Part shown: one piece after another, positions 1 through 64,000 of the stretch
How the letters are laid out: each line of letters opens with the position of its first letter
How positions within the stretch are numbered: the stretch's first letter is position 1
Assembly: GCA_025060015.1 (NCBI GenBank)
Contig: JANXDB010000009.1
Span: 1-64,000, forward strand
Origin: Caldimicrobium sp.
GTDB lineage: Bacteria; Desulfobacterota; Thermodesulfobacteria; Thermodesulfobacteriales; Thermodesulfobacteriaceae
Direction: 5' to 3'
Length of the DNA stretch: 64,000 nucleotides
Position numbers and translations under genes: made by a program
Notes under the pieces: generated by a model
What the model saw: the letters and a program-made list of their open reading frames with translations, nothing else
The model's database searches: none
What the model was told of the DNA's origin: nothing

Positions 1-244
1 TCGATAGTAGCTCTACAAATACCAGAAAAGCTTTGACTGTGGCTTCGATGCCAAAGGAGTTATGAAATTCGATGGCCTTTAGTCTGAAGGCCACTTCTTT
101 TCTTTGGGATGCATCTTTGATGGCTTCAAGTCTTTGCAGCAATTTTAAGTCTTTGATGGGAGAAGGGGTTAGTGAGAAGCAAAACATAAAAGCATATTTG
201 GAGATATCCTCAAGAAAAATAGTAGGCTTTGAGGCTTTGATCAT
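1..244 (-). CDS. Partial (runs off left edge) transposase/integrase-like N-terminal helical region
   Basis: Minus-strand frame open from CAT at 242-244 to window edge: MIKASKPTIFLEDISKYAFMFCFSLTPSPIKDLKLLQRLEAIKDASQRKEVAFRLKAIEFHNSFGIEATVKAF...; a second, decayed copy of the same sequence lies at about 25413-25512. Confidence 0.45.
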   Translation of the reverse strand, partial: MIKASKPTIFLEDISKYAFMFCFSLTPSPIKDLKLLQRLEAIKDASQRKEVAFRLKAIEFHNSFGIEATVKAFLVFVELLS

Positions 245-432
245 AAAGTTGCTAGCTACTACCTAAAATTAAGTTTGATTCTGTTGATTGGCACATACCA
301 AATCCAAAATCACCATTAATTGAACCAATATAAATCATCTATAGACCTTATGAAGACTTCGTATCACGAACAAGCATAGGACACAAATCTTGTTTTTTTA
401 AAAAGAGATATTAAAATCATAATTTGATTTTT

Positions 433-524
433 GGAGGGGTGCCCGAGTGGACGAAGGGGTGCGACTGGAAATCGCATGTACGGGGCACAACCTCGTACCG
501 CGGGTTCGAATCCCGCCCCCTCCG
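433..524 (+). tRNA. tRNA-Ser (anticodon GGA)
   Basis: Acceptor GGAGGGG/CCCCTCC+G, anticodon loop CTGGAAA in stem GCGA/TCGC, long variable arm, T-arm GCGGGTTCGAATCCCGC. Confidence 0.95.
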
Positions 525-526
525 TT

Positions 527-604
527 TTTGGTTTTAGACAAGTGAAATAGTTAGTTTAACATCTATATATCACTAATTTCACCAAATTTTTATCTAAAAC
601 CAAA
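527..604. repeat. Inverted repeat/large hairpin immediately 3' of tRNA-Ser
   Basis: Perfect 12-bp arms TTTGGTTTTAGA (527-538) / TCTAAAACCAAA (593-604), plus inner arms GTGAAAT (542-548)/ATTTCAC (576-582). Confidence 0.75.
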
Positions 605-616
605 TTTTTATCCAAA
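581..616. repeat. 18-bp tandem duplication
   Basis: ACCAAATTTTTATCTAAA (581-598) followed directly by ACCAAATTTTTATCCAAA (599-616), one mismatch. Confidence 0.85.
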
Positions 617-781
617 CTGAAGCTTTCTCAATCTCACTAAACAATTGGCATGCTTAAAACTGATAAATTCATTTACATCAGTTTACTACGATTTCTTTAA
701 AATTTATCATTCAGAGCTTTAAAAAACTTATCCCTAAATAGTTCTAATCCTTATCATATACCTATCAAATATTTTTGAATG

Positions 782-809
782 TTGACAATAATAAAAGTAT
801 AGGTATCAT
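782..809 (+). promoter_or_regulatory. Sigma-70-type promoter for P-type ATPase
   Basis: TTGACA (782-787), 16-nt spacer, TATCAT (804-809); flanked by inverted repeat ATACCTAT (758-765)/ATAGGTAT (799-806). Confidence 0.6.
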
Positions 810-834
810 CTGACTTAACCGGAGAGGATAAACC

Positions 835-3507
835 ATGAACATCCTCGATTTCAAATTTCCCTATTTTTACAGTCAAAAAGAGATATTCGAATTGTTGAAT
901 AGTTCTCCTCAAGGGATCTCTCAAGAGGAGGCAATACAAAGATTAAGCCTATACGGATACAATGAAATTGAAGAAGAAAGAAGAATTCCAGTTCTTAAAC
1001 TTTTACTATCTCAGTTTTTAAATATACTTGTTTTAATCCTCCTACTCGCCTCTTTGATATCTCTCTATCTTGGAGAGAAAATCGAAGCTCTGGCCATAAT
1101 ATCCATAATTTTGATAGCAGGACTTTTGGGATTTTTACAGGAATATCAGGCTGAGAGGTCTCTAAAGGCTCTTAAAAAGCTGATTTTACCTTTTACCAGG
1201 GTCATTAGAAATGGAAAGACTGTTGAGATACCTGTCAGAGAGGTAGTTCCAGGAGATATAGTGATTTTAGAAGCCGGTGATAAGGTGCCTGCAGACGCAA
1301 GGCTAATAGAAGCATCCGATTTGGCAGTAGACGAGGCCATACTGACAGGAGAGTCCTATCCTGTGGAAAAAAGCATAGCTCCACTTTTGGAAGAGGATTT
1401 ACCACCTCACAGACAGACTAATATGGTTTTTATGGGCACCTCAGTTCTTAGAGGCAAAGCCAAAGCCATTGTCACCTCCACTGGGAAAAAAACTGAATTT
1501 GGTAAAATAGCCCTTCTTCTACAGAAGGTTGAAGAGAGAAAAACTCTTCTTCAAGTAAACTTAGAAAGAGCAAGTAAACAGTTAGGTTTCTACATTGTGA
1601 TCTTAGCCTTTGGTATTGGATCTATAGGTATTCTCAAAGGACATCCTCTTTCAGAGATGTTCCTCTGGAGCGTAGCCCTAGCTGTGGCTATGATACCAGA
1701 GGCTTTACCCGCAGTCACAACTATTTCTCTTGCCTTAGGTGTTAAACGCATGGCTTTGAAAAAGGCTTTAATCAGAAGGCTATCGGCTGTTGAGACCCTC
1801 GGCTCGGTGACGATCATTTGCTCTGATAAAACTGGAACCTTAACCAAAAATGAAATGACTGTCAAAAGAATCTACTGCGATGATGTTGAGTTGGAAATAA
1901 CAGGTGTGGGTTATGAACCAAAGGGTGAGATACTACCAACGAAAGATAACTTTGATTTAAGTTCTGAAACACTTCAACTGCTCCTCACGAATGCCCTCCT
2001 TTGCAATCACGCAGAGCTTCTCTACAACCCTGATGAAAATCACTGGTATATAAAGGGTGATCCTACAGAGGGAGCTCTTATTGTTCTTGGGGCTAAAGCT
2101 GGATTAAAAAAAGAGGCTCTCATGAGAAAGTATCCTCTGATATATGAAATTCCCTTTTCTTCCGAGAGGATGAAAATGACCACTGTGCACAGTATGGAAA
2201 ATCAATGGATAGTCTTTTCCAAAGGAGCTTTAGAAAAGATCCTTGAAGCATCCAGATTCTTACTTCTGAACTTAGAGATTCATCCATTAACTGAGGAACT
2301 CAAAGAAAAAATTCACCTGAAAGCACAGGAATTTTATGAGAAAGGATTTAGAGTCTTGGCTATGGGCTATAAGACCATACCAAGGGATAGTTCCCTTGAA
2401 AAAGTAGAAGAGGACCTCATCTTCCTTGGCTTCGTTGGCATGATAGATCCAGCACGTGAAGAGGTAAAAGAAGCGATTAGACATTGTTACACAGCGGGGA
2501 TCAAGCCCATCATGATAACAGGAGATCACAAGATCACTGCTACAGCCATAGGTAAAGAAATAGGCCTCTATAAAGGGGGACTAATACTAACGGGAGAGGA
2601 TTTAAGAAGGTTGAAAGAAGATGATCTTCAGAAAAAGGTTACCGAGGTGGAGATCTTTGCCAGGGTTTTACCTGAGGACAAGTTGAAGATAGTAAGGGCT
2701 TTGCAAAGACAGGGACAAGTGGTGGCTATGACCGGGGATGGAGTGAATGATGCCCCTGCCCTGAAACAAGCTGATATAGGTATTGCCATGGGAATCACTG
2801 GGACTGAGGTAGCTAAAGAGGCAAGTGAGATGGTTCTTCTGGAGGAGAATTTCGTCACCATTGTGAAGGCCATTGAAGAGGGAAGGACAATCTTTGCCAA
2901 TATAAGAAAGTTTCTTGTCTATCTCTTGACAGGAAACTTAGCCACTGTATTGGCTTTGACCATAGCTCTTATACTTGATTTTCCCCTTCCTCTTACGGCT
3001 TTACAGATACTCTTCATTAATCTCCTAATGGATGGAACACCGGCCATAGCTCTTGGTGTAGAGCCACCTGAACCAGGCATTATGAAAAGAGCCCCTCGCT
3101 CTCCAAAGGAGGGCATCTTGGATAGAGATAGTATCCTCTTCATCGCATCCATGGGATCTTTTATTGCCCTTTTGATCCTTACTCTTTATTATTTCTATCT
3201 TCAGAAAAACCCACACCTTGCCAATAGTGTATTTTTTGCGGGTATTATAACTTTCAGACTTGTCAACGCACTCAACTGTAGGTCACTAAGGGAGAGCTTT
3301 TTTAAACTGGGATTCTTCAGTAACAAATGGCTTATTCTAGCCTTGGGCACCTCCTTTCTGCTAATGCAGGCAGTCATGTACTCTCCACTAAGTGAGATCT
3401 TTTCCCTAAATCCCTTAGGCTGGAAGGACTGGCTCCTTCTGCTTTTGATAGCCTCTTTTATTCTCATAGTTGATGAAATTAAAAAGAATTTTTTTCAAAG
3501 AAATTAG
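835..3507 (+). CDS. P-type (P2A-like, Ca2+-type) cation-transporting ATPase
   Basis: CSDKTGTLT phosphorylation motif, ILTGES, MTGDGVNDAPALK; N-terminal cation-ATPase domain; SD GGAGAGG upstream. Confidence 0.93.
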   Translation: MNILDFKFPYFYSQKEIFELLNSSPQGISQEEAIQRLSLYGYNEIEEERRIPVLKLLLSQFLNILVLILLLASLISLYLGEKIEALAIISIILIAGLLGFLQEYQAERSLKALKKLILPFTRVIRNGKTVEIPVREVVPGDIVILEAGDKVPADARLIEASDLAVDEAILTGESYPVEKSIAPLLEEDLPPHRQTNMVFMGTSVLRGKAKAIVTSTGKKTEFGKIALLLQKVEERKTLLQVNLERASKQLGFYIVILAFGIGSIGILKGHPLSEMFLWSVALAVAMIPEALPAVTTISLALGVKRMALKKALIRRLSAVETLGSVTIICSDKTGTLTKNEMTVKRIYCDDVELEITGVGYEPKGEILPTKDNFDLSSETLQLLLTNALLCNHAELLYNPDENHWYIKGDPTEGALIVLGAKAGLKKEALMRKYPLIYEIPFSSERMKMTTVHSMENQWIVFSKGALEKILEASRFLLLNLEIHPLTEELKEKIHLKAQEFYEKGFRVLAMGYKTIPRDSSLEKVEEDLIFLGFVGMIDPAREEVKEAIRHCYTAGIKPIMITGDHKITATAIGKEIGLYKGGLILTGEDLRRLKEDDLQKKVTEVEIFARVLPEDKLKIVRALQRQGQVVAMTGDGVNDAPALKQADIGIAMGITGTEVAKEASEMVLLEENFVTIVKAIEEGRTIFANIRKFLVYLLTGNLATVLALTIALILDFPLPLTALQILFINLLMDGTPAIALGVEPPEPGIMKRAPRSPKEGILDRDSILFIASMGSFIALLILTLYYFYLQKNPHLANSVFFAGIITFRLVNALNCRSLRESFFKLGFFSNKWLILALGTSFLLMQAVMYSPLSEIFSLNPLGWKDWLLLLLIASFILIVDEIKKNFFQRN

Positions 3508-3518
3508 CTTAATTTTTG

Positions 3519-3546
3519 TTGACTTTTTCCGATTATTCAATAAAAT
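3519..3546 (+). promoter_or_regulatory. Sigma-70-type promoter, near-leaderless
   Basis: TTGACT (3519-3524), 16-nt spacer, TAAAAT (3541-3546), only 11 nt to ATG 3558, no SD. Confidence 0.5.
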
Positions 3547-3557
3547 AAAACCAAATT

Positions 3558-5057
3558 ATGTGTCATATACGACTACTTCTATTTTTTCTATTTGTAATAC
3601 TCTATTTTGTCTCTCCCCTTTACAGTTACGAAGACTCTAAAGAGGTAAGATTTAATCTCTGGCCTCTATTGGTTTATTCCAATGATAAGGAAAAGGGAAT
3701 AAAAAGATTAGAAATCTTTGGACCATTTGTAGCTCGGTATCACTTAGAGGAGGAAAACAGTACTTATGTCAGACCCTTCTACTCTAAAGTTCAAACACCA
3801 AGGGAGGACAAGGCCTTTTTTTTATCACCTTTGGGGCTATACCGTTCTGACAATGAAACCACAACCTACAAACTAATTCCCCTTGTCAATCGGAGAATTG
3901 AAAAGGTTCCCTCTGAAGACAAGGTTGGGTCCAAATGGGAGTTCTTTCCTGTATTTTTTGGTAAAACCGCTGACAATAAAACTTACGGGGGAATTTTCCC
4001 TATCTATGGCAAATTTAGAGAGCGTTTTGGAAGAGAAGAAATATCATTTTTCCTCTGGCCTATATACTCGAGGGTAACCTATGAGGAGTACACAGCTTAC
4101 AACATTCTTTGGCCCATAGGTAGATTTGCCAAAGCTAATGATCCAAAGGAGGAGGCACTCTACGGAGGTTTTAAAATTTGGCCCTTTTATGGACATTTCA
4201 GAGAAGGAGCAGAGGAGAGAAAATTTGTGCTGTGGCCCTTTTACATAAGAAATACTTATAAAGATGACATAGGAAACTTCGAGGAGAAGTTCTGGATTTT
4301 TCCCTTTTACGGTAAAGAAAAAACAGAGAGTTATGAAAAAGTTGTTTACATCTGGCCATTTTATCAAAGAGTCTGTGCTCAAGATCCCTTTTATGAGCAA
4401 GTTGATGCCCCATGGCCCTTCTACAGGCATATCAAGGGGGAAAAAATTCATGGGAAAAGGTTTTGGCCCCTTTACGGCTATGTTAAAAAAGAAGAATCCT
4501 TTGATTCCTTCATCCTGTGGCCCCTTTACTTCTACAAAGAGGACAATTTCTCCAAAGGCAATCATACTTATTTGGAAATAGAACATCGTTTTTTATTGCT
4601 TTCAAAGTTTAACAAAATTCTCAAAAGAGATCGATTGATCCAACAGGAACTTCGCCTATGGCCTATTTATTTCAACTTTGAAAATCAGGAAACTCAGATT
4701 AGAGCTGATTACTTTCCAGCCATCTTACCGTTATATGACGAGGGCATGGAGAGAAATTACGGTGCTCTACTGAAGATCATTGAGAACTATCAAAAAGCAG
4801 ATTACAGACTTATCAAAATCCTTTGGGGTCTCTATAGATATGAAAAAAAGGGACAAAGAGAGGTTCAGGAACTTGCCTTTATATTAAGAAGTGTAAAAGA
4901 TGAAAACACCAGCTATGTGGAATTTTTTGAGGGGCTTTTTGGATTTGGTAAGATCGATAAGCACCCTGTTTTTAAAATCTTTTTTATGAATATTCTGCCA
5001 AGGAGAGAGGGAAACCTAAATGTGTCCAAAGATAGCCATCTATCCGGGGACCTTTGA
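3558..5057 (+). CDS. Exported repeat protein with many (W/F)P(I/L/F)Y motifs, function unknown
   Basis: Signal peptide-like N-terminus; recurrent WPLY/WPFY/WPIY/FPFYG motifs about every 17-25 aa. Confidence 0.7.
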   Translation: MCHIRLLLFFLFVILYFVSPLYSYEDSKEVRFNLWPLLVYSNDKEKGIKRLEIFGPFVARYHLEEENSTYVRPFYSKVQTPREDKAFFLSPLGLYRSDNETTTYKLIPLVNRRIEKVPSEDKVGSKWEFFPVFFGKTADNKTYGGIFPIYGKFRERFGREEISFFLWPIYSRVTYEEYTAYNILWPIGRFAKANDPKEEALYGGFKIWPFYGHFREGAEERKFVLWPFYIRNTYKDDIGNFEEKFWIFPFYGKEKTESYEKVVYIWPFYQRVCAQDPFYEQVDAPWPFYRHIKGEKIHGKRFWPLYGYVKKEESFDSFILWPLYFYKEDNFSKGNHTYLEIEHRFLLLSKFNKILKRDRLIQQELRLWPIYFNFENQETQIRADYFPAILPLYDEGMERNYGALLKIIENYQKADYRLIKILWGLYRYEKKGQREVQELAFILRSVKDENTSYVEFFEGLFGFGKIDKHPVFKIFFMNILPRREGNLNVSKDSHLSGDL

Positions 5058-5511
5058 TCCAATTACCAATGGACATTTAGATCTAATTAAAAGAGCTCTT
5101 CAATTTTTTGATAGAATAATCTTAGCTATTGGCGAAAATCCTGCTAAAACTCCCCTTTTTACTACCGAAGAGAGACTTTTTATGGCCAAAAAAGCCCTCG
5201 AGGATCTTCAGCTCACTGACAGAGTAGAAGTAGAGAGTTTTTCAGGTTTATTGGTAGAATTTGCTAAAAAAAAGAGGGCCTGTGTCATTATTAGGGGACT
5301 GAGAGCAGTGTCTGATTTTGAATACGAAATGCAATTGGCACTTATGAATCGTAAACTTTCAAACTCTATAGACACCATCTTTCTCATGCCAAGCCTTAGG
5401 TATATCTTTCTCAGTTCCTCCATCATAAAAGAGGCTGCTAAATTCGGTGGACAGGTGGAAGACCTTGTTCCCAAAATAGTTGTGGAAAAACTCAAAGATA
5501 AATTCTCTTAA
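5020..5511 (+). CDS. coaD: Pantetheine-phosphate adenylyltransferase
   Basis: IYPGTFDPITNGHLDLIKRA, RGLRAVSDFEYEMQLALMNR, SSSIIKE motifs. Confidence 0.95.
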   Translation: MCPKIAIYPGTFDPITNGHLDLIKRALQFFDRIILAIGENPAKTPLFTTEERLFMAKKALEDLQLTDRVEVESFSGLLVEFAKKKRACVIIRGLRAVSDFEYEMQLALMNRKLSNSIDTIFLMPSLRYIFLSSSIIKEAAKFGGQVEDLVPKIVVEKLKDKFS

Positions 5512-6209
5512 TGATCAGAATTGTCTCAATTTTTCTATCGTGCTTGATACTTCACAGCACCTCAGCTAAGGCAGAATTTAAATTGTATTACGAAATATTC
5601 TACGGCCCTGTGAAATTGGGAGAAAGTCAAATTTCAATTGATAACAAAAAATATGTAGCTGAGGCCAGAACAACGGGTATTGGAAACACTATTTATCCCT
5701 ATTTTGCAAAATGGACCACGGAGATCAATGCCCATGGATATCCAATTAAAAGTCACATCTTTTCAAAAGATCGCTTTAAAGAGAGAGAAAAAATCATTGC
5801 CTTTGATCCTCAACAAAAAACAGTGCATCTACAGAAACTCCTGCCAAAGAGAAAAACGAAAACCATTCTTCTTCCCTTTCCACTGTATGACGAGCTTACT
5901 GCCTTTGTATCCTCTTGGTACTTGAATTTCAACAACACCTCAGTTCACGAATTACCACTATATATAGATGAAGAAAGACACATGGTTAAAATAAATTACA
6001 AAAGGAGTCTCTCCTGCACCTTTCATAACAAAACCTATTCATGCTTGGAAATACAGGCCCTCTTGCCTGATAAAAGTGAACTTTTAAGACGATCAAAAGA
6101 GGTTTTAATCCTCCTGTGGAAAGAGGAGAGTATTCCTTTGGAAATTAAAGGAGTAATCCCAATCTTTGGTAGTTTGACTGCCAGATTGAAAACCTATTCC
6201 AGGAATTAA
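5511..6209 (+). CDS. DUF3108-like exported protein
   Basis: Signal peptide, FKLYYEIFYGPVKLGESQISI and overall DUF3108-like pattern. Confidence 0.6.
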   Translation: MIRIVSIFLSCLILHSTSAKAEFKLYYEIFYGPVKLGESQISIDNKKYVAEARTTGIGNTIYPYFAKWTTEINAHGYPIKSHIFSKDRFKEREKIIAFDPQQKTVHLQKLLPKRKTKTILLPFPLYDELTAFVSSWYLNFNNTSVHELPLYIDEERHMVKINYKRSLSCTFHNKTYSCLEIQALLPDKSELLRRSKEVLILLWKEESIPLEIKGVIPIFGSLTARLKTYSRN

Positions 6210-7111
6210 AAGCGAATCTTTAAGAAGTCCTCCATCAGTTTTCTGACCTTTACAAAGGCCTCGTGACTGCCTCCTCTATCTGGATGTAATTCCAAAATCT
6301 TGGCCCTAAAGATCTTTAAAACCTCCCTTTTTGACAGAGAGAGTAACTTGTCTACGGATATATTTAAATTCCGAGATACTTCCAGGTAAAGACTCTCTTC
6401 GAAGACATGGTAACTCCTTGGCACCCTGGTCCTAGGTATGGCATCAAAATAGAACCACACATAGCGAGAAAGATAGGAAGAGAGAACTTTATCGCTAGAT
6501 AGATCCATAAAATACTGAGGATCTTCAGCGATCTTACAGAGACCTTCCATAAAGAATGTATCCCTCTCTTCAGGACTTGAAGCTTTCCCCAAAGAAAAGA
6601 TAGATAGAAGGTAACGAGACTTTTCCCTAAAGGTAAGACGATCCTCCATGTCCCAAATCATGTTTTCTATTTCATCTCGAGACTTAAAAAGTAACCTCTC
6701 AAAAAAGGGATATTTTTGTTGTATGAGCCTTTTGGGATCACGGTGATCTAGTTTAATTGCTATTAACCTTATTCTGTCAAACCAATGTATGTCATCAAGA
6801 TTGAAGTCTCTTCTGTTAGTGTTTTTTGGTTGTCTTTTAGATAGAGAGAATCTCACCCATTTCTGAGCTTCTGGATTTAAAAATCGAAGGAAAAGTTCCT
6901 CCAACTGGAATTGATCAGTTTTTTTGCCAATCTTTGCCAATTCATCTTCTAAATCAATAGAAAAGGCAACTTCACTGTAATAGGTGATAAAATTAGCTGG
7001 ATTTGAGCCTAAATCAAAAAGGACTCTACTTTTATAGAATGGCGCCTCATAATAGGACTCATTGATTCTATAGACGTAACCAATGGGTGTAATTTTACGA
7101 CTAATATACAT
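6206..7111 (-). CDS. Protein with C-terminal J (DnaJ)-like domain
   Basis: C-terminal KREVLKIFRAKILELHPDRGGSHEAFVKVRKLMEDF contains the HPD motif. Confidence 0.65.
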   Translation of the reverse strand: MYISRKITPIGYVYRINESYYEAPFYKSRVLFDLGSNPANFITYYSEVAFSIDLEDELAKIGKKTDQFQLEELFLRFLNPEAQKWVRFSLSKRQPKNTNRRDFNLDDIHWFDRIRLIAIKLDHRDPKRLIQQKYPFFERLLFKSRDEIENMIWDMEDRLTFREKSRYLLSIFSLGKASSPEERDTFFMEGLCKIAEDPQYFMDLSSDKVLSSYLSRYVWFYFDAIPRTRVPRSYHVFEESLYLEVSRNLNISVDKLLSLSKREVLKIFRAKILELHPDRGGSHEAFVKVRKLMEDFLKIRF

Positions 7112-7115
7112 AAGG

Positions 7116-7129
7116 GGGGCAGGAGCCCC
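7116..7129 (-). terminator. Short GC hairpin after ferredoxin gene
   Basis: GGGGC-AGGA-GCCCC; only 4 nt before the ATG of the next ORF. Confidence 0.3.
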
Positions 7130-7138
7130 ACCTCTCCC

Positions 7139-7327
7139 CTAAATTTCTCTCACTTCAATAGACCCGGTAGGGCAAACCTCTACACAGGTCATACATCCAA
7201 GACAATCTTCAGGTCTTGATATGACAGGCTTATCATCTGAACCTTTGTCATAGACCTGAGCTGGACAGGACTCAATACAGGAACCACAGGCATCACAGGT
7301 GTCATAATTAACCGTGATTTCAAACAT
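7139..7327 (-). CDS. 2[4Fe-4S] ferredoxin
   Basis: CDACGSCIESCP...CLGCMTCVEVCP. Confidence 0.9.
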   Translation of the reverse strand: MFEITVNYDTCDACGSCIESCPAQVYDKGSDDKPVISRPEDCLGCMTCVEVCPTGSIEVREI

Positions 7328-7342
7328 ATCACACCTCCTCCT

Positions 7343-8749
7343 TTATTTGTTTTTAAAATCAACTGCTTGCTTCAAAAAATTCTCAGCCCAGTATTTTACA
7401 CTAAAAGTATGAATATGGGTATACCCTGCAAAAACATTCTTATAAATAATTCCATCCACTCCGGCTTTAAAGCCATAGCCCTTTTCAAGTTGAAGGACAA
7501 AACTCATCTTATGACCATCTCTAACCTCTGATGGATAAGAATAGTGAAATTCATGGCCTTTAATTATGGTGTCCTTTTCATGATAAGGATTTGGGGTTTG
7601 AACCTTTGCAATAACATAGCCATGACCACGGGGGCTTTGATCAACTTTGAACTTAATCGGTAAAACTCCAGTCATGGGATATCTTTTTCCATGCCATTCT
7701 ATTTCTTCACCCAAATAAATTAGACCTCCGCATTCGGCATAGATTGGCATCCCATTCTCAGCTGCAGTTTTCACATCACCTCTCAGGCTCTTATTCTCTG
7801 CCAGGATCTCAGCCTGAACCTCAGGGAAACCTCCACCGATGTAAAGGGCTGATACAGAAGGTAAAGCCCGCTCCTTCAATGAGTCTATAAAGATTAAGTT
7901 TGCTCCTAATTGAGATAGAGCCTCCAAATTTTCAGGATAGTAAAATTGAAAAGCAGGATCATAAAAGACGCCAACATCGACATCATATCTTGGCTCTGTT
8001 TTGTAATGGAAAATAGGAATGGATAGTTGGGGAACGTTTTTAGCAATATCTATAACAGCATCTAGATTTATGTTCTCCCTCAACTTCTCCACTAACTCGC
8101 TGATAAAATCAAGACCTCTCTCCCAGGAAGTTATTAGCCCTAAGTGCCTCTCTTTTACCGTTTCTCTTAACCTGGGGATTACACCCAAAACAGGAACATC
8201 AGTATACTTCTCTATTGCAGACCTTATGAGGTTTTCATGTCTGCTTCTTGCTATATGGTTTAAAATGACTCCCTTAATGAGGACCTCCAAATCAAAATCA
8301 ACAAAACCTTTTACCAAGGCAGCCATACTGCGGGTGGCTTTTGTGCAATCCACAACAAGTATGACAGGGGTCCTTAAAAGTTTTGCAAGACTTGCAGTGC
8401 TGCAACTTCCCTCTACATCCACACCATCAAAAAGCCCTCTATTACCCTCAATAATAGCTATATCTGAATTGAGAGACCCCCTGTACAGGGAATAAAGATT
8501 GTGATCCTCGTCAAAAAGAAATAGATCTAGGTTGCGACATGGCATTGTGGCAACCTTTGAAAGCCAACCAGCATCTATGTAATCCGGACCCTTCTTAAAG
8601 GGAGAAACCCTAAGGCCTCTGTCGTGAAGTAACTTGATAAGACCTAAAGTAAAAATCGTTTTTCCAGAGGCTCCTCGTGGAGCAGATATCATTAGACGCG
8701 GAACATTGTAATGCACAATCATATCTGTTACTTTAAAACAGCTTTTCAA
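7343..8749 (-). CDS. dsrN: CbiA/CobB-family amidase, probable DsrN (siroheme amidase)
   Basis: Cobyrinate a,c-diamide synthase-like (APRGASGKTIFTLGLI, GNRGLFDGVD, YAECGGLIYLG, GHEFHYS); lies directly after dsrMKJOP, the context of DsrN. Confidence 0.75.
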   Translation of the reverse strand: MKSCFKVTDMIVHYNVPRLMISAPRGASGKTIFTLGLIKLLHDRGLRVSPFKKGPDYIDAGWLSKVATMPCRNLDLFLFDEDHNLYSLYRGSLNSDIAIIEGNRGLFDGVDVEGSCSTASLAKLLRTPVILVVDCTKATRSMAALVKGFVDFDLEVLIKGVILNHIARSRHENLIRSAIEKYTDVPVLGVIPRLRETVKERHLGLITSWERGLDFISELVEKLRENINLDAVIDIAKNVPQLSIPIFHYKTEPRYDVDVGVFYDPAFQFYYPENLEALSQLGANLIFIDSLKERALPSVSALYIGGGFPEVQAEILAENKSLRGDVKTAAENGMPIYAECGGLIYLGEEIEWHGKRYPMTGVLPIKFKVDQSPRGHGYVIAKVQTPNPYHEKDTIIKGHEFHYSYPSEVRDGHKMSFVLQLEKGYGFKAGVDGIIYKNVFAGYTHIHTFSVKYWAENFLKQAVDFKNK

Positions 8750-8755
8750 TAAGGA

Positions 8756-8785
8756 AAGGGGCTGAGAATAAAATCTCAGCCCCTT
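8756..8785 (-). terminator. Strong stem-loop between dsrP and dsrN
   Basis: 12-bp perfect arms AAGGGGCTGAGA (8756-8767)/TCTCAGCCCCTT (8774-8785), 6-nt loop. Confidence 0.7.
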
Positions 8786-8793
8786 GAGGATCT

Positions 8794-9972
8794 TTAGCCT
8801 CTAGTTTTAACAGCTAAATTCTTTGATTCATACACAGAGAGAGTGATTTTATAAAGGACTGTTATTATGAGCAATCCGAGGGACCATACACCCGTGGCTA
8901 TCATTATCTCAGGAATGGTTGGTTTATAAGGTGTGACTGTCTCGAATACATTTGGGGTGAATCCTCCAACCATGAGAGCTACACCTTTTTCAATCCAAAC
9001 AGATAAAAAGATAGAAATGGCTCCCAAAGTTAGTGTAGTTTCGCTTCTTCTCAGGGAAGGAATCAATAGAAGGACTAAGCCAACAATTCCGAGAATCATG
9101 GAAGCCCACATTACAGGCACCCACTCCCTATGACCCTCGTAACCGAAAAATAGATACAGAAAAGGTGCCATGTGAGAGTGAATACCACTGTAGAAGGCTG
9201 TAAAGACTTCAAAGAAGAGGAATAGCAGATTTATGATAAAGGCATAGATTACGATTTTGCTGATAGTTTGAATAGCTTTGTCTCCTACATTAAAATTGGC
9301 AATTTTTTTAAGTAAAAGGGCAATGACAATCAAGAGGGCTGGACCTGCTGAAAAGGCTGAGGCTAAAAACCGAGGAGCCATAATAGCAGTCAACCAATAA
9401 TGCCTTCCAGGGAGGCCTTGTAGTAAGAAGGCGGTTACGATGTGAATGGAAGGACCCCACAGAATTGCCCAGTATATAAAGGGCTTAAGCCAAGAGGGAT
9501 ACTTAGTCCCTTTATACTCTGAGTGCAACACCATCCAGCCACAAAGAAGGTTAAGAAATAAATAAGTTGATAGAACGGTTAGATCCCAGAATATCAAGGA
9601 ATTTGGTGTGGGGTTTAGTATTACATACAATACCCTTGTTGGCTGTCCCATAACTACGAAAACGGAAAGCATTGCTATGATAACGGCACCAACGGCTAAA
9701 AACTCTGCTAAAACTGTTATCTTTCCAAATTCCTTATAGTTGTGAAAATAGTATGGAAGAACAATCATAACAGCTGAGGCAGCTACACCTACGAAGAAAG
9801 CCAGCTGGCCAATGTGGAAACCCCAGGTCAGATCACGATGAAGACCCGTAAGCATCCCAGCGCCATGATGGTGCTCTTGTAGCCAAAAATAAAAGGCTAG
9901 CCCTATAAAACTAACTAAGAGTAGTAGCCACAGCCAATACCATACTCCTCCTCTCAATGCCTTTTCAACCAT
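8794..9972 (-). CDS. dsrP: DsrP, NrfD-family integral membrane subunit
   Basis: Multi-TM NrfD-like protein, last gene of DsrMKJOP order. Confidence 0.88.
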   Translation of the reverse strand: MVEKALRGGVWYWLWLLLLVSFIGLAFYFWLQEHHHGAGMLTGLHRDLTWGFHIGQLAFFVGVAASAVMIVLPYYFHNYKEFGKITVLAEFLAVGAVIIAMLSVFVVMGQPTRVLYVILNPTPNSLIFWDLTVLSTYLFLNLLCGWMVLHSEYKGTKYPSWLKPFIYWAILWGPSIHIVTAFLLQGLPGRHYWLTAIMAPRFLASAFSAGPALLIVIALLLKKIANFNVGDKAIQTISKIVIYAFIINLLFLFFEVFTAFYSGIHSHMAPFLYLFFGYEGHREWVPVMWASMILGIVGLVLLLIPSLRRSETTLTLGAISIFLSVWIEKGVALMVGGFTPNVFETVTPYKPTIPEIMIATGVWSLGLLIITVLYKITLSVYESKNLAVKTRG

Positions 9973-9987
9973 TATACTACCTCCACC

Positions 9988-10761
9988 TTATATTATGTAA
10001 AAAACCTTCGGGTTAGTTCCAAGCTCTGGTTTTCTGACCAAGATGATGTTTTCTGCAATCACTTTTCTAACCTCAGAATTTTCATCAAGTAGGTTACCAA
10101 AAAAAATCTTCCCCTTAGATGCCTCTACACAGTATGGCACTAATCCTTCGTCAAGCCTGTGATAACAAAATATACACTTCTCCACTACTCCAAGGCTTCT
10201 GGTGGGAAATTCTGGATTTACCGATCTCAGGTATTCTCTTGGTGGATAAAAGTTGTAATTCCTGGCTCCATAAGGACAAGCTGCCATACAGAATTTACAT
10301 CCGATGCACCTGTGCATGTCTTGCATAACAATGCCATCCTTTCTTTTAAAAGTGGCCTTAACAGGACATACTCTCACACACGGTGGATTGTCACAGTGAT
10401 TGCACAGTAACAAAAATGGTCTCTTTTTAATTTCATCGCCTATGTATTTGGTCTCCGCCGTAGGGAAACCCCTTACAAAGGTATCTTTCCATATCCATTT
10501 GACTTCTCTAATTTTATCTGGTATGTCTGGCACATTGTGAGCCCTATGACAAGCAAGAATAACACTATTAAAATCCTCTTCAGTTTGAAAAGCTCTTGTA
10601 TTAATAACCATGGCCCACTTAACCTTCTCTGAAGAGGAAGTATCCATCTTTTTCAACAATTCTGAACCTCTTCCCACGATTACCCCACCAGTGAGACTAA
10701 GAAAAGTGCCTGCTATACCATAACTTGTTATTTTCAGAAAGTCTCTTCTTTTCATGCTCAT
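9988..10761 (-). CDS. dsrO: DsrO, periplasmic ferredoxin-like subunit
   Basis: Tat signal MKRRDFLKITSYG; CNHCDNPPCVRVCP, CIGCKFCMAACPYGARNYN motifs. Confidence 0.9.
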   Translation of the reverse strand: MSMKRRDFLKITSYGIAGTFLSLTGGVIVGRGSELLKKMDTSSSEKVKWAMVINTRAFQTEEDFNSVILACHRAHNVPDIPDKIREVKWIWKDTFVRGFPTAETKYIGDEIKKRPFLLLCNHCDNPPCVRVCPVKATFKRKDGIVMQDMHRCIGCKFCMAACPYGARNYNFYPPREYLRSVNPEFPTRSLGVVEKCIFCYHRLDEGLVPYCVEASKGKIFFGNLLDENSEVRKVIAENIILVRKPELGTNPKVFYII

Positions 10762-11198
10762 TTTTTCTCCTCCTTAACAGAGATATGACAATTGAAGCAA
10801 TCTAAGTTGACTCCAGTAAATTGATGACATCTATCACAGAAGTTATGATAATCATTATGACACTTCAAACAGGTCCTTTGTAAGCTCATTACATAAATTT
10901 TTCCATCAGGAGATTTATAATTAACTTCCATCTTTCTGATTTTTTTATCTCTCCACTCATCAAGAAGTTTCATATGATACCCTCTCATGTACTTGGTATC
11001 TGCAACGCATCTTTCACTCATGGCAGCCTCATCAGGACCAGCCTCACTTACATGACAGGTGGTGCACATGCGTGCTTGACCAACATGGGGATCAGAAGGA
11101 GGCAAAGCTTTAAGATTGGTAAGGTTTAGCCAGATGGGTGTGGTAAGAAATAGAACCAAAATTAAAATACCAGGGATGACTTTGTCAACATTGTACAT
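10758..11198 (-). CDS. dsrJ: DsrJ, multiheme c-type cytochrome
   Basis: N-terminal TM, CTTCH, CLKCH, CDRCH, CFNCH plus ERCVADTKYMRGYHMKLLDEWRD; position between dsrK and dsrO. Confidence 0.9.
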   Translation of the reverse strand: MYNVDKVIPGILILVLFLTTPIWLNLTNLKALPPSDPHVGQARMCTTCHVSEAGPDEAAMSERCVADTKYMRGYHMKLLDEWRDKKIRKMEVNYKSPDGKIYVMSLQRTCLKCHNDYHNFCDRCHQFTGVNLDCFNCHISVKEEKK

Positions 11199-11200
11199 AA

Positions 11201-12817
11201 CTAAACCTCCTCTTCCATACCTTTTAATGGTCTGTATCTTAAGTCAGTGGTCCTTTTCTTTTCGCCTTCCATTATCAGGGCGTTGCCCACCAGCTCATGA
11301 ACTCCTGCCACTTCAACCCCAGGCACCCAATATTTCATAAGAGTAGGAAGAACCGCTCTATCTATAGCACATATGCAGGAAAGAGTGTTTACTCCGTAGT
11401 TTTTGTGAACGAACTCTACTGCATTAGCACGGGGAAAACCTCCCCTCATTCTCATCTCCATGTATTCATCAGCATTTAGTCCTGAACCACTTCCACAACA
11501 GAAGGTCTTCTCACGAATGGTATTCTCCGGCATCTCTACAAAGTTGTTACAAACATTTTTTATAATAAATCTTGGCTCTTCGAAGATACCCATGCCCCTA
11601 GAGGTATTGCAGGAGTCATGGAAGGTTATCACAAGGTGGTCATTGCGTGAGGGGTCAATATTTAACTTACCATGGGCTATTAGGTCCGCTGTAAACTCAC
11701 AGATGTGGACAGCCTTATGATCTCTTGCGTGATCAAAGACGGTTCCTGTGATGGGTGATTTGGGAACTTCCAGATAGTCAAAGGGACCAAACCAAGTATT
11801 GTGATACTGGTGCCAAACCCTCCACATATGCCCACATTCACCGCCTATTATCCATTTGACTTTGAGTCTCTTTGCCTCTTCGTAGATCTTTCCATGTAAT
11901 TTTTTAGCTAACTCCAAGGTATTAAAAAATCCAAAGTTACCTCCTTCAGAGGCATAGGTGCTTATGGTGTAATCAAGTCCAATGTGGTGAAAGAGTAAGA
12001 CATAACCCATGAAGGTGTATATTCCAGGTTCTGCAAAGAAGTCAGCCGAGGGGGTTACAAAGAGAACCTCTGCACCCTTTTTGTTAATGGGGACCTCAAT
12101 ATTGAGACCAGTAATTTCTGCGATATCACCCAACAGAAATTCGATATTTTCCTTTATAGTATGTGGTTGAAGTCCGATGTGATTACCGATGAAATGGGAG
12201 AATCTGACGGGTTTCATAGCCCAGTCAAGGGCTATACCGAGCTCGTGTAGAATCTCTCTCATAATGATAGTAACCTCTGCGGTATCAATCCCATAGGGAC
12301 AAAAGACTGAGCACCTTCTACACTCCGTACACTGATAAAAATAGTAATACCACTCTTTAATAACCTCTTCAGTCAGAGGCCTTGCCCCAGCAAGGCGACC
12401 AAAGAGCTTACCGAAAAAGGAAAATTCTCCCTTTATGATGGATCTAATTAGCTCTGCCCTAAGAACGGGCATATTCTTGGGATCACCAGATCCTAAGAAA
12501 TAATGGCACTTATCTGCACAGGCTCCACACCTAACACAGATATCCATAAAGAGTTTGAAAGATCTAAAACGTTCCATACGATCCCTAATAGCCTTCAAAA
12601 TCCTCTCCTTCCAATCCTCCGGAAGAGGCCATTTTTCATCGTAGGGTTGCCATTTCCCAAGATGGGGCTTCCCTAAATCCTCCATTACCTGAGGTTCAAC
12701 GGCATAGAGGTATCTACCTGCTTTGAACTCTGGCTTTACATCCATCCATGGTTGAGCGGGCATTTTATGTAAATTTACATCCTTAATTAAATCTTCAGGT
12801 TTAGGCAATTTACTCAT
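11201..12817 (-). CDS. dsrK: DsrK, HdrD-like Fe-S subunit
   Basis: CVRCGACADKCHYFLGSGDP, CTECRRCSVFCPYGID, CCGSGSG CCG-domain-like motif. Confidence 0.92.
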   Translation of the reverse strand: MSKLPKPEDLIKDVNLHKMPAQPWMDVKPEFKAGRYLYAVEPQVMEDLGKPHLGKWQPYDEKWPLPEDWKERILKAIRDRMERFRSFKLFMDICVRCGACADKCHYFLGSGDPKNMPVLRAELIRSIIKGEFSFFGKLFGRLAGARPLTEEVIKEWYYYFYQCTECRRCSVFCPYGIDTAEVTIIMREILHELGIALDWAMKPVRFSHFIGNHIGLQPHTIKENIEFLLGDIAEITGLNIEVPINKKGAEVLFVTPSADFFAEPGIYTFMGYVLLFHHIGLDYTISTYASEGGNFGFFNTLELAKKLHGKIYEEAKRLKVKWIIGGECGHMWRVWHQYHNTWFGPFDYLEVPKSPITGTVFDHARDHKAVHICEFTADLIAHGKLNIDPSRNDHLVITFHDSCNTSRGMGIFEEPRFIIKNVCNNFVEMPENTIREKTFCCGSGSGLNADEYMEMRMRGGFPRANAVEFVHKNYGVNTLSCICAIDRAVLPTLMKYWVPGVEVAGVHELVGNALIMEGEKKRTTDLRYRPLKGMEEEV

Positions 12818-12831
12818 CGTCTACCCCTCCT

Positions 12832-13866
12832 CTAAGTTTGCTTTTGAGCTTCCTTTACCCATTCCTCATCTATGGGCATTCCTGCCTCTTCCATAACATC
12901 TCTGAATTTCTCCTGCCACTCAGCATAGGTGGTGTATTTCACAGGATAATCCCAAGGATTAACATGACGCTTCATGCGGTTATCATTGGCCATGTTTCTT
13001 GTGGGACTGAAAAATACCCCTATCATGTGTACTAATTTACTGAAAGGAAAATACATGGCTAAAGAACTCACCAAGAAGAGGTGCACATAAAAGAGAACAC
13101 CTAATGGAGCCTCAGGGATGATAGGTTTAAATGTCGCGAGTTTAATTGCATAGTGTTTTATAGCAAAGATATCAGGTTTTATAATGACTCTCATGAGAAT
13201 ACCTGTGATTACAATGCTGATAATGAGAAGCAGTGGAAAATAGTCTGAGGCATAAGAGATGTAGTTCACCTTGGCATCAAAAAGCCTTCTTAATAGCAAA
13301 AAGGACAATCCCAATAGGATTAATAGGTCAGAAAGATAAAGGGTGGGAAAACTAATTTGAAAGAAACCATCCACCTTCTCAAGGATATTTACGAATTCCG
13401 GAACGGGATAAACAAAAAATCTCAAATGTCTAAGAATTATAATTAAAAAACCCAGATGGAAGAGCATTGCTCCCAGCCATAAAAACTTAGCTGATCCATA
13501 GATAAGCTTTTTGCCCTCCAAGTCTGCTCTTAAATTTCTAAAGAGACTTCTGAAGAGAAAGACCTCAAAGAACATCCTCAAGCCTACCTCAAAAGTTGAA
13601 GCCGGTGATTCTAATCTGCTTCTCTTGATCCAGGGCAAACTTTTTTGTTGGCCACAGGTAGTAGGGATTTTGAAAGGTTGTGGAGACCGCGCCCAATTAA
13701 CCATCCGATAAATCAATCCAATAATGAAAACTGCCAGTGCGCCATAGGGTATTATCACCCCGAAGAGAAATTTGAGACCAAGGACACCTACCCCTATCAT
13801 AGGAATTAAGATAAGCGCAGCAATGATCAAGAGACTAAAGAAAAAATCGTTATACCTACTATTCAT
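12832..13866 (-). CDS. dsrM: DsrM, membrane cytochrome b subunit
   Basis: Multi-TM protein first of DsrMKJOP; start chosen at MNSRYNDFF (ORF extends to 13911). Confidence 0.88.
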   Translation of the reverse strand: MNSRYNDFFFSLLIIAALILIPMIGVGVLGLKFLFGVIIPYGALAVFIIGLIYRMVNWARSPQPFKIPTTCGQQKSLPWIKRSRLESPASTFEVGLRMFFEVFLFRSLFRNLRADLEGKKLIYGSAKFLWLGAMLFHLGFLIIILRHLRFFVYPVPEFVNILEKVDGFFQISFPTLYLSDLLILLGLSFLLLRRLFDAKVNYISYASDYFPLLLIISIVITGILMRVIIKPDIFAIKHYAIKLATFKPIIPEAPLGVLFYVHLFLVSSLAMYFPFSKLVHMIGVFFSPTRNMANDNRMKRHVNPWDYPVKYTTYAEWQEKFRDVMEEAGMPIDEEWVKEAQKQT

Positions 13867-13879
13867 AAGCACCTCTCCT

Positions 13880-14407
13880 CTATTGATGTTTTTCTTGGTA
13901 GCTTTGATCAAGCAATCCTGCTCTTTTTAATAGCAAGTAGTGATTTCTTTTCCACTCTTCTATCTTTAAGTCGTAGATCCTTTCACGGTACTTTAGGTAG
14001 TAATCTCCAACCCGTAAGAGAAGGGCTGAAAGAAGGTCTTCAAATTCTAAGATGGCGTTTATTCCGTATCTCTGCACTATTTCTTCACCCCAATGTTCTC
14101 GAATCAAAGCCTTGAGATCTATCAGAAAACTCAGGGCCAGAGAAAGGCTACCTTCTTGAGTAGCTCTAAGCTGAGCTAATTTTTCCAGATATGGATCAAT
14201 AAAGCTAAAATTCAGTTCTTCACTTAAAAAATCTAAAATACCCTTAAAACATTCCTCTACATGAAAAGCAAAAGGGTTTTGAAAGGGATCAGCGCCCTTT
14301 TTTAGGTAGGTCTTTGACTCGCCGTATTTGGACCAGTAGAGATCAATCCAACGCTGGAATATATCGTCCTTATGATCCTGAAAGAATTCACCTAAAACTA
14401 ATTTCAA
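13880..14407 (-). CDS. RsbRD N-terminal-like helical protein leading the dsrMKJOP operon
   Basis: Helical globin-sensor-like sequence, TTG start with SD GGAGGGGGG; position immediately upstream of dsrM. Confidence 0.6.
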   Translation of the reverse strand: MKLVLGEFFQDHKDDIFQRWIDLYWSKYGESKTYLKKGADPFQNPFAFHVEECFKGILDFLSEELNFSFIDPYLEKLAQLRATQEGSLSLALSFLIDLKALIREHWGEEIVQRYGINAILEFEDLLSALLLRVGDYYLKYRERIYDLKIEEWKRNHYLLLKRAGLLDQSYQEKHQ

Positions 14408-14431
14408 GCCCCCCTCCTGTTGAGATTTTTA

Positions 14432-14458
14432 ATTATATGAAAAGAAACTAAATGTCAA
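14432..14458 (-). promoter_or_regulatory. Sigma-70-type promoter of dsrMKJOP operon
   Basis: On minus strand TTGACA (14458-14453), 15-nt spacer, TATAAT (14437-14432). Confidence 0.6.
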
Positions 14459-14552
14459 GATAAATTTTTTGTTAATTTTGCTTTTTAAATAACCTTTAAG
14501 TCCTAAAATGAATATTATTAAAACCCTTTTAGAGAATTTTCTTTATAAAGTT

Positions 14553-15638
14553 TTATTTAAAGAGTTTTAACAAATTTTTCAGTTTGTTATCTTTTTCTGA
14601 GGGTGAAAGCTTTGCCTGTTCTAGAAGAAATTCCAATTCTCTGATGGTGTTTTCATAAACCCTTGAATTTATCTTGTAGGGATACCCATCCTTTCCGCCA
14701 TGGGCATAGGAGTAATGCACAGGGTCCTTTCTGCAAGCTTTTACATCATAAATTAGTTCAGCTGTAAGGGTTAAAGCCCGAAGACCTTTGGCACCAAGCC
14801 CAGGAGTCAATAGGAGATCAGTGAAATTATTAGGATTACTCTGATAGGTCTTTTCAAGAATCTTAGGTAGGACTTCATAAGAAAAATCATTATCACTTAA
14901 GGAGTGTTCCCTCTTTAAACGAAATTTATGCTCAGCTTTTACCTCCTTCAAGATCTTAAACATGGGCTCTTTAAGCAAGGAAAGCACACCTTTTCTTGCC
15001 ATCTCGCTTTCCTTTGCTGTCAGGTTTAAAACCTCTGCTTTCTTGACAGGAGAGGCTATTCCTTCATGGGGATCAGCAAAAAAGTCTTCAACCTTTGGTC
15101 CAAACCAGTGATATCTTCGAGCATAGGAGGTTTTATCATCCATCCCCTGCTGGATAACAGCCCAGTCTCCCTTTTCTGTAAAGATAAAGAGATGAAAATA
15201 CAGTGAAAAGCCATCCTGTAAGGCATTGTTGTCTATGCGGGCAACTAATCTACTAAGGGTTATCATATTTTGGATTTCTGTCTTTAATGAAGCCCTTTCA
15301 CCCCATTTTTCAATTTCTGCAGGCGTAGAAAGAGCCTGAGATCCCTTACCACCACAAATAAAAATTCCCCAATCCTTTGCCTCAGGCTCAAGGGCCTTTT
15401 TAATTGCTCCACCTACGGTAGTTGTCAATCCAGAGGAGTGCCAATCAAAACCAAGTAAGCATCCCAGGGCTTGAAACCAAAAGGGATCCGCAAGTCTCCT
15501 CAACAATTCCCTTCTTCCAAACTCTCTGAGCATAACCAGTAAAATTGCTCTACTCAGGCGGATCATCTTTTTAAAAAGCCATGGGGGACATTTACCATAA
15601 TGTAATGGAAGATCTACGGTGCTCTTTGATATCATCAT
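14553..15638 (-). CDS. DUF763 family protein
   Basis: DLPLHYGKCPPWLFKKM...FGCxLGFDWHSSGLTTTVGGAIKKAL...CGGKG, characteristic of DUF763. Confidence 0.8.
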   Translation of the reverse strand: MMISKSTVDLPLHYGKCPPWLFKKMIRLSRAILLVMLREFGRRELLRRLADPFWFQALGCLLGFDWHSSGLTTTVGGAIKKALEPEAKDWGIFICGGKGSQALSTPAEIEKWGERASLKTEIQNMITLSRLVARIDNNALQDGFSLYFHLFIFTEKGDWAVIQQGMDDKTSYARRYHWFGPKVEDFFADPHEGIASPVKKAEVLNLTAKESEMARKGVLSLLKEPMFKILKEVKAEHKFRLKREHSLSDNDFSYEVLPKILEKTYQSNPNNFTDLLLTPGLGAKGLRALTLTAELIYDVKACRKDPVHYSYAHGGKDGYPYKINSRVYENTIRELEFLLEQAKLSPSEKDNKLKNLLKLFK

Positions 15639-16363
15639 AATCTTTTCTCTAAAGCTCGATCAATGTCGTTAAGAATAGCTTCACAGATCTTTTCAGGCTG
15701 AGATGACTCTCTAATGGGTCTCCCTACAACTAAATAATCTGCACCTTTTAATATAGCCTCATAAGGAGTTGCCACTCTAAGCTGATCATCTTTTGGGCTC
15801 TCTTCCATCCTTATTCCTGGAACAATGGTTAGGAGATGAGGTAACGCCCCTTTAATTCGCTCAACTTCCTTAGCAGAGGTCACAATACCATCACAATTTG
15901 TGACCGAGGCAAGAAGAGCCATTTTAAATGCCAATTCATCTATCTGAGTTGCAAGCTCGCCATTAAAACCAAGCTCCAAAAGATCAGCTCTATCTAAAGA
16001 GGTTAGAATTGTAACTCCCAAGATCTTTAGGCCTCCATGAGATGCCTTTACTGCCTCCTCTAAAGCTCTTCTGCCGGAGAGGACATGAATCGTCAAGAAG
16101 TCTACTCCAAGATTAGATAGGGCTTTTACAGCACCAGAAATAGTGTTTGGAATGTCGTGAAGCTTTAGATCAAGAAAAATCTTAGCAGAACTGATCCTCC
16201 TGATATCTTCAACCGTTCTAGGTCCATACTTGGAGTAGAGTTCCAAACCTACCTTGAAAACTCCAATAAAGGGGTTTAATCTTTCAACCCAATATAGAGT
16301 TTGATCTAAATCAGGAAAGTCCAGAGGAAAAATGAGTCTATCCTTGGCTTTCATTATAATCAA
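15635..16363 (-). CDS. pyrF: Orotidine 5'-phosphate decarboxylase
   Basis: FLDLKLHDIPNT, GIR, GADYLVVGRPI motifs. Confidence 0.95.
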   Translation of the reverse strand: MIIMKAKDRLIFPLDFPDLDQTLYWVERLNPFIGVFKVGLELYSKYGPRTVEDIRRISSAKIFLDLKLHDIPNTISGAVKALSNLGVDFLTIHVLSGRRALEEAVKASHGGLKILGVTILTSLDRADLLELGFNGELATQIDELAFKMALLASVTNCDGIVTSAKEVERIKGALPHLLTIVPGIRMEESPKDDQLRVATPYEAILKGADYLVVGRPIRESSQPEKICEAILNDIDRALEKRL

Positions 16364-16799
16364 GCTCCCTTATACTATCTAAGAATTCATCTAAATCCTT
16401 GAAGTCTCTGTATACCGAGGCAAAACGAATATAGGCTACTTTGTCCCAACTTTTTAAGGCTGCCATAACTTTTTCTCCGATGTAACTTGCAGGAACTTCC
16501 CTTTCACCTCTCTGAATTAAGTCAAGCTCAAGCTCATGAATAAAGTTTTTAATCGTCTCTTCGGCAATGGGTCTTTTATGACAGGCCTTTCTTATGCCCG
16601 TTAAGAGCTTCTTCCTGTTATATGGCTCTCTACGCCCATCCTTCTTCACAATCATTATGTCTAGTTCAAGCTTTTCATAGGTGGTAAATCTATAACCACA
16701 CTTGACACACTCTCTCCTTCTTCTTATGGAGAATCCATCTTCTATACTGCGAGAATCTATAACCCTTGTCTCAATCTCCCTGCACTTTGGACACTTCAT
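16338..16799 (-). CDS. nrdR: Transcriptional repressor NrdR
   Basis: MKCPKC...VIDSRSIEDGFSIRRRRECVKCGYRFTTYE plus ATP-cone. Confidence 0.95.
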   Translation of the reverse strand: MKCPKCREIETRVIDSRSIEDGFSIRRRRECVKCGYRFTTYEKLELDIMIVKKDGRREPYNRKKLLTGIRKACHKRPIAEETIKNFIHELELDLIQRGEREVPASYIGEKVMAALKSWDKVAYIRFASVYRDFKDLDEFLDSIRELDYNESQG

Positions 16800-17444
16800 T
16801 TAATCGTCCTGAAGAAAGGGATTAAAAAGCCTTTCATGTTTAATGGTTGAGGTAGGACTTGGTCCATAGTCATGGCCAGGATAGATGACTGTCTCTTCAG
16901 GTAATGTAAAAAGCCTTTCCCTTATTGATCTAAGAAGAACTCTAAAATCTCCCCCGGGCAGATCTGCTCTTCCAATACCCTCCACAAAGAGGGTATCACC
17001 TGTGAAAAGAAGGCCGTCCCTCTCAGCATAGAAACAGATAGAACCTGGAGAATGACCAGGGGTATGAATCACCCTTAAATGGTTATTACCAATCATTAGG
17101 ACATCTCCCTCCTTCAAATGCCCATCAGGCTTTGGATTCTCTGGAAAACCCCAAAGACGAAAGGTTTGAAAATTCTCTCTCATCTGAAAAAATTCGGCAT
17201 CCTTTTCATGAAGCAAGAAAGGTATCTGGAGATTCTTCCTTAAAAGCTCTGCACCGAGGATGTGATCAGGGTGAGCATGGGTTCCTAAAATAAACTTGGG
17301 AACCAAACCCAGGTGTTCAAGTTTGTGAAGGATCCGAAGATCCTCATCCCCTGGATCTATAACCAAGGCCTCCTTTGTGACTTCATCATATACTATATAG
17401 CAACATACCTGTAAAGGACCGACAATCAGGGTCTCAACCTTCAT
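16800..17444 (-). CDS. MBL-fold metallohydrolase (glyoxalase II-like)
   Basis: THAHPDH, HTPGHSPGS, GDTLF, YPGHDYG. Confidence 0.88.
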   Translation of the reverse strand: MKVETLIVGPLQVCCYIVYDEVTKEALVIDPGDEDLRILHKLEHLGLVPKFILGTHAHPDHILGAELLRKNLQIPFLLHEKDAEFFQMRENFQTFRLWGFPENPKPDGHLKEGDVLMIGNNHLRVIHTPGHSPGSICFYAERDGLLFTGDTLFVEGIGRADLPGGDFRVLLRSIRERLFTLPEETVIYPGHDYGPSPTSTIKHERLFNPFLQDD

Positions 17445-17449
17445 TGCTT

Positions 17450-18640
17450 TTATCCCCTTGCTCTAAGTATAAGCTCTTTCATCTCTCTTACTGCCTCTTT
17501 CATGCCAACCATGATGGATCTTCCGATTATACTGTGACCGATACTAAACTCTTCAACTTCTGGTATGGCTGCAACGGGACCTATGTTTTCATAATTTAAA
17601 CCATGACCTGCATGAACGATAAATCCCAAGTCTCTGGCAAGGTGGGATGCCCTTTCTAATCTTGCCAGTTCCTCTATTACCTCCTCTTCCCCCTTAGCCT
17701 CTGCATATTTACCCGTGTGCAATTCCACAATCTGAGCTCCTGTTTTCTTTGCTAACTCCAGAACTTTTTCCTCTGGATTGAGAAAAAGGCTTACCTTTAT
17801 GCCAACTCTGTTTAGTTCTTTTACCGCTTTCTTTATCTCCTCTACCCTTCCCTCAAGTTCCAGACCACCCTCGGTGGTAATCTCCTCTACCCTTTCTGGA
17901 ACAAGGGTCACCTGATATGGTCTAATCTCTTTAGCAAATTTGATTAACTCTGGTGTATTTGCCATCTCAAGAATTAACTTCGTTTTTGTAATCTCTCTAA
18001 TTATCTTGACATCCCTTTCATTAATGTGTCTCCTATCAAGTCTTAGATGCACTACGATACCATCTGCCCCTCCTAATTCAGCAAGCACTGCGGCATGAAC
18101 TGGATCGGGATAATAGGTCTTTCTTGCCTCTCTAACAGTGGCCACATGATCTACATTTACTGCAAGCTTTGCTGGCATAAATTCCCTCCTTTGTAAAAAC
18201 TTTATAAGCTCTTCATCAGGGAAGATTCCCCTTATCAAATCTATTTCATTTTTCAACATAAGCCATGGACTATAAAGACCTCTTTCATGATCATACCCCA
18301 AGAGATGTAACAACCCGTGAACTGTTAAAGCTAAAAGGTAGGCTTCAAAAGAGAGATTGTATACCTTAGATTCCTCCTCAGCCCTTTCAACGGAAATTAT
18401 AATCTCACCAAGATACTTAGATCTATCATCACTTTTAAAGGCTAGAACATTGGTAGGATAATCCCTGTTGAGGAAAAATCTGTTATATTCTCTGATTTTG
18501 GCATCAGAGGTAAAGACAATGGTAAAACCCCTCTCAGGTATTTTCAATATCTCAAAGGCCCTTTTGAGACTACTTCTTAATGTATTTATTTTATCCCGTG
18601 AAAGAGGCTCAAAGTCCAGAAATTGGATCTCTATTTTCAT
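17450..18640 (-). CDS. In-frame YbeY endoribonuclease - PdxJ (pyridoxine 5'-phosphate synthase) fusion ORF
   Basis: N-terminal YbeY (HGLLHLLGYDHERG) about 18180-18640; C-terminal PdxJ (MPAKLAVNVDHVATVREAR...HAGHGLNYENI...IGHSIIGRS) 17450 to about 18179; no stop between. Confidence 0.88.
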   Translation of the reverse strand: MKIEIQFLDFEPLSRDKINTLRSSLKRAFEILKIPERGFTIVFTSDAKIREYNRFFLNRDYPTNVLAFKSDDRSKYLGEIIISVERAEEESKVYNLSFEAYLLALTVHGLLHLLGYDHERGLYSPWLMLKNEIDLIRGIFPDEELIKFLQRREFMPAKLAVNVDHVATVREARKTYYPDPVHAAVLAELGGADGIVVHLRLDRRHINERDVKIIREITKTKLILEMANTPELIKFAKEIRPYQVTLVPERVEEITTEGGLELEGRVEEIKKAVKELNRVGIKVSLFLNPEEKVLELAKKTGAQIVELHTGKYAEAKGEEEVIEELARLERASHLARDLGFIVHAGHGLNYENIGPVAAIPEVEEFSIGHSIIGRSIMVGMKEAVREMKELILRARG

Positions 18641-19401
18641 AAAGAATAAACCTTTCTTGCGAATATCAGATAGCCAGTATGCGCAATCATCATATCTTCT
18701 GGCCTTAATCTATCTGGGTTGGTTTTATAAGGTCTCAGAAGAATTTCTAAGACCTCTAAATCCACAAAGGGAAGTTTTTGCATTGCCTCAATGAGAAGTG
18801 ACACCTGATTAGTGGTTGGCACGAGGAAACCTATGGGATGTCCCCCTTTGAGAGATTTATAGGCTGCTGGCAAAAGATCCCAAGGCTCTCTAACATCAAT
18901 GAAAATAGCATCAACTTCTCTCTCCTCAAAAAAATCCTTCACCTCTTTGTGATGAAAGATGACTCTATCCACAAGGCCAAGCCTTTCCAAATTTCTCTTT
19001 GCTAAGTTGATAAATCCCTCTTCCCTTTCGTAGGAAATAACCTTTCCCCTTTCACCCACAAAGTAAGCAAGTGAAGTGGTAAGTGCTCCTGAACCACAGC
19101 CACACTCCAAGATTACCTTCCCCTCTCCCACCTCAAGCTTCAAGAGAATTAAACCGATGTCTTTGGGATAGATGATCTGAGTCTTTCGCTCTATCTTCAT
19201 TAGAAAATCACAGACTGTTGGTTTTAGAATGTAAAAGAACCTTCCTCTTTTCCCTTGAACACTATCCCCATAAACTCTTCCCACAAGTTCTGATAGGTCT
19301 ACAGAGTCCTTATGTGTATGAAAGATGCCTTCTTTTATCTTGATTAGATAGCGTTTTCCCTCAGAAAAGAGAATCACATAATCACCGATCTTAAGTGGCA
19401 T
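18637..19401 (-). CDS. trmI: tRNA (adenine-N1-)-methyltransferase, TrmI-like
   Basis: TrmI/Gcd14 fold: IIYPKDIGLILLKL...ILECGCGSGALTTSLAY, IFIDVREPWDLL. Confidence 0.85.
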   Translation of the reverse strand: MPLKIGDYVILFSEGKRYLIKIKEGIFHTHKDSVDLSELVGRVYGDSVQGKRGRFFYILKPTVCDFLMKIERKTQIIYPKDIGLILLKLEVGEGKVILECGCGSGALTTSLAYFVGERGKVISYEREEGFINLAKRNLERLGLVDRVIFHHKEVKDFFEEREVDAIFIDVREPWDLLPAAYKSLKGGHPIGFLVPTTNQVSLLIEAMQKLPFVDLEVLEILLRPYKTNPDRLRPEDMMIAHTGYLIFARKVYSL

Positions 19402-19407
19402 AAAAAC

Positions 19408-20775
19408 TTAGCTTTCCAAAAAAACCTTGAAGGCCTTGTATGTCATGTAAAGATCACCCTTATGAAGGATTTCAAAGGGAGAATGCATCGACAACAAGGG
19501 TGGTCCTATGTCAACAATGTCCATCCCATAAGAGGCAAAGTATTTAGATACTGTTCCCCCACCTCCCTCATCAACTTTGCCCATGGAGCAAACTTGATAG
19601 ACAACATCCTTCTTTTCGAAGAGATCTCTTAAGTAGCCCATATACTCCGCATGAGCCTCGTTAGCCATGTATTTTCCACCATGACCAGTGTATCTGCTAA
19701 TTACTACCCCATAACCAACTTTAGCATCATTTAATTTATCATGAACTTCAAGGTAGTTGGGATCTATACCTGCTGTTACATCTGCAGAAAGTGCCTTGGT
19801 ATGATGCATGATTTCAAAGAAGTTATCAGGTGTAGGCGGCAGACCTTGCGCTTTGATTAATCTATAGATCAGCTTTTCAAAAATTCTGCTTTTTGCACTG
19901 GTATTACCCTCAGATCCGATCTCCTCTCTGTCCATGAATAAAACCAGAGTGGTATAAGAAGGCGCAGTAACCTCAAGAAAGGCTCTAAAACTGGTAAAGG
20001 CACAAACCCTGTCATCCTGGCCATAACCACCGATAAAAGCCTCATCCAATCCCACGAATTTGGCCTGGCCCGCAGGGACAGCAAAAATTTCTGCTGAGAC
20101 AAAATCAGCCTCAGTAATTCCATATCTATCTTCAAGAATTTTGAGAATTCTTTTCTTTACTCTCTCTTTCTCTTCTTTTTTGCCTTTGGCTTTTTTTTCA
20201 AAAGGAATCCCCCCAAAGAGGATGTTCAAATTCTCTGCAGGGATTGCCTCTGATAACTTCTTTTCCTCCTGTTTTTTTCTTCCTAAGTGAGGAAGAAGAT
20301 CGCAAATGGTAAACACTGGCTCGTTATCCTCTTCCCCTATTCTGATCTTTACCGAGGATCCATCCCTTTTAACAACAATTCCATGAAGAGCAAGAGGCAT
20401 AGCAACCCAGTGATACTTCTTAATTCCACCATAATAGTGGGTTTTAAGAAAAGATAAATCCATCTCTTCAAAAAGAGGATGTAGCTTTAAATCAAGCCTA
20501 GGGGTGTCGATATGGCTAACAATGATCTTTATTCCTTCAGTGAGAGGTTTTGTCCCACTTTTCCAACAGGCGAGAAATTTATTTCTATAAGTGAAGAATC
20601 CCTGCTTTGGATTCAATTCATCAAATCCTCTTTTCTTTAATTCATCGACAAAATTCTCTACACACACTCTTTCGGTCTTTACTGTGGTTAGGAATCTGAC
20701 ATAGTCCTTTGAGAGAGAATCTACTCTCTCCACTTCCTCCTCTTTGAGTAAGTCAAAGACATGCTCGTTTTTCAT
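19408..20775 (-). CDS. M18-family aminopeptidase
   Basis: VSHIDTPRLDLK, GYGQDDRVCAFTS, MDREEIGSEGNTSA, ALSADVTAGIDPNY. Confidence 0.9.
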   Translation of the reverse strand: MKNEHVFDLLKEEEVERVDSLSKDYVRFLTTVKTERVCVENFVDELKKRGFDELNPKQGFFTYRNKFLACWKSGTKPLTEGIKIIVSHIDTPRLDLKLHPLFEEMDLSFLKTHYYGGIKKYHWVAMPLALHGIVVKRDGSSVKIRIGEEDNEPVFTICDLLPHLGRKKQEEKKLSEAIPAENLNILFGGIPFEKKAKGKKEEKERVKKRILKILEDRYGITEADFVSAEIFAVPAGQAKFVGLDEAFIGGYGQDDRVCAFTSFRAFLEVTAPSYTTLVLFMDREEIGSEGNTSAKSRIFEKLIYRLIKAQGLPPTPDNFFEIMHHTKALSADVTAGIDPNYLEVHDKLNDAKVGYGVVISRYTGHGGKYMANEAHAEYMGYLRDLFEKKDVVYQVCSMGKVDEGGGGTVSKYFASYGMDIVDIGPPLLSMHSPFEILHKGDLYMTYKAFKVFLES

Positions 20776-20904
20776 TGATGTCCTCCTGATATATTAATTT
20801 TACCCTTTGATAATGATCTTAATATCAAATGCCATTATAACGCTGAAAAGTCATACCTTCAAGAGAATTCACCGATAAAGGCCTAGAAAAGGAGATCTTT
20901 GCTC

Positions 20905-21762
20905 TTAGTATTTATCGAAATCCCTCACGTGGTCAAGCCTTAATACACCAAGATGATTTTTAAGCAAAATAAAGAGAGAATCGTTTTTTAGCAGAATTTT
21001 TGGTTCCTTGGCTTCCATGAACTCTACTCTCTTGTTCTTTCCTATGAAACCAACCCTTCTCTCTGTAGCATAAAAAATTCCAACATCCGGGGAGCATTCG
21101 ATCTCTCTTAAAATATCTCTGTGTTTATGATGCAAGAAAATGTCTCGTTTGTCCGTGTCTAACCCAAGGATAAGTTTTCCGCTAACCATATACAAAATAT
21201 TTCCACTTTCACAGAGGTCAACAATAGGCTCTTTGGTTGTAAAGATTTTTTCTGCTACCCCTTGCCCTCCTTTTTCCATTAACCTGTAGACCTCATATTC
21301 CCCTTTTGACCTTTCTGATAATAGGACATACAGCCGATCCTTTTCGCCTTTAAAAAGCTTACCTTCCTCAGTAGGCAGCTCAATTAAAGGCACAAATCTC
21401 AAAGGCGCATCTCTATTGTATACCAGGTATCCAAGAGCTTTACGAGATATTAGTAAAAACTCTCCCGCTAAAAAGATAAAATCTTCAAATTCCCTATCAA
21501 GGGTAAAGATCACTCTTCGTAAGGGATTAAAGAGGTACTTTCTCTTAAAACCCAACCAAGGCTCACCTGATTCATCTACCCCAAAGGAGAGATTTTCCAT
21601 TTGTGATATTTCTTTATTTGATGAAGGAACAAGCCAGTTGATCTTTATCTTAGAATTTTTAGGAAGTCGCAAGAGAGTCCCAGGTGGTAGGGGATAGTCT
21701 TTAGCCAAAAGAGGAAAGACCTGTCCTAACAGAAATATCATCATAACAAGAGGTAATATCAT
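20905..21762 (-). CDS. Predicted exported protein, function unknown (fifth gene of exported-protein operon)
   Basis: Signal peptide; overlaps upstream ORF by 4 bp. Confidence 0.5.
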   Translation of the reverse strand: MILPLVMMIFLLGQVFPLLAKDYPLPPGTLLRLPKNSKIKINWLVPSSNKEISQMENLSFGVDESGEPWLGFKRKYLFNPLRRVIFTLDREFEDFIFLAGEFLLISRKALGYLVYNRDAPLRFVPLIELPTEEGKLFKGEKDRLYVLLSERSKGEYEVYRLMEKGGQGVAEKIFTTKEPIVDLCESGNILYMVSGKLILGLDTDKRDIFLHHKHRDILREIECSPDVGIFYATERRVGFIGKNKRVEFMEAKEPKILLKNDSLFILLKNHLGVLRLDHVRDFDKY

Positions 21763-22847
21763 TTATGGTCCTCCAAAATCTCTAAGGTAGTCTCTCCTGC
21801 AGAGTAAAACTTACTCAGTAGACCTCCTACCTTGGGAATTCTATCCAAAAATTCACGAGCCAGGGTTTCCCTTGCTTCGCTCTTTATCTTTCTATCAGCA
21901 TCAGAGACAACATCCAGTGACCTTAGGGCCAAGGCCTCCCATTTGGCCTCATTTCCTAATGCTGACTTCACATCCTCCAAGTATTGAAACACAGGCTCAA
22001 TTACTGCTTCTCTGATCAGGGAACCAACTGACAGCGCTTTCTCTAATTTATCTAAAGGTAATTGGGTTTTTTCAGATAGCCAGTCAATCAGGGAACTCTC
22101 TAGCTCCTCCTTATGCCAATTTACGATCTTTTTTAATATCAATGGATCTTTGCCATCAACCAAAGGAGCTTCCCTTTTTAGATTTATTAAAATAGGATTC
22201 AAAGAGGGATATGTAGAATTAACATTTAACATCTGACCTGTCACTCTCTTGATCTTGCTCAAAAGAATAGCCTTGTTCTTTGCTAGGCTCTCTCTTTTTC
22301 TCTTTTCTTCCTCTATTATTCTATGAAATATCTTTTTATTTTCACAACTGTCAACGATTATTTGATAATTAGCATCAAGAACTAAAGCATAGTCTTTCAA
22401 GTTTGTTCCATAATCTCTTCTAGTTTTGACTACATTATCAAAAAATTTAAGAGCACTATCACCGCAACCTCTATTTTTCAAATCTAACCTATATTCCTCA
22501 ATTTTTTTGCTAATTTTTTGTTCTTCAAGGAAGAGATGCTCTCCAGTTGAAGGAGCAGATGGTCCATCAGGCTTTGGGCTATATAATCTACAGGGAATAC
22601 ATTTAGTCATTCTCTGCCAACGGACATCACCAGGTAAAGCTGAAACTCTATTCCATTCACAGGTGTTGTAATCGGGAAAGGGTCCATGAAATCTGTTGGC
22701 ATTACAAAAACTCTGGGCCCCTTTCACATTGAGACAAAACCAATTATTATACTCACTTGCATCGATACAATATTGCTGCTGGGCCAAAACTTTGAAATAA
22801 GGAATCAAACATAACACAAACAAGAGGCTTAAAACTCTCTTTTGCAT
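21759..22847 (-). CDS. Predicted exported protein with Cys-rich N-terminus, function unknown
   Basis: Signal peptide MQKRVLSLLFVLCLIPYFKVLAQQ; CIDASEYNNWFCLNVKGAQSFC...C...CIPC then helical region. Confidence 0.5.
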   Translation of the reverse strand: MQKRVLSLLFVLCLIPYFKVLAQQQYCIDASEYNNWFCLNVKGAQSFCNANRFHGPFPDYNTCEWNRVSALPGDVRWQRMTKCIPCRLYSPKPDGPSAPSTGEHLFLEEQKISKKIEEYRLDLKNRGCGDSALKFFDNVVKTRRDYGTNLKDYALVLDANYQIIVDSCENKKIFHRIIEEEKRKRESLAKNKAILLSKIKRVTGQMLNVNSTYPSLNPILINLKREAPLVDGKDPLILKKIVNWHKEELESSLIDWLSEKTQLPLDKLEKALSVGSLIREAVIEPVFQYLEDVKSALGNEAKWEALALRSLDVVSDADRKIKSEARETLAREFLDRIPKVGGLLSKFYSAGETTLEILEDHK

Positions 22848-22865
22848 TTCAGGTAATCCATTAAT

Positions 22866-24203
22866 TTAATTAATAATTAAACTGACCTCATCTCTGAACT
22901 GGGAAATATCTCTCTTAAAAATTATCTCATTAAGTCGAGCGTTGCCTTTCTGCATCTCTCTGTCCCATCGAGCCTCAAGCTCCCTTAAATTAGCGAAGGA
23001 ACTATCTCCTACGTTGTCAAATCTATAATGTCTAAGGATAACCCTTGGTTTTGGATTCCCTATTATGATCTCTCCTTCCAACAGGTTATAACAGTATACA
23101 AAAGAATAAGGAGGACCAGCTGTTATCATAAGTTCTAACCATCTGACTTCAAAGAATTTCCCACGTCTATCTACTGGAATATAGCGATCCTGTTCAAGGT
23201 TCTTCCTAAGAGAGAGCTGAAGCTCCTTCGAATGTTGAGAGCTGTGGCTGTTCCAATAGCTAATCACTGGATTATTTATAAAAATTTTACCCTCTTTTTT
23301 TATAAATCTTACATCTTGGAGGTATGAAACTAATTTTTTATGGGGATTTTTAACTAAAGTAAACTCTCCTTCTACTAACTTTCTCCATGCCTCATCTATC
23401 TGTTGTAGTCTCTGTTTATTTTTATTTATCAATTCTTTAAGAGAATTTCTATCAGGACCGACTACCTTTGATCCCTCCCTGACAGCCCCTTCATAGTCAT
23501 CCAAATAATCGTATAGAAGTGCTAAATTATAGCTTAACTCGTCACTCTTTGGATAAAATTGCTTAGCCTTTTCCCAAAGCATTACCACCAGTTGAACTTC
23601 TTCTCTGCTTTCTGACTGAAAAAGCATATCCCAGCCTTTTTGAAGATATCCATTTAGATCTCCTTTAAAAGCTTCTACTTCCCTCTTTTTTAGATAAAGA
23701 TCTCTTGTAAATTTTTCTCTTTCATTGGAATATTCCTCCAAGATATGTTCATTAACAGCATGGGAGGATCTTACCTCCTCTGTAGTTGACTGAAGTTCTT
23801 TACTTTGTCTGGAAGATAGGGTCAAACCAAGCTTAGTTACAGGCTCTATGGGAGCCTCTGTTTTTAAAACCAGTATCTTACCTCCTCTTCTTATCAAAAA
23901 AGAGAGATTCTGTTTACTAATTAAGGCACGCCTGATAATTAAAGGGACCATTTCGGTGCTATTAATTTTATGCTCGTTGATCATGAGGATCTCATCTCCT
24001 TGCTTAAAGCCCAGGCGCTCTGCTAAGGACCCTCTCATTACATCCTGCACATAAACTGCATGATTATCCTTTGCCTCTTCTGTATTCGAGAAAAAATCTC
24101 GATTTGGCTGGGGTATTCTTTCTGCAAACACTTGAAAAGGCAATACAGACAGGAAAACAATATAAAAAAGGAGAATCAATATTTGTTTTGATGTTCTACA
24201 CAT
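22866..24203 (-). CDS. Exported protein with N-terminal PDZ-like domain
   Basis: Signal peptide; VQDVMRGSLAERLGFKQGDEILMINEHKINS... PDZ-like. Confidence 0.6.
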   Translation of the reverse strand: MCRTSKQILILLFYIVFLSVLPFQVFAERIPQPNRDFFSNTEEAKDNHAVYVQDVMRGSLAERLGFKQGDEILMINEHKINSTEMVPLIIRRALISKQNLSFLIRRGGKILVLKTEAPIEPVTKLGLTLSSRQSKELQSTTEEVRSSHAVNEHILEEYSNEREKFTRDLYLKKREVEAFKGDLNGYLQKGWDMLFQSESREEVQLVVMLWEKAKQFYPKSDELSYNLALLYDYLDDYEGAVREGSKVVGPDRNSLKELINKNKQRLQQIDEAWRKLVEGEFTLVKNPHKKLVSYLQDVRFIKKEGKIFINNPVISYWNSHSSQHSKELQLSLRKNLEQDRYIPVDRRGKFFEVRWLELMITAGPPYSFVYCYNLLEGEIIIGNPKPRVILRHYRFDNVGDSSFANLRELEARWDREMQKGNARLNEIIFKRDISQFRDEVSLIIN

Positions 24204-24913
24204 ATCATATTGACTTTGGCTTTAACATTGATTACCTTATCATCCTTTTTTGGTTCAGGGGCCTCAATGGATGGAGCGGCTCGCCTTTCAGCAGATTTTA
24301 AAAAAACAGGAGAATAGAGCAAAATACCTCTACTCATATCGAAATCGATGCTAAAAATGCTACATTTTCTCCCAATCTTTTCACCAACCTCCTTTGCAAA
24401 TTCAGCAGCCTGTGAAATCAAATCCATTTGCAGATTTTTCTCTAACCGTTTAGTTTGCTTTTCAGTTACAACCCACTGAGGTTGATCTACAGAATATTCC
24501 ACTTTATCACCTAACTTCTCTTTTACAGACTCTATGGCTTCTAAAATCTTATTTTGCTCTTTCGGATTCGTAAGTTTAAAATAGTAGTGAAGATTACCTA
24601 TATAACCAACACACTTCCATTTGTTTTTTTCATAAAAGCAATTTTTTTCTACAGAATATTTGCCACCGGAATAATCAATTCCTAATGCTCTGATGGCTTT
24701 ATCAATGTCTCCGAGAGCATTGACCACCTCTGCTTCCTTATCTGCTTTGGAAGTGAGATGAAGGTTCATCTGTAAAAGATCTGGCTGGATATCAACTTTT
24801 TGCTCAAAGGTAAGATAGATACGTGTTACTTTATCCTCTGGAACTCTTTCCTGAGCATTTAAATCAGAAATGAAGAAAATCAGTAGTAAGGTAATACCTA
24901 TTAAGATCTTCAT
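24176..24913 (-). CDS. SIMPL (DUF541)-domain-like exported protein
   Basis: Signal peptide from MKILIGITLLL; SIMPL-like pattern (DIQPDLLQMNLHLTSKADKEAEVVNALGDIDKAIRALGI...). Start refined from ORF track. Confidence 0.55.
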   Translation of the reverse strand: MKILIGITLLLIFFISDLNAQERVPEDKVTRIYLTFEQKVDIQPDLLQMNLHLTSKADKEAEVVNALGDIDKAIRALGIDYSGGKYSVEKNCFYEKNKWKCVGYIGNLHYYFKLTNPKEQNKILEAIESVKEKLGDKVEYSVDQPQWVVTEKQTKRLEKNLQMDLISQAAEFAKEVGEKIGRKCSIFSIDFDMSRGILLYSPVFLKSAERRAAPSIEAPEPKKDDKVINVKAKVNMICVEHQNKY

Positions 24914-25128
24914 CTTTGAACCTCCAAGCATCTTTTCTCCCATTGGACACAGACTTTAACCTTGGTGCAAACGGGTGGTATGCGGGGATCACTGAAATAT
25001 CTGCAATCCTGCTTTTCTTCATACCGAACACAGACATCTTCGCAGACAACCTCCTTTTTCTGAGCTAAAGAGAGACTACCCAAACCCAAAAAACAAAAGA
25101 AAATTGAAAACATCCATACTAATCTCAT
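24910..25128 (-). CDS. Small exported six-cysteine protein
   Basis: MRLVWMFSIFFCFLGLGSLSLAQKKEVVCEDVCVRYEEKQDCRYFSDPRIPPVCTKVKVCVQWEKRCLEVQR; start at 25128 preceded by GGAGG; ATGA overlap with next gene. Confidence 0.6.
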   Translation of the reverse strand: MRLVWMFSIFFCFLGLGSLSLAQKKEVVCEDVCVRYEEKQDCRYFSDPRIPPVCTKVKVCVQWEKRCLEVQR

Positions 25129-25412
25129 GATAACCTCCAGCTTTAGATTTTTTTGATTTAATTTTGTCTGCATTAAAATTTTTTTAAATATTAGCAATAT
25201 TTCAAATTTCACTTTTAACTATTTTATTTTAAAAATTTCCAAAGTCAAATCTTGATATCATTTCCGAATATGTAGATGTGAACGAAATAAAAGGCGTCAA
25301 GAATATTATCGCAAAATCAATTTAAACTTCTTATGCAAGCCTTCCTTTCTGCTTAAGTTCAAGATATTTTTAGAAAGAAAAAAGGTGTTAAAATTGAAAA
25401 TCAGTTGTTTAG

Positions 25413-25531
25413 CCACTCACTAATCCCATCCCCCATCAAATAGTTAAAAGTGCTAAAAGACTTGAAGCAATCAAAGATGCAACCCAAAGAAAAGAAATCG
25501 CCTTTAGGCTAATATGGGCATAGCCATTTAT
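25413..25531 (+). pseudogene. Decayed copy of the transposase-like ORF at window left edge
   Basis: cactcactaatcccatcccccatcaaa-TAG-ttaaaa... aligns with minus-strand 1-244 copy (RLEAIKDATQRKEIAFRL vs RLEAIKDASQRKEVAFRL); internal TAG and a 1-nt deletion. Confidence 0.7.
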
Positions 25532-25925
25532 CGACCAGGAGTGGGAGAGACTTTTAGAGTAAGTTTTGGGCTTAGGAAGGTATTGCCTTTGGAGCAGTCT
25601 AAAATATTATGGTCTCATACAACTTGGGATAGATTTCAGTGAGGCCCAAAGAAACATAAAGTACTTTGAGTTTGAAAAGGTTTGAATTAATAGCACTTTT
25701 TTTGTGCCATACCCTCAAATCCTGTCATGATTTATTTTTCTTGATGTTTAATCAACAATCGGTTGGTGTATTATCTATGAAATTATGGAAAGTCTCTTTC
25801 GATAATCTGAAATCAAAAAAGTCAGTGACTTTACAACGGAGCCATCTTACTTAAAGGAGAGATATTAGACAAAATTTAAAACGCATGGCTAACCTTGTTT
25901 TGACCCCTTATTTTGTCAAGCATTG

Positions 25926-25998
25926 CGGGCTTGGGGGGATTTGAACCCCCGACACCTGGCTCCGGAGGCCAGTGCTCTATCCACTGAGCTACAAGCCC
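25926..25998 (-). tRNA. tRNA-Arg (anticodon CCG)
   Basis: Minus strand GGGCTTG TAGCTCAGTGGATAGAGC ACTGGC CTCCGGA GCCAGG... GGGGGTTCAAATCCCCC CAAGCCC G. Confidence 0.93.
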
Positions 25999-26039
25999 TA
26001 AACCTCGAAAGTTAGTTTAAATTATAACACAGATAGGAC

Positions 26040-26735
26040 AATTTACACTGATTGGAATGCTCTCATGATCGAGTATCTGTGCGATTATCATATGGTGTTC
26101 TCTGATCCCTGGGCTATAGATATGGCTTTAACACCCTCTCGTTTGCTTCTGAGGAGATACTATAATGGAAAAATACTAAACCATTGCGAAGATCAGAAGG
26201 GATACTCAGAGGACTATCTCTATCTGGCCAAGGCCCTGTTATGACTTTTCCAAATGACTCAAAATAATTTTTATTTAGAGTTATCCACTAAACTTACAGA
26301 TCAAGCAATAGAACTTTTCTGGGATGATAAAAACGGTGACTTCTTTGATTCCAAAAGAAAACAAGGGGAAGGGCTATTAGATCTAGAAATCAAAAACATT
26401 GCTGATACTCCTAATCAATCTGTAAACGGAGTGGCAGGCTTGCACTTTATAAAACTTGGCGCCTTAACTTCAAGGGAAAAGTATTACTCTTCAACTGAAA
26501 AAGAACTCAGAGGCCTTTGGTGGCATGATAACTGAGTATCCTCTGGTCTCCTTCTCCTATCTGCTTAGTCTTCAGCTTATCTCAGAGGAATCTATAAAAC
26601 TTAAACTAGAGACTACTACAGAGATGTAATGGCTTTCTTCAGATCTTTTAGGGTAGTGGCCCAATCTGATACCGATGTAATAGTAGTGTGCGATAATAAA
26701 GGATGCTGAAAGTATGAAAATTTTAAGGATTGGAT
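26040..26735 (+). pseudogene. Degraded C-terminal part of a YyaL-like DUF255/thioredoxin-domain protein
   Basis: Fragments in different frames: LTPSRLLLRRYYNGKIL, GYSEDYLYLAKALL*, AIELFWDDKNGDFFDSKRKQGEGLLDLEIKNIADTPNQSVNGVAGLHFIKLGALTSREKYY; several stops/frameshifts, no start. Confidence 0.6.
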
Positions 26736-26752
26736 TGAAAGGGAGGGCAATT

Positions 26753-27700
26753 TTAGGTAGAAAGTGCCAATACTTCTTTTAGAAAGACTGCTAAGTCTCT
26801 AATCTCCTCCTGTGCCTGTGGGATTGCCCTTTTATCCACAAAATCCTGCCATACAAGCTCTGGACCTGTGGCAAGAAGAGAAGTAGCCACTCCCTGCGGA
26901 ACAACAAATCTTGCACTTTCTTTTTTTAAGTTCTTACTTAAATCATGGTAAATTGCCATTCCCCTCTGAATGATCTCTTCATATTGCTTGATATGTGCCT
27001 CCTTGAAGGCCTTAGGAATCACAAATCTATCTACTTTGGTGTAACGATGAGAGCGCTGATTGAAATTGAGCCAGGTGTGCCTTACAAACTGATGACTGAA
27101 GATCCTTGAAAAATTGTGGGTGATAACGCCGATCCAATTAAAAGGGAACCTTTTTAGACTCTTCAAGAGAACCACCTCTTGATGAGCAAAAATAGAATCA
27201 TCATCCTTAAGGAGATTATTGTCAAGGTCTGAAAGCCTCCCCTGATATAAGATCTGATAATTTCGGGCAAATACTACCTCAATTTCATCTAAATCAGGCT
27301 CTCGATTTATTAGATAGAGAAAATCATGATCGGTGAGGGTCTCTGCTAAATGCCTTAAATTGAAAAGAGCCACCTCATCTCCCCAGAAAACCTTAAAATA
27401 GCTCTTGGCAAGCATTAATTTATGCTCGGCATTTAATCCCTTAAGATCCACAAACAGAGGGGTGTGGGCAAAAACACTGAAGTGCCCTGCTCTTTTTAGA
27501 TGTAGTAGAAAACTTTTAAAACGTTCAAAATCCTTGAATTTTTCCTCCTCAAAGAGCATCAACGGATGGGACTCTGCATAGCAGATTCTTGCACCTAAGT
27601 AGCTAAAAACTAGAAAGATCCTTAATGCCTCCTTATCAGATCTATCGAGAATGAGTCCTGAAAGCTCCCTTTGTTTTTCTCTCAGATCTTTTAAAGTCAC
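26753..27700 (-). CDS. thyX: ThyX-like flavin-dependent thymidylate synthase with divergent signature
   Basis: RAGHFSVFAHTPLFVDL, FSHQFVRHTWLNFNQRSHRYTKVDRFVIP; adjacent to dut. Confidence 0.75.
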   Translation of the reverse strand: MTLKDLREKQRELSGLILDRSDKEALRIFLVFSYLGARICYAESHPLMLFEEEKFKDFERFKSFLLHLKRAGHFSVFAHTPLFVDLKGLNAEHKLMLAKSYFKVFWGDEVALFNLRHLAETLTDHDFLYLINREPDLDEIEVVFARNYQILYQGRLSDLDNNLLKDDDSIFAHQEVVLLKSLKRFPFNWIGVITHNFSRIFSHQFVRHTWLNFNQRSHRYTKVDRFVIPKAFKEAHIKQYEEIIQRGMAIYHDLSKNLKKESARFVVPQGVATSLLATGPELVWQDFVDKRAIPQAQEEIRDLAVFLKEVLALST

Positions 27701-28140
27701 TTATATCCTCCCGTTGATCCAAATCCACCCCTAGAACTCTTGGACACCTCCTCCAGCCCTATCTCTACAACCTCAGGAAATGCAACCTTTATAAAGACTG
27801 CCTGAGCTATTTTTTCCTTGGCTGATATAACTATCAGATCTTTTCCTAAATTGAATAGAGGTATCTTTACCTCGTCATCCTCCCCGCAATAGTCAAAGTC
27901 AATAATTCCTGCTGAATTAGGCATGATGAGATTTTTTTTCTTGAACAAAGAAGATCTTGGGAAGATAAAAAGAGCATATGGGGGCTCTGTTTTAATTACC
28001 AGACCGGTTCTAACAAAGACGAGCTGCTGAGGTGCTATGTGAGTTTCTTCTAGGGCGTAAAGATCAAAACCCACAGAGCCGATGGTACTTCTCTCAGGGA
28101 GTGTAGCTCTGGGATCTTTTCTCCAGACTTTGATGATCAA
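27697..28140 (-). CDS. dut: dUTP diphosphatase
   Basis: GSVGFDLYA, PRSSLFKK, AGIIDFDYCGE, RGGFGSTGGY. Confidence 0.93.
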   Translation of the reverse strand: MIIKVWRKDPRATLPERSTIGSVGFDLYALEETHIAPQQLVFVRTGLVIKTEPPYALFIFPRSSLFKKKNLIMPNSAGIIDFDYCGEDDEVKIPLFNLGKDLIVISAKEKIAQAVFIKVAFPEVVEIGLEEVSKSSRGGFGSTGGYK

Positions 28141-28150
28141 ACACTGACCC

Positions 28151-28780
28151 TCAGAAAGAATTCTTAAGAAAGAAGGATAGCTTGGTTAAAGCCATAGGGA
28201 AGTAAAAGTTTTCTATTTTAACACCGGGATCTTCAACAAACATGGGAACGGCACTTAAGTTAAGAATTGCCTTGATCTTTTGATTGACAAAGGCCTCAAA
28301 GTATTCCTCTGGTTTGTCCTCTGAGGTTATGATTGCCATATCAACTCTTATAGCCTTGGTAACATAAGTTAATTGATCCAAGTTATATACCGAGACTCCA
28401 TTAATAACTTTACCTATATTTTCTCCTCTGGTGTCAAAGGCTGCCATGAAGTAAAAGCCCTCTTTTTGAATCTCTTTACAGTTTAGCAAAAATTCACCTA
28501 AGGGAGAAAGGCCCCCTAAAATCAGATTCCATTCTTCTGTTCTACCAAGAAACTTCTTAAGACTAAATTTAAGACTCTTTACAGAGTAACCAACGCCCTT
28601 GGTGCCTAAGTTACCAACATAGCTTAAGTCCTTTCTCAGCTGAGCTGGATTGACTCCACACTTCTTAGCCAGATCCTCAGAACTTATGGCCTCAATTTTC
28701 TTTCTCTCTAAAGATTCCAAGACCCCTAAGTATATTACAAGTCGATGTAAGGTATTTTCAGGCAAATCTCTTATCTTCAT
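28151..28780 (-). CDS. rex: Redox-sensing transcriptional repressor Rex
   Basis: N-terminal winged helix (SSEDLAKKCGVNPAQLRKDLSYVGNLGTKGVGY) and Rossmann-like domain. Confidence 0.92.
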   Translation of the reverse strand: MKIRDLPENTLHRLVIYLGVLESLERKKIEAISSEDLAKKCGVNPAQLRKDLSYVGNLGTKGVGYSVKSLKFSLKKFLGRTEEWNLILGGLSPLGEFLLNCKEIQKEGFYFMAAFDTRGENIGKVINGVSVYNLDQLTYVTKAIRVDMAIITSEDKPEEYFEAFVNQKIKAILNLSAVPMFVEDPGVKIENFYFPMALTKLSFFLKNSF

Positions 28781-29904
28781 AACCGGTTCTCCAAAACTCT
28801 TTTGATGTTCTCCTCGTAAGGAGGATAAATTATCCCCTTTTCAGTGATAATGGCACTGATTAGAGACCCAGGAGTCACGTCGAATGAGAAGTTCAAAGCC
28901 TTAGCCTGCATAGGAGCAATTCTCTTACCAGTGCAGTACAAAACCTCCTCTGCTGACCGTTCTTCAATAGGGATCTCCTTTCCCGAGGACATACCCAAAT
29001 CAAAGGTTGAACTTGGGGCGCATACATAGAAGGGAATTTGGTGAAAGTTAGCCAAAACTGCTAGACTGTAAGTTCCAATTTTATTCGCAGTGTCTCCATT
29101 CAATGTGATTCTGTCTGCTCCTACAATGACCGCTTGAACCATCCCCTTTTGCATTAAGAAACCAGCAGAGTTGTCTGTTATTATCATACCTGGAATTTTT
29201 AATTTACTCAACTCCCAAGCAGTAAGCCTTGCTCCCTGGAGGTAGGGCCGGGTTTCGTCTATCAGAACACTTATCCTCTTGCCAACTTCAAAGGCCCTTC
29301 TAATGACACCTAGAGCTGTGCCATAGCCTCCAGTGGCTAAAGCTCCAGTGTTACAATGAGTAAGAATCCACCCCTCGGGAAGTAAGGAGGCTCCTAATTC
29401 AGCCATCTTGAGATTGGAGGTTATATCCTCCTGCCAAATCCCCAAAGCTCCATCTCTAAGAACCATTAGAAGGTTTGACAAAACCTTTTTATCTAACTCC
29501 TCAGAGGTGAGGTTACTCATAAATTCTTTATATATTTTCTCCATGCGAGATAGAGCCCAAAAGAGATTTACAGCTGTTGGTCTTGAGCTAGATAATCTAT
29601 CCTTTACCCGTTTCATGTATTTGTCTAGATATGCCTTGGTTATCTTAGAAACAGCCTTCTTTGATAGTTCCCTGAAAGCGATATAAACCCCAATAGCAGC
29701 AACAATCCCGATCGCCGGCGCTCCTCTCACTAACATGTCTCTAATAGATTTTCTAACTTTCTCTAAGGAGTCTGCACGAAAATACTCTTCTTTAAGAGGG
29801 AGTCTTCGTTGATCTAAGACGAATAAAGCATCTTCGGTCCAATAAAAGGTTCTTATGCTGTCTGTATGGAGTGGTTTGATAGGCTTAGCACTTGCCTTAG
29901 ACAA
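28777..29904 (-). CDS. mtnA: S-methyl-5-thioribose-1-phosphate isomerase
   Basis: VRGAPAIGIVAAIG, THCNTGALATGGYGTALG, VIVGADRITLNGDTANKIGTY. Confidence 0.93.
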   Translation of the reverse strand: MSKASAKPIKPLHTDSIRTFYWTEDALFVLDQRRLPLKEEYFRADSLEKVRKSIRDMLVRGAPAIGIVAAIGVYIAFRELSKKAVSKITKAYLDKYMKRVKDRLSSSRPTAVNLFWALSRMEKIYKEFMSNLTSEELDKKVLSNLLMVLRDGALGIWQEDITSNLKMAELGASLLPEGWILTHCNTGALATGGYGTALGVIRRAFEVGKRISVLIDETRPYLQGARLTAWELSKLKIPGMIITDNSAGFLMQKGMVQAVIVGADRITLNGDTANKIGTYSLAVLANFHQIPFYVCAPSSTFDLGMSSGKEIPIEERSAEEVLYCTGKRIAPMQAKALNFSFDVTPGSLISAIITEKGIIYPPYEENIKRVLENRL

Positions 29905-31338
29905 CTATTTCTCCAAAAGCTCTATCAGGATTTTATTAACCACCTTGGGATTGGCTTTGCCTTGAGTCTTTTTCATGACCTGTCCCACAAAAAAGCCTAA
30001 AAGCCCTTTTTTACCTTCTTTATATCGCGCAACTTCACCGGGATTTTCCGCAAGAACCTCTTCACAGGCCTTTCTCAGTAATTCTTCAGAACTCTCTTGG
30101 ATTAACCCCTTTTCCTCTATAACGCTCTTCGGAGAGACTCCCCTTTCATACACCTCTGGAAAAATCTGTTGTTTTGCTAAGGTGATAGAAATTACATCTC
30201 TTTCTACAAGATCCAAGAGTTCTGCTAAATGGTGAGGAACAAGTTTGCTCTGAGAGATATCTATGCGATCTCTGTTAAGATATCTAAGAACCTCGGTAAG
30301 AAGAAAGTTAGAAATAGCCTTGGGATTGGAATAGAGCTTCATAGTATCTTCGAAAAAATCTGCCAAGGTTTTTTCTTCGGTAAGGATACCTGCTTCATAG
30401 GAGCTTAATGAGTATTCCCTCTCAAAACGCTCCTTTCTCCTAAGGGGAAGTTCTGGAATTTTAGCCCTTAACTCCTCAAGTAAAGACCTGTCGATTATTA
30501 CCTCTATGAGATCTGGATCTGGAAAATAACAATAATCATGCGCCTCCTCTTTTCCTCTCATAGGATGGGTGGTTTGAGTAGCCTCGTCATAGAGTCTGGT
30601 CTCTTGAATAATTTCCTTTCCCTCAAGTAGCAATCCTACTTGCCGCTTGATCTCATAGGCAAGTGCCTTTTCCACATGTTTAAAGGAGTTCATGTTTTTT
30701 AGCTCCACCTTGGTTCCAAAATCCTTGGAACCCTTTGGCCTAACGGATACGTTGGCATCACATCTAAGGCTTCCTTCTTCCATATTTCCATCACATATAC
30801 CCAAGTATCTCACAATGCTCCTCAAGGTCTTAAGATAAGCCACAGCCTCTTCAGGAGAGGAAATTTCAGGTTTAGAGACAATCTCCAGAAGTGGCACACC
30901 TGTGCGGTTAAAATCCACGTAGGAAAAGGGTTTTTTCTCATCATGTATCAATTTTCCCGCATCTTCCTCAAGATGAATCCTTGTGAGACCTATTTTCTTC
31001 TTTTTTCCGTTGATCTCAATTTCAACTTCACCTTCTTCAGCAAGGGGTTGATCATATTGAGATATCTGATAATTCTTAGGAAGATCTGGATAAAAATAAT
31101 GTTTACGTGCCATTACCGATTGCAGATTGATTTTACATCCTAAGGCAAGTGCCAATGTTATAGCATATTCCACAGCCTTTTTGTTTATAACCGGTAGAAC
31201 CCCTGGCTGTCCAGTGCATATGGGACAAACCTGCATATTTGGTGAAGAACCAAAGGTGGTGTTACAGGAACAAAAAAGTTTGCTTCTGGTGCTCAGTTGA
31301 GCATGTACTTCAAGACCAATGACAGCCTCAAACTCCAT
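29905..31338 (-). CDS. gatB: Asp/Glu-tRNA amidotransferase subunit B
   Basis: IGLEVHAQLSTRSKLFC, GQPGVLPVINKKAVE, KHYFYPDLPKNYQISQYDQP. Confidence 0.96.
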   Translation of the reverse strand: MEFEAVIGLEVHAQLSTRSKLFCSCNTTFGSSPNMQVCPICTGQPGVLPVINKKAVEYAITLALALGCKINLQSVMARKHYFYPDLPKNYQISQYDQPLAEEGEVEIEINGKKKKIGLTRIHLEEDAGKLIHDEKKPFSYVDFNRTGVPLLEIVSKPEISSPEEAVAYLKTLRSIVRYLGICDGNMEEGSLRCDANVSVRPKGSKDFGTKVELKNMNSFKHVEKALAYEIKRQVGLLLEGKEIIQETRLYDEATQTTHPMRGKEEAHDYCYFPDPDLIEVIIDRSLLEELRAKIPELPLRRKERFEREYSLSSYEAGILTEEKTLADFFEDTMKLYSNPKAISNFLLTEVLRYLNRDRIDISQSKLVPHHLAELLDLVERDVISITLAKQQIFPEVYERGVSPKSVIEEKGLIQESSEELLRKACEEVLAENPGEVARYKEGKKGLLGFFVGQVMKKTQGKANPKVVNKILIELLEK

Positions 31339-31644
31339 AGTGGCCTCAGCTTGTTAAATTTTTATTAATCTACCTCAAAATATAGCTCTGTCAACCAGAC
31401 TTGGTAAACATCTGAACTTCATTGAGAAATGACAAAAGTTTCAGACCAGGACATGTTTTCATATCACCTAAAAAATCTAGCTGGTTATGATTTCAAAAAA
31501 AACATAATGATAGCTATGAATTTCACTTAAAATGTTATAAAAAGTCTTATAACCACAGGATGAAAATAAAATCTTAATTGGCAGGATTGCTTTGGATTCG
31601 GACTTCTATGCTAAAAAATACAGATACCAAGTCATCTATGAACT

Positions 31645-31665
31645 TTCGCACCTGACAGGTGCGAA
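31645..31665. promoter_or_regulatory. Perfect palindrome (candidate operator) upstream of fabG-rtcA-RNA ligase operon
   Basis: TTCGCACCTG-A-CAGGTGCGAA, 10-bp arms, 18 nt upstream of the -35 element. Confidence 0.6.
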
Positions 31666-31683
31666 TAACATATTAATCTCTGT

Positions 31684-31712
31684 TTGACAAAGAAAACACC
31701 TATAGTTAAAAT
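31684..31712 (+). promoter_or_regulatory. Sigma-70-type promoter of fabG-rtcA-RNA ligase operon
   Basis: TTGACA (31684-31689), 17-nt spacer, TAAAAT (31707-31712). Confidence 0.6.
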
Positions 31713-31734
31713 TAACAAAAACAAGGAGGGAGAG

Positions 31735-32478
31735 ATGTTAGAAGGTAAGCTTGCTTTGGTAACTGGAGCCTCAAGGGGTATAGGTAGAGCCATTGCCATA
31801 GAGCTTGCCAAAGCTGGAGCTGAAGTGATTATAAACTATCTTGGTTCAGAGAAAAAGGCCATAGAAGTTAAAGACCAAATAACCTCTTTGGGAAAAAAAG
31901 CACATCTTCTACGCTTTGATGTCTCAAACTCTGAAGATGTTAAAAAAGCCATAAAGAACATAGAGGAAAATATAGGTCAAATTCACATCCTAGTGAACAA
32001 TGCCGGTATCACTAGAGATAATCTCTTTGTTCGCATGAAGGAAGAAGACTGGGAGGCAGTGCTTCGCACCAATCTCTTTTCAGCCTTCTATGTGACTCAA
32101 GCCGTTTTGCCCATGATGTTAAAGGTCCGTTGGGGACGAATTATCAATATCTCCTCTGTAGTGGCTTTTACCGGCAATCCAGGACAGGTAAACTACGCCT
32201 CAGCCAAGGCTGGACTTATAGGCTTCACGAAGGCTCTCTCGTTAGAGGTTGCTGGTAGAAACATAACCGTCAATGCCATTGCACCGGGATACATAGAGAC
32301 AGACATGACTGAAAAGCTTCCAGAAAAAGTAAAGGAAGCCTTTTTACAGGAGATTCCCCTAAAAAGAGCAGGCTTACCAGAGGAGGTAGCTCATTTATCC
32401 GTATTTTTGGCAAGTGATTTAGCCTCTTATATAACAGGCACGGTATTTCACATAAACGGAGGGCTCTATAGAGGATAG
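31735..32478 (+). CDS. fabG: 3-oxoacyl-ACP reductase
   Basis: TGASRGIGRAIA, NNAGITRDN, YASAKAG, NAIAPGYIETDM; start refined to ATG with GGAGGGAG SD. Confidence 0.9.
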   Translation: MLEGKLALVTGASRGIGRAIAIELAKAGAEVIINYLGSEKKAIEVKDQITSLGKKAHLLRFDVSNSEDVKKAIKNIEENIGQIHILVNNAGITRDNLFVRMKEEDWEAVLRTNLFSAFYVTQAVLPMMLKVRWGRIINISSVVAFTGNPGQVNYASAKAGLIGFTKALSLEVAGRNITVNAIAPGYIETDMTEKLPEKVKEAFLQEIPLKRAGLPEEVAHLSVFLASDLASYITGTVFHINGGLYRG

Positions 32479-32482
32479 AGAG

Positions 32483-33532
32483 GTGTTAACAATTGATGGG
32501 TCCTTCGGAGAAGGAGGCGGCCAACTACTTCGCACGGCTCTCTCCCTGTCAATAATTTTGAAAAAACCCTTTCATATCATAAACATAAGAGCAGGCAGAC
32601 CTAAACCTGGCTTACAACCACAACATCTAACCTGCGTTAAAGCCTGTCAAAGGATCTCCAACGCTATAACTAAAGGAGATGAAATAAATTCAAAGGAACT
32701 AACCTTTATCCCCACGGGCGATCCAGAAAGCGATCTCTATCACTTTGATATCGGCACGGCTGGCTCTACCTCCCTTCTCTTTCAAACTCTTCTCTACCCT
32801 CTTGCTCTCTCTCAGGGGGGAACCCTAATATTAGAGGGAGGAACACATGTTCCCCACAGTCCAACCTACCACTATTTGGAGAGAGTTTTTCTCCCTGTGA
32901 TCCAGTCCTTTGGCTTTAAGGCATCCCTTGAACTAAAAAAGGCTGGCTTTTACCCAAAGGGAGGAGGTAAAATCAAGGCCCAGATCTTTCCTGTTTCCTC
33001 TTTCAGCATACCAGATATTTCTCCAGGCTTTAAACCAGAGAAAATTGAGATCTTAAGCACCATCAGTGAGGATTTACCAAGGCATATCATGGAGAGACAG
33101 GCAAAATCCGCCGTTGATATCCTTACTGATTATCAGCTTCAGGGTGATGTCCAAATGGAAAAGATCAATAGCAACTCTCCCGGAACCATGCTTCTGATAG
33201 TATCGAAAGATAAGATAAAAAGAGCAGGCTTTTCAAGTCTTGGCAAACGAGGTCTTCCCGCTGAAGAGGTAGCAAAAAGTGCTACATATCGATTTTTAGA
33301 ATTCCTGGAGAGAGACGCCCAGTTTGAAGAATACCTTGGGGACCAGTTATTACTTCCAGTAAGCCTCTCCCTAATAAAAACAAAAGAGAAATCCTTTCAA
33401 TATACCATCTCCAAGATTACTAAACACATTCTAACTCAAGCTTGGCTGATACCTCAATTTCTGGAAGATATTAAAATCTCTATCATAGAGGTTGAAAAAA
33501 CCAAGGGGAGGATAATCGTTGAGAGAAGATAG
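32483..33532 (+). CDS. rtcA: RNA 3'-terminal phosphate cyclase
   Basis: IDGSFGEGGGQLLRTALSLS, RPKPGLQPQH, GTAGSTSLLFQTLLYPL, GGTHVPHSPTYHYLE. Confidence 0.93.
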   Translation: MLTIDGSFGEGGGQLLRTALSLSIILKKPFHIINIRAGRPKPGLQPQHLTCVKACQRISNAITKGDEINSKELTFIPTGDPESDLYHFDIGTAGSTSLLFQTLLYPLALSQGGTLILEGGTHVPHSPTYHYLERVFLPVIQSFGFKASLELKKAGFYPKGGGKIKAQIFPVSSFSIPDISPGFKPEKIEILSTISEDLPRHIMERQAKSAVDILTDYQLQGDVQMEKINSNSPGTMLLIVSKDKIKRAGFSSLGKRGLPAEEVAKSATYRFLEFLERDAQFEEYLGDQLLLPVSLSLIKTKEKSFQYTISKITKHILTQAWLIPQFLEDIKISIIEVEKTKGRIIVERR

Positions 33533-34670
33533 AGAAATTAAGGAACTGTTGAGACATTTCTGGGAGAGCAATACCTTCCTTGAAGAATACCCCTTTGAGG
33601 AGTGGGAGAAGGCCTATGATAAGGGTAAATTGTTATTCTTCACCTGGAAGGATCACCATTTTTTCAGACTAAACAAGGAGTTTAAAAGTTTTCCAGTTGG
33701 GACCTTCTTTAATGAAAACCTATTGATTAGGGGATACCCTTCTATACCGAGAATTTATCTCCTTAAAACAGGCTTAAGGCGATATCTTCAATATCCTTTC
33801 TATGCCGAGGAAAAAATAGAGGGATACAATGTTAGACTGGTAAAGGTTAAGAAGGACATATTAGCCTTCACCAGAAGGGGTTATGTATGCCCCTTTGCTA
33901 CAGACAGATGGGAAGATTTGCTTCCCAAGGCCTCTGATTTTCTTGACCAATGTCCCACCTACTACATCTGTTGTGAGGTTGCAGGGCCTGAAAATCCCTT
34001 TGTTAGTGAATGGCCACCCCAGGTGAGAGAGGACGTAAGATTCTTCGTTTTTGATTTTGCTAAAATAGGCACAGGTGATTTTCTATCAGCACCTGATAAA
34101 CTAAAGCTTTTGAAAAGATATGATTTCACGCACCCAGAAATTCACGGTCCTCTTGATCCCGAGAATGATTATGAGCCCATAAGGAAAATCATTAAGAGAT
34201 ACCATGAAGAAGGAAGAGAAGGGTTGGTCTTCAAACCGGAATCCCTGGGCACAAGGGTTAAATATGTGACGCCCTATTCAAATCTCAACGATTTAAAAGT
34301 GGTCTTTCCTTATTTAGGGGAAGTAGATCCAAATTTCATAAGTCTGAGACTTATCAGGTTAGCCTTAAATCTAATTGAATTTGAAGAATACAAGGAAGAG
34401 ATTTACAAAACCTTAGGAGGTTATCTCTTTGAAGATGCCCTCTTGATGCTTAAAAGAGGAAAGATTTTTGAAGAGATCTTTAAGGTGCGTTTTAGGAAAG
34501 AGGAAAACTTTTACTCCCTCCTTGCCCATTTCAAACTAGCCAGAGTAAACATAGAGATAATGGGGAAGGATTGGAAGGATGGCTATCTGATGGTAAAATT
34601 CAAAAAGATCTATCCAAGGGCAACCCAATTCTGGGGACACAAATTAGAGGGCTGGGGAGAAGTTGACTAA
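33519..34670 (+). CDS. ATP-dependent RNA ligase, Rnl3/Pab1020-type
   Basis: EEKIEGYNVRLVKV (motif I KxxG), TRRGYVCPFATDR, EGLVFKPES (motif IV), RVKYVTP (motif V); TTG start after GGGGAGGA. Confidence 0.88.
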   Translation: MREDREIKELLRHFWESNTFLEEYPFEEWEKAYDKGKLLFFTWKDHHFFRLNKEFKSFPVGTFFNENLLIRGYPSIPRIYLLKTGLRRYLQYPFYAEEKIEGYNVRLVKVKKDILAFTRRGYVCPFATDRWEDLLPKASDFLDQCPTYYICCEVAGPENPFVSEWPPQVREDVRFFVFDFAKIGTGDFLSAPDKLKLLKRYDFTHPEIHGPLDPENDYEPIRKIIKRYHEEGREGLVFKPESLGTRVKYVTPYSNLNDLKVVFPYLGEVDPNFISLRLIRLALNLIEFEEYKEEIYKTLGGYLFEDALLMLKRGKIFEEIFKVRFRKEENFYSLLAHFKLARVNIEIMGKDWKDGYLMVKFKKIYPRATQFWGHKLEGWGEVD

Positions 34671-35355
34671 ATATTATCCCATTTTTCTCAATCTTACAGA
34701 CAGACTCTGTGTGGTAATAGGTGGTGGTTCTGTGGCAGAGAGGAAGGTTCTCTCCCTGCTTGAAAGTGGAGCCAGAGTGAAACTCATATCCCCAGAGATA
34801 ACTGTCAAACTGAGAGAATTAAAAGAGAAAGGAGCCCTTCACTGGGAGAAGAGACTCTATCAAAGGGGAGACCTAACTGGTGCTTTTTTGGTTATTGCTG
34901 CCACAAACGATCCTAAAGTTCAAGAGGCAATCTTTCAGGAAGCTGAAGAGAGATCCATACCCTGCAATGTGGTTGATAAACCTGACCTTTGCTCCTTTAT
35001 CGTTCCCTCAACCATTAAACGAGGAGGATTTGTCTTGGCCATATCCACAGGAGGTGCAAGTCCTGCTTTGGCAAGAAGAATTAGAGAGATACTGGAAAAG
35101 GAATTTTCACCGGATTTCGAGCTATATGTAAGTTTAATGGGTGCAATAAGAGGAGCTATTCTTAAACAACCACTATCCCCACAGGAAAGAGAAAATAAGC
35201 TACAGAGATTAGCCCTAGCCCCTCTCTGGCAATACATAAAAAATGGAGATTGGTCCTTGATAAGAATAATCCTTGAAAAGGAAGGTCTCAAGGATTTGCT
35301 ATCTGAGATATCTTCTCTCGGTAAAGTTTCCAGAGATACAGAAAGGCCGGACTGA
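34663..35355 (+). CDS. Precorrin-2 dehydrogenase / siroheme synthase N-terminal-type protein
   Basis: YPIFLNLTDRLCVVIGGGSVAERKVLSLLESGARVKLISP, AATNDPKVQ, NVVDKPDLCSFIVPS. Confidence 0.9.
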   Translation: MTKYYPIFLNLTDRLCVVIGGGSVAERKVLSLLESGARVKLISPEITVKLRELKEKGALHWEKRLYQRGDLTGAFLVIAATNDPKVQEAIFQEAEERSIPCNVVDKPDLCSFIVPSTIKRGGFVLAISTGGASPALARRIREILEKEFSPDFELYVSLMGAIRGAILKQPLSPQERENKLQRLALAPLWQYIKNGDWSLIRIILEKEGLKDLLSEISSLGKVSRDTERPD

Positions 35356-35854
35356 ATATCTCAGGGCTATCCCCTGAGAGCCTTTCCAATTCCTGTATGC
35401 TAAAGAAACGCCCTTCGCTGATTTCAGAGGGATTGGGTTTTGGTATTTTATCACTTTTACCTACAAACAATGTGACACACTCCCAGTTAGTTTCAGCACA
35501 GGGTGGCACCCTGATAACTTCCTCTAATTTCACTTTTAAATTGAGTTCCTCTTTCAACTCCCTTTGGGCTGCAATGGAAAGTGGTTCTCCGGGGCTTAAG
35601 TGCCCAGAGGCAGAAGAACTCCAAAGGCCTGGATTCTCCTCACGATCAGGATTCCTTCTCTGAAGATAGAGCTCACCTTTAGAGTTGAAGAGAAAAACAT
35701 GCACTGACCTATGAAATAATTTACTGGTATGAATCATACCACGTGCCAGAACCCCCAGGGGCTGGCAATCTTCATCCACTACCTCAATGGGTTCTCGTTT
35801 AATCCTCTCTAAACTTTCCTTGGGCTTTCTACCTCTTTTTTTCCTCTCACTCAT
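35288..35854 (-). CDS. NUDIX hydrolase
   Basis: GHLSPGEPLSIAAQRELKEELNL NUDIX box; basic N-terminal tail KKRGRKPK. Confidence 0.9.
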   Translation of the reverse strand: MSERKKRGRKPKESLERIKREPIEVVDEDCQPLGVLARGMIHTSKLFHRSVHVFLFNSKGELYLQRRNPDREENPGLWSSSASGHLSPGEPLSIAAQRELKEELNLKVKLEEVIRVPPCAETNWECVTLFVGKSDKIPKPNPSEISEGRFFSIQELERLSGDSPEIFSPAFLYLWKLYREKISQIANP

Positions 35855-35868
35855 AGCTTCCCTTGATG

Positions 35869-38253
35869 TTAAAATTTTATCACTAATTTTGCCACTTCAT
35901 CTAAATGTGAAATTTTTATAAATTTTATTTTAGATCTTAAGTCCTCAGGAATCTCATCAAGATCCTTTTCATTTTGTGCTGGTATAATCACCTGAGTTAT
36001 ACCCTTTCTTAAAGCAGCCAAGGCCTTTTCTTTGATCCCTCCAACGGGAAGTACATTACCTCTGAGAACAATCTCTCCTGTCATGGCGTAATCTTTGGAT
36101 ACAGGTTTTTTGGTTAAGGCAGAAAGCAAGGCTATAGCCATGGTAACACCAGCACTAGGACCATCTTTGGGTATGGCACCCGAGGGTACATGAATATGGA
36201 TATCGTATTTTGTGTAAAACTTGGGATCAAGGCCAAACTCTTCACTTTTAGAGCGAATATATGACAAGGCAGCCTGGGCACTCTCTTTCATAACCTCACC
36301 TAAAGATCCTGTTAAAATAAGGTTACCCCTGCCTGGCATGACCAATGCCTCCACATATAGGACCTCTCCTCCATATGGTGTCCAGGCAAGACCTGAAGCC
36401 ACCCCAATCTCATCCTTAGTAAGCCTCATCTCCTCTAAATACTCCGGTGGACCGAGGAAATCCTTTAAGTTTTGGGGGGTAATCTCAAAGGGACCCTCCT
36501 CTCCCTCTGCCTTTTTTCTGGTGATTTTCCTATAAAGTGCAGCCAATTTTCGCTCCAAGTCTCTAACCCCTGACTCAGAGGTGTATTCTTCAATTATCTT
36601 TAAAATAACCTCATCAGAGAGTTGAATATCCCTTTTCTTTAGACCGTGTTCCTTTATTAGCCTTGGAATAAGATGTCTCTTAGCTATTTCTAATTTCTCC
36701 TTAAAGGTGTATCCAGAGAGATAGATTACCTCCATCCTATCAAGAAGGACCTTGGGGATTGGCTCAACCATGTTGGCCGTGGCAATGAAGAGAACCTTAG
36801 AAAGATCAAAGGGTAAATCTAAATAGTGATCTACAAATTCCTTGTTCTGCTCAGGATCTAAAACCTCAAGAAGTGCCGCTGCAGGATCACCGTGAAAATC
36901 ACTACATAGCTTGTCTATCTCATCGAGGAGAAAAACAGGGTTATTAACCCCTGCCTGTTTAATACCCTGAATGATCCTACCTGGCATGGAACCAACATAT
37001 GTTCTCCTGTGTCCCCTTATTTCAGCTTCGTCACGAACTCCACCTAAGGCAACTCTTACAAATTTTCTTCCTAAGGCACGGGCAATGGATTTACCTAAAC
37101 TGGTCTTACCAACCCCTGGTGGCCCTACAAAACATATAATAGCTCCCTTAGCCTTAGGATTCATTTTTTTAACCGCCAAAAATTCTAACAGCCTGTCCTT
37201 GATCTTCTCCAGATCGTAATGATCTTCATCAAGGATGGCCTTAACATGCTTTAAGTCAAAATTATCAGTGGTGGAGATATTCCAGGGCAACTCTAGGATC
37301 CATTCTAAGTAATTTCTAATAACAGCAGCTTCTGCAGATTCAGAATGCATCATTTCCAAACGCCTCAGCTGCTTTAGAGCCTCCTCCTCAACTTTTTTTG
37401 GCATTTTAGCCTTTTTTATCTTTTTTCTTAATTCTTTTATGTCTGACTCTATATCCTCTTCCTCTCCTAGTTCTTTCTTAATAGCCTTTAGTTGTTGGCG
37501 AAGGAAGTACTCCCGTTGACTTCTTCCCATCTCTTCCTGGGCTTCACTCTGGATCTTGTTTTGAAGGGTAGTTATCTCAATCTCTTGAAGTAATATCTTA
37601 GATATTTTGTTTAATCTCTCAAATCCGTCTAAAGTCTCTAAAAGGTCTTGAGCGGTCTGAGCCCTGAGTTTCAGGTAAGCGGCTACAAGATCTGCTAATC
37701 TACCAGGTTCCTCCATCGATTGAAATACATTGCTTACCTCAGGATTTAAAATACCCTTTAAAGAGAGTAGCTTTTCTATGTTTTCCTTTACACTTCTCAT
37801 CAAAGCTTCAGTGTCTGAGGTGATGACCTCTGGTTCCCTCTCCTTGGAAGGCTCAATCTCCACTTCAAAAAAAGGATCACTTTGCAGATAATTCTTCACT
37901 TCAACCCTTGAAATGACCTGCACAATTACCTTCTTTCTGTTTTCTGCCAAAGTGATGGTCTTCAATATGAGCCCCAGTGTCCCTATCCTATAGAGATCTT
38001 TCTCTTGCGGATTCTCCAATCGTGGATTTTTTTGAGTCACAAGAACAAGAAGATTTTCCCTCTTTTGTGCCTCCTCTATCGCCCTCAAAGATTTAGATCT
38101 TCCCACAAAGAGAGGCACAACCATTGAAGGGAACAGGACCATATCCCTTATGGCCATTAGTGGTAGAACCTCAGGGACATCTATAACCTCACCCTCTGGT
38201 AAACCCTGAATATTGAACTCCTGAGTCTCTTTCATATCCTCCCCTTTCTTCAT
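35869..38253 (-). CDS. lon: ATP-dependent protease Lon
   Basis: [32 protein letters not shown]. Confidence 0.97.
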
Positions 38254-38301
38254 ATTGCAAGCTAATCAATCTATTTACTTAATTTTTAAAATTTAAGACC
38301 T

Positions 38302-38982
38302 TTACTTTTCTGTTTCAAGTGAGGTATAGGAAATTATCTCGCCATCGAGCATTTCCAGAACTCCCTTCGTCATTTTAGCCAAGTTTAAATCATGAGTAAC
38401 CATGACTATGGTAGTCCCCTTTCTGTTAATCTCCTTAAAAATTTCCATGACTGTATGGGTATTTTTGCTGTCTAAGTTACCAGTTGGCTCATCACAGAGT
38501 AAAATTTCTGGATCATTGGCCATGGCTCGAGCTATGGCAACCCTTTGCATTTCTCCCCCGGAAATCTCGAAAATCTGCCTTTTTTCTTTGCCCTTTAGTC
38601 CCAAGCGTTCAAGAAGCATCATAGCCTTGTCACGCGCCTCCTTGTGGTTGACTCCTCTCTTTATCTGCGGTGCCATGACATTTTCCACCACATTTAGCTC
38701 TGGAATCAAATAGTGAAATTGAAAGACAAAGCCAAGAGACTCATTTCGTAATTTACTTATGAATTCAGTCTGGGATAAGTCTAAAACCTTTTCACGATAG
38801 TAGATTGATCCGCTGGTTGGCCTATCAAGAAGACCTAAAATGTAAAGGAGAGAACTTTTTCCAGAGCCAGATGGCCCAACAATGGCTAAAAATTGACCCT
38901 CTTCGATTTTGACAGACACTCCCTTGAGAATTTGCTCCTTTCCAACCCACTTGTTGATGTTTTCAAGTCTTAGGAGAGCCAC
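38302..38982 (-). CDS. ABC transporter ATP-binding protein (LolD/MacB type)
   Basis: GPSGSGKSSLLYILG, SGGEMQRVAIARAMANDPEILLCDEPTGNLD. Confidence 0.93.
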   Translation of the reverse strand: MALLRLENINKWVGKEQILKGVSVKIEEGQFLAIVGPSGSGKSSLLYILGLLDRPTSGSIYYREKVLDLSQTEFISKLRNESLGFVFQFHYLIPELNVVENVMAPQIKRGVNHKEARDKAMMLLERLGLKGKEKRQIFEISGGEMQRVAIARAMANDPEILLCDEPTGNLDSKNTHTVMEIFKEINRKGTTIVMVTHDLNLAKMTKGVLEMLDGEIISYTSLETEK

Positions 38983-38983
38983 T

Positions 38984-40228
38984 TTACAAACTTCTAAAGA
39001 TCTCTACTGGATTTAACTTGCTTGCCTTGTAGGCAGGATAAAAGCTTGCTAAAAGAGAAAAAAACATGGATAGTAAAAAGCCCACAACATAATACTTATA
39101 GGACTTATCTAAGATAAACCCCTTACTTCTGAGCAAGCCCTCAAGACTTAACTCTATAGTTGAGAGATATTCAATGATTCCGAAGGCCATAAGAAAACCC
39201 AAAATACCACCCCAAAAACTTGTAACCAGTCCTGAACAGAGGAAAATCAAAGTTACCTCTTTAGGAGTATAACCCATGGCCATTAGGATAGCTATCTCTT
39301 TCCTTTTTTCCATGACGGTCATCATTATGATGTTGAAAATTCCAAAGGCAGAAACGGTTATAATGGCAAAAACTATCATATATGTAATCATGTTTTGAAC
39401 TTTAAAAAGCTTTAAAAAGTTAAGATAGGCCTTCTGCCAGGACTCCACCTCATATTTTACTTCCCTTTTAATTGTCTTAGCCAAAGACTCTGCTTTATTT
39501 ACATCTCTTATCTTAATTATCAAAACATTTACCTCATCAACCCTATTCAACAGGGCTTGCAGGGTTTTCAAGGGAACATAAACCCTTGAAGCATCAATGT
39601 TGGTGATCCCAGAGTTAAAAAAATCAACCACCTTTACCATTTTTGTCTCACCATTGGGCAGGGCCAACACCACCTTTTTCCCAACTTCCTGTATCCCAAG
39701 GTCTCTAGCCACTACTTTCCCAATGATAATGTTGTCCATATTGATCTCTAAGGCTTTTAAATTCTTGTGATCTAGGAATCTCTCCATAACCGAAGCCCTG
39801 GACTCGAGAGCAGGCTCAATACCAATAAGGCTCACAGGCTTCTCCTTAGCACCGTATTTTAAAACCCCTTTACTCTCCAGGTGAGGTGCTATGGCGATGA
39901 TTTCAGAATTTTGTTCCAAGGTCTTGATTATGTCCTTCCATCCCAGGATCTTATCCTTCTCCTTGGGGCGGTTACCGAGGGCCTTAACGAGACTTTCGTT
40001 ATCAAGCTTTCTCATCAATCTGTCCTCGGCAAATTCTTCCTTAGGCTTTATACTTATATGTGCTTCAATGTCGATAACCTGCTGAATGAAATACTTTTGA
40101 AAGCCAAACATGATAGAACTCATGACTATAAAAGCTGAGACACTTATGGCAACTCCAAGAACCGTGACTAAGGTCTGCTTTTTCCTCTTTTTCAAAAGGG
40201 CAAAGGTAATGAAGAGTATGGCTCTCAT
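38984..40228 (-). CDS. ABC transporter permease (MacB/FtsX type)
   Basis: N-terminal TM, periplasmic domain, C-terminal FtsX-like TM domain; operon with ATPase and adaptor. Confidence 0.88.
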   Translation of the reverse strand: MRAILFITFALLKKRKKQTLVTVLGVAISVSAFIVMSSIMFGFQKYFIQQVIDIEAHISIKPKEEFAEDRLMRKLDNESLVKALGNRPKEKDKILGWKDIIKTLEQNSEIIAIAPHLESKGVLKYGAKEKPVSLIGIEPALESRASVMERFLDHKNLKALEINMDNIIIGKVVARDLGIQEVGKKVVLALPNGETKMVKVVDFFNSGITNIDASRVYVPLKTLQALLNRVDEVNVLIIKIRDVNKAESLAKTIKREVKYEVESWQKAYLNFLKLFKVQNMITYMIVFAIITVSAFGIFNIIMMTVMEKRKEIAILMAMGYTPKEVTLIFLCSGLVTSFWGGILGFLMAFGIIEYLSTIELSLEGLLRSKGFILDKSYKYYVVGFLLSMFFSLLASFYPAYKASKLNPVEIFRSL

Positions 40229-41379
40229 TTAAAAATTCGCACCTCTTCTCCCTCTTTCACTCCTGATAGAACCTCCACATAATCTCCATATCTCTCACCT
40301 AATTTGACCCTAACACTACCTTTACCCTTAAGTTCCACGGTCCCGTCTTCTTTTACAGCCTTTAGCGGCACAACTAAAGCTGTTCTCTCCTCTTGCAGAA
40401 TGTTTGCTTCAACGGTTGACTGAGCAGGCAGATCGATAAACTCGTCCACCCTTGCTTTTGCTATGAAGCTTCTCTTTGATCTGTCAACTTCTTTTAGAAT
40501 CTGAAAGACCTTTCCTTCAAAAACCCTATCTGGATAACTGTCGAAGGATAGGAAAACCGTCTGCCCAGTCTTTATTAAACCTGCATACTCTTCATCGATC
40601 TCTAGAATAACCTCAAATTCTTTACCACCAATGCTGAAGAGTTTATTTTCGCTAAAGAAGGCATTAACATAGTCACCCTCTTCCACATATTTCTTTAGAA
40701 TTGTTCCACTGATAGGTGCCCTGACGAGATATCTCTTCAACTCCGTGGAAAAGTATCTCTTTTGTTCGAGTAAGCTCTTTTTTTCGGTCTGCAAGGCCTT
40801 AACAGTATCAGCGTATCTGTTCCTTAGTCTTGTAAGAAGGTCTTTTGCGTTCTCGAATCTTCTACTTGCTTCCTCCAAGTCCTCTTTTGATATAAGCCCC
40901 TCCTTGAAGAGTTGCTCTCTTCTTCGAAACTTAACCTCTTCATTATGAAGGTCTCTCTCCGCTATCTCAATTTCCCTTTGTAGGCTCATAAGGTAATCCG
41001 AATCCGGTTTAAGTCTTTCCTCAACTAAAGACAATCTCTTTTCTACCTCAGCAAGCTGGGCTGGAACTCCTCTTGGATCTATCTCTGCAAGTAAAGCACC
41101 TTTTTTTACCAAATCTCCCTCTTTAACATAAATTCTGTTTACATACCCTGAGATCTCCGCTTTAATTAAAACGTAATCCACCGGCTTTGCATAGCCAGAG
41201 GCATAGATAACCCTTTTCACAGGCTTGACCTCTACCTTATGGTAAGTATGGTTCGATAGAATAGATCTTTTGAAAATCAAAAGAAAGGGCATAACTAAGA
41301 TAAAAATTCCTAAGAGTCCGAGTAGTAAAGTATACCTTTTCATAGGGAGAAAGTATATACCCAGAGATCCAAATATCAA
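40225..41379 (-). CDS. HlyD/MacA-type periplasmic adaptor
   Basis: GYVNRIYVKEGDLVKKGALLAEID, coiled coil, VRAPISGTILKKYVEEGDYV. Confidence 0.88.
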   Translation of the reverse strand: MIFGSLGIYFLPMKRYTLLLGLLGIFILVMPFLLIFKRSILSNHTYHKVEVKPVKRVIYASGYAKPVDYVLIKAEISGYVNRIYVKEGDLVKKGALLAEIDPRGVPAQLAEVEKRLSLVEERLKPDSDYLMSLQREIEIAERDLHNEEVKFRRREQLFKEGLISKEDLEEASRRFENAKDLLTRLRNRYADTVKALQTEKKSLLEQKRYFSTELKRYLVRAPISGTILKKYVEEGDYVNAFFSENKLFSIGGKEFEVILEIDEEYAGLIKTGQTVFLSFDSYPDRVFEGKVFQILKEVDRSKRSFIAKARVDEFIDLPAQSTVEANILQEERTALVVPLKAVKEDGTVELKGKGSVRVKLGERYGDYVEVLSGVKEGEEVRIFK

Positions 41380-41475
41380 CTGAATTTTATTCCTATCATA
41401 ACCAGCTTGAGTTCAATCCAAGGATTTCTCCTCTTTATAAGGTTATCCTGCTAACCTTGGGCTACACAACTCCTA

Positions 41476-41504
41476 TTGACACTGCAAAAAAAAGAAGTTA
41501 AATA
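41476..41504 (+). promoter_or_regulatory. Sigma-70-type promoter of corA
   Basis: TTGACA (41476-41481), 17-nt spacer, TAAATA (41499-41504). Confidence 0.5.
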
Positions 41505-41535
41505 AGGAAAACCTTAGGGATACTCTAAAAAGAGC

Positions 41536-42492
41536 ATGATCAAAATCTTTCGATCAGAAAGGGGAGTACTTGTTCCTTCAGAGGAGATCAGAGAGAACTG
41601 CTGGATCTGTCTTACCAATCCAACTGAACTTGAAATTAACTACTTAGAAAGTAGGCTTAGAATCCTTCCCGAATTTCTCAGATACCCCTTAGATGAAGAG
41701 GAAAGGCCCAGATTAGAAAAGGAAGAAAATCAGGTTCTAATGATCATCAGGCTTCCTACTCCCACCACTGCAGGCTTATATGTCAGATATGAGACAATCC
41801 CTATCGGTATAATAGTCACCGAGGAAAACATCCTTACTATATGTTTAGTGGAACATCCCATATTTGAAGACTTTATTGCCTTTGTTAACAAAAGCAAAAC
41901 CTTTGACCTCAGTAAACCTGTAATTTTTCTTCTACATTTCTTCTACAAAGCTACCTCTCTTTACATTAAATATTTACGACAGATCGACAGGACCATCGAA
42001 GAATACGAAGAACTTATCTTTAAAGCCTTAACCAACGAAGAATTCCTAAAAATGCTCAGCCTCGAGAAGACCCTAACCTATTTTAACACTTCCCTTCAGG
42101 GGAATGATGTGGTTTTAACAAAATTACAAAGTGGAAGATACCTCCGTCTCACGGAGGAGGACCTTGAGCTCTTAGAGGATGTTCAAATAGAAAACAAACA
42201 GGCCATCGAGATGACTAAGATATTCACAAGCATCCTTGCCAATACCATGGATGCCTATGCCTCAATTATCAACAACAACGTCAATCTGATCATGAAATTT
42301 TTGGCTACCATGGCTGTAGTATTGGCCATACCAACTATAGTTTACAGCATGTACGGAATGAACATACCCCTACCCTTCCAAGAGCTAGGTCCACTCAAAG
42401 GAACACCCCATGCCTTTTACATCGTAAATGTCATCATAGTTCTAGTTTGCACGTTAATCTTGATCTTCTTCCGTAGGAAAAGATTTCTCTAA
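41536..42492 (+). CDS. corA: CorA-family Mg2+ transporter
   Basis: C-terminal two TM with YGMNIPLP signature. Confidence 0.9.
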   Translation: MIKIFRSERGVLVPSEEIRENCWICLTNPTELEINYLESRLRILPEFLRYPLDEEERPRLEKEENQVLMIIRLPTPTTAGLYVRYETIPIGIIVTEENILTICLVEHPIFEDFIAFVNKSKTFDLSKPVIFLLHFFYKATSLYIKYLRQIDRTIEEYEELIFKALTNEEFLKMLSLEKTLTYFNTSLQGNDVVLTKLQSGRYLRLTEEDLELLEDVQIENKQAIEMTKIFTSILANTMDAYASIINNNVNLIMKFLATMAVVLAIPTIVYSMYGMNIPLPFQELGPLKGTPHAFYIVNVIIVLVCTLILIFFRRKRFL

Positions 42493-42502
42493 GGGCCTAA
42501 GA

Positions 42503-43252
42503 ATGCTACTTTACCTATATCCATTTCTCATGGGAATCATCCAGGGTTTAACGGAGTTTTTACCCATCTCGAGCACAGGCCATCTGATACTTTTTGCTAA
42601 TTTCATGAATTTTCCCAGTGATCTCTCCTTTGATGCCTTCATTCACTTAGGATCATTTTTCGCTATACTAGTCTATTATTGGAAAGATCTAAAAGAACTA
42701 TGGGGTTACAAGAGCTTCATACTTATCTCTGCAATTCCTGGTGCTCTGGCGGGATTAACCTTAGAGAACATCATTGAATCTCATTTTAGATCACCGGAAA
42801 AGGTAGCCTTTATGTTGATACTGATGTCCTTGCCCATGATTTTAGGTGAAAAATACGGTGAAAAGGGGAAAAGTATTGGTAATCTCACTAAAACTAAGGC
42901 TTTGCTAATAGGATGTGCCCAAGCCTTAGCACTCCTTCCCGGAACTTCAAGAAGTGGTATAACCATCTCCGCCGGTTTACTAATAGGTTTAAAGAGAGAG
43001 GAAGCGGCCAAGTTTTCCTTCTTAGCTGGAGCCCCTCTCATCCTTGGAGCCGGGCTCTATGAGGGAATTGAACTCTTTAAAATGGAAAAGATACCCTACG
43101 ATGTGGCAATTATCGGTTTTTCTGCCTCAGCAATTTCAAGCTTTCTAGCCATTGCCTTTTTACTCTCCTTTCTAAGAAGGCATTCACTATATGGGTTTGT
43201 ATGGTATAGAATATTGCTGGCACTCATAATCCTTGGAGTATATTTGCTTTAA
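42503..43252 (+). CDS. uppP: Undecaprenyl-diphosphatase
   Basis: GIIQGLTEFLPISSTGHL, LLPGTSRSGITISAGL. Confidence 0.95.
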   Translation: MLLYLYPFLMGIIQGLTEFLPISSTGHLILFANFMNFPSDLSFDAFIHLGSFFAILVYYWKDLKELWGYKSFILISAIPGALAGLTLENIIESHFRSPEKVAFMLILMSLPMILGEKYGEKGKSIGNLTKTKALLIGCAQALALLPGTSRSGITISAGLLIGLKREEAAKFSFLAGAPLILGAGLYEGIELFKMEKIPYDVAIIGFSASAISSFLAIAFLLSFLRRHSLYGFVWYRILLALIILGVYLL

Positions 43253-43274
43253 TCTACTCGGATGAGATGGTTCC

Positions 43275-43913
43275 ATGCAGTCAAAAGATCTTACCTTAGA
43301 GGAAGACCAAATTACCATTAGAGGAAAGACCCTTAAAATAATCAGACCAGCTGTATTGGAAGAGGTTTTCAAGGGAGATCCCTTCTTAGATCTGGATAGA
43401 TTTCCCTTTTGGTTTAAGATCTGGGAATCAAGCCTCATTCTTGCTGACTACCTATCTACTATTGAGCCGCCAAAGGATATCTTAGAAATAGGTGCTGGCT
43501 TAGGAGTGGCAAGTCTCTTTGCCAGTTCCTTTGGGCACAATGTGGTGGCCTCTGATTACGAGGAACTACCACTGGAATTGCTTGAAAGATCGGCCTCAGA
43601 AAATGGTCTTAAAATCCAAAAAATGAAACTCAACTGGTTAGAACCCTCACTAAACCAAAGGTTTGACCTAATCGTTGGTGCAGAGGTTATTTACAAGAGA
43701 AGTTTTTATGATCCGCTAATCCATCTCTTCCAAAGGGGTTTAAAGGATAGTGGTGAGGTAATATTAGCTCACTCCATTGACAGGAAAAGAATCCTTGTCC
43801 CCTTTCTCCACAGGGCAGAGAGTTTTTTTCACATTATGACGAGTATCAGACGCCTTAAAGGTCCGGAGGAAACCTCTGAAATCGTTCTCAACAGACTTAT
43901 TCCAAGGGTGTGA
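43275..43913 (+). CDS. Class I SAM-dependent methyltransferase
   Basis: FPFWFKIWESSLILADYL, ILEIGAGLGVASLFAS. Confidence 0.82.
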   Translation: MQSKDLTLEEDQITIRGKTLKIIRPAVLEEVFKGDPFLDLDRFPFWFKIWESSLILADYLSTIEPPKDILEIGAGLGVASLFASSFGHNVVASDYEELPLELLERSASENGLKIQKMKLNWLEPSLNQRFDLIVGAEVIYKRSFYDPLIHLFQRGLKDSGEVILAHSIDRKRILVPFLHRAESFFHIMTSIRRLKGPEETSEIVLNRLIPRV

Positions 43914-44749
43914 AGGTTAAGAGAGCACTTTCCTATCTCAGGCACAGGCTATCCGATATTGAGGAAGAGGATTATGCTCAAAAAGAAGCTCTGGAGATCT
44001 TAGCTCATCTCCTGGGTGTCTCTCCTCTAAATGTCTACCTTCACGCTGAAGAAGAAATCTCAGAAGAAGAGTTACAGAGAATTTTGCTTGAAAGGCTTAA
44101 GGGCAAACCTTTACCCTACATACTAAAAAAGGCCTATTTTTATGGAAGACCTTTCTTTATTGAAGAAGGTGTCCTCATACCTAGACCTGAGACAGAGCTT
44201 CTGGTGGAGGTTTTTCTAAGTTTAGGAATTGATGAAGGACTCCTTTTGGAGCTTGGTTGTGGCTCAGGAGCAGTTGCGGTGACACTTCTACTTGAAAGGC
44301 CTAAAATCAATGTCCTTGCTTTGGATATCTCACCAAAGGCGCTAAAGATCACCCAAATTAATGCCAGACACTTTCAGGTGGAAAACAGACTCTTCTTGGT
44401 GCGAGCAAACTGGCTTACATCCCTAAAAGAGGGGCCATTCTTTAGAGCCATCATCTCAAACCCACCTTATCTATCAACAAATGAATGGACAGAATTGACA
44501 CCTGAGGTAAAGAATTTTGAACCAATGACTGCCCTTGTTGCAGGACCAAAGGGGACGGAGTATCAGGAGATTCTAATTCAGGAGGGCTTAAAGTACTTGG
44601 CTTCACATGGTATAATAATCTTTGAAATGGGATATAATCAGGCCTCAAGGATAAAGGATATAGTCAGAGGATGGTCTTACAGATTTTACAGAGATCTATT
44701 AGGATTTGAGAGGGTTATTCTGCTATGGATAGAGGGAGAAAATACATAA
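43910..44749 (+). CDS. prmC: Release factor glutamine methyltransferase
   Basis: PRPETELLVE, LELGCGSGAVAVTLL, ISNPPYLS; GTG start. Confidence 0.93.
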   Translation: MKVKRALSYLRHRLSDIEEEDYAQKEALEILAHLLGVSPLNVYLHAEEEISEEELQRILLERLKGKPLPYILKKAYFYGRPFFIEEGVLIPRPETELLVEVFLSLGIDEGLLLELGCGSGAVAVTLLLERPKINVLALDISPKALKITQINARHFQVENRLFLVRANWLTSLKEGPFFRAIISNPPYLSTNEWTELTPEVKNFEPMTALVAGPKGTEYQEILIQEGLKYLASHGIIIFEMGYNQASRIKDIVRGWSYRFYRDLLGFERVILLWIEGENT

Positions 44750-46014
44750 TCAAAGGTGGCAACATACTTAAGGGAGAGCTTACCATTAAGGGGGCTAAAA
44801 ATGCCGTCCTACCAGCCCTTGCCTGCACCTTGCTTGCCAAGGGGGAATATCATTTTATCAATGTGCCTAAGGTACGAGATGTATTCTGCATGCTTAGGAT
44901 TTTGGAACATTTAGGTGCTAAATCCTCCTTTGAGGGATCCACTTTACTCGTTGATACTTCCTCGGTGTGCCGGGTTGATATTCCTTATGATCTTGCCACC
45001 CAGATACGGGCCTCCATTCTCTTTTTAGGGGCTTTAACTGCCTCCTTTGGTGAAGCAGTGGTTCCTCTTCCTGGAGGATGTGCCATCGGGAAAAGACCGG
45101 TTAACTTTCATGAGAAGGGGCTAAGGCATCTTACCGCTGAAATATCCCTAGATCACGGTAACATCATCGCTAAGGCAAGCAAATTGAAGGGTGCAGAGAT
45201 CATCCTTGACTTTCCCTCAGTTACCGCAACGGAAAATCTCCTCATGGCAGCAAGTTTGGCTGAGGGAGAGACTAAGATTAAAAATGCTGCCAAAGAACCA
45301 GAGGTTGTGTTCTTAGCAGAGATGCTTGGAAAAATGGGGGCTGATATAAGAGGTGCCGGCGAAGATACCATAGTCATAAGAGGAAGGAAGCGTCTTAAAC
45401 CAGTGAAGATGGAAGTCATACCAGATAGAATTGAAGCAGGAACTTTTCTCATACTTTCAGCACTATTCCCGGAAAATGAAGTCATTTTAAACAACTTTCC
45501 TGTCAATCTCTTAGAATATCCCATACTAAAATTTCAGGAAATGGGAGGAAGCATCAAAAAATTGGGTAAAAATACCTATCAAATCAAAGGGATCGGAAAT
45601 CTGCGACCCATTGAGATACAAACAGCCCCCTATCCAGGATTCCCCACGGATTTACAGCCCATATTTGCCATTTTGTTGACCCAATCACAGGGGATATCGC
45701 GTATCAAAGAGAACCTCTTTGAAAATCGTTTTCTCTATGCTATGGAATTGAATCGTCTTGGGGCAGAGATTATGATTGAAGAGAGGGTAGCCTTAATCAA
45801 GGGACCAACCCCACTTACTGGCTCACCGGTTAGGGCTACAGACCTAAGAGCAGGGGCTGCCTTGGTCTTGGCTGGACTACTTGCTAAGAATACCACAACT
45901 CTCTACGAAGCTGAACTGGTAGAACGGGGCTATGAAGATCTACCAGGACGCATTAGAGCCATAGGTGGAGATATAACTATTGAGGAGGAGTTAAACCACT
46001 CCTTATGCAAATAA
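44725..46014 (+). CDS. murA: UDP-N-acetylglucosamine 1-carboxyvinyltransferase
   Basis: IKGAKNAVLPALACTLL, ATQIRASILFLGAL, PYPGFPTDLQP, DLRAGAALVLAGL. Confidence 0.95.
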   Translation: MDRGRKYIIKGGNILKGELTIKGAKNAVLPALACTLLAKGEYHFINVPKVRDVFCMLRILEHLGAKSSFEGSTLLVDTSSVCRVDIPYDLATQIRASILFLGALTASFGEAVVPLPGGCAIGKRPVNFHEKGLRHLTAEISLDHGNIIAKASKLKGAEIILDFPSVTATENLLMAASLAEGETKIKNAAKEPEVVFLAEMLGKMGADIRGAGEDTIVIRGRKRLKPVKMEVIPDRIEAGTFLILSALFPENEVILNNFPVNLLEYPILKFQEMGGSIKKLGKNTYQIKGIGNLRPIEIQTAPYPGFPTDLQPIFAILLTQSQGISRIKENLFENRFLYAMELNRLGAEIMIEERVALIKGPTPLTGSPVRATDLRAGAALVLAGLLAKNTTTLYEAELVERGYEDLPGRIRAIGGDITIEEELNHSLCK

Positions 46015-46955
46015 TCAGAAACTTATCTGAAATCATAGGACAAGAGCCTGCAACTAAACTTCTCAAAGCCTCTTTACATAGTAGAAGGCTTGCTCACAGC
46101 TATCTATTCTCTGGTCCACCTGGGGTGGGAAAAAAAACTACTGCTCGGGCCCTTTTATATCATCTGTTCTGTCACATAAGCTCAGATAATCCATGTGGGG
46201 GCTGTCTTGCCTGTAAAAAAATCGAACGTGACATCCACCCCGACATCAAGTTCCTGCATCCTGAAAAGAAAGATATTCGTATCGACAGCATCAGAGAGGT
46301 AGAGAGGTTCTTAAGATTTCGTCCAACAGAGGGAAATTACAGAGTTGTTATTATCTCTCAGGCAGAAAGACTGAATCCCGAAGCCGGGAATGCCCTACTT
46401 AAATCCTTAGAAGAACCTCCCCTTTATAGCCTCTTTGTGCTAATCACCGAAAAGACCTACCAAATGTTACCAACTATACTATCCCGTTGTCAAATAGTGA
46501 GATTTAATCCAATCCCCACAGATCTCATCAAAGAGCATCTAAAAAGAAGGCTACTCTGCGAGGAAAGCGTGGCTGATAGTGTTGCGGAGATCTCCTCTGG
46601 TAGTCTTGGTTGGGCACTTGAGATATTAAACAGTGGTATTTTAGAGGAATTAAATAGCTTTGTTAAAGTTGGACATAGCGGGAGTGAGGATGGAAAGTTC
46701 AGAAGATTAGAAAAGATCTCCAAACAGGATAGAAATTACTTGGAACTTCTACTTTATGTACTTGTTATCTGGATCTGGAGATCCTATCTGAATGCCAAAG
46801 GTGTCTTTAATTATCCCAACTCATTTCCTGAGGAAAAATTCACAGGCGATCCCTTTATAGCTATTCAAGAGTTAGACCGTGCTAAAAGGGCCATTGAGAA
46901 CTTCATTAATACTGAACTAATTCTATACACACTAATGAAAAAACTTTTTAAATAA
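46005..46955 (+). CDS. holB: DNA polymerase III delta' subunit
   Basis: IIGQEPATKLLKASLHSRRLAHSYLFSGPPGVGKKT, zinc-binding CGGCLACKKI. Confidence 0.88.
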   Translation: MQIIRNLSEIIGQEPATKLLKASLHSRRLAHSYLFSGPPGVGKKTTARALLYHLFCHISSDNPCGGCLACKKIERDIHPDIKFLHPEKKDIRIDSIREVERFLRFRPTEGNYRVVIISQAERLNPEAGNALLKSLEEPPLYSLFVLITEKTYQMLPTILSRCQIVRFNPIPTDLIKEHLKRRLLCEESVADSVAEISSGSLGWALEILNSGILEELNSFVKVGHSGSEDGKFRRLEKISKQDRNYLELLLYVLVIWIWRSYLNAKGVFNYPNSFPEEKFTGDPFIAIQELDRAKRAIENFINTELILYTLMKKLFK

Positions 46956-47011
46956 AAGCTAAATATCGCCTTATAACCCTAAAGTAATACCCAAAAATCA
47001 AAAATTTGATC

Positions 47012-47039
47012 TTGACAATTTTTGAAACTAATTTATAAA
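47012..47039 (+). promoter_or_regulatory. Sigma-70-type promoter of HU gene
   Basis: TTGACA (47012-47017), 16-nt spacer, TATAAA (47034-47039); AAGGAGG SD before 47083. Confidence 0.6.
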
Positions 47040-47082
47040 GGATTCTTAAAATAAAGAAAAATCCCATATTAAGGAGGGTGCT

Positions 47083-47355
47083 ATGAATAAGGCAGATTTG
47101 GTGAAGAAAATGGCAGAAATGGCAGGCACCACCAAGGCCAATGCTGAAAAACTTTTGGATGCCTTCATGGATGCGGTCACTGAAGCTGTTTCCAAGGGAG
47201 ACAAGGTTGTCTTGGTAGGGTTTGGGACTTTTCAAGTGGTCAAAAGATCAGCAAGAAATGGCAGAAATCCAAGAACAGGCGCGCCTTTGAAGATACCTGC
47301 TAAAAAGGTTGTCAAATTCTCACCAGGAAAAAAACTTGAAGACGCTGTAAAATAA
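47083..47355 (+). CDS. HU-family DNA-binding protein
   Basis: MNKADLVKKMAEMAGTTKANAEKLLDAF...GRNPRTGAPLKIPAKKVVKFSPGKKL. Confidence 0.96.
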   Translation: MNKADLVKKMAEMAGTTKANAEKLLDAFMDAVTEAVSKGDKVVLVGFGTFQVVKRSARNGRNPRTGAPLKIPAKKVVKFSPGKKLEDAVK

Positions 47356-47383
47356 TTTCAAAAGATCCCACAAATCAATCATT

Positions 47384-47402
47384 GGGCGGGAATCTCCCGC
47401 CC
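47384..47402. terminator. Bidirectional hairpin between HU gene and ChaN-domain gene
   Basis: GGGCGGGA-ATC-TCCCGCCC. Confidence 0.65.
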
Positions 47403-47406
47403 TTAA

Positions 47407-50223
47407 TCATTTAAATTCAATTTTTATCTTCTCTATTCTACCTTCCCTCAAAATCTCTAGGAAAATTTCTCTTTTGTCAGTAAGGCTCAACAAAATTTTT
47501 ACATCGTTAATCTTTTTCAATGGAGATCCATCCAGTTTTAAAATTATATCTCCACTCTTAAGCCCGGCTCTCAAGGCAGATGAATTTTCAAAGACCTCTT
47601 TAATCCTTAAACCTTGAATATCCTCCTCTAGAAGAACACCCAATTGTGGTGTCCTGTTAAAAGAGAGGCTTGGAAGGGAGAACCAATAATCCCCTATGGT
47701 TGGATTTATCTCCTCGACTTCACCTAAAATTATGGTTTTAAAATGAGAAAAATTTCTTCTTTTTAGAGCATGAGGGATGCCGTGTCCGTAGAGCATGTGG
47801 CCCTTTCCCGCAAGCACGATGACCTTTTTTTCAGGATTCCTCCTTAGATAGTCCAAAATCCTCTCTGCCATAGCCTCATCTCGAACTGCCTGAGCCTGAT
47901 AAAAGTATTCAAAAGAAGCATTATGATTAAAAGGGTGTCTCTCAAAGGATTTTCGCAGATAGTGTTCATAAGAAGGATTGTGGAGATCTAACTCAGGAAG
48001 ATACTTTTTCTCATCAAGTGACAGGGAATCAAGGCCTGATCTGAAGATTTTTCTCACGATCTCCTGTGGCGTGTCTATGGCTAGAAGCTTGATTCGATGC
48101 TCCCTTGCAAATAGAAATATTTCTCGGTATAGTCTCCAATCAAATCTCCATCTGTCAAAATATTCAATTTTATCTAGAAGTTCTCTCTCAGTAATTTTCC
48201 CCTCTACAAATTCATCTAAGTAACGTTGAAAGGGGACTTGAACCATCTCCAAAGCTATTACCAGATCCTTCGTATACCTTCTTATTCCCTTGATAACCTG
48301 AAGCTGAAAGTGATGATGGCTGTATTGATCATGATTTTCTCCAATTAATATGACCTGAAAGGGTAATAGTTCTAGTATTAAATCATTAGTATCTATCAAT
48401 TCCACTGTCCTTACCCCGCTTATGATCTTCTCCTCCGTAAGATCAATTTTTATTCCATCCTGAGGTTTTCTCTCTATCTTTGAAATAACTCTACCTCCCT
48501 TGATGAATACCTCTTCTGCTGTCCTCCATTGTTCTCTCCTTTGCCAGGCCTCCTTAAATTCTCTTAAGGAGGAGGCCTTGAGAATGACTAAAGAGGCTTC
48601 CGGATCTTTGGGATGAGGTAAACTCTTGTAATAAAAGCCCTCCTTAGGAAGGGCCAGATGAAAGCCCTTAGGTGGACTATCTAAAATGATCACGTTACCT
48701 GGGGGAAGGTTTCTCACCTCAGGCAAGACATTCTCAAATTGGTATCCCCTATCACGAAGCAAATGAACAAAATCCTTATAGATTGGATAAACCTCTTGAT
48801 TACTGAGATAAATGACCCCCTTACCCTGTAAAAACGAGTTCAGATGAAAGTCTCGCTCAAGAAAAGTGACTTTTCTAAAAATCTCATAATCCCTATCTAC
48901 CAGGATAAACTGAGGTTTTTCTGATAGATATAGCTCGAAAATCTTTTCTGGTCTATCCAATAAAAGCCTCTGCTCCTTTGATTGTGTCTCTCCAAGTGTC
49001 ACAATTTTTAAACTAATGGGCCTAAAACAGCTCTCCACATTGAATTTAATTCTTAGATGATAACCCCTCTGGTCATCAAGCTTTCTTAATTCAGTGAAGG
49101 GTTTTAGCATAATCTTACAGAAGAGATCTTTGTTAAAACCAAAGGTCTGATCAATGCCAAATCTCTCTCTAAGGACACTCAAGAGGTGAGTATCTTTAAT
49201 ATCGGTAAAAAAATTTTTTCTAAGTTGAGAGAAGAGAAAATTAAAAAACTCCCTCTCTTTTTCTTGCCCAAATCTCTCATAAAAGAAAAAGAAGCTCTCA
49301 CTACCTTTGGGTGTGTTCAAAAGTAAAATACGTCTATATTCCCTTTTGTTGGGGCTAAGATTATACTCCACAAAAAGAGGTGTTAGGTCATACCATAGGG
49401 AACTCTCCTTAAGATTAAGAGCGTATTTCAAAGTATGTTTGGTTGTGTTTTTGAGGACTTCTCGTGGAAGATCTGCATCTTTCAGAGGTAGAGGCATTGA
49501 TATGATAAAAGGATAGATCTTAATCTCCTCCGATGAAAGAAAAAAAATTCTATTAAAAGGCGTCAAAAAAAGTGGTTCTGGAAATCTGGTTATGCCTTGA
49601 CGAAGACTACTCTCAAAGGCCCTCCAATCTCTTTCCTCTAACTTTGACCTTTTGGGGAGTAAAAAAATAAAGGCAAAACCATCTATTTCGATCTCCCTTC
49701 TGATAAAAGCTCCTATTAGAAGAGGAGGAGGCTCTCTAAGAGGTTTTCCTATCTTAAAAGCTAAGAGCCCATCCTCTCTGATAAAATCCTCCTCTGCAGG
49801 AACAAGTAAGGAGAGATTTTCATCGGCTGGAAATTTAATTAAAATTTCATAGTAACTCTTCTCTAAAGGATATGGAAGATAACTTTCGATGATCTGATAT
49901 CCCAAAGCTGGTTTAAGGGCAAATTCTCTCTCAAAATGTATGGTAAGCTTAGCGTTTTTCTTGTTATTGAAAAGCTTAAAGGACTTTCCCTCTTGAGATA
50001 CTATGAATTTGCTTGAAGCATTTTCATACAGAAGATCTGTTATTTTAATATCTGAAAGCGAGAATTCATAGAACCCCTCCCTTTCTAACTCAAAGATGGC
50101 CTTCCCTCTTAGAATACGGTTTTCTACATCAAAGGTTAGCTCATAGGTGCCACTGAGAGGCTTTCCCAAAAGAGGATTTACTAAAAGAAAGAGACTTAGG
50201 ATGAGAAAATAAATCAAAAACAT
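47407..50223 (-). CDS. Exported multidomain protein: M1-peptidase-like N-terminus, ChaN (haem-binding uptake) domain, C-terminal PDZ
   Basis: ILIGENHDQYSHHHFQLQVI...ALEMVQVPFQRYLDEF...VIVLAGKGHMLYGHGIP (ChaN); C-terminal LGVLLEEDIQGLRIKEVFENSSALRAGLKSGDIILKLDGSPL (PDZ). Confidence 0.75.
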   Translation of the reverse strand: MFLIYFLILSLFLLVNPLLGKPLSGTYELTFDVENRILRGKAIFELEREGFYEFSLSDIKITDLLYENASSKFIVSQEGKSFKLFNNKKNAKLTIHFEREFALKPALGYQIIESYLPYPLEKSYYEILIKFPADENLSLLVPAEEDFIREDGLLAFKIGKPLREPPPLLIGAFIRREIEIDGFAFIFLLPKRSKLEERDWRAFESSLRQGITRFPEPLFLTPFNRIFFLSSEEIKIYPFIISMPLPLKDADLPREVLKNTTKHTLKYALNLKESSLWYDLTPLFVEYNLSPNKREYRRILLLNTPKGSESFFFFYERFGQEKEREFFNFLFSQLRKNFFTDIKDTHLLSVLRERFGIDQTFGFNKDLFCKIMLKPFTELRKLDDQRGYHLRIKFNVESCFRPISLKIVTLGETQSKEQRLLLDRPEKIFELYLSEKPQFILVDRDYEIFRKVTFLERDFHLNSFLQGKGVIYLSNQEVYPIYKDFVHLLRDRGYQFENVLPEVRNLPPGNVIILDSPPKGFHLALPKEGFYYKSLPHPKDPEASLVILKASSLREFKEAWQRREQWRTAEEVFIKGGRVISKIERKPQDGIKIDLTEEKIISGVRTVELIDTNDLILELLPFQVILIGENHDQYSHHHFQLQVIKGIRRYTKDLVIALEMVQVPFQRYLDEFVEGKITERELLDKIEYFDRWRFDWRLYREIFLFAREHRIKLLAIDTPQEIVRKIFRSGLDSLSLDEKKYLPELDLHNPSYEHYLRKSFERHPFNHNASFEYFYQAQAVRDEAMAERILDYLRRNPEKKVIVLAGKGHMLYGHGIPHALKRRNFSHFKTIILGEVEEINPTIGDYWFSLPSLSFNRTPQLGVLLEEDIQGLRIKEVFENSSALRAGLKSGDIILKLDGSPLKKINDVKILLSLTDKREIFLEILREGRIEKIKIEFK

Positions 50224-50298
50224 CTCTTGGGAAAAAAGAAAAAAGGGTTATAATAAATTTTAGTATAATTTGTTTTAAAAACCTTTTCAAGGTCTTTC

Positions 50299-51114
50299 AT
50301 GAACAAAAAGATCAAAGTGCTTGTACTCTGGGGCTATGGTATCAACTGTGAACAAGAAACTGCCTATGTCTTCAAAAAAGTTGGGGCTGAAGCACATATC
50401 GTTCATCACTTTCAGATATTCTCCGGTGAAATAAGTCTAAGAGATTATCACATTCTATGCTTTCCCGGAGGTTTTCTCGATGGAGATCATCTCGGTTCAG
50501 CTCAGGCATGCAGCCATCGCTTTAGATACCTTAAAATCCAAGGTAAATACCTTCTTTGGGACGAAATCCTTGCCTTCTTAGGCCAAGGAGGTCTCATCTT
50601 GGGCATATGCAACGGTTTTCAGCTGTTAGTCAAAATGGGGCTGCTTCCAGGTGGGGAATATCTTGGCAAACGAAAGGTAACACTAACCTATAATGACTCT
50701 GGAAGATTTGAAGACAGATGGGTATACTTAAAGGTGCATCCTAAAACGCCTTGTGTTTTTCTCCAGGGCCTAACAGAGCTCTATTTACCTGTGAGACACG
50801 GTGAAGGCAAATTTATCCCAGAAAATCAAAACCTAATTCAAAACATGCTGGATTATGGCCAAATTGCCCTTCAGTACATACATCCTGACACTAAAAAGCC
50901 AACCTTAGAATATCCTTACAATCCAAATGGCTCTATTGAGGCGGTGGCAGGGTTATGTGATCCCACGGGAAGAGTCTTCGGTTTAATGCCCCATCCGGAG
51001 GCCTTTAATCATTTCACTAATCATCCTAAATGGACCCGCCTGAAGGAAAGGAGAGCTGATGGACTGCTGATATTTGAGAATGCTGTGTCCTGGGTCAAAG
51101 ATAATATCCTGTAA
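50299..51114 (+). CDS. purQ: Phosphoribosylformylglycinamidine synthase, glutaminase subunit
   Basis: WGYGINCEQETA, CFPGGFLDGDHLGSA, GICNGFQLLVKMGLLPG, PHPEAFNHF. Confidence 0.88.
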   Translation: MNKKIKVLVLWGYGINCEQETAYVFKKVGAEAHIVHHFQIFSGEISLRDYHILCFPGGFLDGDHLGSAQACSHRFRYLKIQGKYLLWDEILAFLGQGGLILGICNGFQLLVKMGLLPGGEYLGKRKVTLTYNDSGRFEDRWVYLKVHPKTPCVFLQGLTELYLPVRHGEGKFIPENQNLIQNMLDYGQIALQYIHPDTKKPTLEYPYNPNGSIEAVAGLCDPTGRVFGLMPHPEAFNHFTNHPKWTRLKERRADGLLIFENAVSWVKDNIL

Positions 51115-51122
51115 GTCCTTTT

Positions 51123-51890
51123 ATGGATCGATCATCCTTCATTAAAGCCTTAAAGAGGTTTATCCTAGTCTTTAAATCAAAGGGGCTCTACATATTACCA
51201 ATTTCCCTAATTCTGTATATACTGATCTTCTGGTATACCCCCCAGATTCTAAATTATCTTCAGCAAAAATTTCAACAAAAATTCGTCTTCTTTGGTATAA
51301 GTGAACCAATCTTAGCGGTCTTAAAATTTTCCTTCACCATCTTTTTGGTAATCATCTTTCCGCTGGTCTATTTAGGTCTTCTCTCTGTGGTAAATTTTCT
51401 AGTTCCCCTTAAGAGAGTCTTCCTAATTCTACTTTTTCTTTTGGGCATAGCTCTTTTCTATAGCGGTGTGATCTTCTCCTACTATATTACCTTACCCTAT
51501 GGGATTAAATTTCTCATCTCCTTTAAAACAGAAAGTTTGGAACCCTCCATATCTCTCCTGCACTTTGTAAATTTTTTTAGTTTTTTTATCTTGATCTTTG
51601 GTTTGATCTTTGAATTACCTTTGTTTTTGGCCCTTTTGGTTATACTCAGAATTCTAAATCCTTATAGGGTAACTCGCTACCGAAAGGAGATCTTCTTTTT
51701 CACCGTAGTTATATCTGCCGTCATAACCCCAACACCAGATGCCATAAACATGGCTCTTTTGGCAATCCCCCTTTATACTCTCCTTGAAGTGGGATTATTC
51801 TTGGGAAAATTTCTCCAGAGAGCTAATATTCTCTGGGTGGATATCCAGAGAGAGCCTCAGCGAGATAAGCTGCCTTCTCAGGAGGCATAG
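51123..51890 (+). CDS. tatC: TatC-family translocase subunit
   Basis: Six-TM pattern, ILRILNPYRVTRYRKEIFFFTVVISAVITPTPDAINMALLAIPLYTLLEVG. Confidence 0.82.
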   Translation: MDRSSFIKALKRFILVFKSKGLYILPISLILYILIFWYTPQILNYLQQKFQQKFVFFGISEPILAVLKFSFTIFLVIIFPLVYLGLLSVVNFLVPLKRVFLILLFLLGIALFYSGVIFSYYITLPYGIKFLISFKTESLEPSISLLHFVNFFSFFILIFGLIFELPLFLALLVILRILNPYRVTRYRKEIFFFTVVISAVITPTPDAINMALLAIPLYTLLEVGLFLGKFLQRANILWVDIQREPQRDKLPSQEA

Positions 51891-52350
51891 CACTTAAAAT
51901 ACTTGCAATTTGTTCACTTTTAAGCTGACTTAAGATCTTCACAGCCATTTCCCTATTCATGTTCATTAGCTGCTGCGCAGCCTTTGCAGGTCTCATCTCC
52001 GAATAGGCTTTAACTAAGAGTTTTGTCCGTTGATCCTGAATAGCAGAAATCTTTTTCAATTTTTCATCAACTTCATTTGATAGTTGCGTTAAAGCATTGA
52101 GTTGTTCTTCTATCTTTTTTTCCCAAAGCTTAAGCTCCCGCTCTCTACTCTCGATTTCCCTTAATTTTTGAAAATACTTTTCTCTCTCGACATAGAGAAA
52201 ATCAGAGATCTCAGGTGGACAGTTGAAGGTGGCATTGGCTTCTTTAGCGGAAAGACTAGGTAATTCCCTTGTAATAAAGAATAATCCCAGTATAAATTTG
52301 ATGATTAAAGCGAAAACAAGGAATTTGAAAAGAACTCTAATTTTGATCAA
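51823..52350 (-). CDS. MotE-like protein (MgtE-N fold) of flagellar operon
   Basis: N-terminal TM, coiled coil, C-terminal AKAAQQLMNMNREMAVKILSQLKSEQIASILSAMPPEKAAYL. Confidence 0.75.
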   Translation of the reverse strand: MIKIRVLFKFLVFALIIKFILGLFFITRELPSLSAKEANATFNCPPEISDFLYVEREKYFQKLREIESRERELKLWEKKIEEQLNALTQLSNEVDEKLKKISAIQDQRTKLLVKAYSEMRPAKAAQQLMNMNREMAVKILSQLKSEQIASILSAMPPEKAAYLAEALSGYPPREY

Positions 52351-52783
52351 GGTATCTGCCCTTCCTCAATAAGATAAGATCATCAAGTGTTCTTAACTCT
52401 ATCTTCAAATTATACTCTTTGTATGCGTTTAAGGATTTTTGATAAAGTCGCTCTATAAGTCTTTTTTCCAGGTGCTTTTTTAATAAATCATCAGTTAATT
52501 CTTGAAGAGCCCTCTCTTGTTTCTCTATCTTTTTATCACTAATTTCTAAAAATTCTGATAATACTTCAAAGTAAGAAAACCACCCTTTCAGCTCATCTCC
52601 GGTGAAGATCTGCTTTTCTTGTAGGTGGCTCTGACATTCTTTAAATTCCTCCTCTATTATTTCTCTTTCTTCCCTTAGTTTTTGTAAGTTTAAACTGGCA
52701 TTATGTGCCCTAACTCTCGCTTGCTCTTCCTGTAATTCCCTAAACCATTGAAGAAATTTGTAAATCTTTAATCTTTTTTTCAT
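52337..52783 (-). CDS. fliJ: Flagellar export protein FliJ
   Basis: Coiled-coil protein directly after fliI. Confidence 0.75.
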   Translation of the reverse strand: MKKRLKIYKFLQWFRELQEEQARVRAHNASLNLQKLREEREIIEEEFKECQSHLQEKQIFTGDELKGWFSYFEVLSEFLEISDKKIEKQERALQELTDDLLKKHLEKRLIERLYQKSLNAYKEYNLKIELRTLDDLILLRKGRYLDQN

Positions 52784-52785
52784 AC

Positions 52786-54108
52786 CTAAACTACCATGAT
52801 CCCATGGAGTAACTCAAGGGACTTTTCAAAAGAACACTCCTCCTCAATTTCCTGTTTTAAAAAGGCTTTTAATTTAGGATACAGCGACAAAGCCCTGTCG
52901 ATATCTGGATTTGAGCCGCGAACATAGGCTCCAATATTAATTAGATCTTCTGCCTTTTTGTAGGTGGAGAGAATGTTGACGATTTCCTGATGTAATTTGA
53001 GGTGTTCTTTGCTCACCAAATCCTTCATTACCCTGGAGATACTAGCTAAAACATCTATGGGGGGATAGTGTCCTTCCTGAGCAAGTTCTCGAGATAGAAC
53101 TATATGGCCATCAACGATGCTTCTTACAGCATCAGCGATGGGATCATTGAAATCATCGCCCTCCACGAGAACAGTGTATATCCCGGTAATAGAGCCTGCA
53201 TTAATCTTGGGGCCTACTCTCTCCAAAAGTCTTGGTAGCTGAGCAAAAACCGAAGGAGTGTAGCCTCTTGCTGTAGGTGGCTCTCCGCTTGCTAATCCGA
53301 TTTCTCTTCCAGCCATACAAAATCTGGTCAACGAGTCCATGAGCAAAAGGACCCTTAATCCCTGATCTCTGAAATACTCTGCTAGGGTGGTAGCATAATG
53401 GGCAGCTCTCAAACGCATAGCAGGGCTCTCATCAGAAGTTGATACAACCACCACAGACCTCCTCAGACCTTCTATTCCAAGGTCCCTCTCAATGAACTCT
53501 CTGACCTCCCTTCCTCTCTCTCCTATGAGAGCTATGACATTAATGTCGGCTTTGGTGTAACGAGCTATCATACCTAAGAGGGTGCTTTTACCAACCCCTG
53601 AACCTGCCATGATCGCCACCCTCTGTCCTTCACCGATTGTCAAGAGGCTATTAATAGCCTTTATTCCCACATCCATAATTCGTTCTATTCGCGCTCTCTC
53701 AAAGGGTCTTAAAGGATCACCATGAATGGGGTAATAATCCTGAGGTTGAGGGCTTGGGCTTCCATCTAAGGATTCTCCGAGTGCGTTTATCACCCTACCA
53801 ACATAAATCAACCCCACGGGAGCTTGGACCCCACCCAGGGGATATACCTTTGCTCCAACCTCAAGACCTCTGACATCGCTCAAAGCAGTGAGAATTATCC
53901 TTCCATCTCTAAAGCCAACAACCTCTGCTAATGCCTCTACGTCTTTACCACGGATCTTACATATGTCACCAATTTTTAGTAATGGGCCTGAACTCTCCAA
54001 CAACATCCCCATAATCTTTGTAATATAACCATAAATTTCAAATGGTATTATATCTCTTATTTTTTTCTCAAAAGCTCTGGCTCCACCGAGAAATTCTTTA
54101 CACTTCAT
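52786..54108 (-). CDS. fliI: Flagellar export ATPase FliI
   Basis: MAGSGVGKSTLLGMIARYTKADINVIALIGERGREVREFIE, RGYTPSVFAQLPRLLERVG. Confidence 0.95.
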   Translation of the reverse strand: MKCKEFLGGARAFEKKIRDIIPFEIYGYITKIMGMLLESSGPLLKIGDICKIRGKDVEALAEVVGFRDGRIILTALSDVRGLEVGAKVYPLGGVQAPVGLIYVGRVINALGESLDGSPSPQPQDYYPIHGDPLRPFERARIERIMDVGIKAINSLLTIGEGQRVAIMAGSGVGKSTLLGMIARYTKADINVIALIGERGREVREFIERDLGIEGLRRSVVVVSTSDESPAMRLRAAHYATTLAEYFRDQGLRVLLLMDSLTRFCMAGREIGLASGEPPTARGYTPSVFAQLPRLLERVGPKINAGSITGIYTVLVEGDDFNDPIADAVRSIVDGHIVLSRELAQEGHYPPIDVLASISRVMKDLVSKEHLKLHQEIVNILSTYKKAEDLINIGAYVRGSNPDIDRALSLYPKLKAFLKQEIEEECSFEKSLELLHGIMVV

Positions 54109-54127
54109 TCTATTATCAGTCTGTAAA

Positions 54128-54877
54128 TCATTCCGAAGATTTATTTAGTTTGCCACTAAGGGTTGTTAAAATCTTCTCCCATCGCTTTTCAAAGGTAGCA
54201 TCTATTACACCAAGCGTGGTCTCAATAAACAAACCACCCTTGGAAATAGACATATCTGATAGTATTTTAATCTTGTAGTTCTGTGGAAAGAACTCCAATT
54301 TGCTTTCAAGGAAATCTATATCCTCAGGATTTACCTTAATGAGGATCTCGGTACCCTCTGCAATGTAATTAAGTGCCTCTCTAATTATTCTAATTAACAA
54401 TTCCCGGTCTGTCTCAATTTCTTTAAAAACCAATTTTTTTGCTAGGTCTAAAGAGATTTTAAGTATATAGTCATCAAGGTCTAAAACTATCTTTCTGATC
54501 TCTTCATCTAACCTCTTTATGAAAGTCTCAATTTTTGTAATAGTCTGTTTTTTTTCAAATTCTAAATTAGCTTGTAGTTTCTTTCTCTCCTCCTCAAGAA
54601 ATCTCTCAGCTTCTTTTCTTCCCTCTTCAAAACCCCTCTTCATAGCTATTTCATATCCCTCTTCATATCCCACTTCGTATCCCTTTCTATAACCTTCCTC
54701 ATAACCAATTCTTATTTTCTCTTCCCAAATCTTTTCATGATCTGTTGAATCGGCCACTTCCTCATTTTCTTTAGTATGAGAAGTTATGAAAAGCTCAAAA
54801 CTCTCCTCTTCAGAGGAGAGTTCTGGTTTAAACACTGAATGATTAGAGAGGCTTTTTGATTTGATTAACTTAGACAA
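54128..54877 (-). CDS. fliH: Flagellar assembly protein FliH
   Basis: Gly-rich YEEGYRKGYEVGYEEGYEIAMKRGFEEGRKEA followed by FliH C-domain. Confidence 0.85.
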   Translation of the reverse strand: MSKLIKSKSLSNHSVFKPELSSEEESFELFITSHTKENEEVADSTDHEKIWEEKIRIGYEEGYRKGYEVGYEEGYEIAMKRGFEEGRKEAERFLEEERKKLQANLEFEKKQTITKIETFIKRLDEEIRKIVLDLDDYILKISLDLAKKLVFKEIETDRELLIRIIREALNYIAEGTEILIKVNPEDIDFLESKLEFFPQNYKIKILSDMSISKGGLFIETTLGVIDATFEKRWEKILTTLSGKLNKSSE

Positions 54878-55880
54878 ATTCCTCCTCCCCCCTTCCTAGG
54901 ACAATCTTACCTTCCTGTTCCAGTTTTTTTGCCACTCTAATGATATTCATCTGGGCCTTCTCAACCTCTGTTATTCTAACTGGACCCATCATTTCTAATT
55001 CCTCTTTCATGAGATCAGCCGCTCTCTTACTCATATTCCTAAAGAACTTTTCTTTTATTTCCTCTGATGCACCTTTTAATGCAAGTTTAAGGTCATCTGT
55101 AGAAATCTCTCTTAGTAAGGTCTGGATGGCAAAATCGTCCACCTTAATGAAATCCTCAAAGGTGAAGAGATATTTCCTTATCTCCTCTGCCAGGGCAGCA
55201 TTTTCGTCTTCAATTTCCGTCAAAAGCTCATCTTCAAGATCTCTTCCAGTGTGGGAAAGGATTTCTGCGGCCTTTTCAGCACCACCGATTTTCTTGCCAA
55301 GGGCACCTCCAACAGCCTTTAGCTCCTCCTCTAGTGCATCACTGATCTCCTTTACTATCTCAGGATCAACCTTGTCCAACATGGCAATCCTTAGGAGGAC
55401 TTCACCTCTAATCTTCTCATTTAGAAGTTGCAAAACCTGTCCGGAGAGCTCTGGCTCCAAGTGTACCAGAATGATGGCAATAGTCTGAGGGTGTTCATTT
55501 GCCAAGAAATTAGCGATAGTTTTTGGATCAAGCTTTTTTAACTTTTTAAAGGTCTCCGGACCAACTTCCTTTTTTATCTCCTCATAAAGAGCTTTGCCTT
55601 TTTCTCCATATGCCTCAATCAAACTCTTTCTGAGAAATTCGTCTGGAGATAAAGAGAGATTAGAGAGTAAATCCTTTGCTTCAATATTAGCCTCTTCCAA
55701 AACCTTTTTGGCAACCTCAGAGGGAATGTAATCTATCTTTGCCATCTCAATGCCAATACGTTTTATATCCTCTTCATCAAGATGTTTGTAGACCTGTGAC
55801 GTAAATTCTTCCCCCATCAACATCAGAAATACGGCTGCCTTTTGCGGGCCAGTAAGTTTCTCTGGATCTATCTTTGCCAT
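54870..55880 (-). CDS. fliG: Flagellar motor switch protein FliG
   Basis: LTGPQKAAVFLMLMGEE, LANEHPQTIAIILVHLEPE, FTFEDFIKVDDFAIQTLLREI. Confidence 0.95.
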   Translation of the reverse strand: MAKIDPEKLTGPQKAAVFLMLMGEEFTSQVYKHLDEEDIKRIGIEMAKIDYIPSEVAKKVLEEANIEAKDLLSNLSLSPDEFLRKSLIEAYGEKGKALYEEIKKEVGPETFKKLKKLDPKTIANFLANEHPQTIAIILVHLEPELSGQVLQLLNEKIRGEVLLRIAMLDKVDPEIVKEISDALEEELKAVGGALGKKIGGAEKAAEILSHTGRDLEDELLTEIEDENAALAEEIRKYLFTFEDFIKVDDFAIQTLLREISTDDLKLALKGASEEIKEKFFRNMSKRAADLMKEELEMMGPVRITEVEKAQMNIIRVAKKLEQEGKIVLGRGEEEFV

Positions 55881-57433
55881 TACTTTGCCTCAGCCAGTAC
55901 TCTTTTTCGCTCCTCTAATGTCTCTTCAAGGAGCCATTTCTTCACTAAGGCTGCTGCACGCTCTGGTTGGCTCCGAATGATTCCAATGGCAATTTCACGA
56001 GGAAGAATCTCTTCTTCTGCTTCTGGTGCTAAGATCCGCTCCTCAGGAACAGGTGGAGCCTCAGGTACACGGGCAGGTGCTGGTCTTAAAGCCTTTATAA
56101 TGGGCCTTATGACTAAAAAATAAAGAAGAACCAAAAGTATAACGATGGCCAATGGTTTGTAAAACTGGGCTAAATATTCCATAATACCAGGTTTTTTCTC
56201 CGGAGGTTCCACAAAGGGTTTGATTTCAATCTTGACTTCGTCACCCCTATCAGGATTATACCCCACCGCTCCTTTCACGAGATTCTCAATCCATTCTATT
56301 TTAGCAGTATCATTCTCGGCAAGAACCTTTTTATCCACTACCACTGCCACACTTAATTTTTTTAGGCTTCCTGGTGCTACTTCAAGATTTCTAACCTTTT
56401 TACTAACTTCATAATTTCTTACTATTCTCTTTTTACTATAGGTTTCACCGGGAGAAGTTGGGGATGTTCCTTCAAATTTTTGAGTCAAAGCCCCCTTTAC
56501 TCCTGGCACTCCTTCCTCTTGAGGGCCCCTACTCTGTCTGTTTTCGTCTTCTAAATCCTCAGAAACCACCGCTGATCCCTCTGGATCTACAGACTCTTCA
56601 ACAAGACTTTCTTTATCAAAAGAAAGCTCGACAGTAACCTGAGCCTGGGCCTTTCCATATCCCAAAGCAGTGGTTAGAATCTCCTCAACTTTGTTCTTTA
56701 AATTCTCTTCAACTCTCTTTTTGTATGCCAATTGAGTAACAGATAGTAATTCCTCTTGGGTTTCAGGGGTATAGAGATTTTTCCCTGTTGAAGCGTCAAC
56801 TACAGTGATGTTAGCCGGTTCAAGTTTAGGTACCGCTCCGCTTACCAGGTTTACTATACCTTTAACCTGAGCTGGTGTTAGTGAATGTCCAGGCTTTAAC
56901 TCTATGAGAACTGATGCTTTGGGAGGCTTTTCTTCCTCTATGAATAAACTCTCCTTTGGCATTGCCAAATGAACTCGAACGGACTTAACTCCCTTTATGC
57001 CTGCAATTGTTCTAGCAAGTTCCCCCTCTAGAGCTCGCTGATAATTGACCTTCTCCTGAAACTCCGTTAGACCAAGTTTTTCCTTGTCAAAAAGCTCAAA
57101 GCCAGGACCACCTGCTCCAATAAACCCCCTACTTGCTATCTCCATTCTTACCTCTGGAACCTTCTCTTCCAGCACGTAGATACTTCCATCCTTTTCAACA
57201 CGATAGGGTATCTTTTGCTCTCTTAAATATTGAACAACCTGCCCTGCAGCTGCCTCATCAAGCCCTCTGTATAAAAGCCCATAAGATGGCCTACCAATAA
57301 ACCACAAAAGAGTAGTTAATAAAATTGCTGTGCCTAATACACCACCTATTAGAATAGCCTTTTGTTTGGCACTCAATCCTTGCCAAAATTCTCTCAATTG
57401 AAGGGGTATTCTTCTGATGTCCATAGGTGCCAT
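55880..57433 (-). CDS. fliF: Flagellar MS-ring protein FliF
   Basis: YGLLYRGLDEAAAGQVVQYLREQKIPY, SVRVHLAMPKESLF, NYEVSKKV. Confidence 0.95.
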   Translation of the reverse strand: MAPMDIRRIPLQLREFWQGLSAKQKAILIGGVLGTAILLTTLLWFIGRPSYGLLYRGLDEAAAGQVVQYLREQKIPYRVEKDGSIYVLEEKVPEVRMEIASRGFIGAGGPGFELFDKEKLGLTEFQEKVNYQRALEGELARTIAGIKGVKSVRVHLAMPKESLFIEEEKPPKASVLIELKPGHSLTPAQVKGIVNLVSGAVPKLEPANITVVDASTGKNLYTPETQEELLSVTQLAYKKRVEENLKNKVEEILTTALGYGKAQAQVTVELSFDKESLVEESVDPEGSAVVSEDLEDENRQSRGPQEEGVPGVKGALTQKFEGTSPTSPGETYSKKRIVRNYEVSKKVRNLEVAPGSLKKLSVAVVVDKKVLAENDTAKIEWIENLVKGAVGYNPDRGDEVKIEIKPFVEPPEKKPGIMEYLAQFYKPLAIVILLVLLYFLVIRPIIKALRPAPARVPEAPPVPEERILAPEAEEEILPREIAIGIIRSQPERAAALVKKWLLEETLEERKRVLAEAK

Positions 57434-57444
57434 GGCTCAATCCC

Positions 57445-57729
57445 TTAAATCTGCATTCTCATGATCTCCTGATAAGCCTCTAAAACCTTGTTTCTAATTC
57501 TCAAAAGAAGTTTCATACTATTATCAGCCTGGGAGATTCTCATAGCTACCTCTGCAGGGTCAATATCCTCCCCTTTAGCCAAAGATTCAATAGCCTCTAT
57601 GGCAGCTTTCTCCTTGGTATCAACTTCCTTTAACTTTTCCAGGAGGAGATCCTTAAAATCAACGGAATTTTTCTTTTCCATGGTTTGGTATGGATTGACA
57701 CTTTTTACGGTTGGGCCATTGATTTTCAT
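57445..57729 (-). CDS. fliE: Flagellar hook-basal body protein FliE
   Basis: DIDPAEVAMRISQADNSMKLLLRIRNKVLEAYQEIMRMQI. Confidence 0.92.
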   Translation of the reverse strand: MKINGPTVKSVNPYQTMEKKNSVDFKDLLLEKLKEVDTKEKAAIEAIESLAKGEDIDPAEVAMRISQADNSMKLLLRIRNKVLEAYQEIMRMQI

Positions 57730-57747
57730 TTTAACCTCTCCCTCCTT

Positions 57748-58161
57748 TTATTTTAAAAGCTCTAAAGTCCGTAGATACATGCCTTTTGTCGTGGAAAGCA
57801 CATTCAAGTTTGCTTCATAGGCCCTACCAGCCGATAATAGCTCGACCATCTCGGTGATCACATCCACATTAGGATACCTTACCACACCCCTCTCATCGGC
57901 ATCGGGATGACCAGGATCATAAACCTCCCGAAAGGGACTGGGATCATCCTGAATTTTCTCCACTTTGACCATCTTAAGCATTGGCTCCTTGTCAGAGAAA
58001 GGTAGAGCCTTGAAAATCACATTCTTAGCTCTGTACGGCCCTCCCTCAAGAGTTTTAGTTACTTGAGCATTGGCAATATTGGTTGCTGTGATGTTGAGTC
58101 TTATCCTCTGAGCAAGCAAGCCACTTCCAGCTATTTTACTTGCCTTCAAGATGTTCATCAC
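57748..58161 (-). CDS. flgC: Flagellar basal-body rod protein FlgC
   Basis: ASKIAGSGLLAQRIRLNITATNIANAQ, AYEANLNVLSTTKGMYLRTLELLK. Confidence 0.95.
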   Translation of the reverse strand: MMNILKASKIAGSGLLAQRIRLNITATNIANAQVTKTLEGGPYRAKNVIFKALPFSDKEPMLKMVKVEKIQDDPSPFREVYDPGHPDADERGVVRYPNVDVITEMVELLSAGRAYEANLNVLSTTKGMYLRTLELLK

Positions 58162-58553
58162 TATCTACCTCCCTCAGTGATTATCTCCTTCAGTCTTTCT
58201 AACTCCTTTGCCAGTGCTTGCAAAGTGGTCTCATAAAGTAGTTGATTCTCTGTCAAAGAAACCATCTCCTCCTCAAGACTCACATTGTTTGGTGTGCCTA
58301 AGGTTTCTGGTTGAATATAAAGCATATCCTCGATGGATCTTCCTCTTGTGGAAAAATGCTTTGGCTTTGTAACCTTGAGTGCTTTATCGTTTGATAGATA
58401 GGATTGCATTATCCTCTCGAATGGGAGATCTTTGCGTCTGTATCCAGGTGTATCAACATTAGCAATGTTTGATGAGATCAACTTATGTTTCTCTGTCCGC
58501 AATTTCAAGGAAAGTCTTACCGTGTCATAGAGCCTTTGAAGGTTACCCCACAT
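58161..58553 (-). CDS. flgB: Flagellar basal-body rod protein FlgB
   Basis: LRTEKHKLISSNIANVDTPGYRRKDLPFE. Confidence 0.95.
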   Translation of the reverse strand: MWGNLQRLYDTVRLSLKLRTEKHKLISSNIANVDTPGYRRKDLPFERIMQSYLSNDKALKVTKPKHFSTRGRSIEDMLYIQPETLGTPNNVSLEEEMVSLTENQLLYETTLQALAKELERLKEIITEGGR

Positions 58554-58565
58554 CCTTTGACCTCC

Positions 58566-59942
58566 CTAAAGAAGACCCTGCTCCTCATATAGTTTTAACT
58601 TGTTCCTAAGGGTCCTAACAGTAATACCTAAGAGTTCAGCGGCTTTGCTCTTGTTACCCCTAGTAAGATCTAAAGCTTTCATGATAACCTCCCTTTCAAC
58701 TTCCTCTAACGGCTTGATATTTTCGTGAGATTCCTCCTGTTTATATTCAAGATTCATGCCAAAAAGGTTACCTTCAAATGAAAAAGACTTATGAAACTCT
58801 TTTCTCTCCTCACCAAGAGGTTGAATCAGATAATTAACATCTATCTCTCTTTCGGGGCATAATAATACAGCCCGTTCTATCATATTTTTGAGTTCTCTCA
58901 CATTACCTGGGAAAGGGTAGTTTAACAGAAAACGCCAGGCCCTCTCGGTGAAATCTGAATGAAATCTATGATATAGATGGGAAAATTTTTCCAAAAAATA
59001 CCTCGCCAAAAATTTGACATCTTCCTTTCGCTCTCTAAGTGGGGGAATTTTGACAGTTATGACATTAATCCGATAAAAAAGGTCTGATCTAAATCGGCCT
59101 TCTTCAACTTCTTTTTCAATGTCTCTGTTAGTTGCGGAGATTAACCTAAAGTCAACCTTGATAGGATAATAACCTCCCAAGCGATCCACCTCTCCCTCTT
59201 GAAGTACCCTCAAGATTTTACTCTGCAGGGGCGTAGCCATCTCAGTTATCTCATCTAAAAAGAGAGTCCCCTGGTGAGACAACTCAATCTTGCCCTTTTT
59301 TCTGTAAGTGGCTCCAGAAAAGGCTCCCTTTTCGTATCCAAAGAGTTCTGATTCAAGAAGATTTTCTGGCAAGGCTGCACAGTTGATCGCTATAAATGGG
59401 CCGCTGGCTCTGGGACTCTTAGAGTGGATATACTTTGCCAGGAGCTCCTTCCCTGTTCCAGATTCACCTATAAGAAGTATAGGAACTTTTGTTTTGGCAA
59501 CCTCTTCTAAAGCACTTAGTATCTTTATCAACTTTGGTTCACAGGTATAAAATAGCTCATCCTCTGAAGCAATTTTTCTCTCCTCTAGGGTTAAAATAAT
59601 ACTCTTCTCTATGAGTTCCAGAGAGGTGCTTAACAGCTTGACATCTCTTGCGCCCATCCTTATAAAGGCTATTGCCGTATCAAGAGGGATATTCTCAGCT
59701 AATACGATGACTGCAGGAGTGGCTCTCTTGATCAAGACCTCAAGTTCAGGATCATCATCAACCTTAGTACCTTGAAACTCATAAACCAATACTTGTACAT
59801 CATCAGGAATTCTATCCTTAGAGAATTCAGTTTTTCTCCAAAAGAAGATCTCAAAATCCCTCTCCCTCAGGGACTCGACTAATAACTTTATTTCTGTGGA
59901 ATTGCCCACTAATCCAATCTTTACTCGCATCTTAATAGACAA
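58566..59942 (-). CDS. Sigma-54-dependent activator with degenerate receiver domain (FleQ/FlrC-like)
   Basis: AAA+ [21 protein letters not shown] loop, Fis-type HTH NKSKAAELLGITVRTLRNKL; N-terminal REC-like region lacks phospho-Asp. Confidence 0.88.
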   Translation of the reverse strand: MSIKMRVKIGLVGNSTEIKLLVESLRERDFEIFFWRKTEFSKDRIPDDVQVLVYEFQGTKVDDDPELEVLIKRATPAVIVLAENIPLDTAIAFIRMGARDVKLLSTSLELIEKSIILTLEERKIASEDELFYTCEPKLIKILSALEEVAKTKVPILLIGESGTGKELLAKYIHSKSPRASGPFIAINCAALPENLLESELFGYEKGAFSGATYRKKGKIELSHQGTLFLDEITEMATPLQSKILRVLQEGEVDRLGGYYPIKVDFRLISATNRDIEKEVEEGRFRSDLFYRINVITVKIPPLRERKEDVKFLARYFLEKFSHLYHRFHSDFTERAWRFLLNYPFPGNVRELKNMIERAVLLCPEREIDVNYLIQPLGEERKEFHKSFSFEGNLFGMNLEYKQEESHENIKPLEEVEREVIMKALDLTRGNKSKAAELLGITVRTLRNKLKLYEEQGLL

Positions 59943-61773
59943 GATTTTGAGCCCTATCGACCAAATCTCTGAAAGTTTGATAGCCTTTTGCTACTTCTCC
60001 CGCAATACCCTGTTTATCTCTCAATTTTTCCCAAATCTCCGGTGTCCTTTTCAGTTCTCCTCTTCTCTCCAGGTGATAGGCCTCTAACCACATCAATGAA
60101 GGATTGTTTGGAAACTTTTTCTGAGATTCTTTTAAGATCTCTTCAAATAGTCTGGGATCCGAGGTAAAGGTCTCTAGAAGAAGGCCTAGATGATGATCAA
60201 ATTTAGCCATATCTTGATAAGTTTTAATAAGTAGGTATGCTTGAGAATATCTTTTACTTTGCAAAGACTTATAAAAAGCCATGTCAAAGAGTTCCTCTTT
60301 AAAGGTAGAACGGAGCGGTTTTTTCATTGTGACTTCCAGAAACCTCAGCCCAGATTCAAGATTGTGTCTAAGGTTTTTTTTGGTCTGAAGATAGAGATAC
60401 TCTGGAGAGTCCTTGAGATCTTTACCCCATTTCTTCTCCAAATAGTTGATTAGGATTTGAAAGAGGTCTAAATTACCTCTCTCATCGGCTAAATAAGCCA
60501 GCTTCAAATATAGGTCAGGTTGATATTCCCTAGTTACTCCGAGCTCGTATGCTAAAAGAAGATAATGAAGACCTAAACTCCAAAGCTTATATTTGAAAAA
60601 TTCTGAGCCGAGCAGATAATAAAATTTTCCGCATCGGGCTTCACGAAGGTAATCTCCATCCTCTTCAACAATCTTTGTAATATCACTCACTTCACCTTTA
60701 AGGAATTTGAGGGGCACAAGGCTCTCAGAGGCTTTACAGTAAAATTCTAATGCCTTAGATTTGTAAAGGCTATCAGGATAGGATTTGAAAAACTCCTTTG
60801 CTCGTTCTCTTACTTTCTCCCAATTTCTCTTATCCGAGTAAATCCTGATACCTAAAAAGGATGCCTCTTCTGCAATTGTCTCCTTGGGATATTTGGTTTT
60901 GATTTGTGTTATGTAAAGAAGAAGATCTTCCACGGTTTTCGCAGGCAGGAGGTCCTTCACCGGGGCTCTATCATACGCTATTTGATATAGCCTAAATTTA
61001 GAAAAAAAGGCCTCACGGGTGTGATCCCACTCGGTAATTATGAGCTGATAGAATCTCTTTGCCTGATTAACTTCATTTTTTGCCATGTAAAGTTCAGCCA
61101 GTTTGAAAAAATAATCCTTTCCCTTTTTATATTCCCCTGTAAGATTAAGGTAGTCGTATATTGCATTCTCAGCCTCTTTGAATTTCCCTGATTTTAATTG
61201 AAAACTTATTTGTGAAGCTAACAGCTCTTCAGTTAAAGCTTTTAAAATCTTGGGATCAGGCCTTTCTTCCTTTGATCTTAGATACACCACTCTAAGAGCT
61301 CTCAACTCCTCAATTAGGAGCTCTTTACAAAAGTCATCACTCATAACCTTTATTTCATGAACTGCATCTCTTTCTTTGCCAAGAAGAAAAAGTGCCTTAC
61401 TTTTTAAAAGCCTTCCTTTACAGGCTATTTCAGTCCCCCGTCTTAGACCTACAGCTCTCTCAGCTAAGTCTATAGCCTTTTTAGGTTCTCCGGTTCTAAA
61501 CAAACTCTCGGCTATTTTTAAGAATTCCTCTGCAGAGAGAGAGATCTGAGGAGATAGGGATTGATAAATCTTGACCACACTCTCGTAATCTTTGATCTTA
61601 TAGGCATTATCAAGTTCATGAATAAGTCTCTCCTGTTCCGGAGAGGCCTTGCTTGCATTGTGAAGGAACTCCTTAATTATACCTCTTTGGACCTGCGATC
61701 TCCCATCAATTACTATTAAGTAACATTTAAAGAGTATTATCAGTCCAAAAAGAGTGAAAATCCTAAGCATCAT
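59932..61773 (-). CDS. Exported TPR-repeat protein
   Basis: N-terminal signal/TM, numerous TPR-like helices (AIDLAERAVGLRRG, AKRFYQLIITEWDHT). Confidence 0.65.
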   Translation of the reverse strand: MMLRIFTLFGLIILFKCYLIVIDGRSQVQRGIIKEFLHNASKASPEQERLIHELDNAYKIKDYESVVKIYQSLSPQISLSAEEFLKIAESLFRTGEPKKAIDLAERAVGLRRGTEIACKGRLLKSKALFLLGKERDAVHEIKVMSDDFCKELLIEELRALRVVYLRSKEERPDPKILKALTEELLASQISFQLKSGKFKEAENAIYDYLNLTGEYKKGKDYFFKLAELYMAKNEVNQAKRFYQLIITEWDHTREAFFSKFRLYQIAYDRAPVKDLLPAKTVEDLLLYITQIKTKYPKETIAEEASFLGIRIYSDKRNWEKVRERAKEFFKSYPDSLYKSKALEFYCKASESLVPLKFLKGEVSDITKIVEEDGDYLREARCGKFYYLLGSEFFKYKLWSLGLHYLLLAYELGVTREYQPDLYLKLAYLADERGNLDLFQILINYLEKKWGKDLKDSPEYLYLQTKKNLRHNLESGLRFLEVTMKKPLRSTFKEELFDMAFYKSLQSKRYSQAYLLIKTYQDMAKFDHHLGLLLETFTSDPRLFEEILKESQKKFPNNPSLMWLEAYHLERRGELKRTPEIWEKLRDKQGIAGEVAKGYQTFRDLVDRAQNLVY

Positions 61774-61790
61774 GAAAAAAATTACAAAAA

Positions 61791-62789
61791 CTATGCCAAT
61801 TTATACTTTTTTAATTTCTCAATCAACGTTGTTCTGTTCAAACCTAAAAGTTTTGCTGCTTTACTTTTAACCCCCTGAGACACCTCCAATGCCCTTAAAA
61901 GATAGTATCTCTCTACTTCTCTTAGAAGATCTTGAAGGGAAATCTCACCTTGGGAGATATCTGGGAGATCAAAGAATTTTTTGGTAAAGTAGCTTCTTTC
62001 TTCCATTAGATCTTCTTCACTGAATGTTTGATGTCTGTCCCTCAGATGAGGTGGTAACTCGTCAATAGTTATCTCTTCACCCTCTGAGAGAATGATCATC
62101 CTCTCCAAAAGATTTTCCAGTTCTCTGATATTTCCTGGCCAGGTATGTTGCAAAAAGGTCGATAGAACCTCACTTGAGACCTTCTTTTTTGGAATACCCT
62201 CTCTCTGACAGATCTTTGTCACAAGAAAATCAACTAATAGGGGTATATCCTCCTTTCGATCGCGCAATGGCAAAAGATGAATAGGGATAACATTCAGCCT
62301 GAAATACAGATCCTCTCTAAAGCGCCCTTCTTTGACCAGCTTTTCTAAATCCTGATTAGTGGCTGCTACGATGCGGGTATCTACCTTTATCGGTTTTTCC
62401 CCGCCTAACCTTTCTATAACCTTTTCCTGAAGTGCTCTTAGAAGTTTGGCTTGGAGTTTAGGATAAAGATCTCCAATTTCGTCGAGGAATAGAGTTCCAC
62501 CTGAAGCAAACTCAAATTTACCAGGCTTAGCTTTGATGGCTCCGGTAAATGCCCCCTTTTCATAGCCAAAGAGCTCTGCTTCAAGTAATTCCTCTGGAAT
62601 AGCAGCACAATTTATAGCTACAAAAGAGCCCTTTCTCCCACTGCAAAAATGAATATACTTGGCTAACACCTCCTTTCCAGTCCCGGATTCTCCCAAAATC
62701 AGAACAGTACTTGACGAGGGAGCAACCCTCTTAGCAATTCTGAATATCTCCTGCATCCTTGGGTTGAGTGTTTCTAAAAGATAAAGCAT
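61791..62789 (-). CDS. Sigma-54-dependent activator lacking a sensory domain
   Basis: Starts almost directly with AAA+ domain; [35 protein letters not shown]-terminal Fis HTH. Confidence 0.9.
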
Positions 62790-62795
62790 GAAGTG

Positions 62796-62823
62796 ATTAT
62801 ATTACAATTTTGACAAGTGTCAA
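62796..62823 (-). promoter_or_regulatory. Perfect-consensus sigma-70-type promoter
   Basis: Minus strand TTGACA (62823-62818), 16-nt spacer, TATAAT (62801-62796), 6 nt before ATG at 62789; palindrome TTTGACA-AG-TGTCAAA overlaps the -35. Confidence 0.7.
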
Positions 62824-62904
62824 ATTTTTGAACTTTATTTTAGTCAAGAGGTAGATAAGCGGGAGACCACCATGGCCCCCCTCATAGAGGATTTCTAGAA
62901 TCTT

Positions 62905-63984
62905 CTATTTCATGGCTGAGCCAGCTACAGTGCCTAAAACAGAGATGGGAACCTGTTCTTCAACTCCTTTGGCTGCCCGATTAACACTTCTAAGGGTTTT
63001 CTTGGCCTCATTGTAGAGACTATCATCTTTGATGAGTTTGCCTAAGGTGCCCTCCCCTTTCTCTATCTTAGCAACGATTTTATCAAGATTTTGAGCTGTA
63101 TTTCTCAGTTCTTTAGAGAGGTTTCTGAGATCCTTGTAAACCTCATCATCGGAAATGAGCTTTCCTAAGGTACCCTCTCCTTTTTCAAGCTTCTTAGAGA
63201 CCTTTTCCAGGTTAGAAGCAGTGTTCTTTAGAGAGGCATAAAGAGCTTCGTCCTTTATCAGCTTACCTAAGGTTCCCTCACCCTTGTCAATCTGATTGGC
63301 AAGAACTTCTATTTTCTGACTGGCATTCTTTAAGCTTTGAGTTAAAGCTGTAAAATCATTATACAATTTATCATCAGCGATAAGCTTCCCAAGAGTTCCC
63401 TGTCCCTTCTCCACTTTATCAGCTATTTTCTTGAAACTCTCTGAAGCATCCCTGATATTTGCCACAAGTACTTTCAGATTTTCTCTTCCCTTTTGACTTC
63501 CGAGAACCTCCTTTAACCCCTCCACTGCGGGACCTATGCTTGCTAAAATCTGATCAAGATCAACTGGGCTTTCAGTTCTAGCTATCATGCCACCCTCGGT
63601 GAGATAGTTTTGTGATTGTCCAGGCCTTATCTCTACAAATTTATCCCCAAGTACTCCAAAGGTGCGAACAACTGCTAAGGCATCATCTTGAATCTTATAC
63701 TTTTTGTAAATGAGAAGTTCTACCTTGGCCTTACCCTCGGGAGTTAAGGTTATCTCACCCACCTTGCCAATGGGGACACCTGCCATTTCTACCTTGGCCC
63801 CTTTTATGAGACCGGAGACACTATCGAAAACTCCGTATATTTTATAGCTATCCTTGGGAGCAAAGGCCTCCTGAGCCAATTGAACCGTTAGGTATAAAAG
63901 TGCCAAAATACCAAGAAAGACAAAGATTCCTACCTTTATCTCTACTCCACCTTTATAGTTCATGTTCCACCTCCTTTGTTTCAA
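62905..63984 (-). CDS. MCE/MlaD-family protein with tandem GxGTLGKLI repeats
   Basis: VKVGIFVFLGILALLYLTVQL, GLIKGAKVEMAGVPIGKVGEI, LGDKFVEIRPG MCE domain. Confidence 0.88.
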   Translation of the reverse strand: MKQRRWNMNYKGGVEIKVGIFVFLGILALLYLTVQLAQEAFAPKDSYKIYGVFDSVSGLIKGAKVEMAGVPIGKVGEITLTPEGKAKVELLIYKKYKIQDDALAVVRTFGVLGDKFVEIRPGQSQNYLTEGGMIARTESPVDLDQILASIGPAVEGLKEVLGSQKGRENLKVLVANIRDASESFKKIADKVEKGQGTLGKLIADDKLYNDFTALTQSLKNASQKIEVLANQIDKGEGTLGKLIKDEALYASLKNTASNLEKVSKKLEKGEGTLGKLISDDEVYKDLRNLSKELRNTAQNLDKIVAKIEKGEGTLGKLIKDDSLYNEAKKTLRSVNRAAKGVEEQVPISVLGTVAGSAMK

Positions 63985-64000
63985 ACTTCTTATCTAAAAG

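Follow-up and report, generated by a model that had tools for sequence, protein, structure and literature searches.

In a 64,000-nucleotide stretch of a Caldimicrobium sp. assembly (GCA_025060015.1, contig JANXDB010000009.1; hereafter the window), the gene for an RNA 3'-terminal phosphate cyclase (rtcA) is followed directly by the gene for an Rnl3-type ATP-dependent RNA ligase (rnl3). The pairing looks real, and it looks conserved within a single group of thermophilic sulfur bacteria. The best explanation, in which we place about even confidence, is that RtcA and Rnl3 are both genuine, that they are encoded by co-transcribed, probably translationally coupled genes that came together once, and that the two enzymes would process RNA ends with complementary substrates. 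The individual enzymes, the genomic link between Rnl3 and the protein-only RNase P known as HARP, and the rtcBA operon are already known; the novelty lies in how the genes of these known enzymes are arranged. Coordinates for the locus are given in Table 1.

Table 1. Features of the rtcA-rnl3 locus, in window coordinates.
Feature	Position	Strand	Details	Family models
fabG, 3-oxoacyl-ACP reductase	31684..32478	+	heads the gene run	TIGR01830 (348.5 bits)
rtcA, RNA 3'-terminal phosphate cyclase	32483..33532	+	349 aa, GTG start	TIGR03399, PF01137, PF05189
RtcA His315 codon	33425..33427	+	aligns with the nucleophile histidine of E. coli RtcA (HLLTN motif)	
Shine-Dalgarno-like AAGGGGAGG of rnl3	33503..33511	+	inside the rtcA 3' end, ~8 nt upstream of the TTG start	
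rtcA/rnl3 overlap	33519..33532	+	exactly 14 bp	
rnl3, ATP-dependent RNA ligase, Pab1020/MthRnl (Rnl3) family	33519..34670	+	383 aa, TTG start	TIGR01209, PF18330, PF09414
Rnl3 Lys99 codon	33813..33815	+	nucleotidyl-transferase motif I (EEK-I-E-G-YN)	
cysG N-terminal-type (precorrin-2 dehydrogenase)	34663..35355	+	8-bp overlap with rnl3	TIGR01470

Both genes had been named in an earlier sequence-only reading of the window, made without database searches, and both names hold against curated family models; the ligase and cyclase motifs are likewise intact. RtcA scores 320.6 bits against TIGR03399 (cut-off 250.05), also matches PF01137, carries the RTC insert domain PF05189 (50.5 bits), and matches the solved structures 4o89 and 1qmh over most of its length. 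Its catalytic histidine (HxxTN/Q) is a histidine in all 38 aligned RtcA sequences. The protein is a genuine family member and, judging from its sequence, a predicted cyclase of 3'-phosphates to 2',3'-cyclic phosphates. RtcA enzymes cyclise both 3'- and 2'-phosphates and can adenylylate RNA 5'-phosphate ends, and E. coli RtcA produces AppRNA in vitro (PMC8131947).

The ligase scores 293.5 bits against TIGR01209 (cut-off 136.9), with further matches to PF09414 and to the Pab1020 C-terminal region PF18330 (99.4 bits). Its nearest solved relatives, matched over most of its length, are 3qwu (an entry named 'DNA ligase', E=6e-69) and Pab1020 2vug, with 8uce also matching. The closest of these, 3qwu, is probably the Aquifex Rnl3, and in the Aquificota most rnl3 genes are arranged tail to tail with HARP. 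Residues K99 (KxxG), E234-G235 (EG) and K248 (the KYVTP lysine) are invariant in an alignment of 11 Rnl3 sequences (A1), and motif I and EGxVxK are jointly present in 90 of 95 matching frames. The window Rnl3 is a genuine, motif-intact family member and a predicted ligase. It has its family, motifs and C-terminal domain in common with the archaeal enzymes Pab1020, MthRnl and TkoRnl but is bacterial, whereas the in vivo targets of the archaeal enzymes are C/D box sRNAs. No C/D box sRNAs are known from bacteria, and no in vivo substrate of any bacterial Rnl3 was found in the literature searched. In Thermococcus kodakarensis, knockout of Rnl3 causes loss of circular C/D box sRNAs and leaves growth normal (PMC9014305).

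The 14-bp overlap and the Shine-Dalgarno-TTG arrangement described in the sequence-only reading are exact, and an identical overlap, a TTG start and a purine-rich Shine-Dalgarno sequence recur in most Caldimicrobium and Thermodesulfobacterium loci. In the remaining loci of the Rnl3 clade defined below, rnl3 starts 23, 20, 8 or 7 bp inside rtcA, or slightly past its stop. Within the window the pair sits in a tight co-directional run, fabG-rtcA-rnl3-cysG(N-term), with a gap of 4 bp between fabG and rtcA. Which of three common families lies upstream of rtcA depends on lineage: fabG (restricted to Caldimicrobium and a small number of its near relatives), a creatininase-like gene or an ABC transporter ATPase, the latter two identified by sequence alone. 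On the downstream side of rnl3, at least two gene families occur: cysG, present only in Caldimicrobium and Thermodesulfobacterium and replaced by other genes in Thermodesulfatator and Thermosulfurimonas, and, elsewhere, a permease-like gene in convergent orientation or other genes. The rtcA-rnl3 pair is the constant element while neighbours on both sides change. Since the pair is kept despite swapped flanks, and the TTG/Shine-Dalgarno overlap recurs, gene order favours, without proving, selection for joint expression. From this organisation we infer that rtcA and rnl3 are co-transcribed and probably translationally coupled. The earlier suggestion of fixed stoichiometry goes further than the overlap allows, as an overlap can suggest coupling and does not show fixed stoichiometry. 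Because fabG and cysG are functionally unrelated to the pair, the operon may represent a mixed set of housekeeping genes.

Gene order was scanned for RtcA and HARP in the 80 best named loci from GTDB genomes and in the genomes of a phylum survey (297 genomes, with Rnl3 counted above the curated cut-off). The Rnl3 proteins of the window's order form one clade (SH-aLRT 100), and the nearest named relatives of the window genome (1.6 Mb, 99% complete) are Caldimicrobium. Among the 32 clade members besides G269, the earliest branch, rtcA lies directly upstream of rnl3 and on the same strand in 28 of 30 assessable loci. The adjacency is absent in two members (L061 and L062), other sequence lies between rtcA and rnl3 in G100 and G248, and the pair is retained down to approximately 50% Rnl3 identity. 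Two other distributions were considered and rejected: an adjacency unique to the window genome, by the 28 clade loci, and an adjacency common to archaea, in which rtcA lay within 1.5 kb of rnl3 in none of 30 loci. Nor was rtcA beside rnl3 in any of the 38 HARP-adjacent named loci outside the window's order. Among the loci scanned, direct adjacency is therefore found in a single clade, and the unit is specific to Thermodesulfobacteriaceae, Thermodesulfatator and Thermosulfurimonas. In G269, HARP lies tail to tail beside rnl3, and no other clade locus has HARP near rnl3; G269 is a long branch, and its exact placement is for that reason less secure than the existence of the clade. The most economical interpretation is that the adjacency arose once, when rnl3 moved from its HARP neighbour to a position behind rtcA.

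A looser, second linkage of the two genes is seen in the Aquificaceae. In five loci (L076, L079, L082, L089 and L090) rtcA precedes rnl3 by 3-6 kb in the same orientation, with the gene order rtcA-gyrA-purS-purQ-rnl3 followed by convergent HARP; for L079 and L090, only the end of rtcA lies within the stretch examined. The gyrA frames of L076, L082 and L090 span 1176-1628 aa and contain insert sequence resembling inteins. Separately, contig L058, assigned to a Heimdallarchaeota MAG, is probably mis-binned, its Rnl3 falling within the Thermodesulfatator group.

The usual neighbour of rnl3, and the main genomic partner of Rnl3, is HARP. This genomic link was published by Seshadri and Gopalan 2025 (PMC12153264), and its co-occurrence pattern was repeated in our independent genome draw: Rnl3 and full-length HARP (with a two-piece match in G056) were each found in 15 of the 297 genomes, and the 15 genomes are identical. 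As these represent only about four separate lineages, the independent events are few. Of 16 genomes from which named Rnl3 loci were drawn, 14 also have full-length HARP, the two exceptions being small MAGs. Outside the window's order, HARP is beside rnl3 in 38 of 51 named loci (among the best 80 named loci), always tail to tail on opposite strands and often overlapping by ~30 bp. The lineages concerned are Aquificota, Nitrospirota, Brocadia, Gammaproteobacteria, deltaproteobacterial MAGs and Thermococcus, and the first four of these contradict the earlier view that Rnl3 is mainly archaeal. The window genome likewise has HARP (contig C45 of G000; PF08745, 192 bits) as well as a TIGR01209/PF18330 Rnl3, and the idea that it lacks HARP, and is hence an exception to the published link, was rejected. 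It departs from that linkage in position, since its ligase adjoins rtcA instead and HARP is on another contig; clade genomes in general still encode HARP at other loci. The window genome also has a normal RNase P RNA. As side observations, the convergent rnl3/HARP overlap of ~30 bp is unusually conserved across many distant lineages (L067-L114 and others), and at L037 (G056, 5584-8115) rnl3 and its convergent HARP are both frame-broken, through joint decay or sequencing error.

The sequence-only reading had seen neither rtcB nor rtcR. rtcB is indeed absent from the window and rtcR from the genome, but a complete rtcB (contig C59, with rtcA on C27) and an archease gene are present in the genome, away from the pair. 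RtcB and archease both occur in 15 of 15 Rnl3-positive genomes, and the idea that RtcB is missing was rejected. RtcR was found in none of these 15 genomes and was detected in an E. coli control. Across the 297 genomes RtcB is present in 257 and RtcA in 102, of which 13 are Rnl3-positive. A candidate RtcA fusion in G129 (a 1780-aa frame) has the appearance of an extended open frame in GC-rich sequence and was discarded. We also rejected a general pairing of rtcA with rtcB in the phylum: among the matches listed for ~65 genomes, many of them fragmented, comparison of position lists by eye placed the two genes within ~2 kb only in G021 and G223. The locus resembles the RtcBA operon of E. coli and Salmonella in that rtcA adjoins, and is probably co-transcribed with, an RNA ligase gene. 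It differs in that the ligase is Rnl3 (5'-P/3'-OH, ATP) rather than RtcB (5'-OH/3'-P, GTP), that RtcR is missing from the genome, and that RtcB and archease are encoded elsewhere.

An unrelated feature emerged among the RtcB genes of the survey. Approximately 24 of ~155 frames among the matches listed have exactly one in-frame stop, which is always TGA. In all 12 loci that were fetched (L148-L159, from G007, G045, G020, G114, G009, G010, G135, G224, G279, G231, G160 and G177), the TGA falls on the catalytic metal-binding cysteine (Cys98 in P. horikoshii numbering; GVGYDIN-TGA-GV). In several of these genes a GCTC-AGGTCT-GAGC hairpin follows ~20 nt downstream, resembling the SECIS loop of E. 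coli fdhF; the folding energy of this region is not unusual against shuffles, and its consensus fold is without covariation. The TGA-containing genes look like candidate natural selenocysteine RtcB ligases, of which we found no description in the literature searched.

The known chemistry of the two families constrains what the pair might do. In studied relatives, Rnl3 joins 5'-phosphate to 3'-OH ends, circularises RNA, and can convert a 3'-phosphate to its 2',3'-cyclic form; RNA ending in such a cyclic phosphate cannot be ligated by Rnl3 but is joined by RtcB (PMC5599603). The canonical product of RtcA thus blocks Rnl3 and suits RtcB, which makes a simple heal-then-seal relay between the paired enzymes chemically unlikely. 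The most coherent reading of the analysis would be a division of labour between two constitutive, ATP-dependent RNA-end processors. Rnl3 would join or circularise RNAs with 5'-phosphate and 3'-OH termini, for instance the products of HARP-type nucleases. RtcA would convert terminal 3'- or 2'-phosphates to 2',3'-cyclic phosphates that Rnl3 could not join, and would thereby commit them to the RtcB-archease system encoded elsewhere. A bolder form of this proposal, in which RtcA and Rnl3 form a complex that sorts or activates ends, with HARP and RtcB-archease completing a dual-ligase RNA maturation or circularisation pathway that yields natural circular RNA products in thermophilic bacteria, strikes us as improbable.

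A serious rival to end-sorting, to which we give an appreciable if minority probability, is that the linkage is neutral. A chance rearrangement in the clade ancestor would have been kept by the common promoter and the overlap, Rnl3 would still partner HARP from another locus, and RtcA would work with RtcB. The 15/15 co-occurrence of HARP and Rnl3, which includes genomes where the genes are unlinked, is consistent with this, as are the unrelated fabG and cysG neighbours and the presence of RtcA in 89 of 282 Rnl3-free genomes. Archease and RtcB are reported to be a biochemically proven functional pair (PMC3973293). In the 15-genome Rnl3-positive set, their genes lie side by side in G054, G056, G134 and G269, which are also the four genomes where HARP remains next to rnl3; in every rtcA-rnl3 genome of the set, archease and rtcB are split. 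Since even this partnership is split in the clade, gene order there has been widely reshuffled and is a weak guide to function. Against neutrality, the pair has outlived gene replacement on both sides, down to the ~50% Rnl3 identity noted above.

A direct relay, in which RtcA adenylylates RNA 5'-phosphates and passes AppRNA to Rnl3 for sealing to a 3'-OH, would draw on the in vitro activity of E. coli RtcA (PMC8131947) and on the co-production suggested by the overlap. We think it very unlikely: Rnl3 has complete adenylylation motifs of its own, and the Palaeococcus enzyme is reported, in work cited by PMC12153264, to be strong in adenylylation and weak in ligation, so an outside adenylylator for Rnl3 seems unnecessary. 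Least likely is a stress-induced repair operon equivalent to rtcBA with Rnl3 standing in for RtcB, a reading in line with the stress-linked RNA repair raised earlier from the sequence alone and one that the joining of rtcA to an RNA ligase gene might suggest, since all 15 Rnl3-positive genomes have RtcB and nothing has been replaced, RtcR is absent, Rnl3 cannot use the cyclic-phosphate product of RtcA, and the linked genes are housekeeping.

The end-sorting proposal bears on a unit that appears undescribed in the literature searched, which did not extend to the RNA-repair survey of Burroughs and Aravind (2016). The sole literature match for Rnl3 together with rtcA was PMC12153264, which mentions neither RNA 3'-phosphate cyclase nor RtcB. 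The pair adds RtcA as a second genomic partner of Rnl3, beside the recently reported HARP-Rnl3 link. The pair is conserved in cultured Thermodesulfobacterium, Thermodesulfatator and Thermosulfurimonas, whose genomes also encode HARP, RtcB and archease. These organisms offer a defined setting in which to ask whether two distinct RNA-joining chemistries are maintained in bacteria and whether circular RNAs are made there on purpose.
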